From contig NZ_CP019980.1 of the NCBI RefSeq assembly GCF_002982115.1, forward strand, positions 2,798,001 to 2,862,000: 64,000 nt of DNA, written 5' to 3'. The position numbers and the translations under genes were made by a program. How positions within the stretch are numbered: position 1 is the stretch's first letter; every line of letters starts with the position of its first letter. Below are positions 1-64,000 of this stretch, piece by piece. This DNA is from Lysinibacillus sphaericus (GTDB taxonomy: Bacteria; Bacillota; Bacilli; Bacillales_A; Planococcaceae). Under the pieces are notes generated by a model, which worked only from the letters and a program-made list of their open reading frames with translations, ran no database searches and was not told the DNA's origin.

Positions 1-487
1 AAGAATCTTTTGGTGAAATACGTAATTCGTGTAGTTCAGAAATAATTTGATCTTTGGACTTGTTTTCAAAGTGTTTGTAAAGTCTTGCATAATTGTATAA
101 ACGTGTAAATAATCCTTTTGAGCTATCACGTGTTATCGGCGCACACATGGCAACAACTCCTTTAACAGGAAATTGCTCTGCTACTTTTAATGAAAAAACT
201 CCGCCAAGTGAAATACCAACTACTGCGATTTCTTCGTATCCTTTATCTTTTAGGAAGTTGTAGCCTTCTACTACATCGTTCCACCAGTCTTCAGGTTTTG
301 TTTCTAGTAGGGCTTCCGGTTCTACCCCGTGCCCACTATAGATAGGTGCATGAACGGTATAACCACGTTTGGATAAAAATTCCCCTAGCTTTTTCACATC
401 TTTTGTGCTACCTGTAAATCCATGCAGTAATAGTACGGCTTTTTTGCCTCCCTCAATTGTTAGAGGTTGCGGCTTTGATAACTTCAT
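1..487 (-). CDS. Carboxylesterase (Est30/YvaK type), 3' end outside window
   Basis: Alpha/beta-hydrolase fold carboxylesterase hydrolysing short-chain esters in the cytoplasm. The reading frame starts at ATG 487 (AAGGGG ribosome site) and stays open to the window edge, so about 160 N-terminal residues are visible. LLLHGFTGS at about residues 20-28 is the oxyanion-hole HGF motif. GISLGG near residue 91 is the nucleophile elbow (G-x-S-x-G). PVKGVVAMCAP follows, as expected in this family. The catalytic Asp and His would lie beyond the edge. It is divergent from the LysR gene that follows. The Est30/YvaK assignment rests on recalled family similarity. Confidence 0.85.
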   Translation of the reverse strand, partial: MKLSKPQPLTIEGGKKAVLLLHGFTGSTKDVKKLGEFLSKRGYTVHAPIYSGHGVEPEALLETKPEDWWNDVVEGYNFLKDKGYEEIAVVGISLGGVFSLKVAEQFPVKGVVAMCAPITRDSSKGLFTRLYNYARLYKHFENKSKDQIISELHELRISPKDS

Positions 488-782
488 TTTATAATATCCC
501 CTTCACGGAAATTTGTATTTGTGTATTTTATGTGTCTATCTTAACACCCTTTATTCATAATGTACAATTTATAGTTTTTATCGTTTCGATACGTTTTATG
601 CATGAATGGTGTAAGGTTGATGCCTTCTGTAATCACCCTTTAGAGGTACTTCTAAATGTAAAAAATTCATTTGTTTAATTTCCGATGAGCTGCCATTTAA
701 AATTTTCCCAAGTTGCCTATACTTCCTATCCTTTTACCGTTATAATGCAGGTAACTAATATCCATACTATTATTAGAGGTGA
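488..782. other. Intergenic region between divergent esterase and lysR
   Basis: About 295 bases with no convincing gene. A TATAAT at 741-746 lies about 40 bases upstream of the lysR start and could be its -10 box, but no -35 hexamer sits at a normal distance: TTGCCT at 713-718 is 22 bases away. A short open frame on the plus strand here overlaps the esterase start and has no ribosome site, so I do not call it. Confidence 0.4.
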
Positions 783-1691
783 GTGAAATTGGAATGGCAA
801 CAATTGGAATATTTTGCAACAGTAGCGAAGCTTGAACATATGACACGTGCAGCAGATGTTTTAGCGATTTCACAGCCTGCACTTAGTCGTTCGATTGCAA
901 AGCTTGAGGAGGAATTAGGTGTTCCTTTATTTGACCGCCAAGGACGTTCAATCATGCTAAATCGCTACGGAGAATTGTTTTTATACCGTGTGCAACGTAT
1001 GCGTAAAGAATATGAAAAAGCTGTTTTAGAATTACAGGAACTCAATAATCCTGAGCTTGGAGATGTGTCACTAGGCTTCTTACATACACTTGGCACAAGT
1101 ATTGTTCCTGATTTGATCCGCGCCTTTCGTCAGCAACATCCGCATATCCGCTTTCATTTCACACAAAACTATTCGCACTCACAGCTTAAACAATTGCTGG
1201 CAGGTGAGCTAGATCTTTGTTTGCTTGCAGCGATTGATACAGAACCACCTGTTTGTTGGAAAGAACTATGGAGAGATGAGCTTTATATCATGGTACCCAT
1301 CGATCATCATCTAGCCAATCGTAAAAGTATAACGATGAAGGAACTAGAACATGAAAACTTTGTCCTTATGAAAAAAGGCTATGCATTACGCCGTACTGCT
1401 GATCGACTGTTAAGTGCTGCGGGCATTAAGCCTAAAATTACGTATGAAGGTGATGAGGTCTCTACCGTTGCAGGCTTTGTTGGAGCCGGTCTAGGGGTAT
1501 CCCTCCTACCTGATGATGAAGATCTTAATCCAAATAAGGTTGTAAAAATACATGTTGAAGATATGGTATGTGAACGCATAATTGGGATGGCTTGGATTGA
1601 AAATCGTTACCTCCCACCGTCCGCACGTCAATTCCAGCAATTTGTTCTTGATTATTATGAGAAGATGGGCCCTTCGAGAGAACCCGACTAA
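783..1691 (+). CDS. LysR family transcriptional regulator
   Basis: DNA-binding regulator of the LysR family, 302 residues, the usual family length. The N-terminal winged helix-turn-helix spans about residues 1-60 (LEYFATVAKLEHMTRAADVL, then SQPALSRSIAKLEEELG). A type-2 periplasmic-binding-fold effector domain follows (about 90-290), with the typical GDVSLGFLHTLG entry and a VGAGLGVSLLP segment. The start is GTG 783, placed by AGAGGTGA just upstream. LysR proteins often control a divergent neighbour, which here is the esterase, but the inducer and target are unknown. Confidence 0.93.
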   Translation: MKLEWQQLEYFATVAKLEHMTRAADVLAISQPALSRSIAKLEEELGVPLFDRQGRSIMLNRYGELFLYRVQRMRKEYEKAVLELQELNNPELGDVSLGFLHTLGTSIVPDLIRAFRQQHPHIRFHFTQNYSHSQLKQLLAGELDLCLLAAIDTEPPVCWKELWRDELYIMVPIDHHLANRKSITMKELEHENFVLMKKGYALRRTADRLLSAAGIKPKITYEGDEVSTVAGFVGAGLGVSLLPDDEDLNPNKVVKIHVEDMVCERIIGMAWIENRYLPPSARQFQQFVLDYYEKMGPSREPD

Positions 1692-1770
1692 AGAGGCTGG
1701 CACTCAAAATAAAGGAACAAAAAGATGGGTGACCTCTGCAAAAAGTAAGATGCGAACAACAACATAACAA

Positions 1771-1810
1771 AAAAGTGTTAGATTGACTTCAAATCAATCT
1801 AACACTTTTC
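1771..1810. terminator. Bidirectional terminator, GTGTTAGATTG family
   Basis: Near-perfect hairpin with arms AAAAAGTGTTAGATTGA and TCAATCTAACACTTTT around a short loop, A-rich before and T-rich after. It separates convergent lysR (+) and the DUF1835 gene (-). The same arm sequence recurs at 48353-48392 and 60385-60429. Confidence 0.85.
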
Positions 1811-1826
1811 CTCTTTTACGATTACC

Positions 1827-2624
1827 TTATTGCCCGATATAGTTTATTTTATATGCATTTATATCCGTTGTGTCACCGCTTATTTCAAACAATCCTTGTT
1901 GAGCCAAGTAGAGTAATCGATTTTCAATAAATGTTTCATTTATATAGTCGTCCGTTATATTTACCATTTGCCCGATAACATTCACTGGTGAAAGCCATTG
2001 CTCCTTGTTGCTAGCTTGTAAATATTTTGCACTGTTAATAATATTTATATCAAACTCACTCTCTTCTACATGAACAATACCATTTTGCCAAACTCGCAAT
2101 ATACTTTGATTTCGCTTGAGCTCGTCCCATTCTTTAGCTAGACGCTGACACTCCTCAATTGTAAAACGCTTCGCTTCTGGACGTAACTTCATTAACATAT
2201 CCGATGATAACTCACCGGTATAACGAATGGCCATGTCTTGTTGTATGCGCTGTAAACCAGCCGTCGCATCTATACCAAATACCATGCTGCATTTATTGAC
2301 AAACTCACTCATCACATAACGTAAAGCAATTTCTTCATGCGCATTTTGACTATACCAAATCCAAACATCCAGATCACATGGGATGCCAGCTATCGCTTTT
2401 GTCCACTTGTTGTGGATGTCTTCATATAATTCTTGTTCTTCTACATCCTTAAAAATATGTGTATCCAACCAATTTTTTCGCTCTTCCATACTTGTAAGTG
2501 GGCCAATAGAGAAATTATCATGAATACAAATCACTGACTCTTCCCGCTGTAAATGGTTTTGTCGAATCGCGTGTTTAATGGACCCTTGTGTAGACAAGCT
2601 AAAGGTAATATGTAAAATAGCCAT
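1827..2624 (-). CDS. DUF1835 domain-containing protein
   Basis: Protein of 265 residues of unknown biochemical role. The N-terminal part (about 1-125) matches what I recall of DUF1835: an ILHITFSLSTQGSIKHAI opening, then DNFSIGPL and a WIWYSQNAHEE segment. The C-terminal part (about 150-265) resembles DUF3658, with RLAKEWDEL followed by W-rich segments. The start is ATG 2624 behind AAAGGAGGAG. It lies 14 bases downstream of the lysE gene stop-to-start junction on the same strand, so the two may be co-transcribed and share the terminator at 1771-1810. No signal peptide or membrane segment is visible. Confidence 0.75.
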   Translation of the reverse strand: MAILHITFSLSTQGSIKHAIRQNHLQREESVICIHDNFSIGPLTSMEERKNWLDTHIFKDVEEQELYEDIHNKWTKAIAGIPCDLDVWIWYSQNAHEEIALRYVMSEFVNKCSMVFGIDATAGLQRIQQDMAIRYTGELSSDMLMKLRPEAKRFTIEECQRLAKEWDELKRNQSILRVWQNGIVHVEESEFDINIINSAKYLQASNKEQWLSPVNVIGQMVNITDDYINETFIENRLLYLAQQGLFEISGDTTDINAYKINYIGQ

Positions 2625-2638
2625 ACAATCTCCTCCTT

Positions 2639-3262
2639 TTATTGTTTACTAAGTGCGATTTTTATACCGATAAATGTAAATAGTACACCTTGTATGATAT
2701 TCAGGCGTTTTGCAATAGTAGGTTTACCTATAATTATTTCCCTTACTTTCCCAGCAAAAACACTAACTAATGAAAATAGAATCAGTGCCTGCACTAAAAA
2801 TACCATACCCAAAATAAGCATTTGTAACGCCACATGTCCAAGTAACGGATTTACAAACTGTGGCAATAGTGCTAAGAAAAATAAAGAAACTTTTGGATTT
2901 AAGATATTCATTAAAATTCCTTTTCGATATAGCAAAGCGAACGTATGAATATTTTGGTGCTCCAATGTAAATGCATCATTCTTCGCTCGAAATGATTGCC
3001 ATGCTAAGTATAATAAATAGGCAGCCCCAGCAAATTTGACAATCGAAAACATAACGGTCGATTGATAGACAATGGCTGAGATACCTAAAACTGCAGCTCC
3101 GATATGTACCAGTAAGCCCGTACATAAACCTAGTGAAGTCGCAATTCCAGCCTTTTTATCTTGTGTAATGCTTTGTGCAAGGACAAATAAATTGTCTGGT
3201 CCTGGCATTATAGTTAAAATAATGGCTGCTCCTAAAAAAGCTAGTAACGACGAAAGTTCCAA
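2639..3262 (-). CDS. LysE/RhtB family amino-acid exporter
   Basis: Membrane exporter of the LysE/RhtB family (about 207 residues, normal length), expected to expel amino acids or small amine compounds using the proton gradient. Six hydrophobic segments are visible. The family signature MPGPDNLFVLAQSITQDKKAG lies at about residues 19-39, followed by GLCTGLLVHIGAAVLG. NPKVSLFFLALLPQFV near residue 122 is also typical. The start is TTG 3262 (MELSSLLAFLG) behind GGGGGGAAGGG. It is followed directly by the DUF1835 gene. The substrate cannot be told from sequence. Confidence 0.9.
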   Translation of the reverse strand: MELSSLLAFLGAAIILTIMPGPDNLFVLAQSITQDKKAGIATSLGLCTGLLVHIGAAVLGISAIVYQSTVMFSIVKFAGAAYLLYLAWQSFRAKNDAFTLEHQNIHTFALLYRKGILMNILNPKVSLFFLALLPQFVNPLLGHVALQMLILGMVFLVQALILFSLVSVFAGKVREIIIGKPTIAKRLNIIQGVLFTFIGIKIALSKQ

Positions 3263-3492
3263 TTTTACCCTTCCCCCCGCTATTTGTTAGAAAAAACCAT
3301 AATTACAATGGTTGTATTTACATTATACTACACGCCACTTGTAACTTTATGACTATATATAATTTTTTTATAAAAAAATTATTATCCTTATTAATGCTCG
3401 TTCATGCAACATTTCTCTTCGTTTATGCATTATAATAGAATTCAACACTATGAATTCTATCCTTATTGTATTAAGAAAGAGGTGATTCGTCG

Positions 3493-3876
3493 ATGGCAGT
3501 AAGTGATATTGTACAAGAATTTGAGGACGAGCAAGGAAATGTCTTTTATAAAATGAAAACACACGATATCGAGGTTCAAGCAATGCATTCTGCTGGCTTA
3601 GCACCCGTTATTACCTACTGGATTGGCGAAAAAGATATTACGGAAGATATTCGAAATCTACGTTTTAGCCCAAGACCTCCATCTAGTTATATTCAAGATT
3701 ATGAAGAATTTCAATCAATGCTCTATGCAAAAGAGCAACGTGCTATTAACGAACTCTATGAAAAAATGAGTATTAAACCTAAAAACATGACAACAGGGAA
3801 ACAAATTTTGTGGAGTTTCTTTGTGATGATATTGGCGATGCTCCCTTTACTCGTTGCCATTTGGTGGTTAAAATAA
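3493..3876 (+). CDS. Hypothetical protein with C-terminal membrane anchor
   Basis: I do not recognise this family. The 127-residue product has a soluble acidic N-terminal part (about 1-100), rich in charged residues and including an FSPRPPSSYIQDYEEF stretch. One strongly hydrophobic segment at the extreme C-terminus (about 103-125, ILWSFFVMILAMLPLLVAIW) ends in WLK. That arrangement suggests a tail-anchored protein with its N-terminal domain in the cytoplasm. The start is ATG 3493 with AGAGGTGAT eight bases upstream. It stands alone between divergent lysE and the proBA leader. A TATAAT at 3431-3436 could be its -10 box. Confidence 0.7.
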   Translation: MAVSDIVQEFEDEQGNVFYKMKTHDIEVQAMHSAGLAPVITYWIGEKDITEDIRNLRFSPRPPSSYIQDYEEFQSMLYAKEQRAINELYEKMSIKPKNMTTGKQILWSFFVMILAMLPLLVAIWWLK

Positions 3877-4054
3877 TGGTCACTTCCCAGTATTCAACTA
3901 ATTATTGGCGGTTGCAAACCTCTGCAATTTATCCTTATTTATACACAATTTTTCTATTCAGCTTGACAGACACAAAGAAGTAGTGCATTCTTTATTCAAT
4001 TAGTAGTACGAAAGAGAACTTGTGGTTATACTCTATGCCATAATCTCTCCAAAA

Positions 4055-4301
4055 TACATGATACACATAAAACGAACGAAGATTAGTATGTAGAAACTAA
4101 TTGGTAAGAGAGCGATGTCCATCGGCTGTAAGACATTGTACAAAAAAGACTACAGAACCTACTTCGTGAAACGTCCTAGCCAAACTAGGCGCAGTCTCAA
4201 GCGTTATGAGGAAAGTGGAATATCTCAAGATATTCAATGTAGGTGGTACCACGGAAAGCAACCTTTTCGTCCTAGTTTTTAGGACGAAAAGGTTTTTTTT
4301 A
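4055..4301 (+). promoter_or_regulatory. T-box riboswitch leader, probably proline-specific
   Basis: Transcription-attenuating leader upstream of proB. The T-box sequence TGTAGGTGGTACCACGG at 4238-4254 is the conserved antiterminator element that pairs with uncharged tRNA. It is followed by a strong terminator: CCTTTTCGTCCTA (4262-4274), a four-to-five-base loop, its exact complement (4280-4292) and eight Ts. Stem I-like structure precedes it, including a CCTAG/CTAGG stem near 4175-4189. A CCT triplet in GAACCTA (4158-4160) is a plausible proline specifier, but I could not fold the stem to prove it. The downstream genes make Pro-tRNA the expected ligand. Confidence 0.88.
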
Positions 4302-4368
4302 TCTTTATTCAGCAATTTGTGGCTTAGGCGGTAGGAATGCTCCCAAATGGTGAACTGGAGGAATTAGG

Positions 4369-5463
4369 ATGGAAAGAAAAAGAATTGTTGTAAAAATCGG
4401 CAGTAGCTCTTTAACAAATGCAAAAGGCGAAATTGATAAAGTACGCTTAATGGATCACGTGCAAGCTATTGCAGAATTAAAAAAATGTGGACATGAAGTA
4501 TTACTAGTTTCGTCTGGTGCTGTAGCAGCAGGCTTTAAACAACTCGGCTACCCTTCTCGCCCTGTGACAGTAAAAGGGAAACAAGCAGCAGCAGCAGTCG
4601 GCCAAAGTTTGCTTATCCAAACCTATCATGCACTATTTAGTATTTATGATATAATGCCTGCTCAGATTTTACTTACACGAACTGATTTTTCGAAAAAAGA
4701 ACGCTATAAAAATGCCTATGCAACATTTGAGGAATTGCTTGAGCGCTCGATGCTCCCAATTATTAATGAAAACGATACGGTATCGGTCAGTGAATTAACA
4801 TTTGGCGATAATGATATGCTATCCGCACTTGTCAGTGGGCTTGTCCACGCAGACCAGCTTATTATTCTAACAGACATTAATGGTTTATACGATGCCAATC
4901 CCAATAAAAATCCGCAAGCAAAACGAATTGATCGGTTAACTGAAGTCACAGATGAAATGCTAGGCTTCGCTGACGGTGCTGGCTCTAAAGTTGGCACAGG
5001 TGGTATGGAGTCCAAACTATTAGCAGCACGTGCAGCTTTAAATGCAGGCGTTAAAGTATTTATCGGGACGGGCTACGGGGCTCAAAAGCTAATCGATATT
5101 TTAGATGGGCAAGGCGATGGGACATATGTAGAGCATGAAGCACTCGCTGTCTTAACAAATAACAAACAGTGGATTGCACTAACGGAAATTTCTGGTAAAA
5201 TTTTTATAGATAACGGTGCGGAACATGCATTATTAGAAAATGGAAAAAGCTTACTGCCTGCAGGTGTCTATCGTGTTGAAGGAGACTTCGAACAAGGTGA
5301 TGTTGTCGAGGTATACAGCCATAATAAACTGATTGGGCGCGGCGAAGTATTATATTCATCACTTGAGCTAGCACACGCCATGGGAAAACGAACTGATGAA
5401 TTAACCAATTACCCGATAGAGGTTATTCATCGGGATAAATGGTTAAAAATACAAACGAAATAG
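4369..5463 (+). CDS. proB: Glutamate 5-kinase
   Basis: First enzyme of proline synthesis: phosphorylates glutamate to gamma-glutamyl phosphate. It has 364 residues, the usual length. The amino-acid kinase domain (about 1-255) shows [14 protein letters not shown] at the N-terminus, [20 protein letters not shown] near residue 130 and [15 protein letters not shown] domain (about 275-355) follows and is normal for this enzyme. The start is ATG 4369 behind GGAGG. It is the first gene of a two-gene operon under the T-box leader, with proA 11 bases downstream. No missing key residue is seen. Confidence 0.97.
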
Positions 5464-5474
5464 GAGGAATTCAA

Positions 5475-6725
5475 ATGACAAGTGAAGTATACCAAAAAGG
5501 AAAACGAGCAAAAGCGGCAAGCTATGTTTTAAATATTAAAACAACATGCGAAAAAAATGATGCCTTAACAAAAATTGCGGAACAATTACTAATCGATCAA
5601 GATATACTAATTTCAGAAAATTTGAAGGATTTAGCAAATGGGAAAGAAAAAGGCATGGCTACTTCGACACTTGATCGTATTATGCTAAACAAGGAACGTA
5701 TTACAGCAATGGCTGATGCCATTCATTTACTGGTGAAATTAAATGATCCAGTTGGAACTACGCTTGAGCATATTGAAAAGGATAACGGCTTACTTATTGA
5801 GAAGCGTATGGTGCCAATTGGGGTTATCGGCATGATCTATGAGGCTAGACCAAATGTTACGGTGGATGCAGCCACATTATCATTGAAAACGGGTAATGCA
5901 GTACTATTACGTGGTAGTTCCTCAGCCAAATTTTCAAATATTGCCCTTGTTTCAAGTATCCACCGAGCACTTGAAAAAACGTCTATCCCAGTCGATGCAG
6001 TGCAATTAATCGAAGATACAAGTCGTGACACAGCAAAGGAATTATTCCATTTAAAAGAATACCTTGATGTACTGATTCCACGCGGTGGTAAAGCTCTCAT
6101 TGATTTAGTTGTTCGAGAAGCTTCCGTGCCTGTGCTTGAAACAGGCGCAGGCAATTGCCATATTTATGTGGACCAAACTGCCGATTACATAAAAGCAGAA
6201 AACATTTGCCGAAATGCAAAAACACAACGTCCTTCTGTTTGTAATGCAGCAGAAAGCTTACTGATTCATCCGGAGTGGTTTAGTGAACACGGTATACAGT
6301 TGCTAAATGCACTACATGAAGCAGGCGTGACAATTGTAGGTGATGCGACAGTTTGCCAAGCGGTAAATTTTGCGCAGCCCGCTACAGAGGAAGACTTTGC
6401 AACGGAGTACTTAGATTTGAAGATTAGCGTCAAAATTGTTGAAAACGTTTATGAGGCTATCGAACACATTAATCAATACGGTACGAACCACTCAGAGGCC
6501 ATTGTTACTGAAGATCAGCTTGTGGCAGATACATTTTTAAATAATGTAGACGCAGCGGCGGTTTATCATAACGCTTCTACTCGCTTTACAGATGGCTTTG
6601 AATTCGGCTATGGCGCTGAAATTGGGATTAGTACACAAAAATTACATGCCCGTGGACCAATGGGCTTACCCGCATTAACATCTACAAAGTATTTCATCCA
6701 TGGAAATGGGCAAATCCGTGAGTAA
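5475..6725 (+). CDS. proA: Glutamate-5-semialdehyde dehydrogenase (gamma-glutamyl phosphate reductase)
   Basis: Second proline-pathway enzyme: NADPH-dependent reduction of gamma-glutamyl phosphate to glutamate semialdehyde. I chose ATG 5475, six bases after a perfect TAGGAGGAA site, giving 416 residues, the normal length. An in-frame start further upstream would overlap proB without need. Aldehyde-dehydrogenase-superfamily features are present: [14 protein letters not shown] around residue 110, [10 protein letters not shown], and the catalytic cysteine in [12 protein letters not shown] near residue 250. [22 protein letters not shown] precedes the C-terminus. It ends with a hairpin terminator. 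Confidence 0.97.
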
Positions 6726-6746
6726 TCGTTTTCTAATGATACAAGA

Positions 6747-6774
6747 GCCGACAGTAGACAACGCTGTCGGTTTC
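6747..6774 (+). terminator. Terminator after proBA
   Basis: CCGACAG (6748-6754) pairs with CTGTCGG (6764-6770) and is followed by TTTCT. It closes the proBA transcript. Confidence 0.75.
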
Positions 6775-6836
6775 TCCATTATTGTAATAGCTAAAAAATA
6801 GTAGCCATTTCATTACTACTAGAAAGCAGGTTTGTT

Positions 6837-7715
6837 ATGAATGTCTCAGCAATCATAAAACTTACAGTGTCTATGGCCATTTTTGGCTCCATCGGCTTTT
6901 TCACAATCCATACTGGCTTACCCGCTACAGAGCTAGTCTTTATCCGCTGTGTTTGTGCAACGCTCTTTCTTGGCGCTTTATGGCTAATAACGGGCGGGCA
7001 TAAAACGGAGGTGTGGAACAAAAAGGAACTATTGCGCACCCTTCTTTGTGGGGTCTTTATCGTCTTAAACTGGGTATTTTTATTTAAAGCTTTTGAGGAG
7101 ATGTCGATTTCGATTGCCATTTCAATTTATAATTTAGCACCTATTTTTGTGCTTATTTTAGGGGCGTTATTGCTTAAAGAAAAAATGACTGTACAAGCCC
7201 TTGTCGCAACGATAACTTGTTTTATCGGCAGTATTTTTATTATTGGTTTACAAAACTTTATTTCATTATCTGAATTTATGCAGTCAGGCTTTGTGTGGGC
7301 ATTGCTCTCAGCTTTATTTTATGCATTTACGATGTTAACAAGCCGAACGATAAAAAATTTAAGCGCCTATGCCTTAACATTTATACAAACGGCGGTAGGT
7401 ATTGTGATGCTAGTACCGTTTGTAGATTTTTCATTATTTGAAGGATTGACAACAACGAATTGGCTTTATATTTTAGGGACAGGCTTTATTCATACCGGAT
7501 TCGTTTATTATTTATTTTTTGATAGTATTCGTAGCCTATCTACTATACTAGTGTCTGTTTTAGTATTTGTAGATCCCGTTGTCGCTATCTTATTAGATAT
7601 GCTACTGCTTGATTTCATGCCTAGCCCTATTCAAACGCTTGGTATCTTACTCATTTTTGGTGGGATTTTTTATACTATTTATATTCCAAAGCAAAAAGCT
7701 CATTTGCAGGAATGA
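6837..7715 (+). CDS. EamA (DMT superfamily) transporter
   Basis: Inner-membrane transporter of the drug/metabolite superfamily with two EamA repeats and about ten hydrophobic helices in 292 residues. The first repeat covers about residues 5-135, the second about 145-285. Typical segments are GSIGFFTIHTGLPATELVFIR (about 13-33), IYNLAPIFVLILGALLLKEKM at the end of repeat one, and PVVAILLDMLLLDFMP in repeat two. The start is ATG 6837 with only a modest AGCAGG site. The 27-base gap to the sugar kinase suggests co-transcription, so the substrate may be a sugar or related metabolite; that is inference. Confidence 0.9.
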   Translation: MNVSAIIKLTVSMAIFGSIGFFTIHTGLPATELVFIRCVCATLFLGALWLITGGHKTEVWNKKELLRTLLCGVFIVLNWVFLFKAFEEMSISIAISIYNLAPIFVLILGALLLKEKMTVQALVATITCFIGSIFIIGLQNFISLSEFMQSGFVWALLSALFYAFTMLTSRTIKNLSAYALTFIQTAVGIVMLVPFVDFSLFEGLTTTNWLYILGTGFIHTGFVYYLFFDSIRSLSTILVSVLVFVDPVVAILLDMLLLDFMPSPIQTLGILLIFGGIFYTIYIPKQKAHLQE

Positions 7716-7742
7716 AGCATTGATTGGACAAGGAGGTATTGT

Positions 7743-8705
7743 ATGCGAAAACTGTATGCAATTGGTGAGCTCTTAATTGATTTTACGCCCGCTGGACAAA
7801 GTGGTTCGCTTTTATCGGTCGAACAGTTTACGAAAAATGCGGGTGGTGCACCGGCGAATGTAGCAGCAGTCTGTGCAAAATTAGGCCAACCCGCTGCCCT
7901 ACTAACACAGGTTGGACAAGATGCATTTGGGGACTTTTTGATTGCTACCGTGAAACAAGCTGGTGTAGATACGCAATATATTGCACAAACAACTGAAGGT
8001 GAAACAAGCCTTGCCTTTGTGTCCTTGACTGCGGATGGTGAACGTGACTTTTTATTTTATCGAAAAAATGCGGCTGATTTATTGTACAGCCCAGCACAAT
8101 TGCCAACGAATTTACTAACAGCCCATGCTATCCTCCACTTTTGCTCGGTGAACTTGGTGGATAGTCCAATGAAGCAAACACATCAGGCGATTATTGAGCA
8201 AGCGCATGCTACGGAGAGTCTTGTTTCTTTTGACCCGAACGTACGACTCCCCCTTTGGCATGACGCTGAAGCATGCCGGCAAACGATTTTAAACTTTATT
8301 CCGCGTGCGCATATCGTAAAGCTCTCTGATGAGGAATTATCGTTTTTAACGCATATAGACGATGAGCAGCAAGCCGTGCAGTCATTATTTCAAGACAAGG
8401 TTCAAGTCATTTTCGTCACGCATGGTGCACAAGGAGCTAGTCTTTACACGAAGCAACAGCATGTAAAAGTTGCTGCTGAAGTTGTACAAGCGCTTGATAC
8501 AACAGGTGCAGGTGATGCCTTTATCGGTGCCATTTTGAGTATGTTGTTGCAGAAAAACATTACAGTAGAGTCGCTCGAAGCCTTTTGCGAAACATTTGCT
8601 ACGCCCCTTCTTACCTTTGCCAATCGTTATGCCGCTACATCCACAACAAAACATGGTGCTATCACATCTTACCCAACATTACAGGAAGTCCCTATTCCTT
8701 TTTAA
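7743..8705 (+). CDS. PfkB family carbohydrate kinase (fructokinase-like)
   Basis: Cytoplasmic sugar kinase of the ribokinase/PfkB family, 320 residues. Both family signatures are present: NAGGAPANVAAVCAKLGQ near residue 33, and DTTGAGDAFIGAILS near residue 253, which carries the catalytic Asp and the anion hole. GELLIDFTP at the N-terminus is typical of fructokinase-like members. The start is ATG 7743 behind AAGGAGGT. It follows the EamA gene closely and is ended by a strong hairpin. The exact sugar cannot be assigned from sequence alone. Confidence 0.92.
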   Translation: MRKLYAIGELLIDFTPAGQSGSLLSVEQFTKNAGGAPANVAAVCAKLGQPAALLTQVGQDAFGDFLIATVKQAGVDTQYIAQTTEGETSLAFVSLTADGERDFLFYRKNAADLLYSPAQLPTNLLTAHAILHFCSVNLVDSPMKQTHQAIIEQAHATESLVSFDPNVRLPLWHDAEACRQTILNFIPRAHIVKLSDEELSFLTHIDDEQQAVQSLFQDKVQVIFVTHGAQGASLYTKQQHVKVAAEVVQALDTTGAGDAFIGAILSMLLQKNITVESLEAFCETFATPLLTFANRYAATSTTKHGAITSYPTLQEVPIPF

Positions 8706-8712
8706 ATTAAAG

Positions 8713-8749
8713 ACTCCATTTTGACATACGCAAAATGGAGTTTGTTTTA
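8713..8749. terminator. Terminator after pfkB-family kinase
   Basis: ACTCCATTTTG (8713-8723) pairs perfectly with CAAAATGGAGT (8731-8741), followed by TTGTTTTAT. It can also end leftward transcripts from the acetyltransferase gene after they cross the repeat array. Confidence 0.85.
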
Positions 8750-8783
8750 TATAGTTAAAGGTCTTCCATATTTAATCTCGATG

Positions 8784-8888
8784 CGCGGGTATTCCTATGT
8801 TTTTCGCGGGTAAATGCTCTCATTTCGCGGGTAAACTCTCCACTTCCGCGGGTAAAAGCACTCATTCCGCGGGTATTTAACCTACTAC
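8784..8888. repeat. 21-bp-phased CGCGGGTA array (five copies)
   Basis: The 8-mer CGCGGGTA starts at 8784, 8805, 8826, 8847 and 8868, exactly 21 bases apart each time. The 13-base gaps differ but share a CTC-ATT flavour in the middle copies. On the minus strand it reads TACCCGCG, the same core as the arrays at 28373 and 60451. It sits between the kinase terminator and the stop codon of the leftward acetyltransferase gene, so it would be in that gene's 3' untranslated region. No coding function is indicated. Confidence 0.9.
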
Positions 8889-8891
8889 ACG

Positions 8892-9332
8892 TTAAGCATT
8901 GTTAAATTGCTTTTTCATTAAAACATGTGGAATGCCTGCGTCCAAATATTCCTCTCCTGTGCGACGATAGCCAAACTTTTCATAAAAGCCCTCTGCATAT
9001 ACTTGTGCACTAAGTTTTGATTGCGTTAAACCTTTCTCCTGTGCCAACCCTTCAAGCTTGTCAATGATCACTTTTCCGAGCCCGCATTTACGAAATGGCT
9101 GTAAAATACAAATTCGTTCCAGTTTGCCATAGCCGTCTACTACACGTAATCGAGCTGTACCAACGGGTTGTTCATTGATATACACAAGAATATGTTCACA
9201 AGACGCAGCGAGTGTATCAAATTCATCGTATTCTTCGGATGCTGGAATTTGTTGCTCTTCTATAAATACAGCTTTGCGAATAGCTAAAGCCGTTTGCAAA
9301 TCGCTGTCTGTTGTAATAATGGTTGCGTTCAT
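8892..9332 (-). CDS. GNAT family N-acetyltransferase
   Basis: Acetyl-CoA-dependent acetyltransferase of 146 residues, single GNAT domain. It opens with LAIRKAVFIEEQQIPASEEYDEFD, a YjcF/ElaA-like N-terminus. The acetyl-CoA loop appears as RICILQPFRKCGLGKVII around residues 92-109 (a Q/R-x-x-G-x-G/A variant). The YEKFGYRRTGEEYLDAGIPHVLM ending is usual for this subgroup. The start is ATG 9332 behind GAGGAGG. The substrate is unknown. It is convergent with the sugar kinase, and its 3' side abuts the 21-bp array. Confidence 0.9.
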   Translation of the reverse strand: MNATIITTDSDLQTALAIRKAVFIEEQQIPASEEYDEFDTLAASCEHILVYINEQPVGTARLRVVDGYGKLERICILQPFRKCGLGKVIIDKLEGLAQEKGLTQSKLSAQVYAEGFYEKFGYRRTGEEYLDAGIPHVLMKKQFNNA

Positions 9333-9411
9333 TAATAATAGTCCTCCTCAGTTATGAGCATATAATTACTATAGTATAGAACGTTTTATATTACATTGCC
9401 AATCACTAAAA

Positions 9412-10236
9412 CTATTTGGAGCGGGGGTCCATATAATCCCTCACAGCATTACTCAACATATACAACCCTAGCACTAATAGAGTAATAGCTCCACCTGGTG
9501 CAAATGTATACCACGAAGCTTTTACTAAATATGCTTGCGAATCTTTTAACATACGCCCCCAACTAGGATTTGGTGGTTGAACGCCAAGCCCTAGATAACT
9601 TAGTGCTGCTTCAGCAAGCATGGCCGTCGCAAAAGTAACCGTTGCTGCCACAATAATTTGGGATGATATATTAGGTAAAATATGACGAAACATAATGTTA
9701 TAAGGTTTGACACCAATTAATTTAGCGGCTAGTACGTATTCGGCATCCCGATGTTGGACAAAGCCACTGCGTGCAATTCGAGCAATGGCAGGTATGGCAA
9801 TCACACCAAGGGCAATTGCGGTATTGACTACGCCAGGCCCGAAAACAGCTACTAGCATTAACGCTAAAATTATGCCTGGAAACGCCATTAGCGCATCCAT
9901 TAAGCGCATAAATAGTTCATCGACCCAGCCACCTAGAAAACCTGCTAGTCCACCGATTAAAATACCAAATGATGTACCGATAATGACCGTTAATAAACCT
10001 ACCGCAAAGGCTGTTTGTGTCCCCTTCATCATCCGACTAAAAATATCACGTCCAAATTCATCTGTACCAAATAGATACTTACTACTTGGGCTGTGTAATT
10101 TTTCGGGAATATTCATCATATTCACATCATATGGCGTATAAAAGAAGCTAGTAATCATAACAAGTAAAAACCCGACGATGACGAGTAGACCAATGAGTAA
10201 ATTTATATTTTTCATATATCGTTTCACAATGTCCAT
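9412..10236 (-). CDS. Peptide ABC transporter permease, DppC/OppC type
   Basis: Second permease of a dipeptide/oligopeptide-type importer, 274 residues from ATG 10236. I chose that start because AGAGGTGGAT lies just before it; an in-frame GTG nine bases upstream overlaps the ribosome site. An N-terminal OppC-type helix (about 12-34) is followed by SSKYLFGTDEFGRDIFSR, the usual linker. Five further helices carry the EAA loop (AAKLIGVKPYNIMFRHILPN, about 180). The ending is a typical YMDPRSK. It is the last gene of the leftward operon, 12 bases from the DppB-type gene. Confidence 0.93.
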   Translation of the reverse strand: MDIVKRYMKNINLLIGLLVIVGFLLVMITSFFYTPYDVNMMNIPEKLHSPSSKYLFGTDEFGRDIFSRMMKGTQTAFAVGLLTVIIGTSFGILIGGLAGFLGGWVDELFMRLMDALMAFPGIILALMLVAVFGPGVVNTAIALGVIAIPAIARIARSGFVQHRDAEYVLAAKLIGVKPYNIMFRHILPNISSQIIVAATVTFATAMLAEAALSYLGLGVQPPNPSWGRMLKDSQAYLVKASWYTFAPGGAITLLVLGLYMLSNAVRDYMDPRSK

Positions 10237-10248
10237 TGCATCCACCTC

Positions 10249-11190
10249 TCATCGTAATCGGATTCTTGGATCTAACACAGAATATAAAATATCGACGATA
10301 AAATTAATAACAACAACGGCTACCGTAATATACATCACGATGCCTTGCACTAGTGGGAAATCGCGATTACTAATCGCTGTAATCAATAGCTGTCCAACAC
10401 CTGGCAAGGAAAATACCTGCTCTACAATAATCGTTCCTGCCACAACTTCTGCCATTATCAAACCAAAAACGGTCAAAATCGGAATCATAGCATTTTTTAA
10501 CACATGCTTATACATCACATTCCGTTCCGACATCCCCTTACTGCGAATTGTCCGTACATAATCAAGTTGCATTTGTTCTAAAATGGCCGTACGCACGTAA
10601 CGGAAGTTGACAGCAATTTGAGGTATAGCGATAGTTAACGCCGGCAGAATAAGCGTACTTAACGCCCCGGCAACACTTTGTGACCACGGAATATAGCCAC
10701 TAATTTTAAAAAAACTAAACTGCATACCCACATATAAAATCAGCATCATCCCGAGCCAAAATGAAGGCACCGCCATCCCAATTTGTGTCAATGTCGATAA
10801 GGATACATCACTCAGCTTATTTTGGCGTCTCGCAGCAAACATGCCAAGTGGCAAGGAAACCATTAATACAATGGTTAATGTCAGGACAGCTAGTGACATC
10901 GTGACAGGCAGTCTATCCAACAATAAATCTTTTACAGGCATGGAGAAACGAATGGAATGACCTAATTCTCCTGTCAATAGTCCCTTTATCCAATCAGTGT
11001 ATTGTTCATAAAGGGGACGGTTCAAACCAAGCTCAGACCGCAAGTTTTCAATTTGTGTTGCATCCGCTTCTGTTCCTAACATTGTTCGAACAGGATCCCC
11101 AGGTAAAATTTGAAAAACGCCAAACGTAATCATCGACACTAGAAGAATCGTTGTCATTAACAGGATGAATCGACGTATCATATACATCAT
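10249..11190 (-). CDS. Peptide ABC transporter permease, DppB/OppB type
   Basis: First permease of the importer, about 313 residues and six helices. FQILPGDPVRTMLG near residue 30 and LRSELGLNRPLYEQYTDWI are DppB hallmarks. The EAA loop is around residue 205 (RTIRSKGMSERNVMYKHVLKN). The C-terminus LYSVLDPRIRLR is standard. I prefer ATG 11190, about nine bases after AAAGAG; a TTG at 11196 is also in frame. The gene sits between the substrate-binding lipoprotein and the DppC-type permease. The substrate class (di/oligopeptide, or another solute in this family such as nickel or a peptide-like compound) is set mainly by the binding protein. Confidence 0.93.
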   Translation of the reverse strand: MMYMIRRFILLMTTILLVSMITFGVFQILPGDPVRTMLGTEADATQIENLRSELGLNRPLYEQYTDWIKGLLTGELGHSIRFSMPVKDLLLDRLPVTMSLAVLTLTIVLMVSLPLGMFAARRQNKLSDVSLSTLTQIGMAVPSFWLGMMLILYVGMQFSFFKISGYIPWSQSVAGALSTLILPALTIAIPQIAVNFRYVRTAILEQMQLDYVRTIRSKGMSERNVMYKHVLKNAMIPILTVFGLIMAEVVAGTIIVEQVFSLPGVGQLLITAISNRDFPLVQGIVMYITVAVVVINFIVDILYSVLDPRIRLR

Positions 11191-11206
11191 TTGCAATCAT
11201 CTCTTT

Positions 11207-12766
11207 CTAGTTTGAGAATTTTACCTCGGACATATCATGGAACCAGAATGGATAGCTCTTTAGCCCTGTTACTTGCTTGTCAGAACCCCAGACGATTTGG
11301 TAATCCGCTACATAAACCGACACTGCCTGCTCCGCTAAAATTTCTTGTGCACGTTGGTAATAAGCCATTTGCTTTGCCGTGTCTGTTTCCTTTAAAACGT
11401 CAGCCATGATGTTGTCGTATTCCTCATTCTTAAATAAGAAGAAGTTTTCACTCTCATTGGTAGAAATATAGTCATTTAAAATTTCATAGGCAGAGGCACG
11501 ACCTGTTAAATCAATCGTCGTCATAGTATAGTCGCGACCAAAGTACACACGATCAAGCCAAATCCCCCATTCCACCACTTCAATCTCTACATCTACACCA
11601 ATTTCTTTGAGGTTAGCGGCAACAATTTGCGCTATATTGGAATAAATATCGTTATGAGAAGATACAGTAATTTTGGTTTTAAAGCCGTCTGGGTACCCTG
11701 CTTCAGCTAATAATGCCTTGGCCTTTGCCACATCAAGCTTGTACTTATCTTCTAACCCTTTCTTTTGATAGTCTCCCATTGCTGGACTCATGTTCGAGCC
11801 AAGTGGTACAGCATAACCAGCAAAGACAGAATCAATAATATCCGCTTTACTGATGGCATAGTTCATAGCCTGACGCACTTTGATATTATCAAACGGTGCT
11901 TTCGTTTCATTAAACGTGACAATTAAAGAAGAGTTATTGTTTTGATGCGATAAATGATGACTATTTTCCACCTCATTTACCCGTTGCCAAGGGACACTTG
12001 TTAAATCAACTTCATTTGCCATTAAGCTCATAATGGCTGCTTGATCATCGGATTGGAACGCAAAAGTTACTTTATTTAAGTAAGGCAAGCCTTCTTTCCA
12101 ATAGCTTTCATTCTTTTTCAACACTAAATTTGAGCCTGGAGCATATTTCACATAAGCAAAAGGACCAGTCCCGATTGGGTTTTCATTATGCTTGCCGTCA
12201 TTACTTTTCGGTATAATGGCGGCTTGGCGAGCAGTCAAGGAATAGAGGAAATTGGAATTCGGTTCTTTTAACTTAATGACAAAAGTCCTTGTATCTGGGG
12301 CTTCGGTAGATGCTACATTATCAAAGTTATTCGACATTTTTTCGCCACCATTTTTGCCCATTAAGCGATCAAACGAATATTGAATATCTTCTATTGTTAA
12401 ATCCTCGCCATTATGAAATTTCACACCTGAACGAATTTTAAACGTATAAGTTAAACCATCCTGTGAAATTTCATAGCTTTCCGCAAGCCCTTCTTTTAAG
12501 GAGCCATCTGTTTCGGGTGCCATCAATCCTTCAAAAATATTAAGAATCATCTGATAGGAAATCGAGGCTGTTGCTTTATGAGGATCTAAAAAATCCGGGT
12601 CGTCATTAATGCGGACTACAATTTCTTGTGGTGTATCTGTTGTTACTGGCGCATTTGTCGGTACTTTATTTGTATCTTTTTTGTCATTATCATTTGAACA
12701 TGCGCTAATCATCACCCCTAAAAGCAATAACAACATTAGGAAAACCCAATTTCTACTCTGCTTCAA
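11207..12766 (-). CDS. Peptide-type ABC transporter substrate-binding lipoprotein
   Basis: Extracellular solute-binding protein family 5 (DppA/OppA type), 519 residues. Lipoprotein signal peptide: a hydrophobic run then ISAC, so the mature protein is anchored through Cys at about residue 23. A Thr/Asp/Asn-rich linker follows. YTFKIRSGVKFHNGEDLTIEDIQYSFDRL near residue 107 is the family signature. The start is TTG 12766, with GGGGGAG upstream inside the preceding gene. Its TTGA start overlaps the aminopeptidase TGA stop by four bases, implying translational coupling. Ligand not predictable from sequence. Confidence 0.93.
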   Translation of the reverse strand: MKQSRNWVFLMLLLLLGVMISACSNDNDKKDTNKVPTNAPVTTDTPQEIVVRINDDPDFLDPHKATASISYQMILNIFEGLMAPETDGSLKEGLAESYEISQDGLTYTFKIRSGVKFHNGEDLTIEDIQYSFDRLMGKNGGEKMSNNFDNVASTEAPDTRTFVIKLKEPNSNFLYSLTARQAAIIPKSNDGKHNENPIGTGPFAYVKYAPGSNLVLKKNESYWKEGLPYLNKVTFAFQSDDQAAIMSLMANEVDLTSVPWQRVNEVENSHHLSHQNNNSSLIVTFNETKAPFDNIKVRQAMNYAISKADIIDSVFAGYAVPLGSNMSPAMGDYQKKGLEDKYKLDVAKAKALLAEAGYPDGFKTKITVSSHNDIYSNIAQIVAANLKEIGVDVEIEVVEWGIWLDRVYFGRDYTMTTIDLTGRASAYEILNDYISTNESENFFLFKNEEYDNIMADVLKETDTAKQMAYYQRAQEILAEQAVSVYVADYQIVWGSDKQVTGLKSYPFWFHDMSEVKFSN

Positions 12767-13749
12767 AGTATTTCTCCCCCTTTATGCTGTTGTTGAATAC
12801 TTATATAACTTTCTACGTCCTCTAATTGAGTAGCACCTTTAACACCAGCAATAATCGCTTCCTCCACGACCTTTGTTGCTAAGTGTCCAATATAGTCGAC
12901 TGGATACGTTTGCTGTCCTGTACCTAAAACAAAAATCGTATCGCCGTCTAGCATAGTATGGACAGGATAAATCGTACGTGCTAAGGCATTTTGTGCTAGT
13001 TGTGCGATTTTTTTCGCCTCTGCCTTTGTTAACTTTGCATTCATCGCAACAACGCCAATGGTCGTATTGGTACCAGCGAGTGCCTGAGATTGACCATGCT
13101 CTTCTAAATAGGAACAACTATCCAGCCATTGCCCTGTTGTTCGGTTACGCGCCCCAGCAATCGTTGTTCGAGTAGTAGGGTCCTTTACATCGCCTACTGC
13201 ATTGACCGCTACCATAGCGCCTACGATAAGCCCATCCTTCCCTATAAGTGAACTACTGCCTAAACCACCTTTCATACAAAATTGTGGCCCTGCTAATTTC
13301 CCAACTGTTGCACCATAGCCTGCGCCAATATTGCCATTTACAAAAGCACCAATCTTGGCATTTTTCGCTGCTTCATAACCCATCTGAGCTGATGGTCTTA
13401 TATGTGCGTCACCAATAAATAAATCAAATAATACTGCACTAGGTACAATTGGTATTTTGGTAACACCCGCATCTACCCCTACACCTTGTTCCTCTAAGTA
13501 ATGCATAACACCTGTTGCGGCATCCAAACCAAATGCACTGCCACCCGCTAGACAAATGCCATGCACTTGTTGAATTTCATTAATAGGATCCAATGCATCT
13601 GTTTCACGTGTGCCTGGTGCAGAGCCTCGCACATCGACTCCACAAACAGCACCATCTTCCACTAAAATAACGGAGCATCCCGTTATGCCTTCTCTATCTT
13701 CCGCATGCCCTACTTTCACGCCTGGTACATCGGTAATATTGCCAAACAT
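12763..13749 (-). CDS. P1 family peptidase (DmpA-type, S58)
   Basis: Self-processing N-terminal-nucleophile hydrolase of the DmpA/P1 family, 328 residues; members cleave N-terminal D- or beta-amino acids from peptides and amides. ITDVPGVKVGHAED at the N-terminus, DVRGSAPGTRETD near 38-50 and GICLAGGSAFGLDAATGVM near 65-83 are family signatures. The autocleavage Ser is expected mid-protein, likely in the GGLGSSSLIGKDG region (about 180), but I cannot prove the residue. The start is ATG 13749 behind AGGGGGTGG. It lies inside the importer gene set, so it probably processes the imported substrate. Confidence 0.88.
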   Translation of the reverse strand: MFGNITDVPGVKVGHAEDREGITGCSVILVEDGAVCGVDVRGSAPGTRETDALDPINEIQQVHGICLAGGSAFGLDAATGVMHYLEEQGVGVDAGVTKIPIVPSAVLFDLFIGDAHIRPSAQMGYEAAKNAKIGAFVNGNIGAGYGATVGKLAGPQFCMKGGLGSSSLIGKDGLIVGAMVAVNAVGDVKDPTTRTTIAGARNRTTGQWLDSCSYLEEHGQSQALAGTNTTIGVVAMNAKLTKAEAKKIAQLAQNALARTIYPVHTMLDGDTIFVLGTGQQTYPVDYIGHLATKVVEEAIIAGVKGATQLEDVESYISIQQQHKGGEIL

Positions 13750-13784
13750 TAACCCACCCCCTTTTTAAAAATTGAATATTCTGA

Positions 13785-14762
13785 TTATTTTTCGTATAAA
13801 AAGCACGCTACTTGCTGATGCTCATTTTTTTGTTGCAATGGAGGCCGCGCTAGCCGACATTGCTCCATGACAAACGGACAGCGTGTATGGAACACGCAAC
13901 CAATCGGTGGATTCATCGGGCTTGGTAGCTCCCCCTGTAATGGGACTAATTGCTTCGGTTCATCAAAATTCACAACAGGAATCGCAGAAAGTAACGCTTG
14001 TGTATATGGATGAAGTGGATGTGCATACAATTCTTTTTTTGTGCCTACTTCCACAATCCTTCCTAAATACAGCACTGCAACACGATCGCTAATATGTTTG
14101 ACAACACTTAAATCATGGGAAATAAATAAATATGTTAATTGAAATTCATCCTGTAAATCCATCATCAAGTTTAATACTTGTGATTGTATGGAAACATCTA
14201 AAGCAGAAACTGGCTCATCTGCTATGATAAACTCCGGATTGATGGCAAGTGCTCGGGCAATGCCTATTCGTTGTCTTTGCCCACCTGAAAATTCATGGGG
14301 AAATTTGTGCATAGCATCTTCCGGTAAACCAACCTTTTGTAATAGTTCTCTGACCCGTTTTTTACGCTGCTCTTTCGTTAATGACAATTGTAAAGCCATT
14401 GGTTCCTCAATAATGGCGCCTATACGCATGCGTGGATTTAATGATGCAAAGGGATCTTGAAAAATCATTTGCATTTGGTTGCGATATTTTTGCAATTCGC
14501 GCCCCTTCAAATGATGAATGGCTTGGCCTTTATACAAAATTGCTCCAGCTGTCGGTTCAACAAGCTTTAAAATCGCGCGCCCAAATGTTGACTTTCCAGA
14601 CCCTGATTCCCCAACAATACCAAGTGTCTCCCCACGGAAGATGTCAATTGAAATATCATCAACAGCCTTAACGACTTTTTTTGCTTCTTTCATAGACTTA
14701 CGTTTCACAGGAAAATAAGCTTTTAAATGATGAATTTCAAGTAATACTTCTTTGTCCGTCAT
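13785..14762 (-). CDS. Oligopeptide ABC transporter ATP-binding protein, DppF/OppF type
   Basis: Cytoplasmic ATPase of the importer, 325 residues. Walker [10 protein letters not shown] is near residue 50, the signature SGGQRQRIGIARAL near 160 and Walker B FIIADEPVSALD near 180. A C-terminal oligopeptide/dipeptide domain follows with CVFHTRCPFVMEQC, whose cysteine spacing fits the iron-sulfur or metal-binding tail of OppD/OppF proteins. The start is ATG 14762 with GAAGGGGCG upstream. The first 26 bases overlap the end of the DppD-type gene, again suggesting coupled translation. Confidence 0.95.
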   Translation of the reverse strand: MTDKEVLLEIHHLKAYFPVKRKSMKEAKKVVKAVDDISIDIFRGETLGIVGESGSGKSTFGRAILKLVEPTAGAILYKGQAIHHLKGRELQKYRNQMQMIFQDPFASLNPRMRIGAIIEEPMALQLSLTKEQRKKRVRELLQKVGLPEDAMHKFPHEFSGGQRQRIGIARALAINPEFIIADEPVSALDVSIQSQVLNLMMDLQDEFQLTYLFISHDLSVVKHISDRVAVLYLGRIVEVGTKKELYAHPLHPYTQALLSAIPVVNFDEPKQLVPLQGELPSPMNPPIGCVFHTRCPFVMEQCRLARPPLQQKNEHQQVACFLYEK

Positions 14763-15765
14763 TTACCAACGCCCCTTCCTCCGTGTATAAATGACACCTT
14801 ACATGATGTTGATGCTGCAACAACGTAACTTCTGGTAAAACATGACGGCAATGCTCCATCACAAATGGACAACGTGGTGCAAAACGACAGCCTTCTGGTA
14901 ATGCATAGGCAGGTGGTACAGTGCCTGGGATAGATGGTAACCTTTTTATATCAGTTTCTAAGGTAGGCATCGTTTTTAATAAGGCAATTGTATAGGGATG
15001 TTTCGGTTCGAGAAATAACGCACGAACAGGCGCTTGCTCCACAATTTGCCCAGCATACATCACCATGACGCGATCTGCGGTTTCAGCAACAACACTCATA
15101 TCATGTGTTATAAACAAAATGGCTGATTGCTGTTCTTTTTTCAGCTTCATCATTAACGTTACAATTTGTGCTTGCACCGTAACATCCAATGCCGTTGTCG
15201 GCTCATCTGCAATCAATAGTTGGGGGTTATTGGACATGGCAATAGCAATCATCACACGTTGTCGCATGCCACCGGATAACTGATGCGGGTATTCAGTGAG
15301 AACCTTTTCTGCATTGGCGATACCCACTTCTTTTAATAGTTGTAGTGACTTTTCTTTCGCTTGTTTTGTAGATATTTTTTGATGCCTACGAATCGCTTCC
15401 ATCATTTGATTGCCAATGGTAAAAACGGGGTCAAGTGATGTCATCGGTTCTTGAAAAATCATGCTCACTTCATTGCCTCGAATCTTACTCATTTCTTTAT
15501 TATTCATAGCGAGTAGATTTTTATCGTTTAATGTAATGGAACCGGCGGATATTTCTCCAGGAGGCATCGGAAGCAAGCGCATGATTGACAGCGATGTTAT
15601 ACTCTTGCCACTGCCTGATTCCCCTACAAGTGCTACCGTCTCACCTTTATAAATAACAAAGCTTACATCATCGACTACTTTTGCCTTTTTCCCATTTTTC
15701 AAATGAAATTGGACGTGTAATTGCTTTACTTCCAACAACACTTGCTTGTCTTGTGCTTGTTCCAC
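14737..15765 (-). CDS. Oligopeptide ABC transporter ATP-binding protein, DppD/OppD type
   Basis: Partner ATPase of the importer, about 342 residues. Walker [10 protein letters not shown], the Q-loop [13 protein letters not shown], the signature [15 protein letters not shown], Walker [13 protein letters not shown] and the C-terminal [14 protein letters not shown] tail are all visible. I prefer GTG 15765, which follows an AGGGGGG site. GTG 15783 is in frame and forms a GTGA overlap with the aldehyde dehydrogenase stop, so it is a real alternative. The tight packing with flanking genes places it in the same operon. Confidence 0.94.
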
Positions 15766-15779
15766 ATGCTCCCCCCTGT

Positions 15780-17234
15780 TCACGGTCGCTCAGGTGTTGC
15801 ATAGCGTATCGCAATATTTTTCATTTGGGTATAATTTCTTAGTGCCACAAAACCTTTTTCACGGCCGATTCCGCTCTTTTTATAACCACCAAACGGCATT
15901 TGAATCCCACCTGCTGCGCCGTAATTATTGACAAATACTTGTCCTGCCTTCACTCGGCTAGCCACATAATGAGCCGTGTCTAAATCTTTAGACCAAACAC
16001 CAGCTACTAATCCATAATCCGTACCATTGGCTAAGGTAATTGCTTCCTCCACTGTTGAAAACGTCAATATAGTTAACACCGGTCCGAAAATTTCCTCCTG
16101 CGCCAGTTCAGCCTCGGCATCTACGCCATCGAGAATCGTTGGTTGGATATAGTAACCTTTTTCATAGCCTTTTATTGTTAGCGTGTCGCCACCCGTGATC
16201 ACATAACCATCCTCTTTTGCTTGTTGCAACAGTGCGGAAATCTTTACATATTGCCGTTCATTTAATAAAGGGCCCATATCAACATCAGCTTCCCCCGGGC
16301 CAATCTTCAAAGTTTGAAACCTGTCAACTAACCGCTTGATAAACAACACTTTTGCATCTTCTTCAATTAGTAAGCGCGCACCAGCAGAGCATGTTTGCCC
16401 CGCATTTTGAATAATGGCACGGACTACGCCTTCTAATGCCTGTTCCATTGGCGCATCCGCAAACACAATATTCGGGGACTTTCCACCGAGTTCTAATGTG
16501 ACAGGTACGATGTTTTGGGCTGCTGCTTTCATCACTTCTATACCCGTAGCAACAGAACCAGTAAATGTAATATGATTAATGTCAGGATGCCTCGTTAACA
16601 ACGGGCCTACCTCACGACCTAATCCCGTAATATGTTGAAAAATCCCTTTTGGGAATTTTCGGGCAAACCATTGTGTCATCGCATGGGTTGTCAACGGGGT
16701 ATCTTCTGCACTTTTGACTATGACTGCATTTCCTGTTGCAATTGCTGCGGCAACGCTTCTTGCCGTAATTTGTAAAGGATAATTCCACGGTACAATATGG
16801 ACGGTAATCCCTACAGGTTCTAGCACGACAGCATTTAATATACCGTCTTCGATAGGGATCGTGTCTCCCATAAGCTTATCGGCAGCCCCACCGTAAAACT
16901 CAAAGTAACGTGCTGCTGCTTCAACATCGGCACGTGCTTGTGTTAAGGGCTTTCCAACATCCCGACATTCTAGCAAACTCCATTCTTCAGCATGCATGCG
17001 AATATACTGTGCCAGTTCGAGTAATAGCTGACCACGCTCAAAAGCTTTCACTTGGCGCCACTCTTCACTTTCAACCGCAATACGTGCAGCTTGTACCGCC
17101 TCATCTACCTGTGCCTTACTAGCATTTTTTAGTTGCGCGAGTACTTCACCAGTAGAAGGATTGACAACATCTATAAACGCCTGACCATCTCCTTGTACCC
17201 ACTTTCCATTTATTAGCATCGGTATAATTTGCAT
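15780..17234 (-). CDS. NAD-dependent aldehyde dehydrogenase
   Basis: Oxidises an aldehyde to the acid with NAD(P)+, 484 residues from ATG 17234, which follows TAGGAGGAGT exactly. An in-frame GTG upstream would swallow this site. The Rossmann part, VTLELGGKSPNIVFADA (general base Glu, about residue 250), and NAGQTCSAGARLLIEE (catalytic Cys, about 285) are intact. Overall look is betaine-aldehyde or gamma-aminobutyraldehyde dehydrogenase-like, but the substrate is not fixed by these motifs. It lies between the SDR and the importer ATPase gene. Confidence 0.93.
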   Translation of the reverse strand: MQIIPMLINGKWVQGDGQAFIDVVNPSTGEVLAQLKNASKAQVDEAVQAARIAVESEEWRQVKAFERGQLLLELAQYIRMHAEEWSLLECRDVGKPLTQARADVEAAARYFEFYGGAADKLMGDTIPIEDGILNAVVLEPVGITVHIVPWNYPLQITARSVAAAIATGNAVIVKSAEDTPLTTHAMTQWFARKFPKGIFQHITGLGREVGPLLTRHPDINHITFTGSVATGIEVMKAAAQNIVPVTLELGGKSPNIVFADAPMEQALEGVVRAIIQNAGQTCSAGARLLIEEDAKVLFIKRLVDRFQTLKIGPGEADVDMGPLLNERQYVKISALLQQAKEDGYVITGGDTLTIKGYEKGYYIQPTILDGVDAEAELAQEEIFGPVLTILTFSTVEEAITLANGTDYGLVAGVWSKDLDTAHYVASRVKAGQVFVNNYGAAGGIQMPFGGYKKSGIGREKGFVALRNYTQMKNIAIRYATPERP

Positions 17235-17244
17235 CGTACTCCTC

Positions 17245-17991
17245 CTATAAGCCACGGCCTCCGTCTACATGTAACGTTGTCCCTGTTACCATGCCTGCTG
17301 CATCTGATAGTAGGTAACTTACGGCACCTGCAATATCAGATGGGTCGACTAAACGGCCAAGTGGCACTGATTGTATAAAAACATTGTGCTTTGCATGTTC
17401 AGCATCTGCATTATGTGCAGTAAACTGCGCTAGCATTTGCGTGTCTGCTGGTCCTGGATGAATGGTATTGACCCGAATTTGATGGGAGGCAAGCTCAATT
17501 GCCAGCCCACGTGTAAAGCTTTCCGCCGCTCCTTTAGAAGCAATATACACCTGCAAACCGGGACGAGGACGCACCGCAGAAATCGATGCAATGGTCACAA
17601 TCGAACCTTTTTTCCGCTTCTTCATATACGGCACAATGGCCTTTGTTGTAATAAACAGACTTTTCACATTTACGTCCATTAGTCGATTCCAATCATCCAT
17701 TGTTACTTGCTCAATCGGCGTCGCAGCCTGTGCAATGCCTAATGCATTGACCAACCCATCAATTCGTCCATACTTGGCGTAAACTTCATGGACAATGGCT
17801 TGTATGCTATCTTCTTGCAAAACATTGACTTCATATGTTTGCAAAGATTGTTGCGCTAGATGTGCGAGTGAAGTAACCGATAAATCAAGACCTATCACAA
17901 TATGCCCTTTGCCCAGTTGGTCTTCTATAATCGCCTTCCCCATTCCTCCCCCAGCACCTGTCACAATGATTACTTGCTGTGTAACTGCCAT
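17245..17991 (-). CDS. Short-chain dehydrogenase/reductase (SDR)
   Basis: NAD(P)(H)-dependent oxidoreductase of the classical SDR family, 248 residues. VTGAGGGMGKAI is the cofactor-binding glycine motif (about residues 9-20). NALG near 88 replaces the usual NNAG. The catalytic set is Ser in SISAVRPRPG plus YIASK (YxxxK, about 154). PSDIAGAVSYLLSDAAGMVTGTTLHVDGG is the usual C-terminal part. I chose ATG 17991, with AAGGGGTG upstream; a longer frame would run into the dehydrogenase gene. It is placed one base after the upstream gene's stop codon. Confidence 0.92.
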   Translation of the reverse strand: MAVTQQVIIVTGAGGGMGKAIIEDQLGKGHIVIGLDLSVTSLAHLAQQSLQTYEVNVLQEDSIQAIVHEVYAKYGRIDGLVNALGIAQAATPIEQVTMDDWNRLMDVNVKSLFITTKAIVPYMKKRKKGSIVTIASISAVRPRPGLQVYIASKGAAESFTRGLAIELASHQIRVNTIHPGPADTQMLAQFTAHNADAEHAKHNVFIQSVPLGRLVDPSDIAGAVSYLLSDAAGMVTGTTLHVDGGRGL

Positions 17992-17992
17992 C

Positions 17993-19075
17993 TTACACAC
18001 CCCTTGCTGTTTGTTTAATATTTTCAAGCGCCAGACAAATGGCATCCCCCATTTGTGTAGTTGTTGCCTGTCCGCCAATATCCGCTGTTTGCACGGCTCC
18101 CTCGATTAACACTGCTTCAATTGCCGCAACGATTCGCTTTTCTAAATCAGGTCTTCCAATATGCCCAAGCAATAACGCAAGTGACCAAATTTGCGCAATC
18201 GGATTAGCAATCCCTTTCCCTGCAATATTGGGTGCAGAACCGTGCACTGGTTCAAACATTGATGGAAATGCTTTTTCAGGATTTAAATTTGCCGAAGGAG
18301 ATAACCCTAGCCCTCCAACAAGTGCCGACCCTAAATCCGATAAAATATCGCCGAATAAATTCGATGCCACCACTACTTCAAAATCTTGCGGCCGCTCTAC
18401 AAAATAAGCGACTAATGCATCGATATAGAGAGATTCCAACGTTAAAGTTGGCGAAGCTTGTGCCACAACATCTTTCGTCATCTCATCCCAAAACTTCATA
18501 GCATAGATAATGGCATTTGATTTCGTTGCACTGGTAATTTTCGACTTGCCATTTTGATGAGCATAATCACACGCGGCTTGTACAATTTTTTTAACACCGA
18601 GCCGTGTCATTATCGTATTTTGAATCGCCATTTCCTGTGGCTGGTTATGATAAATATGTCCACCACTATTCGAATATTCCCCTTCTGTATTTTCACGGAA
18701 AATAACCATATCGATATCTTTGCTATTCGCCAATGGTGAAGCAATGCCCTGTAGTGATTTGACTGGTCTAAAATTGACATATTGCTGGAATTGCTTACGA
18801 ATCGGCATAATAAATTCCCATACCGTAACATCATCTGGTACACGCGCATCACCAATCGCACCGAATAATATCGCATCATAGTTTCTTAATGTAGTGAGCG
18901 CATCTTTTGGCATCATACAACCATGCTGTACATAATAATCCGAGCTCCACGGAAAAATGGTCGTTTCAATGTCTAAAGATGGTTCATCTTGGCGCAGTTG
19001 TGCAAGCACTTTTAATGCTTCTGCCATCACTTCCTTACCAATACCGTCTCCAGGAATAACTGCGATTTTGACCAT
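17993..19075 (-). CDS. Tartrate/D-malate-type beta-decarboxylating dehydrogenase
   Basis: Member of the isocitrate/isopropylmalate dehydrogenase family, 360 residues. It opens with VKIAVIPGDGIGKEVMAEAL. The NTEGEYSNSGGHIY segment (about 130) is typical of tartrate dehydrogenase/D-malate dehydrogenase members (YcsA, DmlA) rather than LeuB. Metal-binding aspartates lie in SNLFGDILSDLGSALVGGLG, and the NAD-binding part is EPVHGSAPNIAGKGIANP. TDH-type enzymes oxidatively decarboxylate 2-hydroxyacids. The start ATG overlaps the M20 gene stop by one base (TAATG). Confidence 0.88.
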   Translation of the reverse strand: MVKIAVIPGDGIGKEVMAEALKVLAQLRQDEPSLDIETTIFPWSSDYYVQHGCMMPKDALTTLRNYDAILFGAIGDARVPDDVTVWEFIMPIRKQFQQYVNFRPVKSLQGIASPLANSKDIDMVIFRENTEGEYSNSGGHIYHNQPQEMAIQNTIMTRLGVKKIVQAACDYAHQNGKSKITSATKSNAIIYAMKFWDEMTKDVVAQASPTLTLESLYIDALVAYFVERPQDFEVVVASNLFGDILSDLGSALVGGLGLSPSANLNPEKAFPSMFEPVHGSAPNIAGKGIANPIAQIWSLALLLGHIGRPDLEKRIVAAIEAVLIEGAVQTADIGGQATTTQMGDAICLALENIKQTARGV

Positions 19076-20304
19076 TATGCATCACCTGCTAAAAACTTTA
19101 ATGCTGCTAAACGATAAATAGCTGTCGTTTCTGCAAGCTCTTCAATATCGACATATTCATCAATTTGATGCGGTAGTTCACGGTCACCCGCCCCAACAGT
19201 GACGATTGGTATACCATGTACATGGAGGAAGGTTCCATCCGTAGCACCTGGCACTCCGTTATAAATTGGCTCTTTTTGCGTCACCTCTGCTACCGCTTCG
19301 TAAATAGCTTGGACAACTGGCTGTTCTTTTGCAGTAGCGGTTGCTGGGCGATTATCCAGCACCGTAAGCTCCACTTGAAAGTCTGGATCATCTGCTTGGA
19401 GTCGTTGAATAATGGCATCGATTTTGCCTAATAATTCATCATGATCCTGGGCTGGAACGGTGCGAATATCTAGCGTCGTCATACAATGATCAGGGATTAC
19501 ATTAATTTGCGCATCCCCTTTTACTGGTGCACGTAAAATCGTTGGTGTAATGGATGGCCAGTTAAGCATTGGATCACGACCTAAACGCGCTTGCTCTTCT
19601 TTTTCTAACTTTTCAAGCTCCACAATCAAACGTGCCATCCGCCAATTCGGATTAATGCCACTCCAAGAAATCGCGCCATGTGCCATTTTGCCGAAAATAT
19701 CGACCTGTAAGCGAATAGCACCGCGTTGTGCAATGCAAACATTATTTTCTTGTGGCTCACAAATAATGGCACCATCTACGCCATCCGCCCAGCCATTGCG
19801 AATAAAATGTTTTATGCCTAACATGAGCCCTTCTTCATCACATGGGATACATAAAATAATTTTGCCCGTAAATTCCTCGCCATCTAGTAGCAATGACTGA
19901 CAAGCTGTTATCATACAAGCGAGATTACCTTTTGTATCATTCGTCCCGCGTCCATACATACGTCCATCAATAATTTCCGCACCGAAAGGATCATATGTCC
20001 ATGCTTCACGATTGCCTTCGGTTACAACATCTGTATGTCCTTCAAAAAGTAGCGTTTTCCCTGGCTTTCCAGAATCAATAATGCCAATAACATTCGGTCT
20101 ACCAGGTACAACTTCTTCGACAAACGTTTCAATACCGCTAGCTTGCAAATATTGCGCCACGTAATTGGCTACTTCCTGTTCATTGCCATGCGGGTCATTT
20201 TCGCGATAGACACTTTCAATCCGCACGAGCTTTTGTGTTAAGGCAATAACCGTTTCCCGATCTCGTTGATACGTTGCCGTTGTCTTGATCGTTGGTTCAA
20301 GCAT
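19075..20304 (-). CDS. M20 family metallopeptidase / deacylase (ArgE/DapE type)
   Basis: Cytoplasmic zinc hydrolase removing acyl or peptide groups from N-acylated amino acids, 409 residues. Metal ligands are visible in FEGHTDVV (about 88-95), GRGTNDTKGN (about 119-128) and IPCDEEG (Glu pair, about 160). The dimerisation domain occupies about 190-300. PGATDGTFLHVHGIP and the late His in LPHQIDEYV complete the pattern. First gene of the ten-gene leftward block; start ATG 20304 behind AAAGGGGGC. The natural substrate is unknown. Confidence 0.9.
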   Translation of the reverse strand: MLEPTIKTTATYQRDRETVIALTQKLVRIESVYRENDPHGNEQEVANYVAQYLQASGIETFVEEVVPGRPNVIGIIDSGKPGKTLLFEGHTDVVTEGNREAWTYDPFGAEIIDGRMYGRGTNDTKGNLACMITACQSLLLDGEEFTGKIILCIPCDEEGLMLGIKHFIRNGWADGVDGAIICEPQENNVCIAQRGAIRLQVDIFGKMAHGAISWSGINPNWRMARLIVELEKLEKEEQARLGRDPMLNWPSITPTILRAPVKGDAQINVIPDHCMTTLDIRTVPAQDHDELLGKIDAIIQRLQADDPDFQVELTVLDNRPATATAKEQPVVQAIYEAVAEVTQKEPIYNGVPGATDGTFLHVHGIPIVTVGAGDRELPHQIDEYVDIEELAETTAIYRLAALKFLAGDA

Positions 20305-20440
20305 GTATAAAGCCCCCTTTATATTAGAAAATATTTACAATTTATATTTTCATATTGTATATTTACTAATATATTGGACAAAATGATAATCATTCATAGA
20401 ATCACACGAACTTTTTTTACCGCTTTTTCCCAATAGAAAA
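20305..20440. other. Promoter region of the ten-gene catabolic operon
   Basis: AT-rich stretch upstream of the M20 gene. It should hold the operon promoter, but I could not single out a convincing -35/-10 pair or operator. Confidence 0.3.
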
Positions 20441-20482
20441 CACTCGCCCAAAACGCAATAAAAGTTACGTTTTGAGCGAGTG
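20441..20482. terminator. Long hairpin terminator, GCCCAAAACG family
   Basis: CACTCGCCCAAAACG (20441-20455) pairs with CGTTTTGAGCGAGTG (20468-20482), with one mismatch, around a 12-base loop. It lies beyond the leftward DUF3885 gene and before the M20 operon start. It resembles the hairpin at 21423-21464. Confidence 0.75.
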
Positions 20483-20506
20483 CTTTTGTATTTTAATTTC
20501 TAGCTT

Positions 20507-20590
20507 TTACGCATACTTAATAAAATCCATCGTGTGCTTTTGATACTAGTGCGCAATATCTTCGGTAATTAAGGTGGATGCTATTAGCTC
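20507..20590 (-). pseudogene. Decayed 3' fragment of a duplicate of the 21514-22281 gene
   Basis: Translating the minus strand here gives SIHL, then (after a deletion or frame slip) ITEDIAH, a stop, and YQKHTMDFIKYA followed by a stop. The intact neighbour ends SIHPVTGSYKITEDNAKFFQKK...MDFNKYEYY. The match over about 25 residues, with an internal stop and a deletion, identifies a remnant of a former tandem copy. Only the extreme 3' end survives. Confidence 0.65.
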
Positions 20591-20653
20591 CAATAGTCGA
20601 TTTCTTTCCTTTCAGATAGGTTTTTAATAAAGGTAGACATTCACTATCATGTT

Positions 20654-21292
20654 CTATAAAAACACCTTATCAATTTCCGCTCTGTCATAGTCTAAAATCC
20701 AGTCATTCTGCTTCTTGTAAATATCTTTTATTGTAGCGGGAGAAGTTGCCAACAAATCACAACCTCTGTCATCGTAGACGTGAAAAATGGTTTTCCTATT
20801 AATATTTATGAAGTAAACATCATAGTAAATCTGCGGTTTCAATCCCAAGTCTTGATTGCAAATGGCTTTTAACAGTGGAATATAGTTAAAATCGAACGTT
20901 TTACATTGTAAAGTAAAACGATGCGTTATTAATTTCCCATCTTCATTATCTTCAGGGAATATATACGGTAACGCTTCATGCTTTAATTTCAACAATAAAG
21001 ATTGGTTCACATAACGTGGAAAATTTTTAAATTTACGTTTTAAGTTTCTATTATTTTTAACATCATGAATATCCATCACTACAAAAATCTCTTCATTTGG
21101 ACTATGCAGTGCTTCAAATAAAGTAATCGCTCTTTTATAACACCCTAACACATAAGGATTATTTGGATAATCATATTCTCTTTTCCAATTAACCCCAAGT
21201 TCAAAACGGATCCCTATATGCCAATTATAAAATAAAGGTGGTCGAAGTAGTAAATTGGGGTAATTTTCGTGCATAAAGTCATGTAACTGCAT
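20654..21292 (-). CDS. DUF3885 domain-containing protein
   Basis: Protein of 212 residues that I assign to DUF3885 from the pattern IRFELG (about 28), RAITLFEALHSPNEEIFVVMDI (about 54-75) and VYDDRGCDLLA (about 173). Function unknown. It is rich in Tyr, Lys and Asn and lacks a signal peptide or membrane segment. I start at ATG 21292 because GAGAGGTGAT lies just before it; a further ATG upstream in frame has no ribosome site. Neighbours are an unrecognised gene and the remnant of its duplicate. Other DUF3885 genes are often orphan accessory genes; I would not go further. Confidence 0.7.
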   Translation of the reverse strand: MQLHDFMHENYPNLLLRPPLFYNWHIGIRFELGVNWKREYDYPNNPYVLGCYKRAITLFEALHSPNEEIFVVMDIHDVKNNRNLKRKFKNFPRYVNQSLLLKLKHEALPYIFPEDNEDGKLITHRFTLQCKTFDFNYIPLLKAICNQDLGLKPQIYYDVYFININRKTIFHVYDDRGCDLLATSPATIKDIYKKQNDWILDYDRAEIDKVFL

Positions 21293-21422
21293 TTTATCAC
21301 CTCTCATTATTATCTCTTCAATATTTCGAATATCTGGGAAACACAAACTACTATGTTTCAAATAATTATAAATGTTAGTATATTAGCTCCTTCCCAAATA
21401 AACAGTGGTTTGTAATAACTTA

Positions 21423-21464
21423 CACGCGCCCAAAACGCTTTAAAAGCAACGTTTCAGGCGCGTG
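21423..21464. terminator. Hairpin terminator, GCCCAAAACG family
   Basis: CACGCGCC (21423-21430) pairs with GGCGCGTG (21457-21464), with an inner AAACG/CGTTT pairing, followed by TTTGTG. It separates the unrecognised gene from the DUF3885 gene. Confidence 0.65.
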
Positions 21465-21513
21465 TTTGTGTTCATATATTATATTAATAACAACTTCGAA
21501 CATCTCTATTTAC

Positions 21514-22281
21514 TTAACTTCCAGCTAATAAATAGTATTCATACTTATTAAAGTCCATTTTATGCTTGATTTTCTTTTGGAAAAACTTCGCATTGTCCTC
21601 TGTAATTTTGTAAGAGCCTGTAACCGGATGAATAGAAGAGAGTTGAAAAATAGTTTGCAACTCCTCTAACGTAATATCGGTCAATAATTCACTATCTTCG
21701 ATTATTGCCTCTCCTGGAAAACTCCATGACACTTCTCGTATAACATTCTTTTCAGAAAGATAATAGGGAGACATCATTTGCTCTACAAAAAGACATTGCT
21801 CGCTCGCAAATTGAAGTGCTTCCTGTTGTATGCTGTTCGCTCCAATATACATATAGTAGTCATAACCGAACTGGACAAAGAAATCCTCGGTAATCAATTG
21901 GCAATGAATAAACTCTCGCAACACCATTTTACAGACGATAGGAATTTGAGCAATGGTTACTAGCATATCTTCTGCCAACGAAATTGTATCAAACGCAGCA
22001 TCATATAAAGGAGAACTTTTATCCACGTCAGACAGACCATATGTCTCAAGATGGATTAGTCGGACATTCTCAATTTGATAAACCTCAAGACATTTCATTA
22101 CCGTATCTACATACGCATTCTCGACCTGTAAATAGTCGCCTAACGTTAATATTTCTCCATGAAAAGATTTCCCGATTTCTGAAGCACTTGTCCACTCATC
22201 TCGCAAATAATGTCGTTCTGCATTTCGATAAGCAGGATTGTACTTAGTAATACGCCATTGATAGTCGATTTCTCTATGCAC
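21514..22281 (-). CDS. Hypothetical protein, unrecognised family
   Basis: I do not recognise this 255-residue protein. It is acidic, Tyr-rich and soluble-looking. The central part (about 75-180) is helical with WxFPGE-type features further on, and the C-terminal 60 residues (ITLEELQTIFQLSSIHPVTG, then KITEDNAKFFQKK) look like a small separate module. GGAGGTG lies nine bases before GTG 22281, which I take as the start. An ATG 18 bases upstream is in frame but contains that site. The C-terminal module also survives as a remnant at 20507-20590, so the gene was once duplicated in tandem. Confidence 0.65.
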   Translation of the reverse strand: MHREIDYQWRITKYNPAYRNAERHYLRDEWTSASEIGKSFHGEILTLGDYLQVENAYVDTVMKCLEVYQIENVRLIHLETYGLSDVDKSSPLYDAAFDTISLAEDMLVTIAQIPIVCKMVLREFIHCQLITEDFFVQFGYDYYMYIGANSIQQEALQFASEQCLFVEQMMSPYYLSEKNVIREVSWSFPGEAIIEDSELLTDITLEELQTIFQLSSIHPVTGSYKITEDNAKFFQKKIKHKMDFNKYEYYLLAGS

Positions 22282-22342
22282 AGATAGATGCACCTCCATT
22301 ATTAAAATAAGTACAGAGTCTACGAGTCTTATTCCCTACCAC

Positions 22343-22759
22343 CTATTGACTTCTATTCTCCAAAATATCTTGAATTGTATAGTCGGCCAGTACCGATTGA
22401 AACGTTTTTTCGGCTTTTGCAATAACCATAGAGATAAAACGTTCTGAACCGGTAGATGGCACCGACCAATAGGGTGTTTCATTGTCATTTCCTAACACTT
22501 TATAAATATCTTGCATCGTAATTTGCGCTGGTGTTTTATTGAGACAATAGCCCCCATAACGACCACTATGCGCCTGTACATAATCCTGTTCTGCAAGTTT
22601 GGCGAGCATTTTTCTAATGAATGTAGCATCTTCCCCTAGTGTCTCGGCAATGACATTACTTTTTAGTAGTTCGTTCGATTCCGCCATGAGGACAATTGCT
22701 CGCAATGCGACATGGAACCATTTTGGCCCAAGATCACCCGATTGGATAAGTAACTGCAT
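22343..22759 (-). CDS. Rrf2 family transcriptional regulator
   Basis: Winged-helix repressor of the Rrf2 family, 138 residues. The N-terminal helix-turn-helix covers about 1-65 (FHVALRAIVLMAE, then SNVIAETLGEDATFIRKMLAKLAEQDYV), followed by the wing HSGRYGGYCLNKTPAQIT. The three-cysteine iron-sulfur motif of IscR/NsrR is absent (only one Cys, in YCLN), so it probably senses something else. The start is ATG 22759 with GGGGGA six bases before. It is divergent from an esterase gene and most likely acts at the palindrome between them. Confidence 0.9.
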   Translation of the reverse strand: MQLLIQSGDLGPKWFHVALRAIVLMAESNELLKSNVIAETLGEDATFIRKMLAKLAEQDYVQAHSGRYGGYCLNKTPAQITMQDIYKVLGNDNETPYWSVPSTGSERFISMVIAKAEKTFQSVLADYTIQDILENRSQ

Positions 22760-22821
22760 TGTCATTCCCCCAATTTTCTAAATACTCTTTTTTTCGTTTG
22801 ACTTCTCTTAATCATTGTACT

Positions 22822-22859
22822 ATATTTTAATTGTGATATTTTAATCACAATTAAAATAT
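22822..22859. promoter_or_regulatory. Perfect inverted repeat, candidate Rrf2 operator
   Basis: ATATTTTAATTGTGAT (22822-22837), a six-base spacer, then its exact reverse complement (22844-22859). It lies midway between the divergent Rrf2 regulator and the esterase and covers the likely promoters of both. Symmetry and position fit a dimeric repressor site; the link to this regulator is inference. Confidence 0.75.
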
Positions 22860-22885
22860 CGTTTCAATATAAGGAGGGCATGCAA

Positions 22886-23845
22886 GTGGAAAATCGAGTA
22901 CACCCTGAATTAAAAACGTTCTTATCAGCTATGGAAGATTTGCATTTAACAAGAGAGAATATTGCACAGTCGCGTGGTGCGATGAATGAAATGCTTAGCG
23001 GTGACGAAGTAAAAATGGAGAATGTTATGATATCAGAGCGCTTTATTGCTAGTCCTAACGGGGCCCCAGACGTTCGTATTCGAATTTATGAACCAGTTGA
23101 AAAATATGGCGCTGTACCTGCTATTTTATATATTCATGGTGGGGGATTTATCATTGGCTCAATCGAAATGTTTGATGCAAGTTGTCAAATGCTTGTTGCT
23201 CAATTAGATTGTGTTGTCGTTTCAGTTGGCTATCGCTTAGCACCTGAACATCCTTACCCTGCTGGTGTAGAAGATTGCTATACAGCCCTTGAATGGCTAG
23301 CGGCAAATGCTTCTGAACTAGGGATTGATTTAACACGGCTTGCTGTCCATGGTGCAAGTGCTGGAGGTGGATTAACTGCCGCGGTTTCCTTGTTGGCAAG
23401 GGATCGAAAAGGGCCGAAAATTGCTTTTCAAATGCCACTTTATCCAATGATTGATAATCGTTGTATTTTACCGTCAAATAATGAAATTACTGATGCTAGA
23501 GTATGGAATGGTCCGCAAAATCAGCGTGCATGGGAAATGTATTTAGGGCCTCATTACGCTAGTGAAGCGCCTATTTATGCAGCTCCTCTGCATGCAGACG
23601 ATTATGCTAATCTTCCTCCTACGTATACATTTATCGGCGATTTAGATCCATTCCGCGATGAAACTATTGAATATGTTGCGAGGCTTACAAAAGCGGGTGT
23701 ACCGACTGAATTTCATCTATATCCTGGATGCTTTCATGGCTTTGAACACATGGTCCCACAAGTAGAAATTAGTCAACGAGCAATTAAAAATTATATGTAT
23801 GCCTTTAAGAAAGCATTTGAAAAAGCGGCTTCACCTACTACTTAA
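22886..23845 (+). CDS. Alpha/beta hydrolase, hormone-sensitive lipase family
   Basis: Esterase/lipase of the HSL family, about 319 residues. YIHGGGFIIGS (about 80-90) is the HGGG oxyanion motif. VHGASAGGGLTAAV (about 151) is the nucleophile elbow with Ser, normally GDSAGG, here GASAGG. The catalytic Asp is in GDLDPFRDE (about 252) and His in GCFHGFEH (about 284). I prefer GTG 22886, eight bases after AAGGAGG; ATG 22880 is only two bases away from that site. It is divergent from and probably repressed by the Rrf2 regulator. Substrate unknown. Confidence 0.9.
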   Translation: MENRVHPELKTFLSAMEDLHLTRENIAQSRGAMNEMLSGDEVKMENVMISERFIASPNGAPDVRIRIYEPVEKYGAVPAILYIHGGGFIIGSIEMFDASCQMLVAQLDCVVVSVGYRLAPEHPYPAGVEDCYTALEWLAANASELGIDLTRLAVHGASAGGGLTAAVSLLARDRKGPKIAFQMPLYPMIDNRCILPSNNEITDARVWNGPQNQRAWEMYLGPHYASEAPIYAAPLHADDYANLPPTYTFIGDLDPFRDETIEYVARLTKAGVPTEFHLYPGCFHGFEHMVPQVEISQRAIKNYMYAFKKAFEKAASPTT

Positions 23846-23938
23846 ATTACTTTTCCACGCCTGATTAGCGATACTGGAGAATTTATTGGCGATTTCGGAT
23901 GCTTTAGTGTCTCTTGATTCTAGCAGCGAAAAATACAA

Positions 23939-23965
23939 CAAGAGCATCGAAATTAGATGCTCTTG
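23939..23965. terminator. Terminator between convergent esterase and cvfC-like genes
   Basis: CAAGAGCATC (23939-23948) pairs exactly with GATGCTCTTG (23956-23965) around a seven-base loop. Confidence 0.75.
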
Positions 23966-23982
23966 TAATGACTTTTATGCAA

Positions 23983-25107
23983 TTATTGTTGACGTGATTC
24001 GGTCATTTGCTTCCACACTGAGCCTTTTGCTTCTTCTCCTTGCTCAATACGGGCAATCGCCATTTTCACTTGAAGTTTTACTTCAAATTCTTTGTCATCT
24101 TCGACTGCCTTTAACGCTTGTAAAGATTGCTCTGTTCCTACTTCATACAGGTACATTGCTGCGCGCCAGCGGACAAGTTTATTTTTATCTTGTAATGCTT
24201 GTTGCATTGCCTCTTCAAACTCCACAAAGCCTAGGTCACTCATACAGTCTCCTGCTGTACGGCGCACCGCAGCACTTTTATCACGCAATGCTTTTTCCAA
24301 GTATGGTACTACTGCTACATCTTCAATCATGCCTAAGTAGACCGTTGCCAAACGACGGATGGACATTTGCTCATCTTGCAAAGCTAAATCTAAAAGTGGT
24401 AAATCATCAAGCTCGGGATCTGCCATTTGATCAAGTAATTGGAAACGTTTTTCCCATTCAGGCTGTTGGAACTGTTCCACCGTTATTTTTAACTTAGCTG
24501 GTTTTTGATTGGTCTTTTCTGTATCATTCGCCGTTGCAACAATATCAGCTAAACGTTGTACAGAATAGGTCACATCGATTTCCTGTTTGACCGCTTCCGC
24601 AATTTCCTCAAGCTCACCATAACGAACGCCATAGTCAATCCATTTACGTTGGAAGATGTAGTTTTCATCGACATCTGTAGCAATAATGTTATTAAATGCA
24701 TCGACAAAACGATCACCACAGCTCACACGGTATTCTCGCTGATTGTCAAATACTTTTACTTGTAACGGCACTTGCTTGTAGAACTGGACATGGACATAAA
24801 CTTCACCGAAAAATTCATTGGCAATTTGGATGTCGCTAGCCTCCGCTACATCTTCCCCCAATACTTGTCGAATGCTCGATAAAATACTTTCCCAGCCGTA
24901 CTTTGCATTACGTTCGACTGCAAAGAAGTCCGCTACATGATAGACGCCTTTAACCCCTTCTATGGCTAAAATAGCTGCCGCTTCTCCTGTCGCTTCGTCT
25001 TTGTTGTCCTTTGTAAAGTTAAAGCTTTTGCCAAACGGTAACTCCGTATCGACGATAATCTTCATTGAATTAGGACTTGGCGTCGGTTCAATTGTAAGTA
25101 TTTTCAT
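23983..25107 (-). CDS. Conserved virulence factor C-like protein (YpgR type)
   Basis: Cytoplasmic protein of 374 residues. The N-terminal 90 residues (ILTIEPTPSPNSMKIIVD, then AILAIEGVKGVYHVADFFAVERN) form a NifU/Nfu N-terminal domain. The middle part is family-specific, and about residues 215-365 are HEAT-like repeats (RRLATVYLGMIED, VRRTAGDCMSDLGF, VRWRAAMYLYEVG). This order matches staphylococcal CvfC and B. subtilis YpgR as I recall them. The exact function is unknown; iron-sulfur-related or protein-interaction roles are guesses. The start is ATG 25107 behind AAGGAG. It is 12 bases downstream of the ABC-F gene. Confidence 0.82.
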   Translation of the reverse strand: MKILTIEPTPSPNSMKIIVDTELPFGKSFNFTKDNKDEATGEAAAILAIEGVKGVYHVADFFAVERNAKYGWESILSSIRQVLGEDVAEASDIQIANEFFGEVYVHVQFYKQVPLQVKVFDNQREYRVSCGDRFVDAFNNIIATDVDENYIFQRKWIDYGVRYGELEEIAEAVKQEIDVTYSVQRLADIVATANDTEKTNQKPAKLKITVEQFQQPEWEKRFQLLDQMADPELDDLPLLDLALQDEQMSIRRLATVYLGMIEDVAVVPYLEKALRDKSAAVRRTAGDCMSDLGFVEFEEAMQQALQDKNKLVRWRAAMYLYEVGTEQSLQALKAVEDDKEFEVKLQVKMAIARIEQGEEAKGSVWKQMTESRQQ

Positions 25108-25119
25108 GTAATACACTCC

Positions 25120-27006
25120 TTATCCGTTTACGATTTCATCTAAGTACGACCATCTTTCAATGAGATGCTCATAATGTGCATTTAGTTCATCTAATTTCGC
25201 CGTTAACTCCTGCAATTTAGTAAAATCAGCGCCAGCGTTTGCAATCCCTGCCTCGGTTTCCATAATCGTTGTCTCTGTTTTTTCGATCTCATCTGCAATG
25301 GTTTCCCATTCTTTTTGTTCTTTAAACGACAGTTTTTTCTTGTCAGATTTTGGCTTATCAATCTTTTGTTTCTCCACTTTTGGTGCTTCTACCTTGACAG
25401 ATGTTTCCTGCTCACGCTTTTGTAAATAATCGCTATAAATATCAAGCGACTCATCGACATGTCCTTGCCCGTCTAATATCCATAGCTTTTTAGCTATACG
25501 ATCAAGGAAGAAGCGATCGTGGGAAATGGTGATGACGACGCCTGGGAAATGTTCGATAAAGTCTTCTAATACTCCTAGCGTTTCAATATCTAAATCATTT
25601 GTCGGCTCATCCAATAACAGGACATTTGGTTGTTCCATTAAAAGTCTTAATAAGTGCAGGCGCTTCCGTTCTCCACCGGATAATTTACCGATTGGTGTAC
25701 CGTGTGCATGTAGTGGGAATAAAAAACGCTCCAACATTTGGGCAGCGGAATAGCGTACACCTTCTGCATCGGTAATGTCATTTGACGCTTCACGAATATA
25801 TTCAATCATGCGCTCATTTTCATTCATTTTCGGTAACGTTTGTTTAAAATGGGCAAGTTTGACGGTAGAACCGACATGAATCTCTCCCTTATCCGGTGAA
25901 AGTTCGCCAGCTAGCATATTAAGTAAAGTGGATTTACCAACGCCATTGGCACCGATAATACCAATACGATCGCCTTGTTGCAGTAAAAACGTAAAATGCT
26001 CAACGATTTTTTGTGCACCAAAAGCCTTTGATATATTTTCAGCCTCTAATACTTTGCGTCCAAGGCGTGTTGTCGCTAAGCCCAATTCCAGTGACACATC
26101 ATCTGACTTGCGTTCTAAGTTGTCTTCCAATTGTTCGAAACGCTGAATACGAGCTTTTTGCTTTGTGGAGCGCGCCTTTGCACCGCGACGAATCCATTTT
26201 AACTCCGAACGATAACGATTGCGATCTTTTTGGGCTGAAGCCGCGGCCATTTCCTCACGAATCGCACGAGCCTCTAAAAAGTCTCCATAGTTGCCTGTAT
26301 GTCGATATAGCGTTTGGTCGGCAATTTCATATATATGGGTTGATAATTCATCTAAGAAATAACGATCATGGGTAATGAAAATAACAGCACCTTTTAAGCG
26401 CAATACCATTTCCTGCAACCATTCTGTGGACTGTACATCTAAATGGTTGGTCGGCTCGTCCAATAAATAAAGGTCTGCTGGCTCAATTAACACTTTTGCT
26501 AAAGCGACACGTTTTTGTTGACCACCTGAAAGGGTTAACACTTCTTTATCAAACATTTCAATACCAAGCTTTGTCAGCGCGGTTTTCGCAAGGGCATTGA
26601 CATCCCAAGCTTGCTCCTCATCCATACGTTGCTGTAAGCTAAACAATGTTTTTTGTAAGCTTTCTGACGTTGGGTTCATCGCAAGCGCAGCCACAGTTTC
26701 TTCATATTGTCGGTTCAGTTGTAAAACGGGCGAATCGCCTGCAAACACGGCTTGTAGTACCGTTTCACCACTATTAAATGTTGGTTCTTGGGGTAAATAC
26801 GCTATACGATATTTATTCGGACGATCAATGGCAATTGCATCCGCTTCGATTTGACCAGCTAAAATGGACAGCAACGTAGATTTCCCTGTACCATTAATGC
26901 CGATGAGACCCGCACGCTCCCCTTCATAAATTGTAAATTCGATATTTTGAAAGAGCGTTTTATCGCCCACTGTCTTCGTTAAATTTTGTACGATTAAATG
27001 ACTCAT
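25120..27006 (-). CDS. yfmR: ABC-F family ribosome-associated ATPase (YfmR/Uup-like)
   Basis: Soluble twin-ATPase of the ABC-F family, 628 residues, acting on ribosomes rather than on membranes. The first cassette has Walker A GINGTGKST (about 36), signature LSGGQQKRVALAKVL and Walker B LYLLDEPTNHLD. A linker follows with the basic stretch RGAKARSTKQKARIQRF. The second cassette has GANGVGKST, LSGGERKRLHLLRLL and VLLLDEPTNDLD. The C-terminal 100 residues are a Lys/Glu-rich coiled coil, as in Uup/YfmR. The YfmR name is by overall layout and length. The stop is joined to the HD gene upstream by a one-base overlap. Confidence 0.88.
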   Translation of the reverse strand: MSHLIVQNLTKTVGDKTLFQNIEFTIYEGERAGLIGINGTGKSTLLSILAGQIEADAIAIDRPNKYRIAYLPQEPTFNSGETVLQAVFAGDSPVLQLNRQYEETVAALAMNPTSESLQKTLFSLQQRMDEEQAWDVNALAKTALTKLGIEMFDKEVLTLSGGQQKRVALAKVLIEPADLYLLDEPTNHLDVQSTEWLQEMVLRLKGAVIFITHDRYFLDELSTHIYEIADQTLYRHTGNYGDFLEARAIREEMAAASAQKDRNRYRSELKWIRRGAKARSTKQKARIQRFEQLEDNLERKSDDVSLELGLATTRLGRKVLEAENISKAFGAQKIVEHFTFLLQQGDRIGIIGANGVGKSTLLNMLAGELSPDKGEIHVGSTVKLAHFKQTLPKMNENERMIEYIREASNDITDAEGVRYSAAQMLERFLFPLHAHGTPIGKLSGGERKRLHLLRLLMEQPNVLLLDEPTNDLDIETLGVLEDFIEHFPGVVITISHDRFFLDRIAKKLWILDGQGHVDESLDIYSDYLQKREQETSVKVEAPKVEKQKIDKPKSDKKKLSFKEQKEWETIADEIEKTETTIMETEAGIANAGADFTKLQELTAKLDELNAHYEHLIERWSYLDEIVNG

Positions 27007-27632
27007 TATGCTTTTCCATCTCTTTCATTCTGTAATTGCTGTAAAAAGCTGACCATAAATTGATGGCGTTCATTTGCCATTTGCTTGCCTTTATCAGTCG
27101 TCATTAAATCTTTCAATAATAAAAGCTTCTCATAAAAATGGGTTACAGAAGATGTATTTTTACTTCGATAATCTTCCTCGGTCATTGTTGTACGTGCTTC
27201 TTCTGTATCATCGTATAGTTTACGACCTTTGGCACCACCATAAGCAAATGTCCGTGCAATGCCGATTGCGCCAATGGCATCTAAACGATCAGCATCACGC
27301 ACAATTTTCGCTTCAAGTGAAGTGGCTTTCAGTTCATTGCCCCCATTAAACGACACTTGTGCGATGCAATCACGAATATGTTGTTTTTTTGCATCACTAA
27401 TCGGCAATTCATTAATAAGCTGTTCTTCTTGTTCTTTGCTATCTGTATACTTTTTATCACTCACATCATGCAAAAGCACCGCCATTTTCACAACCTCTGC
27501 ATCTGCATCTGGTTCTGTATGTAAAATCGCTACCGCATTTTCATAAACGCGCTCAATATGTTGAAAATCATGACTCGCATCAAATTGCTCATAGATACCA
27601 CGTACCTTGTTTTTTAAATCATTCATATCCAT
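27006..27632 (-). CDS. HD domain phosphohydrolase (YedJ-like)
   Basis: Metal-dependent phosphohydrolase of 208 residues. The HD pattern is visible as HDFQHIERVYENA (first His, about 21), LLHDVSDKKYTD (His-Asp, about 52) and IVRDADRLDAIGAIG (late Asp, about 110). This arrangement resembles YedJ/YpgQ-type (d)NTP pyrophosphohydrolases. The substrate is probably a nucleotide, which is inferred. The start is ATG 27632 behind AGAGGAAGGA. The one-base overlap with yfmR suggests one transcript together with the cvfC-like gene. Confidence 0.85.
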   Translation of the reverse strand: MDMNDLKNKVRGIYEQFDASHDFQHIERVYENAVAILHTEPDADAEVVKMAVLLHDVSDKKYTDSKEQEEQLINELPISDAKKQHIRDCIAQVSFNGGNELKATSLEAKIVRDADRLDAIGAIGIARTFAYGGAKGRKLYDDTEEARTTMTEEDYRSKNTSSVTHFYEKLLLLKDLMTTDKGKQMANERHQFMVSFLQQLQNERDGKA

Positions 27633-28320
27633 TCTCAGTCCTTCCTCTTTGCCTATTATACTGTATTGCTATCGGAAGTTGGTAACGATGTAGCCTTTTC
27701 TAGAGAAAAACAAATAAAAAATACATATCAATTGATTAATTATTCAGACTATTGTAAAATAAACATACAGAACAACCTCTATTGTTCTGTATACTCACAA
27801 TTTGCGTAGCGTACAAAAAACTATGTGTTTTACTAGCTTAAATAACTTCAGCGGGCTTACAATTGAATACTGTTTGACAGAATGATGAAATGCGTATAGT
27901 GTAACCGATCATCTTCAATAAAAGTGAACATTTTCCCTTATTTTCAAGTTTGTCAACCCGCATAGTACATGTACAATACAAAAATTTGTGAACAACCAGT
28001 TAGTTTTGTTTGCACGACCACGAAGGCTTTTACCAAATGTAGCAAGGTATGATGGATTCTTCATTAAACGATGTTACCTTCTACTATTCGATACCTGAGT
28101 AGATTGGAACGTAACGTCTACCTTTAATGATTCATGTATCATCCACTATGTGATCATTTTGCGAAATGCCGCATCATTGGAGTCGTGCTAACAAGGATCG
28201 ATAATTCATTTAGGCAACATTTTTCCGAAGTTCATTTTAGGTAAAAAGGAAGTAATACGTTACGAAGGAAGTAGGAAAGAAATTGACTGCATGTAATACC
28301 CTCCCGCTGAAGGAACAATA
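27633..28320. other. Gene-poor region with a perfect inverted repeat
   Basis: Nearly 700 bases in which I see no supportable gene. ATACAGAACAA pairs exactly with its reverse complement around a six-base spacer near 27765-27792. A 48-codon open frame on the minus strand (about 27910-28060, starting MKNPSYLATFGKSLRG) has no ribosome site and no family I know. No tRNA or riboswitch shape is recognised. The region could be a decayed gene or hold a small RNA. Confidence 0.4.
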
Positions 28321-28360
28321 AAAGCTGCCCATCTTATTGAGATGTTGGCAGCTTTTATAT
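28321..28360 (-). terminator. Terminator of fhs
   Basis: AAAGCTGCC (28321-28329) pairs with GGCAGCTTT (28347-28355), with an inner ATCT/AGAT pairing. On the minus strand it lies about 95 bases after the fhs stop, beyond the 21-bp array. Confidence 0.8.
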
Positions 28361-28372
28361 TGTGAATGCTTT

Positions 28373-28443
28373 TACCCGCGAATTGAGGTATTTTATCCGC
28401 GTTTTTTTAAACTTTACCCGCGAAACAACTACTTTTACCCGCG
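28373..28443. repeat. 21-bp-phased TAYCCGCG array (four copies)
   Basis: TACCCGCG at 28373, TATCCGCG at 28394, TACCCGCG at 28415 and TACCCGCG at 28436, exactly 21 bases apart. Each is preceded by a T-run. The array ends nine bases from the fhs stop and lies before the fhs terminator, so it is part of the fhs 3' untranslated region, in the opposite orientation to that transcript. Confidence 0.9.
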
Positions 28444-28451
28444 ATATTTAA

Positions 28452-30131
28452 TTAAAACAACCCGACCGCATGTCCTTCACTATCAACATCCATACGTAGG
28501 GCAGCTGGCTGTTTAGGTAAACCAGGCATTGTCATTATATCGCCTGTTAAGCAAACTAAAAATCCTGCACCAAGCTTTGGAATGACTTCACGAATCGTTA
28601 CGGTAAAGCCTTCAGGACGCCCTAGTAAACTTGGTTGGTCAGATAACGAATATTGTGTTTTGGCCATACATATCGGCAACGTATCCCAACCAAATTTTTC
28701 GATTTGCGCCATTTGTTTTTTCGCTTGGTCTGTAAATTGGACATCTTTCCCGCCGTAAACTTTCTGCACAATAGTACGTACTTTTTCTTCAATTGATTCG
28801 GTTACATCATATAAAGGAGAGAAATTATTTTCTTCATCTAACACAGATATTACTTGTTCTGCTAAGGCTAATCCACCTTTGCCGCCCTCTTCCCAGACAT
28901 TTGTACGGGCAATGCGCACATGATTTTCTTGACACCAGTTTAGCACGGCTTCTAGTTCTGCTTCTGTGTCTGTAATAAAACGGTTTAACGCGATAATTGG
29001 TTCAACACCAAATGTACGAATCGTCTCCACATGTTTCGCTAAATTTTCGATGCCTTGTAACAGGGCAGGCACGTTTTCTCCAACAAGTGCTGTTTTTGCT
29101 ACTCCGCCATGCATTTTCAATGCACGAATGGTTGCTACAATTACTACCGCACTTGGTTTAAAACCTGCTTTACGTGCTTTAATGTTCATAAACTTCTCGG
29201 CGCCTAAATCGGAACCGAAGCCCGCTTCTGTTACGACGATATCAGCTAGCTTACGTGCTGTTTGTGTTGCCATAATGGAGTTACAGCCATGTGCGATATT
29301 CGCAAATGGACCGCCATGAATAATTGCAGGTGTCCCTTCAAGTGTTTGTACTAAGTTTGGTTTGAAGGCATCTTTTAATAGCAGCGTTAGTGCGCCTTGT
29401 ACTTGTAAATCGCGCACAAATACTGGCTCACGATCAAATGTATAACCAATCACGATGCTTGCTAAACGCTCACGCAAATCATCTATGCTAGTTGCCAAAC
29501 AAAATACCGCCATAATTTCAGAGGCAACTGTAATATCAAAGCCATCCTCACGTGGCATCCCTTGTACTGGTCCACCAAGACCAATCACCACTTTTCGAAG
29601 CGCACGGTCATTCATGTCCATCACACGTTTCCAAATGATACGACGAGGATCTATGTTTAAGGCATTCCCTTGATGGATATGATTATCAATAAATGCTGAC
29701 AGCGCATTGTTCGCTGTTGTGATGGCGTGTAAGTCACCAGTAAAATGTAGGTTAATATCCTCCATCGGTACAACTTGTGCATAGCCACCACCCGTTGCGC
29801 CCCCTTTGACACCCATTACTGGGCCTAGGGAAGGCTCACGCAATGCAACAACAACATTTTTCTTTAATTGATGAAGGGCATCTGCTAACCCAACCGTAAC
29901 TGTTGATTTTCCTTCACCAGCTGGCGTTGGACTAATGGCGGTCACTAATACCACCTTTGCATCCTCACCATGAGCTGTTATTTTTAAAGGATCGATTTTA
30001 GCTTTGTAGCGACCGTATTGTTCTAATGCATCCTCTGGAATGCCGGCCGCTTTGGCGATGTCTATAATTGGCTTCATTACCGCTTGGCTAGCAATTTCTA
30101 AATCTGATAAAGGTTGATTTTTCGTTGTCAT
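28452..30131 (-). CDS. fhs: Formate-tetrahydrofolate ligase
   Basis: Makes 10-formyl-tetrahydrofolate from formate, THF and ATP; 559 residues, the normal length. [20 protein letters not shown] (about 65-84) holds the ATP P-loop. [23 protein letters not shown] and [13 protein letters not shown] are the two family signatures. The start is ATG 30131 ([10 protein letters not shown]) behind AGTAGGG; a longer frame upstream lacks a site and exceeds the family length. Divergent from the cold-shock gene. Its 3' flank carries a 21-bp repeat array. Confidence 0.97.
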
Positions 30132-30225
30132 ATGGAACCCTACTTTCTCTATATATGATTCAACTCCATTATAGACTTTATTGTGAAAGAATACACAGTT
30201 AGTTATGCAATATTTCGACAATCAA

Positions 30226-30254
30226 TTGACATCTCTAATGAATTCATGTATGTT
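30226..30254 (+). promoter_or_regulatory. SigA-type promoter of the cold-shock gene
   Basis: TTGACA (30226-30231), 17 bases, TATGTT (30249-30254). Start of transcription near 30261 would leave a leader of about 85 bases before the coding region. Long leaders are usual in cold-shock mRNAs. Confidence 0.6.
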
Positions 30255-30346
30255 CTAAGAGAAAATGCAATTTTTCATATTTTTTCAATTATGTCACGAT
30301 TTAATTGATAGTATTTTACATTCAAGCGCATTGGAGGCGAATGCTT

Positions 30347-30547
30347 ATGCAACAAGGAATCGTAAAGTGGTTCAATAACGAAAAAGGTTATGGCTTTATT
30401 GAATGTGATGATGGAGAAGATGTATTTGTACATTTTACGGGCATACAAGAGGAAGGCTTCCGTACACTTGAAGAAGGGCAAAAGGTTTCATTTGATGTAG
30501 TGGAAGGCAATCGCGGTCCGCAAGCATCCAATGTTGTGAAATTATAA
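30347..30547 (+). CDS. Cold-shock protein (CspA family)
   Basis: RNA/ssDNA chaperone of 66 residues, one cold-shock domain. [16 protein letters not shown] (about 4-19) holds RNP1 (KGYGFIE), and VFVHFTGI (about 26-33) is RNP2. The ending [15 protein letters not shown] is standard for Bacillus Csp proteins. I chose ATG 30347, nine bases after GGAGG; ATG 30341 is also in frame but too close to that site. Most members have A-x-N at the end; here ASN is present. It is followed by a strong terminator. Confidence 0.96.
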
Positions 30548-30554
30548 GGTACAA

Positions 30555-30590
30555 GGAGCTGTTCAACAACTGAACAGCTCCTTATTTATA
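30555..30590. terminator. Terminator after cold-shock gene
   Basis: GGAGCTGTTC (30555-30564) pairs exactly with GAACAGCTCC (30572-30581), then TTATTTAT. It may serve both the csp and the convergent VOC gene. Confidence 0.85.
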
Positions 30591-30612
30591 AACGGTCCTA
30601 CTTTAAACATCT

Positions 30613-31398
30613 CTAAGGGTTAAGCCAATAAAATGCCGAAGGAAACATTAATGTTTCCTTTGTTCGATCAGTATCCTTCAATGTCACTCCGAAAGGCCCT
30701 TCACTTTTATGTCCAAGCATCATTTTTGTAGCAGCAGCTTCTTCATAGAAATCTAAACGAATATTTGGCAAATGTAAGGCAATAAACTCGGAATGTACAA
30801 CTGGCTCCGGTAATTGTAATACTTCATGCCATAACTTTGCTGTTGCCTGTGCATCTTGCACATAAAATTGCACAGATTCCATTGAAATCGTTTGTGATGT
30901 TGTTACCGCCCCACTGGCTATTAACTGCGCATAGCGCTCCTCATCTCCATCAGCCCACTCAATAAAAAATGGAAAATCAATTGCTTGCCCTACTTTCCCA
31001 AAATGCAATAGTTTCCAATGCACAACTGATCCATCTGGTCTCGTTCGACTACAAGCATCTGGTCCATAAACATCGAAACCAAGAGCACTTAATCGTTGTG
31101 CCTCTTGCTCTATATTTGTTGTACGTAAAGCAATTCTTGAAAAACCATAGCGCTCATTGTTCTGTTTGAACGTATAATGCAGAGAATACGGTAATTTAGC
31201 CGCTTCCTCAAATAGTGCATGATCGTATACTGCTATTTGTTCAATATAGCTTAATCCAAAATAGCTTAACGTATTATATGTCCCCCACATTGTGTGTTGC
31301 CCACCATTCACGGTATGGATATGACGTTTATTTAAAAAGACTTTCATATTTTCTGGTGACTGAACTTGATGAACTAAATGATCAAAATACAAAGTCAT
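30613..31398 (-). CDS. VOC family protein (glyoxalase-like domain)
   Basis: Protein of 261 residues of the vicinal-oxygen-chelate superfamily, resembling the glyoxalase-like domain group. YFDHLVHQVQSPENM at the N-terminus carries the first metal-ligand-like His. HTVNGGQHTMWGTYNTLSYFG and YIEQIAVYD follow. A second beta-alpha-beta unit begins near residue 170 (MESVQFYVQDAQATAKLWHEVL). Such proteins are metal-dependent lyases, dioxygenases or ligand binders; the substrate is unknown. The start is ATG 31398 with AGGAGG upstream. It stands alone. Confidence 0.85.
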   Translation of the reverse strand: MTLYFDHLVHQVQSPENMKVFLNKRHIHTVNGGQHTMWGTYNTLSYFGLSYIEQIAVYDHALFEEAAKLPYSLHYTFKQNNERYGFSRIALRTTNIEQEAQRLSALGFDVYGPDACSRTRPDGSVVHWKLLHFGKVGQAIDFPFFIEWADGDEERYAQLIASGAVTTSQTISMESVQFYVQDAQATAKLWHEVLQLPEPVVHSEFIALHLPNIRLDFYEEAAATKMMLGHKSEGPFGVTLKDTDRTKETLMFPSAFYWLNP

Positions 31399-31735
31399 AC
31401 TTCTACCTCCTTTTGTCCTTTCATTATATACTTTACCAGTTAGTTTTGTTGGTTTAAATTAAAATTAAAATATTTAAATAGTTATAGTACTTTCTCTATA
31501 CTATGAAACTATTTTAAATGATGTCATTCAAGGCCTACAATGGATTTTGTCTTAAGATTTTGCGAAGTTTGTAGCTGCTTAAGAGGATTGTAATTGAAAA
31601 AATAGACTATAAAAAAATGACCAATGCCAGTGTTCTTTCTTAACATACAACACTGCTATTGGTCATTTTTTATGGGATGTATAAGGCGAGTAGTTAATAT
31701 TTGTTTAACGTAAGGATTACGTTTTGTACATCATT
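31399..31735. other. Intergenic region with long bidirectional terminator
   Basis: Between the VOC gene and the luxR-type gene (both leftward). Apart from the VOC promoter area near 31420-31500 and the hairpin at 31612-31671, I see nothing in it. Confidence 0.4.
31612..31671. terminator. Terminator of the luxR-type gene
   Basis: AAAAAATGACCAAT pairs with ATTGGTCATTTTTT, with an inner CAGTGTT/AACACTG stem (about 31612-31671). A-tract on one side, T-tract on the other, so it works in both directions. Confidence 0.85.
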
Positions 31736-32503
31736 TTATATACGAAAGTTGTCAGCATATTTTAACACGAGCTGCGTTCGGGAAGTGACTTGAAATTTCC
31801 GATATAAATTTTGCAGATGCTTCTTCACCGTATTTTCACTGACATATAAAATACTAGCAATTTCTGCATTTTTAAACCCTTTACATAAATAGCGTAACAG
31901 TTCCTTTTCACGTTGGGTAATTTGCAATGATTGTGCTGGCTGAACGTATTGATGTAATAAATAACTATTTTCAATCAAGCGCTTCACAACTAATAGCTTT
32001 TGTCGATCCTGTTCGGTAAAGGGCTTTTCCCCCTTTTTGCGCAAAAAGCCAATTGCCGCGGATGGCTTATGTTGTATAGTCAAATACATCACCATTTCAT
32101 CTATAAAATCATGGTATTGTAAAAAGCTTTCTATATAATAACGCTTATTCTTTCTTGATATCACTTCGTTTTGTTGCATTAATTGAATATCAGGCTGGTT
32201 TTGCATATTCATCGGATGTAAAGGATCATAAAATTTATATACATTTAAATAATTTTCCACTGTATACGCTTCTACATTAAAACACACTGGTTGATTAGTT
32301 AACTCGTCATCTATCACTTCCCAGAATATAGCATGCTCGTAGTGACAACATTCACTTAATACTTGCAAAACATTCAATTTAAAATCTTCACTTGTTTGTT
32401 GCAAATTAATATTTGAAATTCTAACCATTGCTTCTAGTAAATAGTTCACCTCTTTTATTTCAAAAAATATTATAATCACCTCTATTCTCTCTTTTAAACA
32501 CAT
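31736..32503 (-). CDS. LuxR family transcriptional regulator
   Basis: Regulator of up to 255 residues. A GAF-like sensory part covers about 30-180 (LNVLQVLSECCHYEHAIFWEV, then RQKLLVVKRLIENSYLL). The C-terminal LuxR helix-turn-helix is at about 190-250 (ITQREKELLRYLCKGFKNAEIASILYVSENTVKKHLQNLYRKF). The start is uncertain: ATG 32503 is the longest choice, GTG 32479 or GTG 32449 have partial ribosome sites, and ATG 32428 lies 19 bases after AGAGGTG. It is divergent from the amidase gene and may control it. Confidence 0.85.
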   Translation of the reverse strand: MCLKERIEVIIIFFEIKEVNYLLEAMVRISNINLQQTSEDFKLNVLQVLSECCHYEHAIFWEVIDDELTNQPVCFNVEAYTVENYLNVYKFYDPLHPMNMQNQPDIQLMQQNEVISRKNKRYYIESFLQYHDFIDEMVMYLTIQHKPSAAIGFLRKKGEKPFTEQDRQKLLVVKRLIENSYLLHQYVQPAQSLQITQREKELLRYLCKGFKNAEIASILYVSENTVKKHLQNLYRKFQVTSRTQLVLKYADNFRI

Positions 32504-32603
32504 ATATTCTCTTTAAAGCAATTTTATACTTTCGGGTAATGTTACTTTTTCATTTATCATTTTAAAATAAACTTGTAAGTCAAACTAATAATGAGGTGAT
32601 CAG

Positions 32604-34070
32604 ATGAATTTACAAGAATATGCTTCCTATGATGGGCTTGGATTAGCAGAGTTAGTAAAAACAAAGCAGGTGACACCGCAAGAACTTACAACATTAGCGC
32701 TACAAGGAATTGACAAAGTGAACGCTTCGATTAATGCCGTTGTTAGCGTATTAGAGGAACAGGCTGAAAAAGCAATGTCAACTTTACATGAACAACAACC
32801 ATTTGCAGGTGTCCCCTTTTTAATTAAAGAACTTGTCATTCATGCGGAGGATGTGCCACATAGTATGGGCAGTCGTGTGGCAGAAAAGGCGGTGATGTCC
32901 GTTGACAGTGAATTAATGAAACGTTTTAAAAACGCAGGTTTTGTATTAAGTGGTACAACGACAACACCGGAATTCGGTTATAATGCTGCAACAGAAGCTG
33001 TCGTTTACGGCCCTACTCGTAACCCATGGAATCTAGACCATAGCCCAGGAGGTTCAAGTGGTGGAGCATCTGCTGCTGTTGCTAGCGGCATTGTCCCTAT
33101 CGCACATGGTAATGATGGTGGTGGATCACTTCGTATTCCCGCATCATGCAGTGGTGTCATCGGTTTAAAGCCCTCACGTGGCCGCGTACCGATGGGCCCT
33201 TACAATAGCGAAGCATTAAATGGACTAGCCATTGAATTTGCCCTTACTAAAACCATTCGTGATACCGCTACTTTACTGGATCAAGTAGCAGGGCCAGACT
33301 TAGGTTGCTACTCGGTTATACAAAGCCCAGAAATGCCCTATAGTAAAGCGATACTACAAAAGGGAAGACCACTAAAAATCGCCTGGACTACAGCAACTAA
33401 TTCTGGTGTATCCGTCGATATGGAATGTATTGAGGCCGTTCATAAGACGGTAAAATTATTAGAACAGTTAGGGCATGAAGTAGTTGAAGCACGACCAGTT
33501 TATGACCAAGCAACCTTTTCCAGTGCAACGGTCAATATTTGGACAGCGAATATTTATAAAATGATTGAAGGTGCTGCCGCATTAACTGGGAAAACACCTT
33601 CACGCGATCATATTGAAGCAGCCATTTGGCAGTGTTATGAATATGGCAAAGAGTTAAAGGCTAGTGCACTATTAGAAGCCATCCATACGAATGCACTTGT
33701 GTCACGCCAAGTTGGAACATTCTTTGCGGATTATGATGTGCTATTAAGTCCAACAATCGCCACTTTACCAGCCAAAATCGGGGAGCTAAATGCCAATAAC
33801 CCCACTATTTCAGCAATTGAATGGACAGAACAAATTTTCACATACGCACCGTTCACAAACTTGTTTAATGCAACAGGTCAACCATCGATATCATTGCCAC
33901 TTGCGATGAGTGCGTCAGGCTTACCAATCGGACTCCAATTTACAGGGCGCTTCGCAGATGAGCTAACACTGCTTCAGCTTGGGAAACAATTAGAGGAAGC
34001 GGTTCCATGGAAAGACCGTCTTCCACACGTACATGTAGGTACTGAAGTTGCAGAAATTGCTAGAAAGTAA
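32604..34070 (+). CDS. Amidase (amidase-signature family)
   Basis: Hydrolyses a carboxamide to acid and ammonia; 488 residues. The Ser-cisSer-Lys machinery is visible: Lys in PFLIKELVI (about 75), cis-Ser in the GGSSGGASAAVASG loop (about 150) and the nucleophile Ser in DGGGSLRIPAS (about 175). GLKPSRGRVP follows. The C-terminal part has NATGQPSISLPLAMSASGLPIGLQF, normal for the family. The start is ATG 32604 behind GAGGTGAT. Substrate unknown: aryl, aliphatic and glutamyl-tRNA-type members cannot be separated here, but no GatB/GatC neighbours are present, so GatA is unlikely. Confidence 0.93.
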   Translation: MNLQEYASYDGLGLAELVKTKQVTPQELTTLALQGIDKVNASINAVVSVLEEQAEKAMSTLHEQQPFAGVPFLIKELVIHAEDVPHSMGSRVAEKAVMSVDSELMKRFKNAGFVLSGTTTTPEFGYNAATEAVVYGPTRNPWNLDHSPGGSSGGASAAVASGIVPIAHGNDGGGSLRIPASCSGVIGLKPSRGRVPMGPYNSEALNGLAIEFALTKTIRDTATLLDQVAGPDLGCYSVIQSPEMPYSKAILQKGRPLKIAWTTATNSGVSVDMECIEAVHKTVKLLEQLGHEVVEARPVYDQATFSSATVNIWTANIYKMIEGAAALTGKTPSRDHIEAAIWQCYEYGKELKASALLEAIHTNALVSRQVGTFFADYDVLLSPTIATLPAKIGELNANNPTISAIEWTEQIFTYAPFTNLFNATGQPSISLPLAMSASGLPIGLQFTGRFADELTLLQLGKQLEEAVPWKDRLPHVHVGTEVAEIARK

Positions 34071-34071
34071 G

Positions 34072-34112
34072 AAAAAGGAGGTGCAAGCATGAATCTTGCA
34101 CCTCCTTTTTCT
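34072..34112 (+). terminator. Terminator after amidase
   Basis: AAAAAGGAGGTGCAAG pairs exactly with CTTGCACCTCCTTTTT around a seven-base loop. The arm contains a Shine-Dalgarno-like AGGAGGTG, but no start codon gives an open frame after it. Confidence 0.9.
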
Positions 34113-34270
34113 TGTTTATTGACATTGGACATTCTATTAAGTCAAACGTTTGAAATAGGAGACAACGGGTATTGTTTGGATAAAGGCGCTTCGTGAATGA
34201 ATACATAGCTAAAGGATAAGCGTTTAGGTGCTGTTTCAATTGCTAGTTAGTCTAAGAAAGGATAAGAAAC

Positions 34271-36250
34271 ATGAAAAAAACTTTATATGCAAGCATCATC
34301 GCTCTAAATTTATGTTTTTTTACCATCATGCAGGATGGTAAAGCAAAGGAAAATGATGAAACGGAACGAAAGATTGTCCTTATCTCATTTGATGGCATGA
34401 AAAATGACTATACTAAAAAATATGTTCAAGAAAATAAATTACCTCATATCAAACAAATGTTAGCAAACGGGGTTACTGCAAAAAATCCTTCTACCATTAC
34501 CCCTTCTCTTACTGCCCCTTCACACGCAGCCATTGCCACAGGGGCGACACCGAAACAGACGGGCATCGTAAGCAATCATTTTCACGAACCAAATACAGCA
34601 ATCGATAATGAAGAAAGTGGTTTCCAAGCAGAAAGCGAAGTACCGCCCGTGTGGGTAGAAGCTAGGAAACAAGGCAAAACAACCGCTACTATCGCTTTTC
34701 CTGGAGCAAATCCTAAAGAAGAAAAACAAGGTGATTTTGCTATTTATTTTGGTGAAACATGGTCTCCAAGCACTTTGGAGTCATTAACCTTTCAACTAGC
34801 TTCCGCATGGATTGATGCCCCTACAAGCTACAGCCCTATTAAGGAAACCGAATTGTCTATTGACATGAAAAATGAAAAAAATCGCCTTCTCCATATTTTA
34901 GCGATTGACTCGTCTAACGATCAAATACAAAACTATGACACCTTTATAGTATCTGCAGATAAAAAGGTCGATGCGGAAGACGTGATGGTAACAGCAAAGG
35001 AATGGGGAGCTCTTTCCTTCCAGTTAAAAGACTCTCTGTCCGCAGGTTTTTACTTTAAAGTAAAAGGCGAGATGCAAGACCTTAGCCATCCTGTAAAGTT
35101 TTATAGAACGGCCGTAACTTCTAGCTTAATTAGTGGTCCTAAAGGATTTTCCGATGAGATTGAGCAACAATTTGGTTTTTATCCTGTCCAAGATGACGAC
35201 AGTGCCCTAGAAAAAGGATGGATTACGAGAAAGGAATATGAAGAAATCAGCGCCCGATCTGTTATGTGGGTTACAAAAGTTGCTCTTTATATAAAACAGC
35301 AATACAACCCTGATTTACTTATGTTTTATACGCCCCATATAGATTATGAACAGCATAAGTATTTATTAATCGATCCACGGCAACCAGACTTTTCAGTTAA
35401 AAAGTCCGAAAAATATATGGGCTATATCGAATGGTCATATCGTTTAGCGGATCAAGTAGTTGGTGAAACATTAAATTCCTTGAAAAAGAATGATGCATTA
35501 TTTGTCGTCTCGGATCATGGAATGGAACCAGCCCATACTACTCTTTTCCCTAATAAAGTATTAAAAGATGCTGGGTTATTAACTGTAGATGAAAAAAACA
35601 ACATAAACTATGCGCAATCAAAAGCTTACGCCATTCCTAGTGGCTCCGCGGCACATGTCTATATTAATTTGAGAAACCGTGAAAAGAAGGGAGTTGTACC
35701 ACGTGAACAATATGAACATGTCCGTAGCCAAATCATGCAAGCTTTTAAAGAGGTAAAAGTCTCGGATAATAAGGAAGCACTTATTCAATATGATGTGCAA
35801 AAAATGAAAACTGCCATTAAAGTAGAGAGCTTTTCATTCCCTACTGTCCAACATCATATCAAAGATCTTTGGCACCATCTTTTGAAACCAAAAATTCATC
35901 CCTATGAAAAGGTCATAAAAAATACAGACGACAATAGTACCCTTTTAGAACATCAAAACGCAGGTGATGTTCTATTAATTGGCGCTCCTGGCTATGTGAT
36001 GGGCAGCGACATGGAAAAAAATAGTGCACCAACGATTGAATTAGGGACACATGGAGGAGATGCTGCTAGAAAGATGTTACAACCTATTTTTATCGCTACT
36101 GGGACAGCTATTGTAAAAGGGAAAGAAATAAACACCACATCTAATTTAGATATTGCACCAACGATTTATCATGTACTTGGCTTAGATATCCCCTCATTTG
36201 TTGAAGGCGAAATTATTGAAGACATTGTTACCGTCCAAAAAAGGGAATGA
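34271..36250 (+). CDS. Secreted alkaline-phosphatase-superfamily phosphodiesterase
   Basis: Exported metal-dependent phosphodiesterase/nucleotide pyrophosphatase, 659 residues. N-terminal signal peptide (MKKTLYASIIALNLCFFTIM, then a cut after residue 24 or so). KIVLISFDGMKNDYTKKY carries the first metal-binding Asp. NPSTITPSLTAPSHAAIATG (about 77-96) holds the catalytic Thr. FYTPHIDYEQHKY and VVSDHGMEPAHT supply the later metal ligands. GTHGGDAARKMLQPIFIATG completes the site. The start is ATG 34271 behind AAAGGATAAG. It is convergent with the kelch mutarotase gene; any link to that cluster is inference. Confidence 0.9.
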   Translation: MKKTLYASIIALNLCFFTIMQDGKAKENDETERKIVLISFDGMKNDYTKKYVQENKLPHIKQMLANGVTAKNPSTITPSLTAPSHAAIATGATPKQTGIVSNHFHEPNTAIDNEESGFQAESEVPPVWVEARKQGKTTATIAFPGANPKEEKQGDFAIYFGETWSPSTLESLTFQLASAWIDAPTSYSPIKETELSIDMKNEKNRLLHILAIDSSNDQIQNYDTFIVSADKKVDAEDVMVTAKEWGALSFQLKDSLSAGFYFKVKGEMQDLSHPVKFYRTAVTSSLISGPKGFSDEIEQQFGFYPVQDDDSALEKGWITRKEYEEISARSVMWVTKVALYIKQQYNPDLLMFYTPHIDYEQHKYLLIDPRQPDFSVKKSEKYMGYIEWSYRLADQVVGETLNSLKKNDALFVVSDHGMEPAHTTLFPNKVLKDAGLLTVDEKNNINYAQSKAYAIPSGSAAHVYINLRNREKKGVVPREQYEHVRSQIMQAFKEVKVSDNKEALIQYDVQKMKTAIKVESFSFPTVQHHIKDLWHHLLKPKIHPYEKVIKNTDDNSTLLEHQNAGDVLLIGAPGYVMGSDMEKNSAPTIELGTHGGDAARKMLQPIFIATGTAIVKGKEINTTSNLDIAPTIYHVLGLDIPSFVEGEIIEDIVTVQKRE

Positions 36251-36271
36251 TTCACACAATCATTCCCTCAA
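36242..36271. terminator. Terminator after phosphodiesterase gene
   Basis: AGGGAATGA, including the stop codon, pairs with TCATTCCCT around a short loop. Confidence 0.65.
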
Positions 36272-36299
36272 AGTATGAGCAACACGCAACCGTTTGTTC

Positions 36300-37448
36300 T
36301 TAATCGAACAATAGTGTACCCGCATAAATTGCGTTTGTTCTTACCCCCGGTTTAATTTCTCCATTTATAGAATAAATGTTGCTATCCATTAACACTAAGC
36401 CCTCACCACAAGGTGCATCAAATGGGACTTTTCCTACAGAACGCCAAGTATCTTCTTGCGCATTATAGATGAGTACATCTTTATTCCACTTAAATTCATA
36501 AGGATCTGCAGTAAAGTATTTTGTTCTAAATGCCAAAAGTTCATCATCTTTTAATGTCCCTAAATTTTTTACTGCATCATCATAAACTTCTTTATTGAAA
36601 CCGCCAATGACCATCATTTCATTGTTATTTAATTTGACTGAATTAGCGCCAAGTAAAGATAGCTCTTTGTCATCCAGTTTTACAGAGGAGGCTTTGGACC
36701 ATTGATTTTTTTCAATATTATATTGGTAACCATCTGTATAGGCAACAGATCCGCCACCACTAAATACATAAAGGTTTCCATTTAATATTTGGGCCACACT
36801 TTGGTTTCGAACACTTTCCCCTGGTATCGAAGCTAGCTCTTTTATTTTCAATGTTTTTAAATCATATTCATATAATTTATTACTTTCTTTTGCATTTTGC
36901 TTACCAAGTCCAATATACAATTTACCATTCTTTTCAGCCGCTATCCCATCACTAAATGTAAATGGCAAATCCCCTATTTTCTCTACTTTCAATTTTTGAT
37001 TTTGGTCAACCGTCAATAATGTGATATCATCTGCATATTCTTTGTCAGGACTGCCACCAATATAATAGATTCCCTTTTCTGTCGTGATAGACGCTCCATA
37101 ACCAATCTCATGATTAAGGTTCGTATGCTCTACCAGCGTTAACTTGTTGTTATCTTTTTTATAGACATAGACATCGGAGTAATGTTTCTTTGCCCCTCCA
37201 TTTAAAACTGTATCATAAGGGAAATTAGCACCTCCTCCTACGATTAAATAATCTTTATAAGAGCCAGCTAAGACGCCAGCTGTTCCAATATTCTTGTCAA
37301 ATCCTTTTTGTGCCTTAAGTTCTCCTGCATATTCCCATGTTATTCTGTCCACTGATTCTCCGCCCCTAGAAGCTTCTACTTTTTTATTTGCCATACCAAC
37401 ACCTAAAACCAACATTGATGCCATAGCTACTACCAAAAATTTTTTCAT
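36300..37448 (-). CDS. Secreted kelch-repeat mutarotase (NanM-like)
   Basis: Kelch beta-propeller protein of 382 residues of the cyclically permuted mutarotase/NanM type. NanM speeds interconversion of sialic-acid anomers before uptake. A signal peptide (MKKFLVVAMASMLVLGVGMA) shows export. Kelch blades are seen as YLIVGGGANFPYD (about 68-80), GIYYIGGSPD, LYVFSGGGSVAY and MMVIGGFNKEVYDD. The start is ATG 37448 behind AGAGGAGGC. Its location next to nan/nag genes strengthens the role; it is separated from nagA by 300 bases and may have its own promoter. Confidence 0.85.
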   Translation of the reverse strand: MKKFLVVAMASMLVLGVGMANKKVEASRGGESVDRITWEYAGELKAQKGFDKNIGTAGVLAGSYKDYLIVGGGANFPYDTVLNGGAKKHYSDVYVYKKDNNKLTLVEHTNLNHEIGYGASITTEKGIYYIGGSPDKEYADDITLLTVDQNQKLKVEKIGDLPFTFSDGIAAEKNGKLYIGLGKQNAKESNKLYEYDLKTLKIKELASIPGESVRNQSVAQILNGNLYVFSGGGSVAYTDGYQYNIEKNQWSKASSVKLDDKELSLLGANSVKLNNNEMMVIGGFNKEVYDDAVKNLGTLKDDELLAFRTKYFTADPYEFKWNKDVLIYNAQEDTWRSVGKVPFDAPCGEGLVLMDSNIYSINGEIKPGVRTNAIYAGTLLFD

Positions 37449-37513
37449 ACGTTCGCCTCCTCTTCATTTGGAAATATAAATTTCTTATTATGGATATAAA
37501 AAATAGTGCGCAA
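37445..37513 (-). CDS. Possible 22-codon leader ORF overlapping nanM-like start
   Basis: A strong AAAGGAGGTGAT is followed by TTG at 37513, opening a 22-residue frame (MRTIFYIHNKK, then FIFPNEEEANV) that ends in a TGA overlapping the kelch gene's ATG (ATGA, four bases). The ribosome site is stronger than most in the window, but the spacing to TTG is short. The overlap suggests translational coupling. No homologue is known to me; it may be chance. Confidence 0.3.
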   Translation of the reverse strand: MRTIFYIHNKKFIFPNEEEANV

Positions 37514-37565
37514 ATCACCTCCTTTGGGGGATTGCTTTTATTTCTAAATAGCCCTATAAAAATTC

Positions 37566-37584
37566 TAAATATTCCGAATATTTA
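37566..37584. repeat. 19-bp palindrome upstream of nanM-like gene
   Basis: TAAATATTC, one central base, then GAATATTTA: a perfect 9-bp inverted repeat in the gap between nagA and the kelch gene. Position would suit an operator. Which regulator would bind is unknown. Confidence 0.5.
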
Positions 37585-37753
37585 AGCGTGAAAAAGATTA
37601 TTCTTTTGAAGGAAAACGATAAGAAAAGAGGTGAAAATAGCGTTTATATTAAACGACGGACATCGTAACAAAATCTATGTTGAAACGATACTTACTAGTA
37701 TTTAAGAAAACAATCAGCTTCTTCGACAACAAAACTCCTTAAATAAACCAATG

Positions 37754-38947
37754 CTAGTCATCCATTGATAGTTCTTTTTGATACGATAGGACACCTCTAC
37801 AAAAAGTCATTAGTACCTCGTAATGATCGTCTAAAACTACTATATCTGCATCCTTCCCTACTGCAATACTTCCTTTTCGATGACTAATATTTAACTGCTT
37901 TGCAGGATTTCTTGACGTCATGATAATAACATCTTCCAGTGTACAGTCATCACAGTAATGCAGCATGTTTTTCATTGCATCATCAAGTTTTAACACACTG
38001 CCCGCTAATGTGCCATTTTGTAATTCAGCCGTACCATCTTTCACGAAGACCAACTGACCGCCTAAATCATAATTGCCATTTTGTAAACATTTTGCACGCA
38101 TGGAATCTGTAATTAAAATGAGCTTCTCACTTTTTTTACTTTGATATGCTAACTGAATCATTTCAGGACATACATGAATGCCATCTACAATTAACTCAGC
38201 ATATAATTCTTCCAGCAACAAAGCAGCCCCCGCGACGCCCGGCTCTCGGTGATGCAATCCTTTCATTTGATTAAATAAATGCGTTACTTGCGTAGCCCCC
38301 GCAGCCATTGCCTTTTGGACTTGCGCAAATGTCGCATTTGAATGGCCGATTGAGATGACAACACCATGTTGTTTCAAATGCTGGATTAGTTCCAAGCCCC
38401 CTTTTTGCTCAGGAGCCAACGTAACTAGTTTAATGGTTCCTTCAGCTAGCTTTTGCCATTTTTCAAATAGCGAGATTTCTGGCAGCACGATAAAATCCAC
38501 TGGTTGAGCCCCTGCCATGCTAGGGTTCACAAATGGCCCTTCTAAATGAACCCCTAGCACCTCTGCCTGACCTGGTTGTTGATGATTTTTTATAAAATTT
38601 GCTGCGTTTTTTAACGCCTGTGAAATATGGTCGTCCGATTGTGTCATTGTCGTCGCTAAAAAACTCGTTGTCCCTTCCTGGGGCAATGCTTCGACAATTG
38701 TTTCCAGCGATGCAATTTCTCCATCCATTACATCAGCACCAGACGTACCGTGAATATGAATATCAATGAGGCCAGGTATTACGTTATGTCCCTGTAAATC
38801 AATGATAACCGCTTGCTCATCCGTTCTATAATTGTGCATCCATCCTATAGCTTCAATGTTCATACCCATCATCTTTATAAATCCATCATCAATAATGCCA
38901 TTTTCTGCATATATTTTGGCATTCGTTAAAACAATTGATTGTTCCAT
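37754..38947 (-). CDS. nagA: N-acetylglucosamine-6-phosphate deacetylase
   Basis: Removes the acetyl group from GlcNAc-6-P, giving GlcN-6-P; 397 residues. Metal-site and catalytic motifs: GLIDIHIHGTSGADVMDG (about 58-75), VHLEGPFVNPSMAGAQP (about 135), ISIGHSNATFAQV, and the catalytic Asp in LITDSMRAKCL (about 282), where many homologues have TDAM. I chose ATG 38947 with GGGGAGAG upstream. It is the last gene of the leftward nan transcript and handles the GlcNAc-6-P made by NanE. Confidence 0.95.
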   Translation of the reverse strand: MEQSIVLTNAKIYAENGIIDDGFIKMMGMNIEAIGWMHNYRTDEQAVIIDLQGHNVIPGLIDIHIHGTSGADVMDGEIASLETIVEALPQEGTTSFLATTMTQSDDHISQALKNAANFIKNHQQPGQAEVLGVHLEGPFVNPSMAGAQPVDFIVLPEISLFEKWQKLAEGTIKLVTLAPEQKGGLELIQHLKQHGVVISIGHSNATFAQVQKAMAAGATQVTHLFNQMKGLHHREPGVAGAALLLEELYAELIVDGIHVCPEMIQLAYQSKKSEKLILITDSMRAKCLQNGNYDLGGQLVFVKDGTAELQNGTLAGSVLKLDDAMKNMLHYCDDCTLEDVIIMTSRNPAKQLNISHRKGSIAVGKDADIVVLDDHYEVLMTFCRGVLSYQKELSMDD

Positions 38948-39000
38948 CAACCTCACTCTCCCCACCAATCAATTTACTTGTCCTAATATTTTGTCTGCCT

Positions 39001-39855
39001 TTATAACATCTTCTCTATAACCACTTGTGCAGTCAGTTCTTTGTTATGAACGGAGTCCTTATTTGTTTTCTTAAAGTATTCTAAATATAGTAAATCTAAA
39101 AGATAGAGCTGTGATATTTTTGCAGATAAACTGCCCCCTTGAAGTGGCCCTTCATTCGCGCCGCAAAGCAATGTAATATCAGAAAAACTTGTTAAAGGAG
39201 ACTTGGCAAATCTCGTGATTGAAATAATTTTTGCCCCTCGTTCTTTTGCTACTTTTGCTACTTCAATTGTATCCTTCGTTGAACCCGAATAAGATATAAG
39301 CACAGCTACGTCTTGCTTTGTCATTAAAGCAGCAGACATAATTTGCAGATGTGAATCGAGCGAACACTCGGTTTTATTCGTAATTCTCATAAACTTGTTT
39401 TTGGCCTCCATTGCTGTCATTAAGGACGAGCCGACGCCAAAGAAGTGAATTCTTTGGGCATTAATCATGCACTCAACAGCTAGTGCAATATCCTGTTCCG
39501 ATAGTAAATTAAAGGTTTCCGTTAGCGCTTGAACGTTTGAAGATAAAACCTTCGACGATAGTTCCACAATTGTATCTTGCATCGTAATGGCACTAGATAG
39601 TTGCGGGGTTTCATTATCGAGAGAAATGCTATGAGCTAACATAATTTTAAACTCCTGATAGCCTTTTAAATCCATCGTTTTACAAAATCGAAATACACTT
39701 GATTCTCCTACATGACACGCATCAGCCAAATCGGTAATCGACATGTAAATAACATCTTTAATATTTTCGAGAATATAATCAGCTACCTTTTTTTCCGTGT
39801 TAGTAAAAGAATTGTATCTCGAATGAATAAGTGAAAATATATCTTGTTTTGCCAT
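39001..39855 (-). CDS. RpiR/MurR family regulator (NanR-like)
   Basis: Sugar-phosphate-sensing regulator, 284 residues. The N-terminal RpiR helix-turn-helix covers about 1-77 (TNTEKKVADYILENIKDVIYMSITDLADACHVGESSVFRFCK). The C-terminal SIS domain at about 110-260 has VLISYSGSTKDTIEVAKVAKERGAKIISIT. The start is ATG 39855 behind AGAAGGAG. It lies between nagA and nanK in the same direction, so it probably controls this cluster, with ManNAc-6-P or GlcNAc-6-P as likely effector by analogy with NanR of other Firmicutes. Confidence 0.93.
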   Translation of the reverse strand: MAKQDIFSLIHSRYNSFTNTEKKVADYILENIKDVIYMSITDLADACHVGESSVFRFCKTMDLKGYQEFKIMLAHSISLDNETPQLSSAITMQDTIVELSSKVLSSNVQALTETFNLLSEQDIALAVECMINAQRIHFFGVGSSLMTAMEAKNKFMRITNKTECSLDSHLQIMSAALMTKQDVAVLISYSGSTKDTIEVAKVAKERGAKIISITRFAKSPLTSFSDITLLCGANEGPLQGGSLSAKISQLYLLDLLYLEYFKKTNKDSVHNKELTAQVVIEKML

Positions 39856-39871
39856 TTTAATACTCCTTCTA

Positions 39872-40756
39872 TTAATCGCCTCGTAAATGAAGTGACACAG
39901 CACCTAAAACGCCGGCTTTATTGCCAAGTGAGGCTTGCATAATTTTAACATCTGTGAAACTCTCCATCGTTAACGCTTTCACTTGATGTGCTATAATCTC
40001 AACAAGATGATCTTGCTCCATAACACCACCACCTATTATAATCGCTTGAGGATTAAAAATGTGAATGAAGGAAGTTAACCCTAATGCTACTTCTACTATC
40101 CAATCTTGAAAAACCTTTTCTAAGCTCTTTTCTCCCTGATGCATTCTTTCGAAAATGACTCTACCATTTATAAAGTCAGCGTTTATTTGCTGTGCTTTTT
40201 TTATTAAAGCCGTTGTCGAAGCGTACGTTTCATAACATCCTTGCTTACCACAGTTACACTTATTACCGAAAGGATGCGTAATCACGTGCCCAAATTCTGC
40301 TGCTAAGCCATTATGCCCTTTATAAATTTTAGAGTCTATGATAATGGCACCACCAATACCTGTACCATAAGTTAAACAAATAAAATCATGATAGTTCTGT
40401 GCTGCACCAAAATGCTTTTCCCCTAGGGCAGCTGCATTGACATCATTTTCAACTTTAACAGGCACTTTAAAATGCCTCTCGAGAATTTCCTTTAATTTAG
40501 TTCCCGTATAGTTTGGAATATTATCATTAGCATAAATAATAGAACCATCTGCACTATTAACCTGACCTGCCGTACTAATGCCTATTGCTTGAAAGCCTTG
40601 AAACTCATGGATTATCTTAATTAGTTTTTCAACTAAATACTTTCCGCCTTTGTTACTTTCCGTATCATATTCTTTAAATACTTCTAAGCGTCCATTATAA
40701 TCTGCGATCCCTACTTTTATCGATGTTCCACCAATATCAGCGGCTAATATTTTCAC
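39872..40756 (-). CDS. nanK: ROK family kinase, probable N-acetylmannosamine kinase
   Basis: ATP-dependent sugar kinase of the ROK family, 294 residues. The phosphate loop [15 protein letters not shown] opens the protein. The central part has [15 protein letters not shown] with the catalytic Asp in [17 protein letters not shown]. The ROK zinc motif is complete ([14 protein letters not shown], about 180). GTG 40756 follows AAAGGATGA and makes the start match the family; upstream ATGs are also in frame. The nan context makes ManNAc, giving ManNAc-6-P, the most likely substrate; glucose/GlcNAc kinase is the alternative. Confidence 0.9.
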
Positions 40757-40803
40757 TTGCATCATCCTTTAAAACACTATTCTTCTTCGTCTAGCAATCT
40801 TCA

Positions 40804-41493
40804 CTATTGTATAGCCTGAACGAATCTTTTCGTAATTTCCATCGGTCTAGTGATTGCTGTACCGATCACTGCTGTATGAACACCTAAATCAAAAACGCGT
40901 TTCAATTCGTCTGGAGTCCAAATACCACCTTCTGCAATAACAGGAATCGGAAAACTTTGGACTAATCTTTTAATTAACTCTGTATCCGGCAATTTTTTAT
41001 CATTTGTATATTCCGTATAACCACTTAATGTTGTACCTAAGCAATCAAACCCAAGTTCATAGGCCACTTTTGCTTCTTCATACGTGGAGCAATCAGCCAT
41101 AAAAATTTGGTCTTTAAATGTTTCCCTAATTTTAGGGAAACATTCGCTGATAGTGGTGCCATCAGGTCGTATCCTTTTCGTGGCATCTAGCGCAATGATA
41201 TCTACCCCCTCCTGATAAAGCAATTCAATCTCATGAGCAGTAGGTGTTATCACTACGTCGGACCCTTCACACGTCTTTTTTATAATACCAATAATCGGCA
41301 GTTCAACCATACGCTTAATTTCTCGAATATCTTCAATACTATTTGCCCGAATGCCCTTAGCTCCCCCAAGCATCGCCGCATAAGCCATTTTCCCCATAAT
41401 AAAAGGGCTGTGAAGAGGTTCTTCTGGAAGTGCCTGACATGAAACAATCAGTTGTCTTTTAATACCGTCAAATACTTTTTGTTTTTTATTCAT
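40804..41493 (-). CDS. nanE: N-acetylmannosamine-6-phosphate 2-epimerase
   Basis: TIM-barrel enzyme converting ManNAc-6-P to GlcNAc-6-P, 229 residues. LIVSCQALPEEPLHSPFIMGKMAYAA at the N-terminus is a NanE hallmark. IIGIIKK (catalytic Lys region, about 72), ADCSTYEEAKVAYELGFDCLGTTLSGYT (about 135-163), VIAEGGIWTPDE (about 190) and VIGTAITRP (phosphate loop) follow. I prefer ATG 41493, about ten bases after GGAG; ATG 41499 is also in frame. It sits between the importer permease and nanK genes. Confidence 0.95.
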   Translation of the reverse strand: MNKKQKVFDGIKRQLIVSCQALPEEPLHSPFIMGKMAYAAMLGGAKGIRANSIEDIREIKRMVELPIIGIIKKTCEGSDVVITPTAHEIELLYQEGVDIIALDATKRIRPDGTTISECFPKIRETFKDQIFMADCSTYEEAKVAYELGFDCLGTTLSGYTEYTNDKKLPDTELIKRLVQSFPIPVIAEGGIWTPDELKRVFDLGVHTAVIGTAITRPMEITKRFVQAIQ

Positions 41494-41519
41494 TTGCATA
41501 CATCTCCATGGATAAACAT

Positions 41520-42359
41520 TTACTTATCTGCTCCAATCGTTATTCCTTTTGTAAAGTACTTCTGGAAGAAAATAAATATCAGTAACATCGGAATTGCTGC
41601 TACAGTAGCACCAGCCATCTTATAAGCAAAGTTAGGATTTAAATCTTGCATTAAGGTTGCGATTCCTACCATTAATGTTTTGGAATGAACGTCTTGCCCA
41701 ACAACAAGTTGCCATAAATAGTCGTTCCAAACTTGCACAAAGTTAAGAATAAATAAAGCACCTATACCCGGTTTAACTAATGGCAACATAATCTTAAAAA
41801 ATATACGGAATTCGCTTGCGCCATCGATTTTGGCCGCTTCTCTTAATGAATCTGGAATGGTATCAAAAAATCCTTTTAGTAAAAATACCCCGAAGGCTGT
41901 TGCGACATTAGGCCAAATCATACCACTTAATGTATTGACCATATTCATATCTTGAATAATTCTAAATAGCGGAACAATCATAACCTCTTTAGGTATCATT
42001 AAACTTGAAATAAAAATAATGAAAATGATGTTTTTCCCTTTAAATTTCAATTGGGAAAAGGCATAGGCCGCAAGTGAACTAACAACAATTAAAGCAAATG
42101 TGGACATTAAAGCTACAAACAAACTATTATAAGTCCATATAAAAGCTGGCTGATTGTTAAATACATCTACATAGTTACTAAAGTTTAAGCTTTTTGGAAA
42201 CCAATCTGGTGGCATTTTTACTACATCCGCACTGTTCTTAAAGGAACTTGTCACAAGCCAATAGAGCGGGAAAAGACTTAAACCGGCAAAAAATAGTACA
42301 ATGCAATTTGTTATGATTTCTATTTTTTCTCTTTTCCTCTTGTTGTTATTTCTTCGCAT
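41520..42359 (-). CDS. Sugar ABC transporter permease, MalG type
   Basis: Second permease of a carbohydrate importer, 279 residues with six helices. LFPLYWLVTSSFKNSADVVKMPPDWFPK is the typical first-helix and linker region. The EAA loop is EAAKIDGASEFRIFFKIMLPLVKPGI (about 180-205). YFTKGITIGADK is a classic MalG-family C-terminus. The start is ATG 42359 behind AGAGGTGA, 12 bases from the MalF-type gene. No ATPase gene lies in this operon; the MsmX-type protein at 47176 probably provides energy. Confidence 0.94.
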   Translation of the reverse strand: MRRNNNKRKREKIEIITNCIVLFFAGLSLFPLYWLVTSSFKNSADVVKMPPDWFPKSLNFSNYVDVFNNQPAFIWTYNSLFVALMSTFALIVVSSLAAYAFSQLKFKGKNIIFIIFISSLMIPKEVMIVPLFRIIQDMNMVNTLSGMIWPNVATAFGVFLLKGFFDTIPDSLREAAKIDGASEFRIFFKIMLPLVKPGIGALFILNFVQVWNDYLWQLVVGQDVHSKTLMVGIATLMQDLNPNFAYKMAGATVAAIPMLLIFIFFQKYFTKGITIGADK

Positions 42360-42371
42360 ACTCGTTCACCT

Positions 42372-43256
42372 CTAATTCTTCTTGAGCATTGTTCTTAGCT
42401 GTGGCGTAGATAACACTAATGTAATGAGGAACATAATTACACCTACTGCAGAAGCAATACCAAGCTGATTATACTTAAATGCATTATTGTATAAGTAATA
42501 CATGAGTGTCGTAGAGGCGTTGTTTGGCCCTCCACCTGTTAATAACTGAATAACGACAAATATTTTAAGTACTGCGATAATATTCATAATAATAATGTAA
42601 ATCGTCGTCGGTTTAACCATTGGAATAATGATTTTGAATATGATTTTCATGCGACTTGCACCATCGACTTCAGCCGCTTCAAAAAGTTCCTTTTGCACCC
42701 CAATCATAGAGGCAATATAAAGGATAATGGCCTGCCCCACATTTGTCGCAAATGTAACGAAAATAATGACTGGTAATACCCAATTCGTATCCCCTAAAAA
42801 GTTGACGGAGGCTAGTTCCATTTTTCTTGCTATAAAAGGAATAAGTCCATTTGCAGGGTTTAGCAAAAAGCTCCATATCATACTCATAACAACCGCCGAG
42901 ACCATTACCGGAATATAATATGCACCTTGTATAAAAGACACATATTTCGCATTTTTATCAAATACAGTAGAGGCAACAAACAGGGCAAAAAACACCGTCA
43001 GCGCGACAATACATACTACAAAAATAACGGTGTTGATTGTAGACTGAACGAATACAGGATCACTAAATAATTTTTTATAGTTAGCAAAACCAACAAACAC
43101 TTCATCTTGATAATTTATTTTAAATAAACTTAAACGGATTCCTTCTATAATAGGGTAAACTAAAAATATAAGAAAAAGTAAAATTTGAGGTGCGATAAAC
43201 AAGTAACCTGTCATATTTTCTTTAAACGATTTTTTATTGATTTTCATCGCTATCAT
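42372..43256 (-). CDS. Sugar ABC transporter permease, MalF/UgpA type
   Basis: First permease of the importer, 294 residues, six helices. YLFIAPQILLFLIFLVYPIIEGIRLSLF (about 17-44) is the standard first helix. The EAA loop is ELFEAAEVDGASRMKIIFKIIIPMVKPT (about 190-217). LLTGGGPNNASTTLMYYLY is the usual conserved loop near residue 240. I kept ATG 43256; a second ATG nine bases downstream is possible because AAAGG stands close to the first. A hairpin separates it from the binding-protein gene. Confidence 0.93.
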   Translation of the reverse strand: MIAMKINKKSFKENMTGYLFIAPQILLFLIFLVYPIIEGIRLSLFKINYQDEVFVGFANYKKLFSDPVFVQSTINTVIFVVCIVALTVFFALFVASTVFDKNAKYVSFIQGAYYIPVMVSAVVMSMIWSFLLNPANGLIPFIARKMELASVNFLGDTNWVLPVIIFVTFATNVGQAIILYIASMIGVQKELFEAAEVDGASRMKIIFKIIIPMVKPTTIYIIIMNIIAVLKIFVVIQLLTGGGPNNASTTLMYYLYNNAFKYNQLGIASAVGVIMFLITLVLSTPQLRTMLKKN

Positions 43257-43266
43257 TTACCTTTCT

Positions 43267-43302
43267 ACAATTTAAGCCCCAGCATCTAGGGGCTTAAATT
43301 GT
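43267..43302 (-). terminator. Intra-operon hairpin between binding-protein and permease genes
   Basis: ACAATTTAAGCCCC pairs exactly with GGGGCTTAAATTGT around eight bases. It lies just after the binding-protein stop codon. Such hairpins commonly stabilise or partly terminate the upstream message so that more binding protein than permease is made. Confidence 0.7.
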
Positions 43303-43325
43303 TGTAAAGTTATATACACGCCATG

Positions 43326-44723
43326 CTATTTTTTATAAATTACAGAATCTGCTTTTGATTCTTCAATTACCTCATTGCCTTTTGTTTCATAATCTTTCAC
43401 AGCCTGCTCCGCCGTTTTTCCACCCGTGTATAGTGCTTGTAGTTCTGGATATAAAACTTGTCTTAATTGGCTGTAGCCCGGTACGTTACCTGTGAAGTTA
43501 AACATGTAAGGGTCGTTAGCAGAATACGCCTCGAAATAAGGCTTTTCAGATTTGAACTCGTTGGCAACTGATGTTCTAACAGGTACACCATTTTTAGAAG
43601 CCTTGACAAGTTCAGCATCTGTGGAAATAAATTTCACAAAATCTTTACTAACTTTTATTCTCGTTTCATCTTTTGTGTCAAATACAGTTGCACCCGTTAC
43701 ATACGTGAACGATAATGGATCGCCACTTTCAGAAGGAATGTTTGCTAGTCTTATATCAAACTTAGGCGCTTTTCCACTTTCCATATCAGCCTTTGCGTTA
43801 TTGAATAATATTGCGTTAGTAAAACTAATTGCAAGCTGTTGATTTTGGAACATCGCATTCACGTCATTTGAAGAAACAGATTCTACCCCTGGATTTGTTA
43901 AGCCATCATCGTAAATTTTCTTTAACCAATTGGCTGCTTTCACACCGTTAGCATCATCAATGATTAAATTGCCGTTGTTATCAAAAAATGGATTGCCAAA
44001 CATTCTTAAATAAGCAAGATTCCAAGTATCACCTTGATTATTTAACGCATATAATCCCATAGGGTACGCATTGGAATATTGATCTTTCGGTATATCGGAC
44101 TTTAACTTGTTTAATATGTTTTCATAGTCAGCTAGTGTCCAAGTTTTAATTTCATACTCTCCACCAATGTACTCGTCAAGTCCTGCAGCTTTAAACATGT
44201 CCGCATTGTAAGCTAAAGTACCTGGGTTATGCGAGAACGGGAAGAAGTACACATCTTCACCAAATGTCACACTGTCCCAATAACCTTGAGCAATATCTTT
44301 TTTTGATTGCTCATCCACAATATCATTTAATGGTACTAATGCTCCTCTATGCGCGTAGTCTCCCATGGCAAATACACTTTCAAAGAACACATCTGGAGGT
44401 GTTCCACCATTCAGATTGACATTTAATAGCTCATCTCGTTGCTCCCCTGCAATTACCTCTACATTCACCTTAACGTTATGCTCCTTATACTCAGCAGCGA
44501 AACGCTCCCCTGCATGTTTGAAGAAGCTATCATAATCTGCTCCATTTTCAGAAGCATCTAAAACCCCTTTCCATTGCGGAGTTAACCATACTTTTAGCTC
44601 GACCACATCAGATGAACTAGAGCTAGATTTTGAACTATCAGTAGAATTACTTGTACATCCTGCTAGCACTGAAAGTACAAACAAGATTGCTATTGCAGTT
44701 GCGAAATAACGCCTTTGAAACAT
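43326..44723 (-). CDS. Sugar ABC transporter substrate-binding lipoprotein
   Basis: Family-1 extracellular solute-binding protein, 465 residues. Lipoprotein signal: a hydrophobic run ending LAGC (Cys about residue 23), then a Ser-rich linker. VVELKVWLTPQWKG begins the mature fold, and PPDVFFESVFAMGDYA and YFFPFSHNPGTLAYNADMFKAAG are binding-protein features. The start is ATG 44723 behind AAGGGGGAG. With the two permeases it forms a MalFG-type importer inside nan genes, so sialic acid or ManNAc is the expected solute; that is inferred from context. Confidence 0.93.
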   Translation of the reverse strand: MFQRRYFATAIAILFVLSVLAGCTSNSTDSSKSSSSSSDVVELKVWLTPQWKGVLDASENGADYDSFFKHAGERFAAEYKEHNVKVNVEVIAGEQRDELLNVNLNGGTPPDVFFESVFAMGDYAHRGALVPLNDIVDEQSKKDIAQGYWDSVTFGEDVYFFPFSHNPGTLAYNADMFKAAGLDEYIGGEYEIKTWTLADYENILNKLKSDIPKDQYSNAYPMGLYALNNQGDTWNLAYLRMFGNPFFDNNGNLIIDDANGVKAANWLKKIYDDGLTNPGVESVSSNDVNAMFQNQQLAISFTNAILFNNAKADMESGKAPKFDIRLANIPSESGDPLSFTYVTGATVFDTKDETRIKVSKDFVKFISTDAELVKASKNGVPVRTSVANEFKSEKPYFEAYSANDPYMFNFTGNVPGYSQLRQVLYPELQALYTGGKTAEQAVKDYETKGNEVIEESKADSVIYKK

Positions 44724-44869
44724 AAACGACTCCCCCTTATGAATGTCATTAAATTAAAATTGCCTATATGAAAGACAAGCTTTTTATTAGCTTGTGTCCT
44801 CCCCTATGTGAAATTACACTTGTAATTATCGACAACCTTTATTACTAACGGTTGACCTTTTCAAGTGGA

Positions 44870-45781
44870 CTACCCTTTATACTTTTGGATGGCGTTGTCG
44901 ATTAACGCTTTAATACTAGCGATTTTATTTAAATCGTCACCCGATACCGGCTCTAATGGAGCTCTGACACTGCCTATATGAACCCCGTTTTGTTTTAAAA
45001 TTTCTTTAATCGTGGAATATAGAGAACCATTTAACGAACATAAAGCAACGATAATATCATTAATATCATGTTGAATTTTTCTAGCATTCGCGAAATCCCC
45101 TGCTGACACAAATTTTTCTGCCATTAAAAATAGCTCAGGCATTACGGCATATGTTCCACCAATTCCGCTATCAGCACCGATTATTCTGCCTGAAACGTAT
45201 TGCTCATCAGGCCCATTAAAGACGATAAAATTGTCACCGGCAGTAGCCTTAAATCTTTCAATATCCATAACAGGCATAGAAGAATTTTTTACCCCTATCA
45301 CTTTTTCATTTTCTATTAGTTTTTTAAAGAGATTGAGTGAAAGGTCAAAACCTGTCGTTTGTGGGATATTGTAAATAATAAATGGCATTGTCGTTGCATC
45401 CATAATTTCCGTCCAATACTTATAAACCGAACTTTCTGAAAATTTAAAGTAAATAGGTGGAATGGCCGAGACAGCATCATAGCCTAATTCTTCTGCATAT
45501 TTTGCTAAAATTACACTATCCCTTGTTGATGGTGCCCCCACATGTGCGATTAATGTAAGCTTCCCTTTTAGTTGGTGTGCCACATATTTTAGGGTCGCTT
45601 TTCTTTCTTCTAAGCTGTGATAAATACATTCTCCTGAACTTCCACCAACGTAAAGCCCTTTAACACCTTTTTTGTATAAATAGTTACACAATTCTTTCGT
45701 TCTACTTTCAGATATTTCTCCTTGCTCATCATAACAAGCATAAAAAGCAGGAATGATTCCTTTATACTTTTCTAAATTCAC
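44870..45781 (-). CDS. nanA: N-acetylneuraminate lyase
   Basis: Class-I aldolase splitting sialic acid into ManNAc and pyruvate; 303 residues. LYVGGSSGECIYHSLEERK (about 42-60) holds the carboxylate-binding GSSGE motif of NanA, where DapA has GTTGE. IIYNIPQTTGFDL (about 135) has the catalytic Tyr. The Schiff-base Lys is in VIGVKNSSMP (about 162). The start is GTG 45781 behind GGTGGTG. It is the promoter-proximal gene of the leftward cluster, 147 bases before the binding-protein gene. Confidence 0.93.
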   Translation of the reverse strand: MNLEKYKGIIPAFYACYDEQGEISESRTKELCNYLYKKGVKGLYVGGSSGECIYHSLEERKATLKYVAHQLKGKLTLIAHVGAPSTRDSVILAKYAEELGYDAVSAIPPIYFKFSESSVYKYWTEIMDATTMPFIIYNIPQTTGFDLSLNLFKKLIENEKVIGVKNSSMPVMDIERFKATAGDNFIVFNGPDEQYVSGRIIGADSGIGGTYAVMPELFLMAEKFVSAGDFANARKIQHDINDIIVALCSLNGSLYSTIKEILKQNGVHIGSVRAPLEPVSGDDLNKIASIKALIDNAIQKYKG

Positions 45782-46171
45782 CTTTGAACACCACCTAAAA
45801 AGTTTTTATATCATTGTCCGTTGACAAAACACCACGAAAATAGCATGTTTTAATGCCCCTATTTTCGAAATGATAAAGCATGGCATTAACCTCTTGCGTT
45901 TTTTAAATGTCATTACTGTTAACGCTTACAAGTAATATTATAACAAGTCAAAAAAGTTGTAAATAATTTTCTTTATTTTTTTAATTTACGGAGAAAAATT
46001 CCACCTTCGTAAACAATAATAAAAAACTACTCCTTATAGACATGACCGAAATCTATTTAAAAGGACCGATATAAAAGGCTTCAGACTAGCCCACTTGATG
46101 TCTAGAAGTATTTAAATTGTTTTACAGATGGAGATACGATTGTTTACAATCAGTCTAAAAAGGAGAAACCA
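45782..46171. other. Divergent control region of nanA and the PucR-type gene
   Basis: About 390 bases. Besides the candidate nanA promoter and cre site (45917-45942), it has a hairpin CGAAAATAG...CTATTTTCG (about 45834-45867) in the nanA leader. A TTGACA at 45821 points toward the rightward gene but has only CATGTT at the -10 position. I see no small gene. Confidence 0.5.
45917..45942 (-). promoter_or_regulatory. Candidate nanA -10 box with overlapping cre site
   Basis: On the minus strand TATAAT (45942-45937) is followed directly by a 14-mer whose plus-strand form TGTTAACGCTTACA (45917-45930) matches the CcpA consensus TGWAANCGNTNWCA at all but one fixed position. Flanking ATTACT/AGTAAT extends the symmetry. 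A cre at the transcription start would repress in the presence of glucose. No good -35 is seen. Confidence 0.6.
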
Positions 46172-47071
46172 ATGCTTAAGAAATTAGAAAATTATTTTCA
46201 GACTGCCTTTACAACTACATATAATGCACAAGACAACAGTAAATATTGGTTTATGACAGAAGATAATTGTAAATTTGGCATCGTCAAAACAGCCCTTTCA
46301 GATGCCGAACGTAATCTTTTACTGACTTTATTTCTTCCCATAGATAATACGATAAATGGACAAAATAACTCTAGCGTTCAACAAAAATGGTATGATTTTT
46401 TAAACAACGATGGAAAAGAGCTACCCTTTTTACAAGGTGTAAAAACTTTGCGTTTTTGCTATTTCTATCTCAAACAACCTATTGATGATTTACATAATTT
46501 TAAAGAGGCCATTACAGGAGGATTTCAGCAACCGGTAATACTTATGATGGACGATACACATGGCATTATCGTAGATGAAAAGCCCCAAGTCGTTTTTGAT
46601 AAAGAGGCATTTAGCCAACTAAGTGATACATTAACAAGTGATTTTTTTGTTAAAATTTATAGTTATATCGGTCAACTGCATCAAGCTGATTTATTCGTAA
46701 AAGAAAAGTTTAGCTATGAATACCAATGTTTCAAAGCGATCCATCGATTCGCTGATCGTGAAAAATCACTCACATTTCACGAAGCATTGCCTTTACTACT
46801 CATTCATGCTCCATCACTCGTTAACAAAAACATACTTTCCAATTTGTTTGTTGAAAGTATGCAAGGGGAGGAGATGCTTGATACAATTCAAGTCTTTTTA
46901 CAATGTAATTTAAACGCGTCTTCGACTGCAAAAAAACTTTATATTCATCGCAATAGCCTACAGTATCGATTGGATAAGTTTATAGAAAATACAGGAATCG
47001 ATATTCGATCCTTTGCCAATGCCGCATTTGTTTCACTCGCTATGTTGTTGCTAAAATCAGAAAATTATTAA
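46172..47071 (+). CDS. PucR-type helix-turn-helix regulator (YxkF-like)
   Basis: Putative regulator of 299 residues. The first 230 residues are not recognised by motif. The C-terminal 65 residues carry the PucR-type helix-turn-helix: DTIQVFLQCNLNASSTAKKLYIHRNSLQYRLDKFIENTGIDIRSFANA. The start is ATG 46172 behind AAAAAGGAG. It stands directly before an MsmX-type ATPase gene. As I recall, B. subtilis also pairs msmX with a gene of this kind (yxkF), so it may regulate msmX or the sugar cluster; this is inference. Confidence 0.82.
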   Translation: MLKKLENYFQTAFTTTYNAQDNSKYWFMTEDNCKFGIVKTALSDAERNLLLTLFLPIDNTINGQNNSSVQQKWYDFLNNDGKELPFLQGVKTLRFCYFYLKQPIDDLHNFKEAITGGFQQPVILMMDDTHGIIVDEKPQVVFDKEAFSQLSDTLTSDFFVKIYSYIGQLHQADLFVKEKFSYEYQCFKAIHRFADREKSLTFHEALPLLLIHAPSLVNKNILSNLFVESMQGEEMLDTIQVFLQCNLNASSTAKKLYIHRNSLQYRLDKFIENTGIDIRSFANAAFVSLAMLLLKSENY

Positions 47072-47175
47072 TAGTTGTTCAATGTGCCCAATGATATTTT
47101 GTGTAATGTATACATATACATTTTGCATAATTTTCTCTTATACTCTAAAAAACCATTACAAGGGAGATGAACCAA

Positions 47176-48333
47176 ATGGCAGAACTAAAATTACAACATA
47201 TTTATAAAATCTATGATAAAAATGTCACGGCAGTAAAAGATTTTAATTTGGACATTGAAGATAAGGAATTCATTGTTTTCGTAGGTCCTTCAGGTTGTGG
47301 TAAATCTACCACATTACGTATGGTCGCGGGTCTCGAAGAAATTTCTCAGGGAGATTTAATCATTGATGGAAAACGCATGAATGATGTTGCACCAAAAGAT
47401 CGTGATATCGCCATGGTATTCCAAAACTACGCCCTTTACCCACATATGAGCGTATATGAAAATATGGCATTTGGATTAAAACTGCGCAAATTACCGAAAG
47501 ATGAAATTAACCGTCGTGTCAACGAAGCCGCACGCATTCTAGGTCTTGAGGAATATTTAAATCGTAAACCGAAAGCACTTTCGGGCGGTCAACGGCAACG
47601 TGTGGCATTGGGACGTGCCATTGTTCGGGATGCGAAAGTATTTTTAATGGATGAGCCTTTATCGAACTTAGATGCCAAGCTACGCGTTCAAATGCGTGCA
47701 GAAATTACTAAACTTCATCAACGCCTACAAACAACAACGATCTATGTTACCCATGACCAAACGGAAGCTATGACGATGGCAACGCGCCTCGTTGTTATGA
47801 AAGATGGTATTATTCAGCAAGTAGGAGCACCAAAAGAAGTTTATGAGCAACCTAAAAATGTTTTTGTTGGCGGTTTTATCGGCTCCCCTGCCATGAACTT
47901 CTTTACGGGTACGCTTACCGATGGCAAACTCAACATTGGCAGTACTTCTATTGCTATTCCACAAGAAAGAATGAAATACTTACTAGCGCAAGGCTACAAC
48001 CATAAAGAAATTATAATGGGCATACGTCCAGAAGATTTCCACGATGAACAGGCGTTTATTGAATCATCGCCAGGGTCTAGAATCGAGGTAACGATTGAAG
48101 TGGCGGAATTAATGGGGGCTGAAATCATGCTCTATTCACAGGTCGAAGGGCAGCAATTTATTGCACGTGTGGATTCACATGCCAATGTTAAACCTGGTCA
48201 AGTTATCCCACTAGCACTCGATATGAACAAAGTCCACTTCTTCGATAAAGACACTGAAAACCGAATTATTCCAGGTGATAACAAACATAACGAAGACAAT
48301 GAGGGCAATGAAACACCACTTGTTGTAAACTAA
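47176..48333 (+). CDS. msmX: Multi-sugar importer ATPase (MsmX/UgpC type)
   Basis: ATPase that energises MalFG-type sugar importers, 385 residues. Walker A GPSGCGKST (about 36), Q-loop FQNYALYPHMSVYENM, signature LSGGQRQRVALGRAIVRD, Walker B VFLMDEPLSNLD, then the H-loop THDQTEAM. The C-terminal TOBE/MOP-like domain (about 235-370) is present, with FIGSPAMNFF and IMGIRPEDF. I chose ATG 47176, nine bases after AGGGAG; an ATG nine bases earlier abuts that site. In Bacillus one MsmX serves several importers, and here it probably serves the permeases at 41520-43256. Confidence 0.93.
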   Translation: MAELKLQHIYKIYDKNVTAVKDFNLDIEDKEFIVFVGPSGCGKSTTLRMVAGLEEISQGDLIIDGKRMNDVAPKDRDIAMVFQNYALYPHMSVYENMAFGLKLRKLPKDEINRRVNEAARILGLEEYLNRKPKALSGGQRQRVALGRAIVRDAKVFLMDEPLSNLDAKLRVQMRAEITKLHQRLQTTTIYVTHDQTEAMTMATRLVVMKDGIIQQVGAPKEVYEQPKNVFVGGFIGSPAMNFFTGTLTDGKLNIGSTSIAIPQERMKYLLAQGYNHKEIIMGIRPEDFHDEQAFIESSPGSRIEVTIEVAELMGAEIMLYSQVEGQQFIARVDSHANVKPGQVIPLALDMNKVHFFDKDTENRIIPGDNKHNEDNEGNETPLVVN

Positions 48334-48672
48334 AAAAGGCGACTAATAACCAAAAAAGTGTTAGATTGGGCGCAATCAATCTAACACTTTTTACACGGTC
48401 ATTGCTGTTTGCTACGGCGTTGCTTTTATGAACACATATATGAATGCCACTATCATCACTCGTATATTCTTATAATGTAATTTACCTCAGAAAAAGTCTC
48501 TATCCCATTTGTCCTCACTTAGCCCGTCTTTTGAGGGAACATCCAGCCGTTTCAATGAAAATGCGCTTTACAGTTGCTAGATTATTTTGTAGGCTTATCC
48601 ATAATAGAACGAAGAAAATGCTACAAGAACAATCAAACGGATTTCTCCATAACATAACAAGAGGTGATGTGT
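48334..48672. other. Intergenic region after msmX
   Basis: Holds the terminator at 48353-48392. The rest (about 280 bases) shows no supportable gene. An 84-codon open frame across it has no ribosome site and runs into the flavin reductase start in another frame. Confidence 0.4.
48353..48392. terminator. Terminator after msmX, GTGTTAGATTG family
   Basis: AAAAAGTGTTAGATTG and CAATCTAACACTTTTT form near-perfect arms, with the same arm sequence as 1771-1810. Confidence 0.88.
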
Positions 48673-49161
48673 ATGACGGACAAAGTAACTGCATTTAAAC
48701 AGGCATTAGGGAATTATCCAACAGGTGTCACAGTTGTTACAGCTTGCAATAATCTAAATGAACCGATTGGCTTAACGGTCAACTCCTTTGCATCGGTTTC
48801 CATAGATCCGCTTCTCATTCTATGGTCATTGGACAAAAAATCACAACTACATCCATTTTTTAGTACTACAGAAAAATTTGCGGTCAATATTTTAGCGTAT
48901 GAGCAAACACATTTATGTACGGTATTTTCAAGTAAAATCGCTGACAGATTTGCGCAAGTTCATTGGTCTACTTCTGCACATGGTTTACCTATTTTGCATG
49001 ATACGTTAGCTACGCTACAATGCGAAACATATAATAAAATTGATGCAGGTGACCATACGATTTTTATTGGGCAAGTTTTACAAATTGATAATAGACAGAA
49101 GGAACCTTTGCTCTATCACCGTAGACATCTTGGACAAATTCCAACGAGCTTTTACGAATAA
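48673..49161 (+). CDS. Flavin reductase family protein
   Basis: FMN-binding split-barrel protein of 162 residues, HpaC/flavin reductase-like; supplies reduced flavin to a partner monooxygenase. FKQALGNYPTGVTVVTA (about 7-23), PIGLTVNSFASVSIDPLLILWSLDKKS (about 30-56) and FAVNILAYEQ are family hallmarks. DHTIFIGQVLQID near residue 130 is usual. The start is ATG 48673 with AGAGGTGAT upstream. No monooxygenase gene lies next to it, so the partner is encoded elsewhere. Confidence 0.9.
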   Translation: MTDKVTAFKQALGNYPTGVTVVTACNNLNEPIGLTVNSFASVSIDPLLILWSLDKKSQLHPFFSTTEKFAVNILAYEQTHLCTVFSSKIADRFAQVHWSTSAHGLPILHDTLATLQCETYNKIDAGDHTIFIGQVLQIDNRQKEPLLYHRRHLGQIPTSFYE

Positions 49162-49270
49162 TCTGGTTTAAGTAGGTATTTCAAATTTCCCCTTTGAGAT
49201 ACCTTTTTTAACGTTTTAAAATCGCTGCTCATCGCAAGATTACGAGTGTAAAAGGAGTGAAACGATTATC

Positions 49271-49687
49271 ATGCCCGATTATAGAAATATACTTGTCCCT
49301 TTATTATTCGTTTTCATTATTGCAGGTTGTACAAGCTTAGAAAAACAAAAAATTGAAGTTCAAAAAATGGCAGAAGACGGAGCTTATGAGGATTTTAAGG
49401 AAATTACCCATTCCAAAGAGGTAAAAGCGGTTAAACAAATACTACATCATGCTGACTGGGAGAAACGAAAAGTCGATATGGCAAGATTGCCAGACTATGA
49501 GTTTATATTTCAATTTGTTAATTCCAATACCAACGCAAAAGCCATCACTTATGCCGTTTGGATTGCTCCAAACAAAAACACACTAGAGGTCGTACAAGGT
49601 GAACAGCAATATGTTCATTTGAACGAAAAGGATTCTAGCACTTTGTTCGAAGCATTAACAGACAGTAAACTAGCAGATGTCAAATAA
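49271..49687 (+). CDS. Hypothetical lipoprotein
   Basis: Exported lipoprotein of 138 residues; family not recognised. Signal: a short charged start, a hydrophobic run and lipobox IAGC (Cys about residue 19). The mature part is hydrophilic, mostly helix then strands (YEFIFQFVN, then AITYAVWIAPNKNTLEVV). The start is ATG 49271, somewhat far (11 bases) from AAAGGAGTG. It stands alone with its own terminator. Confidence 0.75.
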   Translation: MPDYRNILVPLLFVFIIAGCTSLEKQKIEVQKMAEDGAYEDFKEITHSKEVKAVKQILHHADWEKRKVDMARLPDYEFIFQFVNSNTNAKAITYAVWIAPNKNTLEVVQGEQQYVHLNEKDSSTLFEALTDSKLADVK

Positions 49688-49729
49688 AGAAACATTTAGT
49701 GCGTTTTTTCGTTTATCGATTTTTAGTGT

Positions 49730-49776
49730 AAGACTACCTATGTGGCGTCAAAGGGCGCTTTTAAGGTAGTCTTTTG
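49730..49776. terminator. Terminator after lipoprotein gene
   Basis: AAGACTACCT (49730-49739) pairs with AGGTAGTCTT (49764-49773), then TTG. The loop is 24 bases, with a further GCG/CGC pairing inside. Confidence 0.7.
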
Positions 49777-49803
49777 TTGAGTCTTCCGCATTCTATTAAA
49801 ACT

Positions 49804-49959
49804 TTACTTTTTCTGTGGAAATCTTTGCTTTTCAAGTCGATTAATTTGTACAATCACACCATCTTGAATGGTAATTTGCACTTCACCAAATTCTAAATTT
49901 TGAATGGCCTTCGCAATCACTTCTAATTTCTTATCATCAATCTTAGACAGTTGAGACAT
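49804..49959 (-). CDS. yezD: YezD family small protein (DUF2292)
   Basis: Small protein of 51 residues. The SKIDDKKLEVIAKAIQNLEFGEVQITIQDGVIVQIN body is the DUF2292/YezD pattern I recall. Members in Bacillus are often near or co-regulated with sulfur-assimilation genes, though none of these is adjacent here. I chose ATG 49959 with AGAAGGGG upstream; a longer in-frame start has no site. Function unknown. Confidence 0.8.
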   Translation of the reverse strand: MSQLSKIDDKKLEVIAKAIQNLEFGEVQITIQDGVIVQINRLEKQRFPQKK

Positions 49960-50295
49960 ACGATACACCCCTTCTTTTTTCACTTTTTGTATAAAAGACA
50001 TTCAAGCATCAAAATGACTAGTTCTCTTATCTCTAAAGATAGTACTGAATTTGCATTTTACTCTCCTAGCTTCAGTACTACGTTTCTTGGAAATAATTCT
50101 ATAATTCAGAAAACCTATTGTCAATATAAATATTATAAAACCTAGCTGAATACTTTGTAATTAAGAAAAAAGTTTCATTTTTCCCTTACAATTCCATATT
50201 TTTAATACCTTATTTCATCAATAGTGTTAGTGGCAAGTGGTAAATCACCTTTACTTTATTCATATTTTGGAACGGAATGATGTATGACAACAAAA
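49960..50295. other. Upstream region of yezD with hairpin
   Basis: TAGTACTGAA (50040-50049) pairs exactly with TTCAGTACTA (50071-50080) around 21 bases. On the minus strand it would be in the yezD leader. No S-box (SAM) consensus is present. Otherwise nothing is seen. Confidence 0.45.
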
Positions 50296-50328
50296 AAACT
50301 GTGCAGAATATCATCTTCTACACAGTTT
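50296..50328 (-). terminator. Terminator of the CoaB-like gene
   Basis: AACTGTG and CACAGTT arms with an inner AGA/TCT pairing. On the minus strand a run of seven Ts follows. It lies directly after the stop codon. Confidence 0.8.
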
Positions 50329-50332
50329 GTTG

Positions 50333-51007
50333 TTATACATTTTGTAAGTAATTCATCAATACTTTTGCCGTTTCTTGTTTGCCAATTACTTTGATGGGAT
50401 CACCTTGTGCAGGTACAATCCAATGAGGCTCTTGACCACCGTACAGCGATTGCGAGCTATTAGCAACCATGCATTGTGCGTTCGCCGTTTCCATACGAAG
50501 ACGTGCACGCGATAGTAAGAACTGTTCATCCTCTGTTGCCTCTAGCTTAAAGCCTACTAACGTGACATTCGGTTGCCAGCCCTTTATTTGTCCTAACACT
50601 TTCGGTGCTTTTTTAAAGTGAATAATAGGAGGCTCGTCGGACGGCATTTTACCCGCACCTTCCATGAGATTGCCCGATTGATCGTAAACTTTATCAATTA
50701 CCCAATCAGAGCCGGCCGCTGCCATGATCACGATATCTACTTGTCCTTCCTGTACCGCATGGCGAACCTTGTCACCTAAATCTTCAATCCCCTCAAAGCG
50801 TACAGTACGCATTTTATCTTGGTTAACTGGAAGTTGTGCAAAATAGCCATGCATATAGATAACATCTGCCCCAGCTTCTAATGCTGCTTCAGCCAAATAG
50901 CAGCCCATCGTCCCCTTCGATAAATTCGTATGCCCGCGCACACGATCCCATTTTTCAAGTGTTCCCCCACTTGTAATGAGTACGGTTTTTCCTTGTAATG
51001 TCCCCAC
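50333..51007 (-). CDS. Stand-alone CoaB-like flavoprotein (phosphopantothenate-cysteine ligase domain)
   Basis: Protein of 224 residues with the DNA/pantothenate-metabolism flavoprotein (CoaB) fold. KTVLITSGGTLEKWDRVRGHTN is the nucleotide-binding start, NLSKGTMGCYLAEAALEAGADVIYMHG the typical helix-strand pair, and VIMAAAGSDWVI, KAPKVLGQI and LVGFKLEAT the ligase-domain motifs. There is no CoaC (decarboxylase) half. Bacillales usually carry a fused CoaBC, so this is likely an extra paralogue of uncertain duty or a monofunctional ligase. The start is GTG 51007 behind AAAAGGTGA. Confidence 0.85.
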   Translation of the reverse strand: MGTLQGKTVLITSGGTLEKWDRVRGHTNLSKGTMGCYLAEAALEAGADVIYMHGYFAQLPVNQDKMRTVRFEGIEDLGDKVRHAVQEGQVDIVIMAAAGSDWVIDKVYDQSGNLMEGAGKMPSDEPPIIHFKKAPKVLGQIKGWQPNVTLVGFKLEATEDEQFLLSRARLRMETANAQCMVANSSQSLYGGQEPHWIVPAQGDPIKVIGKQETAKVLMNYLQNV

Positions 51008-51090
51008 TCACACTCACCTTTTCTTTTCAAACTATCATGAAATACTAAGCTTTCTTCATGTTCTATTTTAACGTAAAAAGTTAAAATAAC

Positions 51091-51966
51091 CTATTTCTTA
51101 TTTTGTTCTTTCAGCCAAGCACTTAAAATTTCCGCAAATTTTTTTGTCACTGGTGAGGCTTGGTGTTTCATTGCCAGCCCAATTGTTCGATAACCACCTT
51201 GTTTTAACGGGATGGCCTTTAATGAAGACGGCAATCGATTAATAACTAAGCGAGGTAAAATACTAATTCCTAAATGATGCGAAATCATTGAAATAATTCC
51301 TACTTCCTCTGACAGCTCAAAGCGGATGTTTGGTTTCACATGATACTGCTCTAAAAGAACTTTTACATCATTGGTACCCCGATATGACGTCATTATAAAA
51401 GGCATATCCTCTAATTCAGCAATATCAATTTCTGCTCGGTTATAGAGAGAACTTTGATTGGAAACGATACATAAAAGAGGGTCTTGTACTAACTGGATAA
51501 ATTGGAATTGTTCCGATTTTTGACCATTTAAAAACCCAGCATCCACAACACCGCTTTGTAACCACTGTTCGATTTCATAATAATCGCCTTCGCGCAATTC
51601 TACTTGTATGCCTGGAAACTGATTGTCCATAATACGAATAATTTCGGGCATCCAATTGGATGAAATACTAGAAATAACACCTATTCGCAATTTACCACGG
51701 GTCACACCAAGAATATGGGCCGCTTCTTGCTGTAATAATTCATTTGCATCGAGAACTTGACGCATCGCACGCAGCATCGTTTGTCCTTCGCTCGTTAATG
51801 TTACACCTGTTCGACTTCGATGGATTAGTGCAAATCCACATTCTTTCTCTAAGCTTGAAACAGCATGACTAACTGCCGATTGGGTTAATCCAAGCGCATC
51901 AGCTGCTTTTGTAAAACTCGATACTTCAGCAACTTTATTCAAAATCTCGTATTTGACTAAACTCAT
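51091..51966 (-). CDS. LysR family transcriptional regulator
   Basis: LysR-type regulator, 291 residues. The helix-turn-helix is at about 1-60 (NKVAEVSSFTKAADALGLTQSAVSHAVSSLEKECGFALIHR). The effector domain follows (GKLRIGVISSISSNWMPEIIRIMDN, about 90). The start is ATG 51966 behind AAGAGGGAAAG. It is divergent from a DMT transporter gene across 130 bases, the usual arrangement for a regulator and its target. Inducer unknown. Confidence 0.93.
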   Translation of the reverse strand: MSLVKYEILNKVAEVSSFTKAADALGLTQSAVSHAVSSLEKECGFALIHRSRTGVTLTSEGQTMLRAMRQVLDANELLQQEAAHILGVTRGKLRIGVISSISSNWMPEIIRIMDNQFPGIQVELREGDYYEIEQWLQSGVVDAGFLNGQKSEQFQFIQLVQDPLLCIVSNQSSLYNRAEIDIAELEDMPFIMTSYRGTNDVKVLLEQYHVKPNIRFELSEEVGIISMISHHLGISILPRLVINRLPSSLKAIPLKQGGYRTIGLAMKHQASPVTKKFAEILSAWLKEQNKK

Positions 51967-52097
51967 TCACTTTCCCTCTTATACATGAATTTTTTTAATA
52001 TTAATCATTATAAACATTCGTTTTACTAATCACAATACAAGATATATAGTAAATTTTAGTATAAAACTGTTTTAGTACACAGATTGAAGGTGGCATA

Positions 52098-52997
52098 ATG
52101 AGTAATCAAGGAAAAGCAAATTTACTAATGGTAATTGTAACAATGTTTTGGGGATTGTCTTATACGTTTATGGTTATGGGGCTTGAAACATTGGCTGTTT
52201 ATAATGTGGTAGCGTTACGTTGTATTATCGCATTTTTTGCAGCAGGCATACTCTTTTATAAACGCATGATCAAAGTCGATTTCAAAACATTAAAATACGC
52301 AGCTATTCAAGGTTTGCTTTTATTCATTGTGTTTGCACTTAGCTTATTCGGACTGGAGACTACTTCCGTTTCCAACGCAGGATTTATTTTAAGTCTGACA
52401 GTTGTGCTAGTGCCTATATTCAGTAGCTTTATCGACAAAAAATTGCCTTCAAAAGCTGTTAGTTTTGCGATTGTTAGCACAATGATTGGTATTACTGTAT
52501 TAACTGTACAACATTCATTTACTTTCCAAACAGGCGATATTTTAGTCGCTATTGCTGCGTTAAGCTATTCAATTTATCTGCTGTTAAACGGTCGATTTAC
52601 TCGTAGCGTAGAGTCGATTTCATACGGCATCTATCAACTCGGCTTCGCTGGATTGTATGCACTTGTTTTAACGCTACTTTTTGAAACACCAACACTTCCA
52701 AATTCTACTACTTCATGGATTGCCATTTTAGGGCTTGGTATTATTTGTAGCGCATTTTGCTTTGTTGGCCAAACTGTTGCACAACAGTATACATCTGCTA
52801 CACATACAGGGCTTATCTTTTCATTGGAGCCTATTTTTGCCGCGATGTTTGCCATGATGTTTATCGGTGAGGGGCTTACGGTTAAATTACTGATTGGTGG
52901 TAGCTTTATTTTAATCGGCAATCTTGTTGCCCAACTGGAACATCTTCACCTTTTACGCTTTATAAGAAAACATGAACAGGAAAAAGTGATGCATTAA
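52098..52997 (+). CDS. EamA (DMT superfamily) transporter
   Basis: Membrane transporter, 299 residues, about ten helices in two EamA repeats (about 5-135 and 150-285). TMFWGLSYTFMVMGLETLAVYNVVALR (about 13-39) and SLEPIFAAMFAMMFIGEGLT near residue 243 are family hallmarks. The start is ATG 52098 behind AAGGTGGC. Likely controlled by the divergent LysR gene. It is a distant relative of the transporter at 6837. Substrate unknown. Confidence 0.9.
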   Translation: MSNQGKANLLMVIVTMFWGLSYTFMVMGLETLAVYNVVALRCIIAFFAAGILFYKRMIKVDFKTLKYAAIQGLLLFIVFALSLFGLETTSVSNAGFILSLTVVLVPIFSSFIDKKLPSKAVSFAIVSTMIGITVLTVQHSFTFQTGDILVAIAALSYSIYLLLNGRFTRSVESISYGIYQLGFAGLYALVLTLLFETPTLPNSTTSWIAILGLGIICSAFCFVGQTVAQQYTSATHTGLIFSLEPIFAAMFAMMFIGEGLTVKLLIGGSFILIGNLVAQLEHLHLLRFIRKHEQEKVMH

Positions 52998-53005
52998 TCA
53001 ATACG

Positions 53006-53044
53006 AAAAGAGTGAGATTGACCATAATCAATCCCACTCTTTTC
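53006..53044. terminator. Terminator between convergent DMT and stress genes
   Basis: AAAAGAGTGAGATTGA and TCAATCCCACTCTTTT form arms with one G-A type mismatch. Sequence resembles a diverged member of the GTGTTAGATTG hairpin family. Confidence 0.8.
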
Positions 53045-53106
53045 TATTATCTGCTGCTCTGCCCACTCGGTGAGCGCTTTCCGCGACAATAATCATTTAT
53101 CGTTAA

Positions 53107-53616
53107 CTACAAATATCTTCTTATTTGTTCCGCATCATTCATACGCTCTTCAGCCTTTAAGCGTTCCTCACGTTGAGCTGGTGTCTCATCCACAATCGAT
53201 TCAGGTGGCGTGACACGTGTATCCAGCGCATCCAGTTGTGCACGTTGTGATTCGACGCCAAGTGTAGCCGATGTTGGATCGATGTTGTCATCATGTTCTG
53301 CATATAATACAATGGCCCCTTCTTCCACAAGTTGTGCGTAATATGCTGTCTGACCCTCTGTCAAATCAAAACGTTTTAATCCTTCTGTGACCGCTGTTTC
53401 TCCTGTAAACCATGATTTAATTTGGTCAAACCAATTACCAGCTTCGTGGGTTTTCACATCAGCGTTCCATTTGACATCTTCCAAATCGCTAGCTTCTCTT
53501 GCAATAATATGGATTTCATCCGTGTGGTAACCTTCCATGCGCATACATTTTAAAATGTGAAACATCTCTTCTCTCGTATGTGCAACTTCAATTTTTGGGT
53601 TTTGTTCATTCATCAT
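53107..53616 (-). CDS. General stress protein 17M-like (YflT domain), copy A
   Basis: Stress protein of 169 residues with one YflT/GSP17M domain at about 8-110 (KIEVAHTREEMFHILKCMRMEGYHTDEIHIIARE), then a charged tail rich in Glu. HEAGNWFDQIKSWFTGETAV and RFDLTEGQTAYYAQLVEEGAIVLYAE are shared almost word for word with copy B at 56079. The start is ATG 53616, eight bases after AGGAGG. A SigB-like promoter lies at 53654-53678. Function in B. subtilis relatives is unknown beyond stress induction. Confidence 0.85.
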   Translation of the reverse strand: MMNEQNPKIEVAHTREEMFHILKCMRMEGYHTDEIHIIAREASDLEDVKWNADVKTHEAGNWFDQIKSWFTGETAVTEGLKRFDLTEGQTAYYAQLVEEGAIVLYAEHDDNIDPTSATLGVESQRAQLDALDTRVTPPESIVDETPAQREERLKAEERMNDAEQIRRYL

Positions 53617-53653
53617 GTTCAATTCCTCCTAATTTGTAAGGCTTACTATGTAT

Positions 53654-53678
53654 GTACCCCGACACTTTAAGAAAAAAC
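53654..53678 (-). promoter_or_regulatory. SigB-like promoter of stress gene copy A
   Basis: On the minus strand GTTTTT, 13 bases, GGGTAC; consensus GTTTAA-N12-15-GGGWAW. It lies about 40 bases before the start codon. Confidence 0.4.
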
Positions 53679-53777
53679 CCTTTTTATGCATCCTTTATAC
53701 AACTGTAATAATTGTCATCTCAATTATTATTCTGTTGCCTGTTTGTCATATTGCCTGTCCTCCCAAAATTAAAAAAA

Positions 53778-53806
53778 CACTTGGAGCTTTAACTAAACTC
53801 CAAGTG
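53778..53806 (-). terminator. Terminator of dps copy A
   Basis: CACTTGGAG (53778-53786) pairs exactly with CTCCAAGTG (53798-53806). On the minus strand seven Ts follow. Confidence 0.88.
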
Positions 53807-53815
53807 CTCTGTATT

Positions 53816-54265
53816 TTAAGCGCCTTTTTTATCAAGAAAGGCTTTTAACATCCAAGTATGTTTTTCAAGGGATTGATACATCGCATTCAGCAAATCTTCT
53901 GTACGGTCATCGCCTTCTTCTGCAGCAAGCTGCATCGTATTATTGATAGCTTGCATTTGCTTTTCAAAGTCAGAAATAGTAGTTGCGACCATTTCCTCTG
54001 CTGTCTCTTTTCCCGTTGCTTCTTCTACATAGGATAACTCAAGGTATTCTTTTAAAGTAGCGACAGGCTCGCCACCTTTGGATAGAATACGTTCAGCCGT
54101 ATCATCAAAATTTAATGTAACCTCATTGTATAATTCTTCAAATTTTGCATGGAGTGTAAAAAAGGCATTCCCGGTTACATACCAATGATAGTTATGTAGT
54201 TTTGTATACAGTACCGACCATGTTGCTACGAGTTTATTCAATTCCTTGTTTAAATCTTGTGGCAT
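53816..54265 (-). CDS. dps: Dps family DNA-protecting ferritin, copy A
   Basis: Dodecameric mini-ferritin oxidising and storing iron and protecting DNA; 149 residues, a usual length. Ferroxidase ligands are visible: the HNYHWYVTG helix (about 24-32), HAKFEELYNEVTLNFDDTAERIL (about 39-61). The C-terminal helices are intact. The start is ATG 54265 behind GGAGGGG. It is about 80% identical to copy B at 56695. It forms a stress pair with the YflT-like gene 200 bases away on the same strand. Confidence 0.94.
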   Translation of the reverse strand: MPQDLNKELNKLVATWSVLYTKLHNYHWYVTGNAFFTLHAKFEELYNEVTLNFDDTAERILSKGGEPVATLKEYLELSYVEEATGKETAEEMVATTISDFEKQMQAINNTMQLAAEEGDDRTEDLLNAMYQSLEKHTWMLKAFLDKKGA

Positions 54266-54534
54266 AATTACCCCTCCAAATTATTGTTATTTTTATAATT
54301 TCAGTATGCAATATACTGTCGAACCCTGTCAAGTAGACACCTTAAATAAAATAAAAAATAACAAAAAGGGTAAAAATCTTAATACACTATGTACGATTGG
54401 CATCCAAATAAAAAGAACTCTACATTGAGTACTTTGAACAAGCATACTTGATAGAGTTTGTTAAAGCATTATGTCCTTAAATTACGTATAATGGAATAAA
54501 AACGTTGGATACATCTTGCCAAAAAGGAGACTCT

Positions 54535-55062
54535 ATGAATATTACATTAAGCCAATTGACATACGTTGATATGGAAAGTTTATATACATTCGAGCTTACT
54601 AATCGGGCTTATTTCGAAAAAATGGTACCTAGTCGTGGTGATGATTATTATGAATTTAATAATTTTCAAAAGCAAAACCTTATGCTAATACATGAACAAG
54701 AGCAAGAACGATCTTATTTCTATTTAATCAAAAATGAACTTGGACAAATCGTTGGGCGCATCAATTTAACCGATATAGATAAAAAACAACTGTTAGGTCA
54801 TATCGGTTATCGAGTTGGCGATGAACATAGCAGCAAGGGCATTGCTAATAAAGCGTTAAAGTTATTATTAACAATCGCGAGCAATAAAGGCATTCGACAA
54901 ATTGCTGCGAAAACAACAACAAACAATATAGCTTCACAAAAAGTATTAGAAAAAAATGGATTTATATACACTGGCACAAGTTCTGAAGAGTTTGCAATGA
55001 ATGGACAAAAATTAAAGTTTGTTTATTATAATTGGAACGATTCGGAGGCAAGCCGTTTGTAA
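54535..55062 (+). CDS. GNAT family N-acetyltransferase (RimJ/RimL type)
   Basis: Acetyltransferase of 175 residues. The domain begins ITLSQLTYVDMESLYTFE and has GRINLTDIDKKQLLGHIGYRVGDEHSSKGIANKALKLLL (about 80-118), which holds the acetyl-CoA-binding loop, then TTTNNIASQKVLEKNGFIYTG. This is the RimJ/RimL-like layout, but the substrate is not known. ATG 54535 follows AAAAAGGAG; a longer in-frame start lacks a site. It is the only rightward gene between the two stress pairs. Confidence 0.88.
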   Translation: MNITLSQLTYVDMESLYTFELTNRAYFEKMVPSRGDDYYEFNNFQKQNLMLIHEQEQERSYFYLIKNELGQIVGRINLTDIDKKQLLGHIGYRVGDEHSSKGIANKALKLLLTIASNKGIRQIAAKTTTNNIASQKVLEKNGFIYTGTSSEEFAMNGQKLKFVYYNWNDSEASRL

Positions 55063-55146
55063 CAATAAGGTTTATTTAATCCTAGTATCACTTAAAATAG
55101 TAACTACTTCAACAAAGGGTTATAGCCAAAATATAGTAGTAGACGA

Positions 55147-55207
55147 AATAAACCGAATGCAAATTATATGTACTACAAGCGTCCTTCATTTTAGCATTCG
55201 GTTTATT
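55147..55207. terminator. Terminator after GNAT gene
   Basis: AATAAACCGAATGC (55147-55160) pairs exactly with GCATTCGGTTTATT (55194-55207) around a 33-base loop. Confidence 0.65.
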
Positions 55208-55262
55208 AATTTAGTTTATATATTTTTAGCAGTATTCCGCAATTTCTAAACTACAATCAATA

Positions 55263-55663
55263 CTATTCCTCATTGAATAGATTTCCAACAGGATTTTTTA
55301 GAGTTGGGGTAGGCTGTGGTGCGTCCATTTGCATACTTTGTGATGGCGAAGCAGCTAGTTTCATCAATCGATAAATCCGTTTATGATTAAATTGTTTATT
55401 GTATTTATGGTTTAGATGTAGCTTCATTTTGCGATAGCCAAATTTTGCTTGTCCCTTTTCATGTAGCGCGTTTATTTCTTTTAAAATCTCGTTATTTTCA
55501 AGCTGCCTTTTTGTTGGTACGCGCTGTGTCCATTTATAATAAGCTGAGCGTGCAATTCCTGCGCATTCGCATAGTAGCGAGATAGAGTAGTGGTCGTTGT
55601 GATGCAATGCTTGAATGGCTGTATATTTATTTACATAACTCTCCTCCCTTCGATATCCTCTAG
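55263..55663 (-). pseudogene. IS3 orfB, internally deleted
   Basis: Read after a -1 shift at 55664-55670, the frame gives ARGYRREESYVNKYTAIQAL, then HYSISLLCECAGIARSAYYKW (the HTH_21 region) and KFGYRKMKLHLNHKYNKQFNHKRIYRLMKLAA. There it turns abruptly into a Pro/Gln-rich tail (PSQSMQMDAPQPTPTLKN) and ends. The whole DDE integrase core, about 170 residues, is missing. The tail may be the original C-terminus joined by an internal deletion. It is not a working transposase. Confidence 0.85.
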
Positions 55664-55954
55664 CTTTTTTAGCAATGCATTTTCTGTACGTAGACGTTCA
55701 TTTTCGCGTTCAAGATATTTTATTTCTTCTTTAAATTGTTCTTCTATTGTACGCTCCTGTTCTTTTTTAGTTCGCCCGCGTTTATCTTGTAGCGATGCTT
55801 CGTCACCCGCTTCATATTTTTTAACCCATTGGTAAACTTGTTGGTACGACACTTGAAACCTATCTGCAGTAAGTTGGTAGTTTTTATCATGCTTTAAACA
55901 AAAGAAAACGATTTGAACTCGTTCCTCTAATGTCGTTTTTCTTCCCTTTGGCAT
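55631..55954 (-). CDS. IS3-family transposase OrfA
   Basis: Intact-looking DNA-binding subunit of 107 residues. The helix-turn-helix is at about 10-55 (ERVQIVFFCLKHDKNYQLTADRFQVSYQQVYQWVKKYEAG). A leucine-zipper-like coiled coil is at about 70-98 (EEQFKEEIKYLERENERLRTENALLKKL). The A6G motif at 55664-55670 lies in the last codons, at the place where IS3 elements make OrfAB by -1 frameshifting. Without a full orfB it cannot transpose itself. Confidence 0.88.
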   Translation of the reverse strand: MPKGRKTTLEERVQIVFFCLKHDKNYQLTADRFQVSYQQVYQWVKKYEAGDEASLQDKRGRTKKEQERTIEEQFKEEIKYLERENERLRTENALLKKLEDIEGRRVM

Positions 55955-56044
55955 CAGTTCGGCTATCCTTTCAGCAATTCCTTTTTATACTATTATAATA
56001 GTTAGAACAATAAACGAGAACAGAATAGTAAAGCAATATATTGT

Positions 56045-56077
56045 AAAAACCCCCTTCTTTAACAGAAGAGGGTTTTA
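56045..56077 (-). terminator. Terminator of stress gene copy B
   Basis: AAAACCCCCTTCT pairs with AGAAGAGGGTTTT. On the minus strand a T-run follows. Confidence 0.8.
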
Positions 56078-56078
56078 C

Positions 56079-56603
56079 TTACGTATTATCTTTATTCAAT
56101 TGTTCCGCTTCTTCCAAACTTTCTTCTGCTCTTAACCGATGCTCTCGTTGCTCAGGCGTCTCGACATGATCAATCGTATCAATAAATGGTTCAGGCGCAG
56201 TAACGCGAGGTTCAAGTGGATTATGCCAATAGCGATTTTCCTCTTGATCAATCGCTATTGTTACTGGGGTATCTGTGTTGGCCTTCTCGCCAAACACAAC
56301 AATAGCACCATGCTCTACAAGTTGTGCATAATAGGCCGTTTGCCCCTCACTTAAATGAAAACGTTTGACGCCTTCTTTTACAGCAGATTCACCTGTAAAC
56401 CATGATTTAAACTGATCGAGCCAATTGCCTGCCTCATGCGTGTGTATATCTGTTTCCCATTTAATGTCCGCAAATGGCGTAGCGTCCTTCGCAATAATAT
56501 GAATATCATTCGTGTGAAAACCTCGGTTATGCATTTGTTTTAATATTTCTAGCATTTCCTCTTTCGAGTGTGCCACTTCAATATATGGATTTTGTTCATT
56601 CAT
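56079..56603 (-). CDS. General stress protein 17M-like (YflT domain), copy B
   Basis: Paralogue of the 53107 gene, 174 residues. The YflT domain at about 7-108 begins YIEVAHSKEEMLEILKQMHNRGFHTNDIHIIAK. The shared core HEAGNWLDQFKSWFTGESAV is nearly identical to copy A, while the C-terminal tail has diverged and gained a few residues (NRYWHNPLEPRVTAPEPF). The start is ATG 56603 behind AGGAGG. No clear SigB promoter is seen here, in contrast to copy A. Confidence 0.85.
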   Translation of the reverse strand: MNEQNPYIEVAHSKEEMLEILKQMHNRGFHTNDIHIIAKDATPFADIKWETDIHTHEAGNWLDQFKSWFTGESAVKEGVKRFHLSEGQTAYYAQLVEHGAIVVFGEKANTDTPVTIAIDQEENRYWHNPLEPRVTAPEPFIDTIDHVETPEQREHRLRAEESLEEAEQLNKDNT

Positions 56604-56694
56604 GCAATATATGTCCTCCTATTTTTAATGGCCACTCCATACTTATTCGTATCAGAGGAACTGCCTTTACTGTTTTTTTGTCTTCCTTTTAAAG

Positions 56695-57135
56695 TTATTC
56701 GTTCAGGAATGCTTTTAACATCCATGCATGTTTTTCAAGTGACTGATACATAGCGTTTAATAAGTCTTCCGTTCGATCGTCGCCCTCTTCTGCCGCAAGC
56801 TCCATCGTTGCGTTTAAAGCTTTCATCAACTTTTGGAAATCAGAAATTGTTGTAGCAACCATTTCTTCCGTTGTTTCTTTACCTGTTGCTTCTTCTATAT
56901 AAGAAAGCTCCAGATGCTCTTTTAAAGTAGCTACTGGTTTGCCATCTTTGGATAGAATACGCTCTGCGATTTCATCTAAATTTAATGTTGTTTCATTATA
57001 TAATTCTTCAAATTTTTCATGCAGTGTAAAAAAGGCACTGCCTGTTACATACCAATGGTAGTTATGCAATTTTGTATACAGTACAGAGTATGTTGCTACT
57101 AGCTTATTTAGTTGCTTGTTTAAATTTTGTGACAT
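56695..57135 (-). CDS. dps: Dps family DNA-protecting ferritin, copy B
   Basis: Second Dps paralogue, 146 residues. The ferroxidase helix HNYHWYVTG and HEKFEELYNETTLNLDEIAERIL are intact; copy A has DDTAERIL at the second site. The C-terminal tail is three residues shorter. The start is ATG 57135 behind GGAGGAG. Upstream is a clear SigB-like promoter (57204-57228). It forms a pair with the YflT-like gene 91 bases downstream. Confidence 0.94.
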   Translation of the reverse strand: MSQNLNKQLNKLVATYSVLYTKLHNYHWYVTGSAFFTLHEKFEELYNETTLNLDEIAERILSKDGKPVATLKEHLELSYIEEATGKETTEEMVATTISDFQKLMKALNATMELAAEEGDDRTEDLLNAMYQSLEKHAWMLKAFLNE

Positions 57136-57203
57136 AATATCTCCTCCAATAATTCATACTAGCCTTTAGTATGCGTTACTTTGTACTCTGGCTATACTTC
57201 ATT

Positions 57204-57228
57204 TTTCCCTACTGACACAATTTCAAAC
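57204..57228 (-). promoter_or_regulatory. SigB-like promoter of dps copy B
   Basis: On the minus strand GTTTGA, 13 bases, GGGAAA: five of six and six of six fits to GTTTAA and GGGWAW. It is about 70 bases before the start codon. Confidence 0.55.
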
Positions 57229-57364
57229 ACGTTCTGCTTCTTTTTTTAAAAAAATCATGATTTCGCTAGGCTACTAAAATCTTATTCTTCCCCCTGCAAT
57301 TATTTCACTTTTCGAAATAGTTTCGTTATAATGGAATCACTTACGTTAAAAGGGGTGTTCTGAC

Positions 57365-59170
57365 ATGGAAGTATTACCATTAAGGAAAGATGTTGCAGTG
57401 GAAGAAACGTGGAATTTACAGGATTTACTTGAAAATGACGCTGATTTTGAACCTGCATTAGCTCAGTTTGTAGAAGATGCAGTAAAATTTGAAAGCACCT
57501 ATAAGGGGAGCATTACGGATGCGCAAAAGGTAATTGAGGTACTGACAGCCTTTGAAGCATTACAAGTAGGCATTATCCCTCTGGGAACCTATGCGAGCTT
57601 AAATATACAGGCTGATCGTACGGATGACGTTGCACAAATGCGCGCAGCAAAATTTAGCACGGCGATTGGAAAAATTAGCAGTTCCATCGCATTTGTGAAT
57701 AGCGAATTGCTTGCATTAGACGAAACCATTTTAGAGCAAGCTGCAGCGTCAAGTCCCCTATATAATCGCTATATCACACAACTGTTAAAGCAAAAGCCTC
57801 ATCAACTACATCCTGAAGTAGAAAAAACGCTTGCTGCTTTGCGTTCTACATTCGACGCACCTTATGAAATTTATAACACGACAAAGCTCGTGGATATGCA
57901 TTTCGGGGAGTTTGAGGCAAATGGCAAAAATCATCCACTTAGCTATGTGTTATTCGAAAATGATTGGGAACTTGAAAGCGATCCAACGATACGTCGAGCA
58001 GCATTCAATGCCTTTTCTAACAAGCTTCGTGAGTATCAACATACTACGGCAAAAGTATATAACACGCATATCCAGCAAGAGAAAACAATCGCCGATTTAC
58101 GGGGCTTCGACTCTGTCATTGACTTTTTATTATTTGACCAAGATGTCGATCGTTCGCTTTATAATCGTCAAATTGACCTTATTACAAAAGAGCTTGCCCC
58201 ACATATGCGTCGTTATGCCAAGCTTGTACAAAAAGCGCATGGCTTAGATAAAATGACGTTTGCTGATTTAAAAATATCACTCGATCCAAGCTATGATCCA
58301 AAATTAACAATGGCAGAAGCAAAAGATTATGTTGAAAAATCATTAGCTGTAATGGGTAAAGATTATGAGGAAATGATTGAAAGGGCGTTCAACGAGCGCT
58401 GGATTGATTACGCACCAAATAAAGGAAAATCTACAGGCGCATTTTGCTCAAGTCCCTACGGTAGCCATCCGTACATTTTAATGTCATGGAATGAGCGTAT
58501 GAACGAGGTATTCACACTAATCCATGAGCTTGGTCACGCCGGTCATTTTGTTAATGCACATGCACATCAATCGTATTTGAATAATCGCCCTTCCCTCTAC
58601 TTTATCGAGGCACCATCTACAATGAATGAAATGCTATTAGCAAACTATTTATTGACACATAATGATGATAAACGCTTTAAACGTTGGGTTATATCAAACA
58701 TCGTATCGAAAACATATTATCATAACTTCGTCACACATTTACTAGAGGCAGCATACCAACGTAAAGTATATGAACTAGTGGACGCTGGCGAATCAGTGAA
58801 TGCTACAGTATTGAATCAATTAAAACGTACTGTTTTAGAAGATTTCTGGGGCGATACTGTCCATATCCTAGAAGGCGCAGAATTAACATGGATGCGTCAG
58901 CCTCATTACTATATGGGCTTGTATCCATACACATATAGTGCTGGTTTAACGATTTCTACACAAGTATCGCAACGTATTTTAAAAGAAGGTAGTACGGCTG
59001 TAGATGAATGGTTAAAAGTACTGCAAGCAGGTGGCACTAAATCGCCTGTAGAGCTTGCCCAAATGGCAGGTGTTGATGTCACGACAGATCAACCGCTGCG
59101 AGATACAATTGCTTACATCGGTCAGTTAATTGACGAGCTTGAAAGACTAACAGCAGAGATTGAAGTCTAA
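57365..59170 (+). CDS. pepF: Oligoendopeptidase F
   Basis: Cytoplasmic zinc metallopeptidase of the M3B family, 601 residues, the normal length; degrades peptides of about 7-17 residues. Zinc motif FTLIHELGHAGHF (HExxH, about residue 385) with the third ligand Glu in FIEAPSTMNEMLLANYL about 25 residues further. MRQPHYYMGLYPYTYSAGL near the C-terminus is family-typical, with Tyr and His for substrate binding. The start is ATG 57365 behind AAAGGGGTG. Monocistronic with its own terminator. Confidence 0.96.
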   Translation: MEVLPLRKDVAVEETWNLQDLLENDADFEPALAQFVEDAVKFESTYKGSITDAQKVIEVLTAFEALQVGIIPLGTYASLNIQADRTDDVAQMRAAKFSTAIGKISSSIAFVNSELLALDETILEQAAASSPLYNRYITQLLKQKPHQLHPEVEKTLAALRSTFDAPYEIYNTTKLVDMHFGEFEANGKNHPLSYVLFENDWELESDPTIRRAAFNAFSNKLREYQHTTAKVYNTHIQQEKTIADLRGFDSVIDFLLFDQDVDRSLYNRQIDLITKELAPHMRRYAKLVQKAHGLDKMTFADLKISLDPSYDPKLTMAEAKDYVEKSLAVMGKDYEEMIERAFNERWIDYAPNKGKSTGAFCSSPYGSHPYILMSWNERMNEVFTLIHELGHAGHFVNAHAHQSYLNNRPSLYFIEAPSTMNEMLLANYLLTHNDDKRFKRWVISNIVSKTYYHNFVTHLLEAAYQRKVYELVDAGESVNATVLNQLKRTVLEDFWGDTVHILEGAELTWMRQPHYYMGLYPYTYSAGLTISTQVSQRILKEGSTAVDEWLKVLQAGGTKSPVELAQMAGVDVTTDQPLRDTIAYIGQLIDELERLTAEIEV

Positions 59171-59177
59171 TAGTATT

Positions 59178-59217
59178 ACCATCTACGCTCAATTCAAGTG
59201 CGTAGATGGTTTTCTTT
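59178..59217 (+). terminator. Terminator after pepF
   Basis: ACCATCTACGC (59178-59188) pairs exactly with GCGTAGATGGT (59200-59210), then TTTCTTTTTT. Confidence 0.92.
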
Positions 59218-59394
59218 TTTTAGTTCTAAGCTAGAAAATACATACATATAATAGAATTAGGGCGTCCCTCTAATTTTTTGATATTTCAAAATAGATAATC
59301 ATTTTTCTTCATACAAAAGTACCGTTATTATTAAGTGTACGCAATTTATTTAGCAAAAATCGACTAACAATTTTCAAAGGAAGTGTTTCTAATT

Positions 59395-60378
59395 ATGGTA
59401 AAACGTAATGATCCATGCCCATGCGGTAGCGGCAAAAAATACAAAAAATGTTGTGAAGGTAAACAGCAAGTTACAGTTGAAGCTGTAGCAATCGAAGAAC
59501 TAGAGCGTGTACTACAAACATTCTATTTAGAATATCCAGAACGCAAAGATGTTCGTGCTTATATCGAGCATGTTGGCACATGGCAGCCTAAATTAGAGAG
59601 CGTACTACAACGTGAGCTTATTGAAGCGATTGCGTTAGACGACTTCTTCTTCCATCAAGAGCCATCTATTTGGAAAGGGTATTTAAAGAAAACGAAGAAA
59701 AAGACGGTAAGACCTTCAACTTTAAAAGTACTTGAAGGCTGGTCACAACCTACACTCTTTATTGGTACGGTAACTGTTGTAGAGGAAAAATATTTTAAAG
59801 CTAGTCATGTTCTTTCAAATGAAGAAATTTATATCCGTCGCGAAAATGATAAGCCAATTCCTGAGGGAATGCATGTCTTTGCGTTTATCCTGCCAGATGG
59901 CACGAAGCAGGAAGCGCATTATCTAGCGGTATCAACGCTTATATTCTTCCCACATGACCATGAACAAGTATTTGTGAAGTTAAAAGAAAACTTTGAGGCT
60001 TCGAATAAGAAAGTTCAAACATTCTTAAAAGAAGATCATCTAACATTCTGGGAGCTACTTGTGTCTAACGGCTACAAGGGCGAAGAATTCACAAACTTCG
60101 AGAACGGTGTTATTACGCAAGTCAAGGAATTCCTTGAACAAAATGAGCGTGAAACAGCTCCGATGCTTGAACTATTAGAGGATTACTTAATCGAAGGACA
60201 ACCCTCTGCACGTAAAGAAGCGGCCATCGCAGCAGGTGCTATTCGCTACGGTCAGGAAAAAGAGCTATTTGAATCACTTTCTATGACAGTCAAAGAAATT
60301 GCAGCGACTTTCGATATTTCCCCTTCCTCTTTAACAAAATACTACCAAGATCTAAGTCAATACGCTTCAACAAAATAA
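59395..60378 (+). CDS. SEC-C metal-binding domain protein
   Basis: Protein of 327 residues. A SEC-C zinc motif at the N-terminus (VKRNDPCPCGSGKKYKKCC, residues 2-20), as on the tail of SecA. The long middle part is not recognised (about 25-290). The last 35 residues look like a helix-turn-helix (MTVKEIAATFDISPSSLTKYYQDLSQYA). Similar SEC-C plus helix-turn-helix proteins exist in Bacillales with unknown role. The start is ATG 59395 behind AAAGGAAGTG. It is followed by a strong terminator and the largest repeat array. Confidence 0.85.
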   Translation: MVKRNDPCPCGSGKKYKKCCEGKQQVTVEAVAIEELERVLQTFYLEYPERKDVRAYIEHVGTWQPKLESVLQRELIEAIALDDFFFHQEPSIWKGYLKKTKKKTVRPSTLKVLEGWSQPTLFIGTVTVVEEKYFKASHVLSNEEIYIRRENDKPIPEGMHVFAFILPDGTKQEAHYLAVSTLIFFPHDHEQVFVKLKENFEASNKKVQTFLKEDHLTFWELLVSNGYKGEEFTNFENGVITQVKEFLEQNERETAPMLELLEDYLIEGQPSARKEAAIAAGAIRYGQEKELFESLSMTVKEIAATFDISPSSLTKYYQDLSQYASTK

Positions 60379-60384
60379 AAAACA

Positions 60385-60429
60385 AAAACAAGTGTTAGAT
60401 TGAGTTACAATCAATCTAACACTTGTTTT
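60385..60429. terminator. Terminator after SEC-C gene, GTGTTAGATTG family
   Basis: A perfect 19-base inverted repeat: AAAACAAGTGTTAGATTGA and its exact complement around seven bases. The core matches the hairpins at 1771 and 48353. Confidence 0.92.
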
Positions 60430-60450
60430 GCTAAAGCGGTATTTGCCTTC

Positions 60451-60863
60451 TATCCGCGATTTCTTCTGTTTTACCCGCGTTTGATGGACCTCTATCCGCG
60501 ATTTACACTGTTTTACCCGCGTTTGATGGACTTCTATCCGCGATTTACACTGTTTTACCCGCGTTTGATGGACTTCTATCCGCGATTTACACTGTTTTAC
60601 CCGCGTTTGATGGACTTCTATCCGCGATTTACACTGTTTTACCCGCGTTTGGTGGACTTCTATCCGCGATTTACACTGTTTTACCCGCGTTTGGTGGGCT
60701 TCTATCCGCGATTTACACTGTTTTACCCGCGTTTGGTGGACTTCTATCCGCGATTTACACTGTTTTACCCGCGTTTGGTGGGCTTCTATCCGCGATTTAC
60801 ACTGTTTTACCCGCGTTTGGTGGACTTCTATCCGCGATTTACACTGTTTTACCCGCGTTTCAA
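60451..60863. repeat. 21-bp-phased TAYCCGCG array (twenty copies)
   Basis: Twenty 8-mers start every 21 bases from 60451 to 60850 without a break: TATCCGCG and TACCCGCG alternate, so the full unit is 42 bases (ten units). The 13-base gaps also alternate: ATTTACACTGTTT after TATCCGCG, and TTTGRTGGRCTTC after TACCCGCG. Left units carry GATGGA, right ones mix GGTGGA and GGTGGG. Because 21 is a multiple of 3, several frames stay open on both strands; these are not genes. It lies between two strong terminators. Confidence 0.95.
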
Positions 60864-60875
60864 AAAATAAATAGA

Positions 60876-60926
60876 AAAAAGCTACGTTCGTTATCTGCAT
60901 AATAACAGATAACAAGGTAGCTTTTT
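60876..60926. terminator. Terminator right of the array
   Basis: AAAAAGCTAC and GTAGCTTTTT arms enclose an inner GTTATCTG/CAGATAAC stem. It ends the leftward zinc-finger transcript and can block entry into the array. Confidence 0.85.
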
Positions 60927-61058
60927 CTATGGTAACCAACCAATTTTATTATTTCCGAACATATAGTTATTTATGCAAGAAAAGCACTACATATGCTTAA
61001 TTTCATGCATAAAAATTTCTTATTGGATATTTTTATGTGAGTTCTCACAATCGGCGCC

Positions 61059-61259
61059 TTATTTGCTATACACTTTCATTAGCTCCTCCCCTAAAAACTG
61101 CAGTCGCTCTCCTACTGTACACGCCTCAATACAAAAACGATGGGCCCCTTGTTTCCCACGCTCTTTCCGCAGTTGCTTAATGACTAAGCAATCAGCACAG
61201 TACATATCATGTAGTTCATCAATATCTTTCATAACCGTCACTTTATCCATTAAGAACAT
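61059..61259 (-). CDS. Small zinc-finger protein (YpeQ-like)
   Basis: Protein of up to 66 residues with the CADC ... HRFCIEAC spacing of the C2HCIx2C zinc-finger group (Cys about 21 and 24, His 40, Cys 43 and 47). The ending GERLQFLGEELMK is typical. It is divergent from an RNase-H-fold gene, as ypeQ and ypeP are neighbours in B. subtilis as I recall. Start ATG 61259 is close to GAAGGGGG; ATG 61250 is also possible. Function unknown. Confidence 0.8.
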   Translation of the reverse strand: MFLMDKVTVMKDIDELHDMYCADCLVIKQLRKERGKQGAHRFCIEACTVGERLQFLGEELMKVYSK

Positions 61260-61433
61260 TCGCCCCCTTCACGTCCAAATTTCATGTCTTTCTATTATGA
61301 AGTCAACATTGTGTTCAAGCAACTATTTTGTTCATCCTAATTTAACAAAAATTGTTTCAATCATTTGGAGGTTGTCAAACAGCCCCATTGCTGTACAATA
61401 AAATGGAAGTCTAATCGCAAAGTAGGGATTTTC

Positions 61434-61826
61434 ATGTTAGAGGTCTATATCGATGCGGCAAGTGCAGGTAATCCTGGCCCTAGCGGCATTGGCATTTTTA
61501 TTAAAGGAGAAGGCCATCACGTACAAATTAGTGAGTACATCGGTCATACAAATAATCATATCGCCGAATTCACCGCATTAGTACGGGGCTTAGAAGAAGC
61601 ACAAAAACTAGGTACAAGCATTGTCTCCGTCCGTTCCGATTCAAAAGTGGTCGTTACATCTATAGAAAAAGAATATGTCAAAAACGAAGAATTTAAACCT
61701 TTTCTTGAACAAGCATTAACACTTGCAAATAATTTTGATTTATTTTTCATCAAATGGATTCCAGATGGGCAAAATAAAGCAGCAGATGCACTAGCACGCA
61801 ACGCTATTCAAAAAGAAAAAAATTAA
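61434..61826 (+). CDS. RNase H-fold protein (YpeP-like)
   Basis: Ribonuclease HI-like protein of 130 residues. Active-site acidic residues: Asp in VYIDAASAGNPGPSGIGIFI (about 6), Glu in NHIAEFTALVRGLEEA (about 46), Asp in VRSDSKVVV (about 69) and Asp in KAADALARNAI (about 121). All four DEDD positions are kept, so RNase H activity is possible. ATG 61434 is chosen for the fold start; the GTAGGG site upstream is moderate. It is divergent from the YpeQ-like gene. Confidence 0.85.
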   Translation: MLEVYIDAASAGNPGPSGIGIFIKGEGHHVQISEYIGHTNNHIAEFTALVRGLEEAQKLGTSIVSVRSDSKVVVTSIEKEYVKNEEFKPFLEQALTLANNFDLFFIKWIPDGQNKAADALARNAIQKEKN

Positions 61827-61830
61827 AAAA

Positions 61831-61868
61831 ATAGGGGGACCGCCCGCTAAAACAAGCAGTCCCCTATT
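61831..61868. terminator. Terminator with GGGGAC/GTCCCC arms
   Basis: ATAGGGGGAC pairs with GTCCCCTAT; the inner GCTAAAACAAGC is shared with the hairpins after the other immunity-like genes (62437-62465, 63029-63060). It contains the stop codon of the next gene. Confidence 0.75.
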
Positions 61869-62382
61869 CGCTTATTTTTATTTCATTGTACGTTTCTAAA
61901 AGTCCTCGATAAGAACTTTCTTCAGAGAACCAAAGTTTTTCATTTTTACAAAACTCCACAAAATTAAAAAATTCCTTTTTCACTTCATTTTTAAAAAGTT
62001 CGATAGGAACTAGAAAGCGTTGGTGACAATCTAGTTGTATTTCATAAAACTCACCAACTTCTTGAATTACCGTATCATTATAGGAAGCATTATCTAAAAA
62101 AACAATTCCATGACTTCTTCCATCATAGTGATTATTAAAAATATAAATTAAATCACTCCACGTTTCTAATAAACTTTCCGTTAATTGTTCTTCACCAAAA
62201 ATCACCACATTATTATAAATTAAGCTCACAAAGCCACATAAGTAATCACCTTCGTTTTCTTCTAATATCTTCTGTGCCATTTCCACAGCTAATGGATTGG
62301 TAATAGGAAAACTTTCGATTTTATAAACAGGAGCAGTTATATCTTCTTCTCCTATAAAAGTCTCGATTTTTAGTTTATTCAT
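61864..62382 (-). CDS. Putative immunity protein, paralogue 1
   Basis: Protein of 172 residues; family not recognised by name. It is a close homologue of the two genes to its right. Conserved blocks: KIETFIGEEDITAPVYKIES, NPLAVEMAQKILEENEGDYLCGFVSLIYN, VIFGEEQLTESLLETWSDLIYIFNNHYDGR, then FFNFVEFCKNEKLWF. Strongly acidic and Tyr/Phe-rich, as is usual for toxin antidotes. The start is ATG 62382. The immunity role is inferred from tandem location after a toxin C-terminus. Confidence 0.7.
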   Translation of the reverse strand: MNKLKIETFIGEEDITAPVYKIESFPITNPLAVEMAQKILEENEGDYLCGFVSLIYNNVVIFGEEQLTESLLETWSDLIYIFNNHYDGRSHGIVFLDNASYNDTVIQEVGEFYEIQLDCHQRFLVPIELFKNEVKKEFFNFVEFCKNEKLWFSEESSYRGLLETYNEIKISE

Positions 62383-62436
62383 ACAAAGCACCACACTTTT
62401 TGAAAACGAGTCTCATGTTAAAAGTCTTAAATCAGA

Positions 62437-62465
62437 GGAACTGCTCATTGGAAATAAGCAGTCCC
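62437..62465 (-). terminator. Hairpin after paralogue 2
   Basis: GGAACTGCT ... AGCAGTCCC, an imperfect member of the same hairpin family, just after the end of the broken immunity gene. Confidence 0.5.
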
Positions 62466-62484
62466 TTGTCTGTATTTTTACCTT

Positions 62485-63012
62485 TCAACTTCTTTCATCT
62501 TCATCATAAAGTAATTCATCATACGTTTCTAAAATTCCACGATATAAACTTTCTTCGGCGAACTGTAATTTTTCATTCTTACAAAACTCCACAAAATTAA
62601 GAAATTCCTTCTTTACCTCATTCCGGAATAGCTCTATAGGTACGAGAAAACGCTGTAAATGATTTAGTTGAATTTCTTAAAAATGGCCAATTTCTTGAAC
62701 TAATGCATTGCCCTTGTAATTATCTAAAAAAGTAATATCAATACTTCTTCCATCATATCTATGGTTTAAAATATAGATTAAATCACACCACGTATCTAAT
62801 AAATCTCCCGTTAATTGTTCTTCACCAAAAATCACCACATTATTATAAATTAAGCTCACAAAGCCACATAAGTAATCGCCCTCGTTTTCTTCTAATATCT
62901 TCTGTGCCTTTTCCACTGCTAATGGATTGGTAATAGAAAAACTTTCGATTTTATAAACAGGAGCATTTAAATCTTCTTCCCCTATAAATGTTTCGATTTT
63001 TAGTTTATTCAT
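62485..63012 (-). pseudogene. Putative immunity gene, paralogue 2, nonsense-mutated
   Basis: The frame starts at ATG 63012 and matches paralogue 1 for about 110 residues, up to VQEIGHF. A TAA (62677-62679) then replaces the expected Tyr codon. Beyond it the same frame stays open and keeps homology to the end (EIQLNHLQRFLVPIELFRNEV, then KNEKLQFAEESLYRGILETYDEL), closing with TGA at 62485. So one base change split an otherwise intact 175-codon gene. It is recent, since no other damage is seen. Confidence 0.88.
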
Positions 63013-63028
63013 AGAACACCCTAGTTAT

Positions 63029-63060
63029 GGGGACTGCTCGCTAAAAACAAGCAGTCTCCC
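63029..63060 (-). terminator. Hairpin after paralogue 3
   Basis: GGGGACTGCT and AGCAGTCTCCC arms around a CGCTAAAAACA loop; same family as 61831. Confidence 0.65.
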
Positions 63061-63084
63061 TAATAAATTTTAGATTTTAGCCTT

Positions 63085-63609
63085 CTAGTTTTTATCTTCT
63101 TCATTTTGTATTAATTCATCATACGTTTCTAATAGCGCTTGATATAAACTCACTTCTGCAAACTGTAGTTTTTCATTTTTACAAAACTCCACAAATTTGA
63201 AAAATTCCTTTTTCAGTTCATTTTTGAATGATTCTTTTGGCAAGAGGAATTGGCTTGAACTATTAAGTTCAATTTGATAAAACTGCCCTATTTCTTTAAT
63301 TACTGTATCATCATAAGAAGCATTATCTAAAAAAACTATCCCATGCCTTCTCCCATCATAATGATTATCAAAAATATAAATTAAATCACACCACGTATCT
63401 AATAAGTCTTCAGTTAATTGCTCTTCTCCAAAAATAACAATATCATTATAAATTATGGATACATAGCCACTTAAGTAATCTCCTTCATTTTCTTTTAAAA
63501 TAGTCTGTGCCATTTCAACAGCTAAAGGATTTGTAATAGAGATATTTTTAATAGTTGTATCTGAAACATTATCCCGACTAATAAATGTCTCAATTATTGG
63601 TTTGTACAT
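63085..63609 (-). CDS. Putative immunity protein, paralogue 3
   Basis: Protein of 174 residues, the copy next to the toxin and hence the best candidate for cognate immunity. It shares NPLAVEMAQTILKENEGDYLSGYVSIIYNDIVIFGEEQL and DLIYIFDNHYDGRRHGIVFLDNASYDDTVI with paralogue 1, but the first 20 residues differ (PIIETFISRDNVSDTTIKN). The start is ATG 63609 behind GAAGGTGA. It follows the toxin stop codon by 22 bases, so the two are one transcript. Confidence 0.75.
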   Translation of the reverse strand: MYKPIIETFISRDNVSDTTIKNISITNPLAVEMAQTILKENEGDYLSGYVSIIYNDIVIFGEEQLTEDLLDTWCDLIYIFDNHYDGRRHGIVFLDNASYDDTVIKEIGQFYQIELNSSSQFLLPKESFKNELKKEFFKFVEFCKNEKLQFAEVSLYQALLETYDELIQNEEDKN

Positions 63610-63631
63610 AAAAATGATTCACCTTCTTTTT

Positions 63632-64000
63632 TTATTTACCAACTGGATAAGCAGAATTTATATGCCCAGTCCTACTAATCCTAACTCTATATTCAATTCC
63701 GTTTACTTTCGCCTGCACTTTTATCCCTTCCTTTTTAATTAGCTGTCTAGATATCTCAGATTTATTATTATTAATTACCGTTGTGACAATATTTTTAATA
63801 TCATTTACAGATAAATCTGGATCAAAAAACGACTTTCCTTCATTTCCAGTCCAATAATTTGGATGATGATTTTCTAGAATATGTCTCATTTTAGCTTTCG
63901 TAAAGTAAACCTTTTTACCACCGCCTACATCCAAAGTGATATCTGTAAAGTTGGCTACAGCCTTTTTCGCCGCATCTTTTGATTTACTAAAAAATGTACG
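63632..64000 (-). CDS. Polymorphic toxin C-terminal domain, EndoU-like nuclease (partial)
   Basis: The last 122 residues of a larger protein whose start lies beyond the right edge; the frame is open from 64000 to the TAA at 63632. The C-terminal region MRHILENHHPNYWTGNEGKS, a following DIKNIVTTVI helix, VQAKVNGIEYRVRISRTGHI and the closing NSAYPVGK fit the EndoU/BECR ribonuclease pattern: early His pair, late YP. The AAKKAVANFTDITLDVGGGKK linker precedes it. An internal ATG or GTG start would be unusual. A secreted, contact-type or LXG-type toxin is likely. EndoU assignment is by pattern, not by search. Confidence 0.7.
   Translation of the reverse strand, partial: RTFFSKSKDAAKKAVANFTDITLDVGGGKKVYFTKAKMRHILENHHPNYWTGNEGKSFFDPDLSVNDIKNIVTTVINNNKSEISRQLIKKEGIKVQAKVNGIEYRVRISRTGHINSAYPVGK

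What the first reader, a model, noticed from the sequence alone, without database searches (positions are those of the whole stretch)
60451..60863. Twenty-copy array of TAYCCGCG at exact 21-bp spacing
Seen directly: 8-mers start at 60451 and every 21 bases to 60850, with TATCCGCG and TACCCGCG alternating and the gaps alternating too (42-bp higher unit). 21 bp is two helical turns of B-DNA, so all cores face the same side. The array lies between two strong terminators and does not look coding. I do not know a named family with this layout. Inference: a platform for a cooperative DNA-binding or nucleoid protein, or a selfish repeat.
Basis: partly seen in the sequence, partly recalled or inferred. 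Interest (0 to 1): 0.8.

Follow-up and report, generated by a model that had tools for sequence, protein, structure and literature searches.

The report
Phased 21-bp DNA repeat arrays
Bacteria of the genus Lysinibacillus and some relatives carry arrays of a short DNA word repeated every 21 bases (two turns of the helix), mostly near the ends of genes; the word differs between related species while the 21-base step stays, and in some genomes it points one way relative to chromosome copying, which suggests landing strips for an unknown DNA-binding protein.

Summary
In detail: 20 copies of TAYCCGCG start at 60451 and every 21 bp to 60850, in 42-bp dimers. It is one of a dispersed family. The window holds three arrays, which contain all 29 TAYCCGCG of the window (1.5 expected). 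The genome has 227 core pairs at 21 bp (reversed-pattern control 0) at 26 or more sites. Unit number differs between species at the same site (20, 6, 4). In relatives fetched by flank alone the core differs at 3 of 294 positions, spacers at 36 of 545. (1) The core has dialects: sister genomes G021 and G027 use TAYCGGCG at 21 bp, also at some sites where the window's genome has TAYCCGCG; 28 of 32 genus genomes have TATCCRTC. (2) In G009, G021 and G027 the core lies nearly always on the lagging strand, including 21 of 21 sampled arrays between convergent genes; the window's own genome is mixed. Coding and structured RNA are not supported. Best reading: helically phased platforms near gene 3' ends for an unidentified sequence-specific DNA-binding protein. 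No protein was identified, and a selfish repeat is not excluded. Closest known kind: staphylococcal STAR elements.

The parts
60451..60857 (+). 20-unit array, TAYCCGCG every 21 bp, 42-bp dimer repeat
8784..8875 (-). second array, 5 units at 21 bp; 4 units at the orthologous site of L. mangiferihumi (L066)
28373..28443 (+). third array, 4 units at 21 bp, spacers unlike those of the other two
60385..60429 (.). inverted repeat between the SEC-C gene and the array, terminator-like
   Evidence: scanner reports it on the minus strand; seen
60872..60929 (.). inverted repeat with T run on the other side of the array, terminator-like
   Evidence: seen directly; not reported by the scanner
59383..60378 (+). 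SEC-C motif protein gene, left neighbour, ends towards the array
   Evidence: PF02810
61059..61259 (-). zinc-finger protein gene (66 aa), right neighbour, ends towards the array (convergent pair)
   Evidence: PF10782

Best explanation
The array is one of dozens of dispersed, helically phased direct-repeat platforms near gene 3' ends. An unidentified sequence-specific DNA-binding protein recognises the core. Neighbouring molecules sit on the same face of the helix two turns apart and bind cooperatively, building a nucleoprotein tract that marks or organises the chromosome rather than switching one gene. Copy number changes by gain or loss of whole 21- or 42-bp units. When the protein's specificity shifts, the cores follow to a new dialect while the step is kept. 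Shown: phased core, core better conserved than spacers, dialects, avoidance of divergent gene pairs, replication polarity in several genomes. Inferred: the protein, cooperativity, the nucleoprotein tract and its chromosome-level role.
For: Core against spacer: where relatives were fetched by flanking gene or flanking DNA alone (4 sites, 8 alignments), core 3 of 294 positions differ, the degenerate Y 3 of 42, spacer 36 of 545, flank 40 of 987; core against spacer p 1e-4. A larger set (9 alignments) gives core 2 of 301, Y 2 of 43, spacer 50 of 557, flank 75 of 2519, but 8 of its 9 relatives had been found through the core itself. The same core recurs in arrays with unrelated spacers. Step: 757 of 839 adjacent steps of at most 25 bp are exactly 21; 19 bp 47, 20 bp 23, 22 bp 1. 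Dialects at the same step: TAYCGGCG pairs 78 in G021 and 114 in G027, 0 in G000; TAYCCGCG pairs 227 in G000, 2 in G021, 0 in G027; three orthologous sites carry a changed core. Arrays avoid divergent gene pairs: 3 of 84 against 87 of 319 ordinary gaps, p 3e-7. Core on the lagging strand: G009 18 of 18 sites, G027 28 of 31 listed sites, G021 19 of 20 arrays; sampled convergent arrays alone 9/9, 6/6 and 6/6.
Against: No binding protein was found, nor looked for by gene content. Steps of 19 and 20 bp are tolerated. Cores do mutate: in G029 two of 11 units at one site and one unit at each of two other sites. Up to three dialects coexist in one genome (G025 186/249/28), and 16 of the 19 genomes with TAYCCGCG also have TATCCRTC, which needs several proteins or a loose one. 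At the window site only 3 of 5 units in G021 and 2 of 7 in G027 are exact TATCGGCG. The window's own genome shows no clear strand bias (16 of 26 sites leading). 25 of 30 loci read at the window site have no array, and G021 and G027 have none at the L238 site. Requiring cores in the query hides about half of core changes: about 10 were still expected at the spacer rate, 3 were seen. The core-free lag scan is weak evidence: at its strict setting 21 leads only in G027 and the window. No dyad covariation of position 3 with 9.
Confidence: 0.45

Rival explanations
1. Selfish or passively expanding satellite: arrays grow by replication slippage or unequal exchange and are seeded at new sites by copying; the core is kept because the copying machinery needs it, not because the cell does.
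For: Whole-unit gain and loss between species; long arrays made of near-identical dimers; patchy spread, 33 of 250 genomes and 8 of 19 genera sampled from the order have a TAYCCGCG pair; sites without array in relatives. Strand bias could come from strand-biased insertion or expansion.
Against: Short arrays with diverged spacers keep their cores; a change of core across a genome, seen at three orthologous sites, is hard for passive decay. A transposase-like partner or target duplications were not searched for.
Confidence: 0.3
2. Polar chromosome-arm marks read by a moving machine (SpoIIIE/FtsK-type translocase, replication fork or recombination nuclease).
For: Core on the lagging strand in 18/18 (G009) and 28/31 (G027) sites and 19/20 (G021) arrays, flipping with GC skew, and in 21/21 sampled arrays between convergent genes.
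Against: The window's genome is mixed (16 of 26 leading); only tens of arrays per genome; in G001 two dialects point opposite ways (15/16 lagging and 4/4 leading among the stretches read). Spacers are purine-rich on the leading strand (0.70 against 0.53 in flanks in G000, 0.61 against 0.52 in G021), so some polarity may be mutational.
Confidence: 0.12
3. An RNA-level element: array transcripts bind a protein or fold.
For: Arrays often start within about 100 bases of a gene end; some fold better than shuffles, z -4.95 for 8784-8875; in G009, G021 and G027 the core is against the gene strand in 24 of 26 same-direction pairs.
Against: In the TAYCCGCG set orientation is not tied to gene strand (31 against 24 same-direction pairs); convergent arrays follow replication; the real order of spacers folds little better than permuted orders (mean quantile 0.34-0.53 by group, 0.5 being chance; G021/G027 0.345, se 0.069, is borderline); no Rfam match on the array (58000-63000 searched).
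Confidence: 0.05
4. A coding heptapeptide repeat.
For: 21 bp is seven codons; 156- and 190-aa frames cross the window array; distinct units with a stop in the TAY-CCG-CGN frame are 53 against 77 expected from column shuffles; the minus frame scores above the Pfam cut-off for one family, Flagellin_C (25.6 against 23, no single stretch passing).
Against: Steps of 19 and 20 bp (70) outnumber frame-keeping 18 and 24 bp (6); the best frame is open in 88 of 124 arrays; the plus frame has no Pfam match, and the 15 other families of the minus frame are below cut-off and mostly coiled-coil, as any heptad repeat would give.
Confidence: 0.02

Closest known systems
STAR elements (Staphylococcus aureus repeat; Purves et al. 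2012, PMC3532100: abstract, background and discussion read)
   Same: Short GC-rich direct-repeat core, dispersed intergenic sites, spacers particular to each locus, whole-unit copy-number change, function and spreading mechanism unknown.
   Different: STAR core is 14 bp, T(G/A/T)TGTTG(G/T)GGCCC(C/A), with at least 40 bp of recurring sequence between cores. Here the core is 8 bp with 13-bp spacers at a helical step, it has species dialects, avoids divergent gene pairs, and is polarised by replication in some genomes.
REP/BIME elements of enterobacteria (from memory)
   Same: Found at gene 3' ends and between convergent or same-direction genes rather than divergent ones.
   Different: REPs are palindromic and come in inverted pairs; these are direct repeats without a required dyad.
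KOPS/SRS and other architecture-imparting 8-mers (start of the abstracts of PMC2680272 and PMC5993296 seen in the listing; other details from memory)
   Same: Short words whose orientation follows the replication arm.
   Different: Those are dispersed single sites; here the words stand in 21-bp arrays at tens of loci, and in the window's genome they are not clearly polarised.
Iteron and centromere arrays of plasmids (from memory)
   Same: Direct repeats at about two helical turns, bound cooperatively.
   Different: Here dozens of chromosomal arrays; neighbours were not tested for rep or par genes. One DNA search with the window array found no plasmid match.

Membership tests
STAR elements | 14-bp consensus T(G/A/T)TGTTG(G/T)GGCCC(C/A) | tested here: not met
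   Core is TAYCCGCG or dialects TAYCGGCG, TATCCRTC; consensus read
STAR elements | at least 40 bp between cores | tested here: not met
   13 bp between cores; 757 of 839 adjacent steps are 21 bp
STAR elements | dispersed intergenic loci with locus-specific spacers and variable copy number | tested here: met
REP/BIME | palindromic units, usually in inverted orientation | tested here: not met
   units of an array share one orientation; no covariation of position 3 with 9, p 0.10, 0.45, 0.35; best of all column pairs, 12 with 18, z 3.8 and 4.8, uncorrected for relatedness and number of pairs
KOPS/SRS-type polar marks | orientation set by replication arm | tested here: inconclusive
   met in G009, G021, G027; not clear in the window's genome, 16 of 26 leading
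KOPS/SRS-type polar marks | read by a DNA translocase | not testable with these tools
   needs experiment
Coding tandem repeat | reading frame kept through the array | tested here: not met
   70 steps of 19-20 bp; every frame has stops in at least 36 of 124 arrays
CRISPR | long repeats (about 23-50 bp, from memory) with unique spacers | tested here: not met
   8-bp core; spacers of the window array repeat as dimers. cas genes were not searched
Cooperative DNA-binding platform | a protein binds the core | not testable with these tools
   inferred from core conservation and dialects

The most novel reading that the evidence does not exclude
A chromosome-wide marking system unlike described bacterial repeats: helically phased arrays whose recognition word is replaced wholesale between sister species (a protein and its sites co-evolving, as satellites and their binders do in eukaryotes) and whose orientation tells the cell which way replication runs.
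Probability: 0.25. Interest if true: 0.88.

Novelty: new variant of a known kind. Interest (0 to 1): 0.7.

Why it matters
If the platform reading is right, a DNA-organising protein of these bacteria is undescribed, and the dialect pairs (such as G000 and G021) give natural specificity swaps with which to find it. If the arrays are selfish instead, they show that a repeat can keep a helical step while changing its word, a useful model for how bacterial satellites live. The 2012 STAR paper states that no function was known for those elements; a phased, polarised relative makes the question testable.

Tried and rejected
Coding repeat: rejected. Folded RNA or single-strand hairpin: some single arrays looked good (core-strand z -2.15, -4.95, -2.23, -0.37, -1.63), and shuffling letters inside spacers gave group mean z from -0.10 to -1.77, but that control also destroys the bases next to the core; permuting whole spacers gave no clear signal, so dropped. 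Dyad-symmetric operator: no covariation where tested. Rfam: three hits far below gathering, none on the array, 58000-63000 searched. Phage or plasmid origin: 3 stretches in the viral collection, two with near-identical units and L283 with the same core, not pursued; no plasmid match with one query, low-complexity filter on. Hits in other phyla were set aside by record title before the context and unit counts; those printed mostly have near-identical spacers (L045 and L048 less so), several were never printed. Sporosarcina luteola L024 was left out too, as an ordinary tandem repeat. Literature: searches (0 papers; core letters, 855 papers, 40 listed; 11; 2,543, 12 listed; 200, 10 listed) showed no description of this family in what was listed; that is an open-access library only. 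Not pursued: gene-content search for the protein, core-free scans outside the genus.

Known flaws in my counts: one array of the window's genome is present twice (L219 and L239), so 25 rows are 24 arrays (14 leading); two more sites, 3.678 and 4.474 Mb, were not fetched but are leading by their strand, hence 16 of 26. ORF-based context used 70-80 aa minima and misses short genes (the window array is really between convergent genes). One search printed minus-strand loci unreversed; one search corrects it. GC-skew boundaries come from sampled stretches; for G021 only from the stretches around its arrays. In one search eight of nine relatives had been fetched through the core; one search repeats the test without that. 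One flank (L228 against G013) is partly misaligned and gives 16 of the 40 flank differences. In some searches the L226 and L228 sites could not be placed in G021 and G027.

Full report
Observation. The array is as described: 20 TAYCCGCG cores from 60451 to 60857 at exactly 21 bp with a 42-bp dimer repeat. It is one of three in the window; all 29 TAYCCGCG of the window lie in them, none alone, against 1.47 expected. It lies between a SEC-C gene and a small zinc-finger gene that end towards each other, between two terminator-like inverted repeats, one reported by the scanner and one seen by eye.

A genome-wide family. The pair TAYCCGCG-N13-TAYCCGCG occurs 87 + 140 times in the window's 4.68-Mb genome and 0 times with the pattern read backwards. 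Listed places make at least 26 sites (one search lists the first 100 pairs, up to 3.68 Mb; one search lists only pairs with G after the first core). The genus is inferred to be Lysinibacillus: the site in L. mangiferihumi (L126) equals that of genome G013. A scan of genome contigs for three units, which stopped at 120 stretches, found arrays in Sporosarcina, Planococcus, Planomicrobium, Neobacillus, Robertmurraya, Siminovitchia, Halobacillus and other Bacillus. In a sample of the order, 33 of 250 genomes have the pair; there the reversed control has 2-6 hits in each of four genomes of genus g7 and 0 elsewhere.

Anatomy. From 124 rows of arrays (Bacillales-titled loci plus the window's genome, one array twice), 757 of 839 adjacent steps up to 25 bp are 21; 47 are 19, 23 are 20, 1 is 22. 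Beyond the core the strongest columns are the two bases before it (A or T, 0.6-0.8 bits) and the second after it (A, 0.6 bits); the rest have 0.03-0.36 bits. Of 102 arrays in such loci, 84 have a gene called on both sides: 31 and 24 lie between same-direction genes with the core on or against the gene strand, 26 between convergent and 3 between divergent genes; ordinary gaps over 100 bp are divergent in 87 of 319 (p 3e-7). In the fetched arrays of G000, G021, G009 and G027 divergent pairs number 1 of 25 rows, 3 of 23, 1 of 17 and 0 of 11.

Evolution at orthologous sites. Of 30 genus loci read at the window array's site, five have an array: the window's genome 20 units, G013 6 and G029 4 with TAYCCGCG (one unit mutated in each of the two), G021 5 and G027 7 with TATCGGCG-type cores (3 and 2 exact). 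In the other 25 I saw none. In nine alignments at eight sites, core positions apart from Y differ in 2 of 301, spacers in 50 of 557, flanks in 75 of 2519, but eight of the nine relatives had been fetched through the core. I therefore repeated the test on relatives fetched by flanking gene or DNA: at four sites in G013 and G029 the core differs in 3 of 294, Y in 3 of 42, spacers in 36 of 545, flanks in 40 of 987 (core against spacer p 1e-4). At half the spacer rate, which allows for cores required in the query, about 10 core changes were expected. Cores are not inviolate: G029 has two mutated units of 11 at the L226 site. Units come and go whole (5 against 4, 5 against 6, 5 against 7; 5 against 11).

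Dialects. A scan that assumes no core, over 400 kb each of G027, G009 and G000, is suggestive only. At its strict setting 21 bp has 2 places in G027, 0 in G009 and 1 in G000 (tied with 19). At the looser setting 21 is the commonest lag of 10-60 in each: 3, 3 and 2 places, of which one in G009 comes from the extra locus L140 and one each in G027 and G000 looks coding. It showed other cores at the same step, which pattern searches then counted. In the 32 genus genomes TAYCCGCG pairs occur in 19, TATCCRTC in 28, TAYCGGCG in 9, and each of the 32 has at least one; reversed controls are 0. The window's genome has 227/0/0, G029 136/0/0, G013 283/1/0, G021 2/0/78, G027 0/0/114. G021 and G027 are sisters (96/92) inside the five-genome clade (100/100) on a tree of the SEC-C gene. 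A second orthologous site has TACCCGCG x7 in G000 and TATCGGCG or TACCGGCG in G021 (left flank adjoining, right flank over 1 kb further on); a third has TACCCGCG in G000 and TTCCGCG in G027. Two other sites are empty in these genomes: the second L236 array in G027 and L238 in both. Against a simple one-protein story, 16 of the 19 genomes with TAYCCGCG also have TATCCRTC.

Polarity. With replication arms taken from GC skew, TATCCRTC of G009 is on the lagging strand at 18 of 18 sites; TAYCGGCG at 28 of 31 sites of G027 (from 100 of its 114 pairs) and 19 of 20 arrays of three or more units read in G021 (22 of 23 with two or more). In the stretches read from G001, TATCCRTC is lagging in 15 of 16 arrays and TAYCCGCG leading in 4 of 4. 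Sampled arrays between convergent genes, where transcription gives no single direction, are lagging in 9 of 9 in G021, 6 of 6 in G009 and 6 of 6 in G027. Same-direction genes in these three genomes nearly all run with replication, so those arrays lie against the gene strand in 24 of 26. The window's own genome is mixed: 14 of 24 arrays read and 16 of 26 sites are leading. Its spacers are purine-rich on the leading strand (0.70 against 0.53 in flanks), so part of the polarity may be composition.

Reading. Core kept better than spacers, a step near two helical turns, the same core in unrelated spacers, and a change of core between sister species point to recognition in trans. Convergent arrays that follow replication point to DNA rather than RNA. 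I hold a cooperative protein platform most likely (0.45), a selfish satellite next (0.3). The protein, the cooperativity and any benefit to the cell are inferred.

Known kinds. STAR elements are the nearest (PMC3532100: abstract, background and discussion read): a similar way of life, different core, spacing and orientation behaviour. Two defining features fail, so it is not filed there. REP/BIME, CRISPR and coding repeats fail a tested feature; KOPS-type marks are unsettled (membership table).

Noticed in passing
window 61864-63609: Three neighbouring minus-strand ORFs (176, 111 and 174 aa) look by eye like paralogues of one small protein, beside an open ORF at 63632-64000; possibly an immunity-gene cluster behind a larger protein. 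No search done.
   Followed up: no
window 60385-60429; L226 around 2868-2906: The terminator-like inverted repeat (AGTGTTAGATTG...CAATCTAACACT) beside the window array also stands beside the L226 array, and that stretch of the query matched dozens of places in each of four relatives: a dispersed terminator family of its own.
   Followed up: no
L283 (viral contig IMGVR_UViG_2890906962_000004), about 3800-4200: Two adjacent arrays with TATCCGCGATGTACGA units at about 21 bp in a contig called viral, with much of the spacer conserved.
   Followed up: no
genus g7 genomes G054, G121, G141, G166: The reversed control pattern has 2-6 hits at 21 bp in these genomes only, perhaps another dialect.
   Followed up: no
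L026, L056, L058, L063, L069, L074, L116 (Sporosarcina MAG): Arrays there have four or five units whose last spacer is alike across sites (CTATAACATATTTTTAACAAA-type), so position in the array seems to matter; it looks like a defined element of about 105 bp.
   Followed up: partly
L140 2793-2860 (G009): A further core, TATCGAAAA, at 21-bp steps.
   Followed up: no
L161 about 1600-2260 (G027): About 30 units (by eye) of ATTCCGCG type at 21 bp where the window's genome has TACCCGCG.
   Followed up: partly
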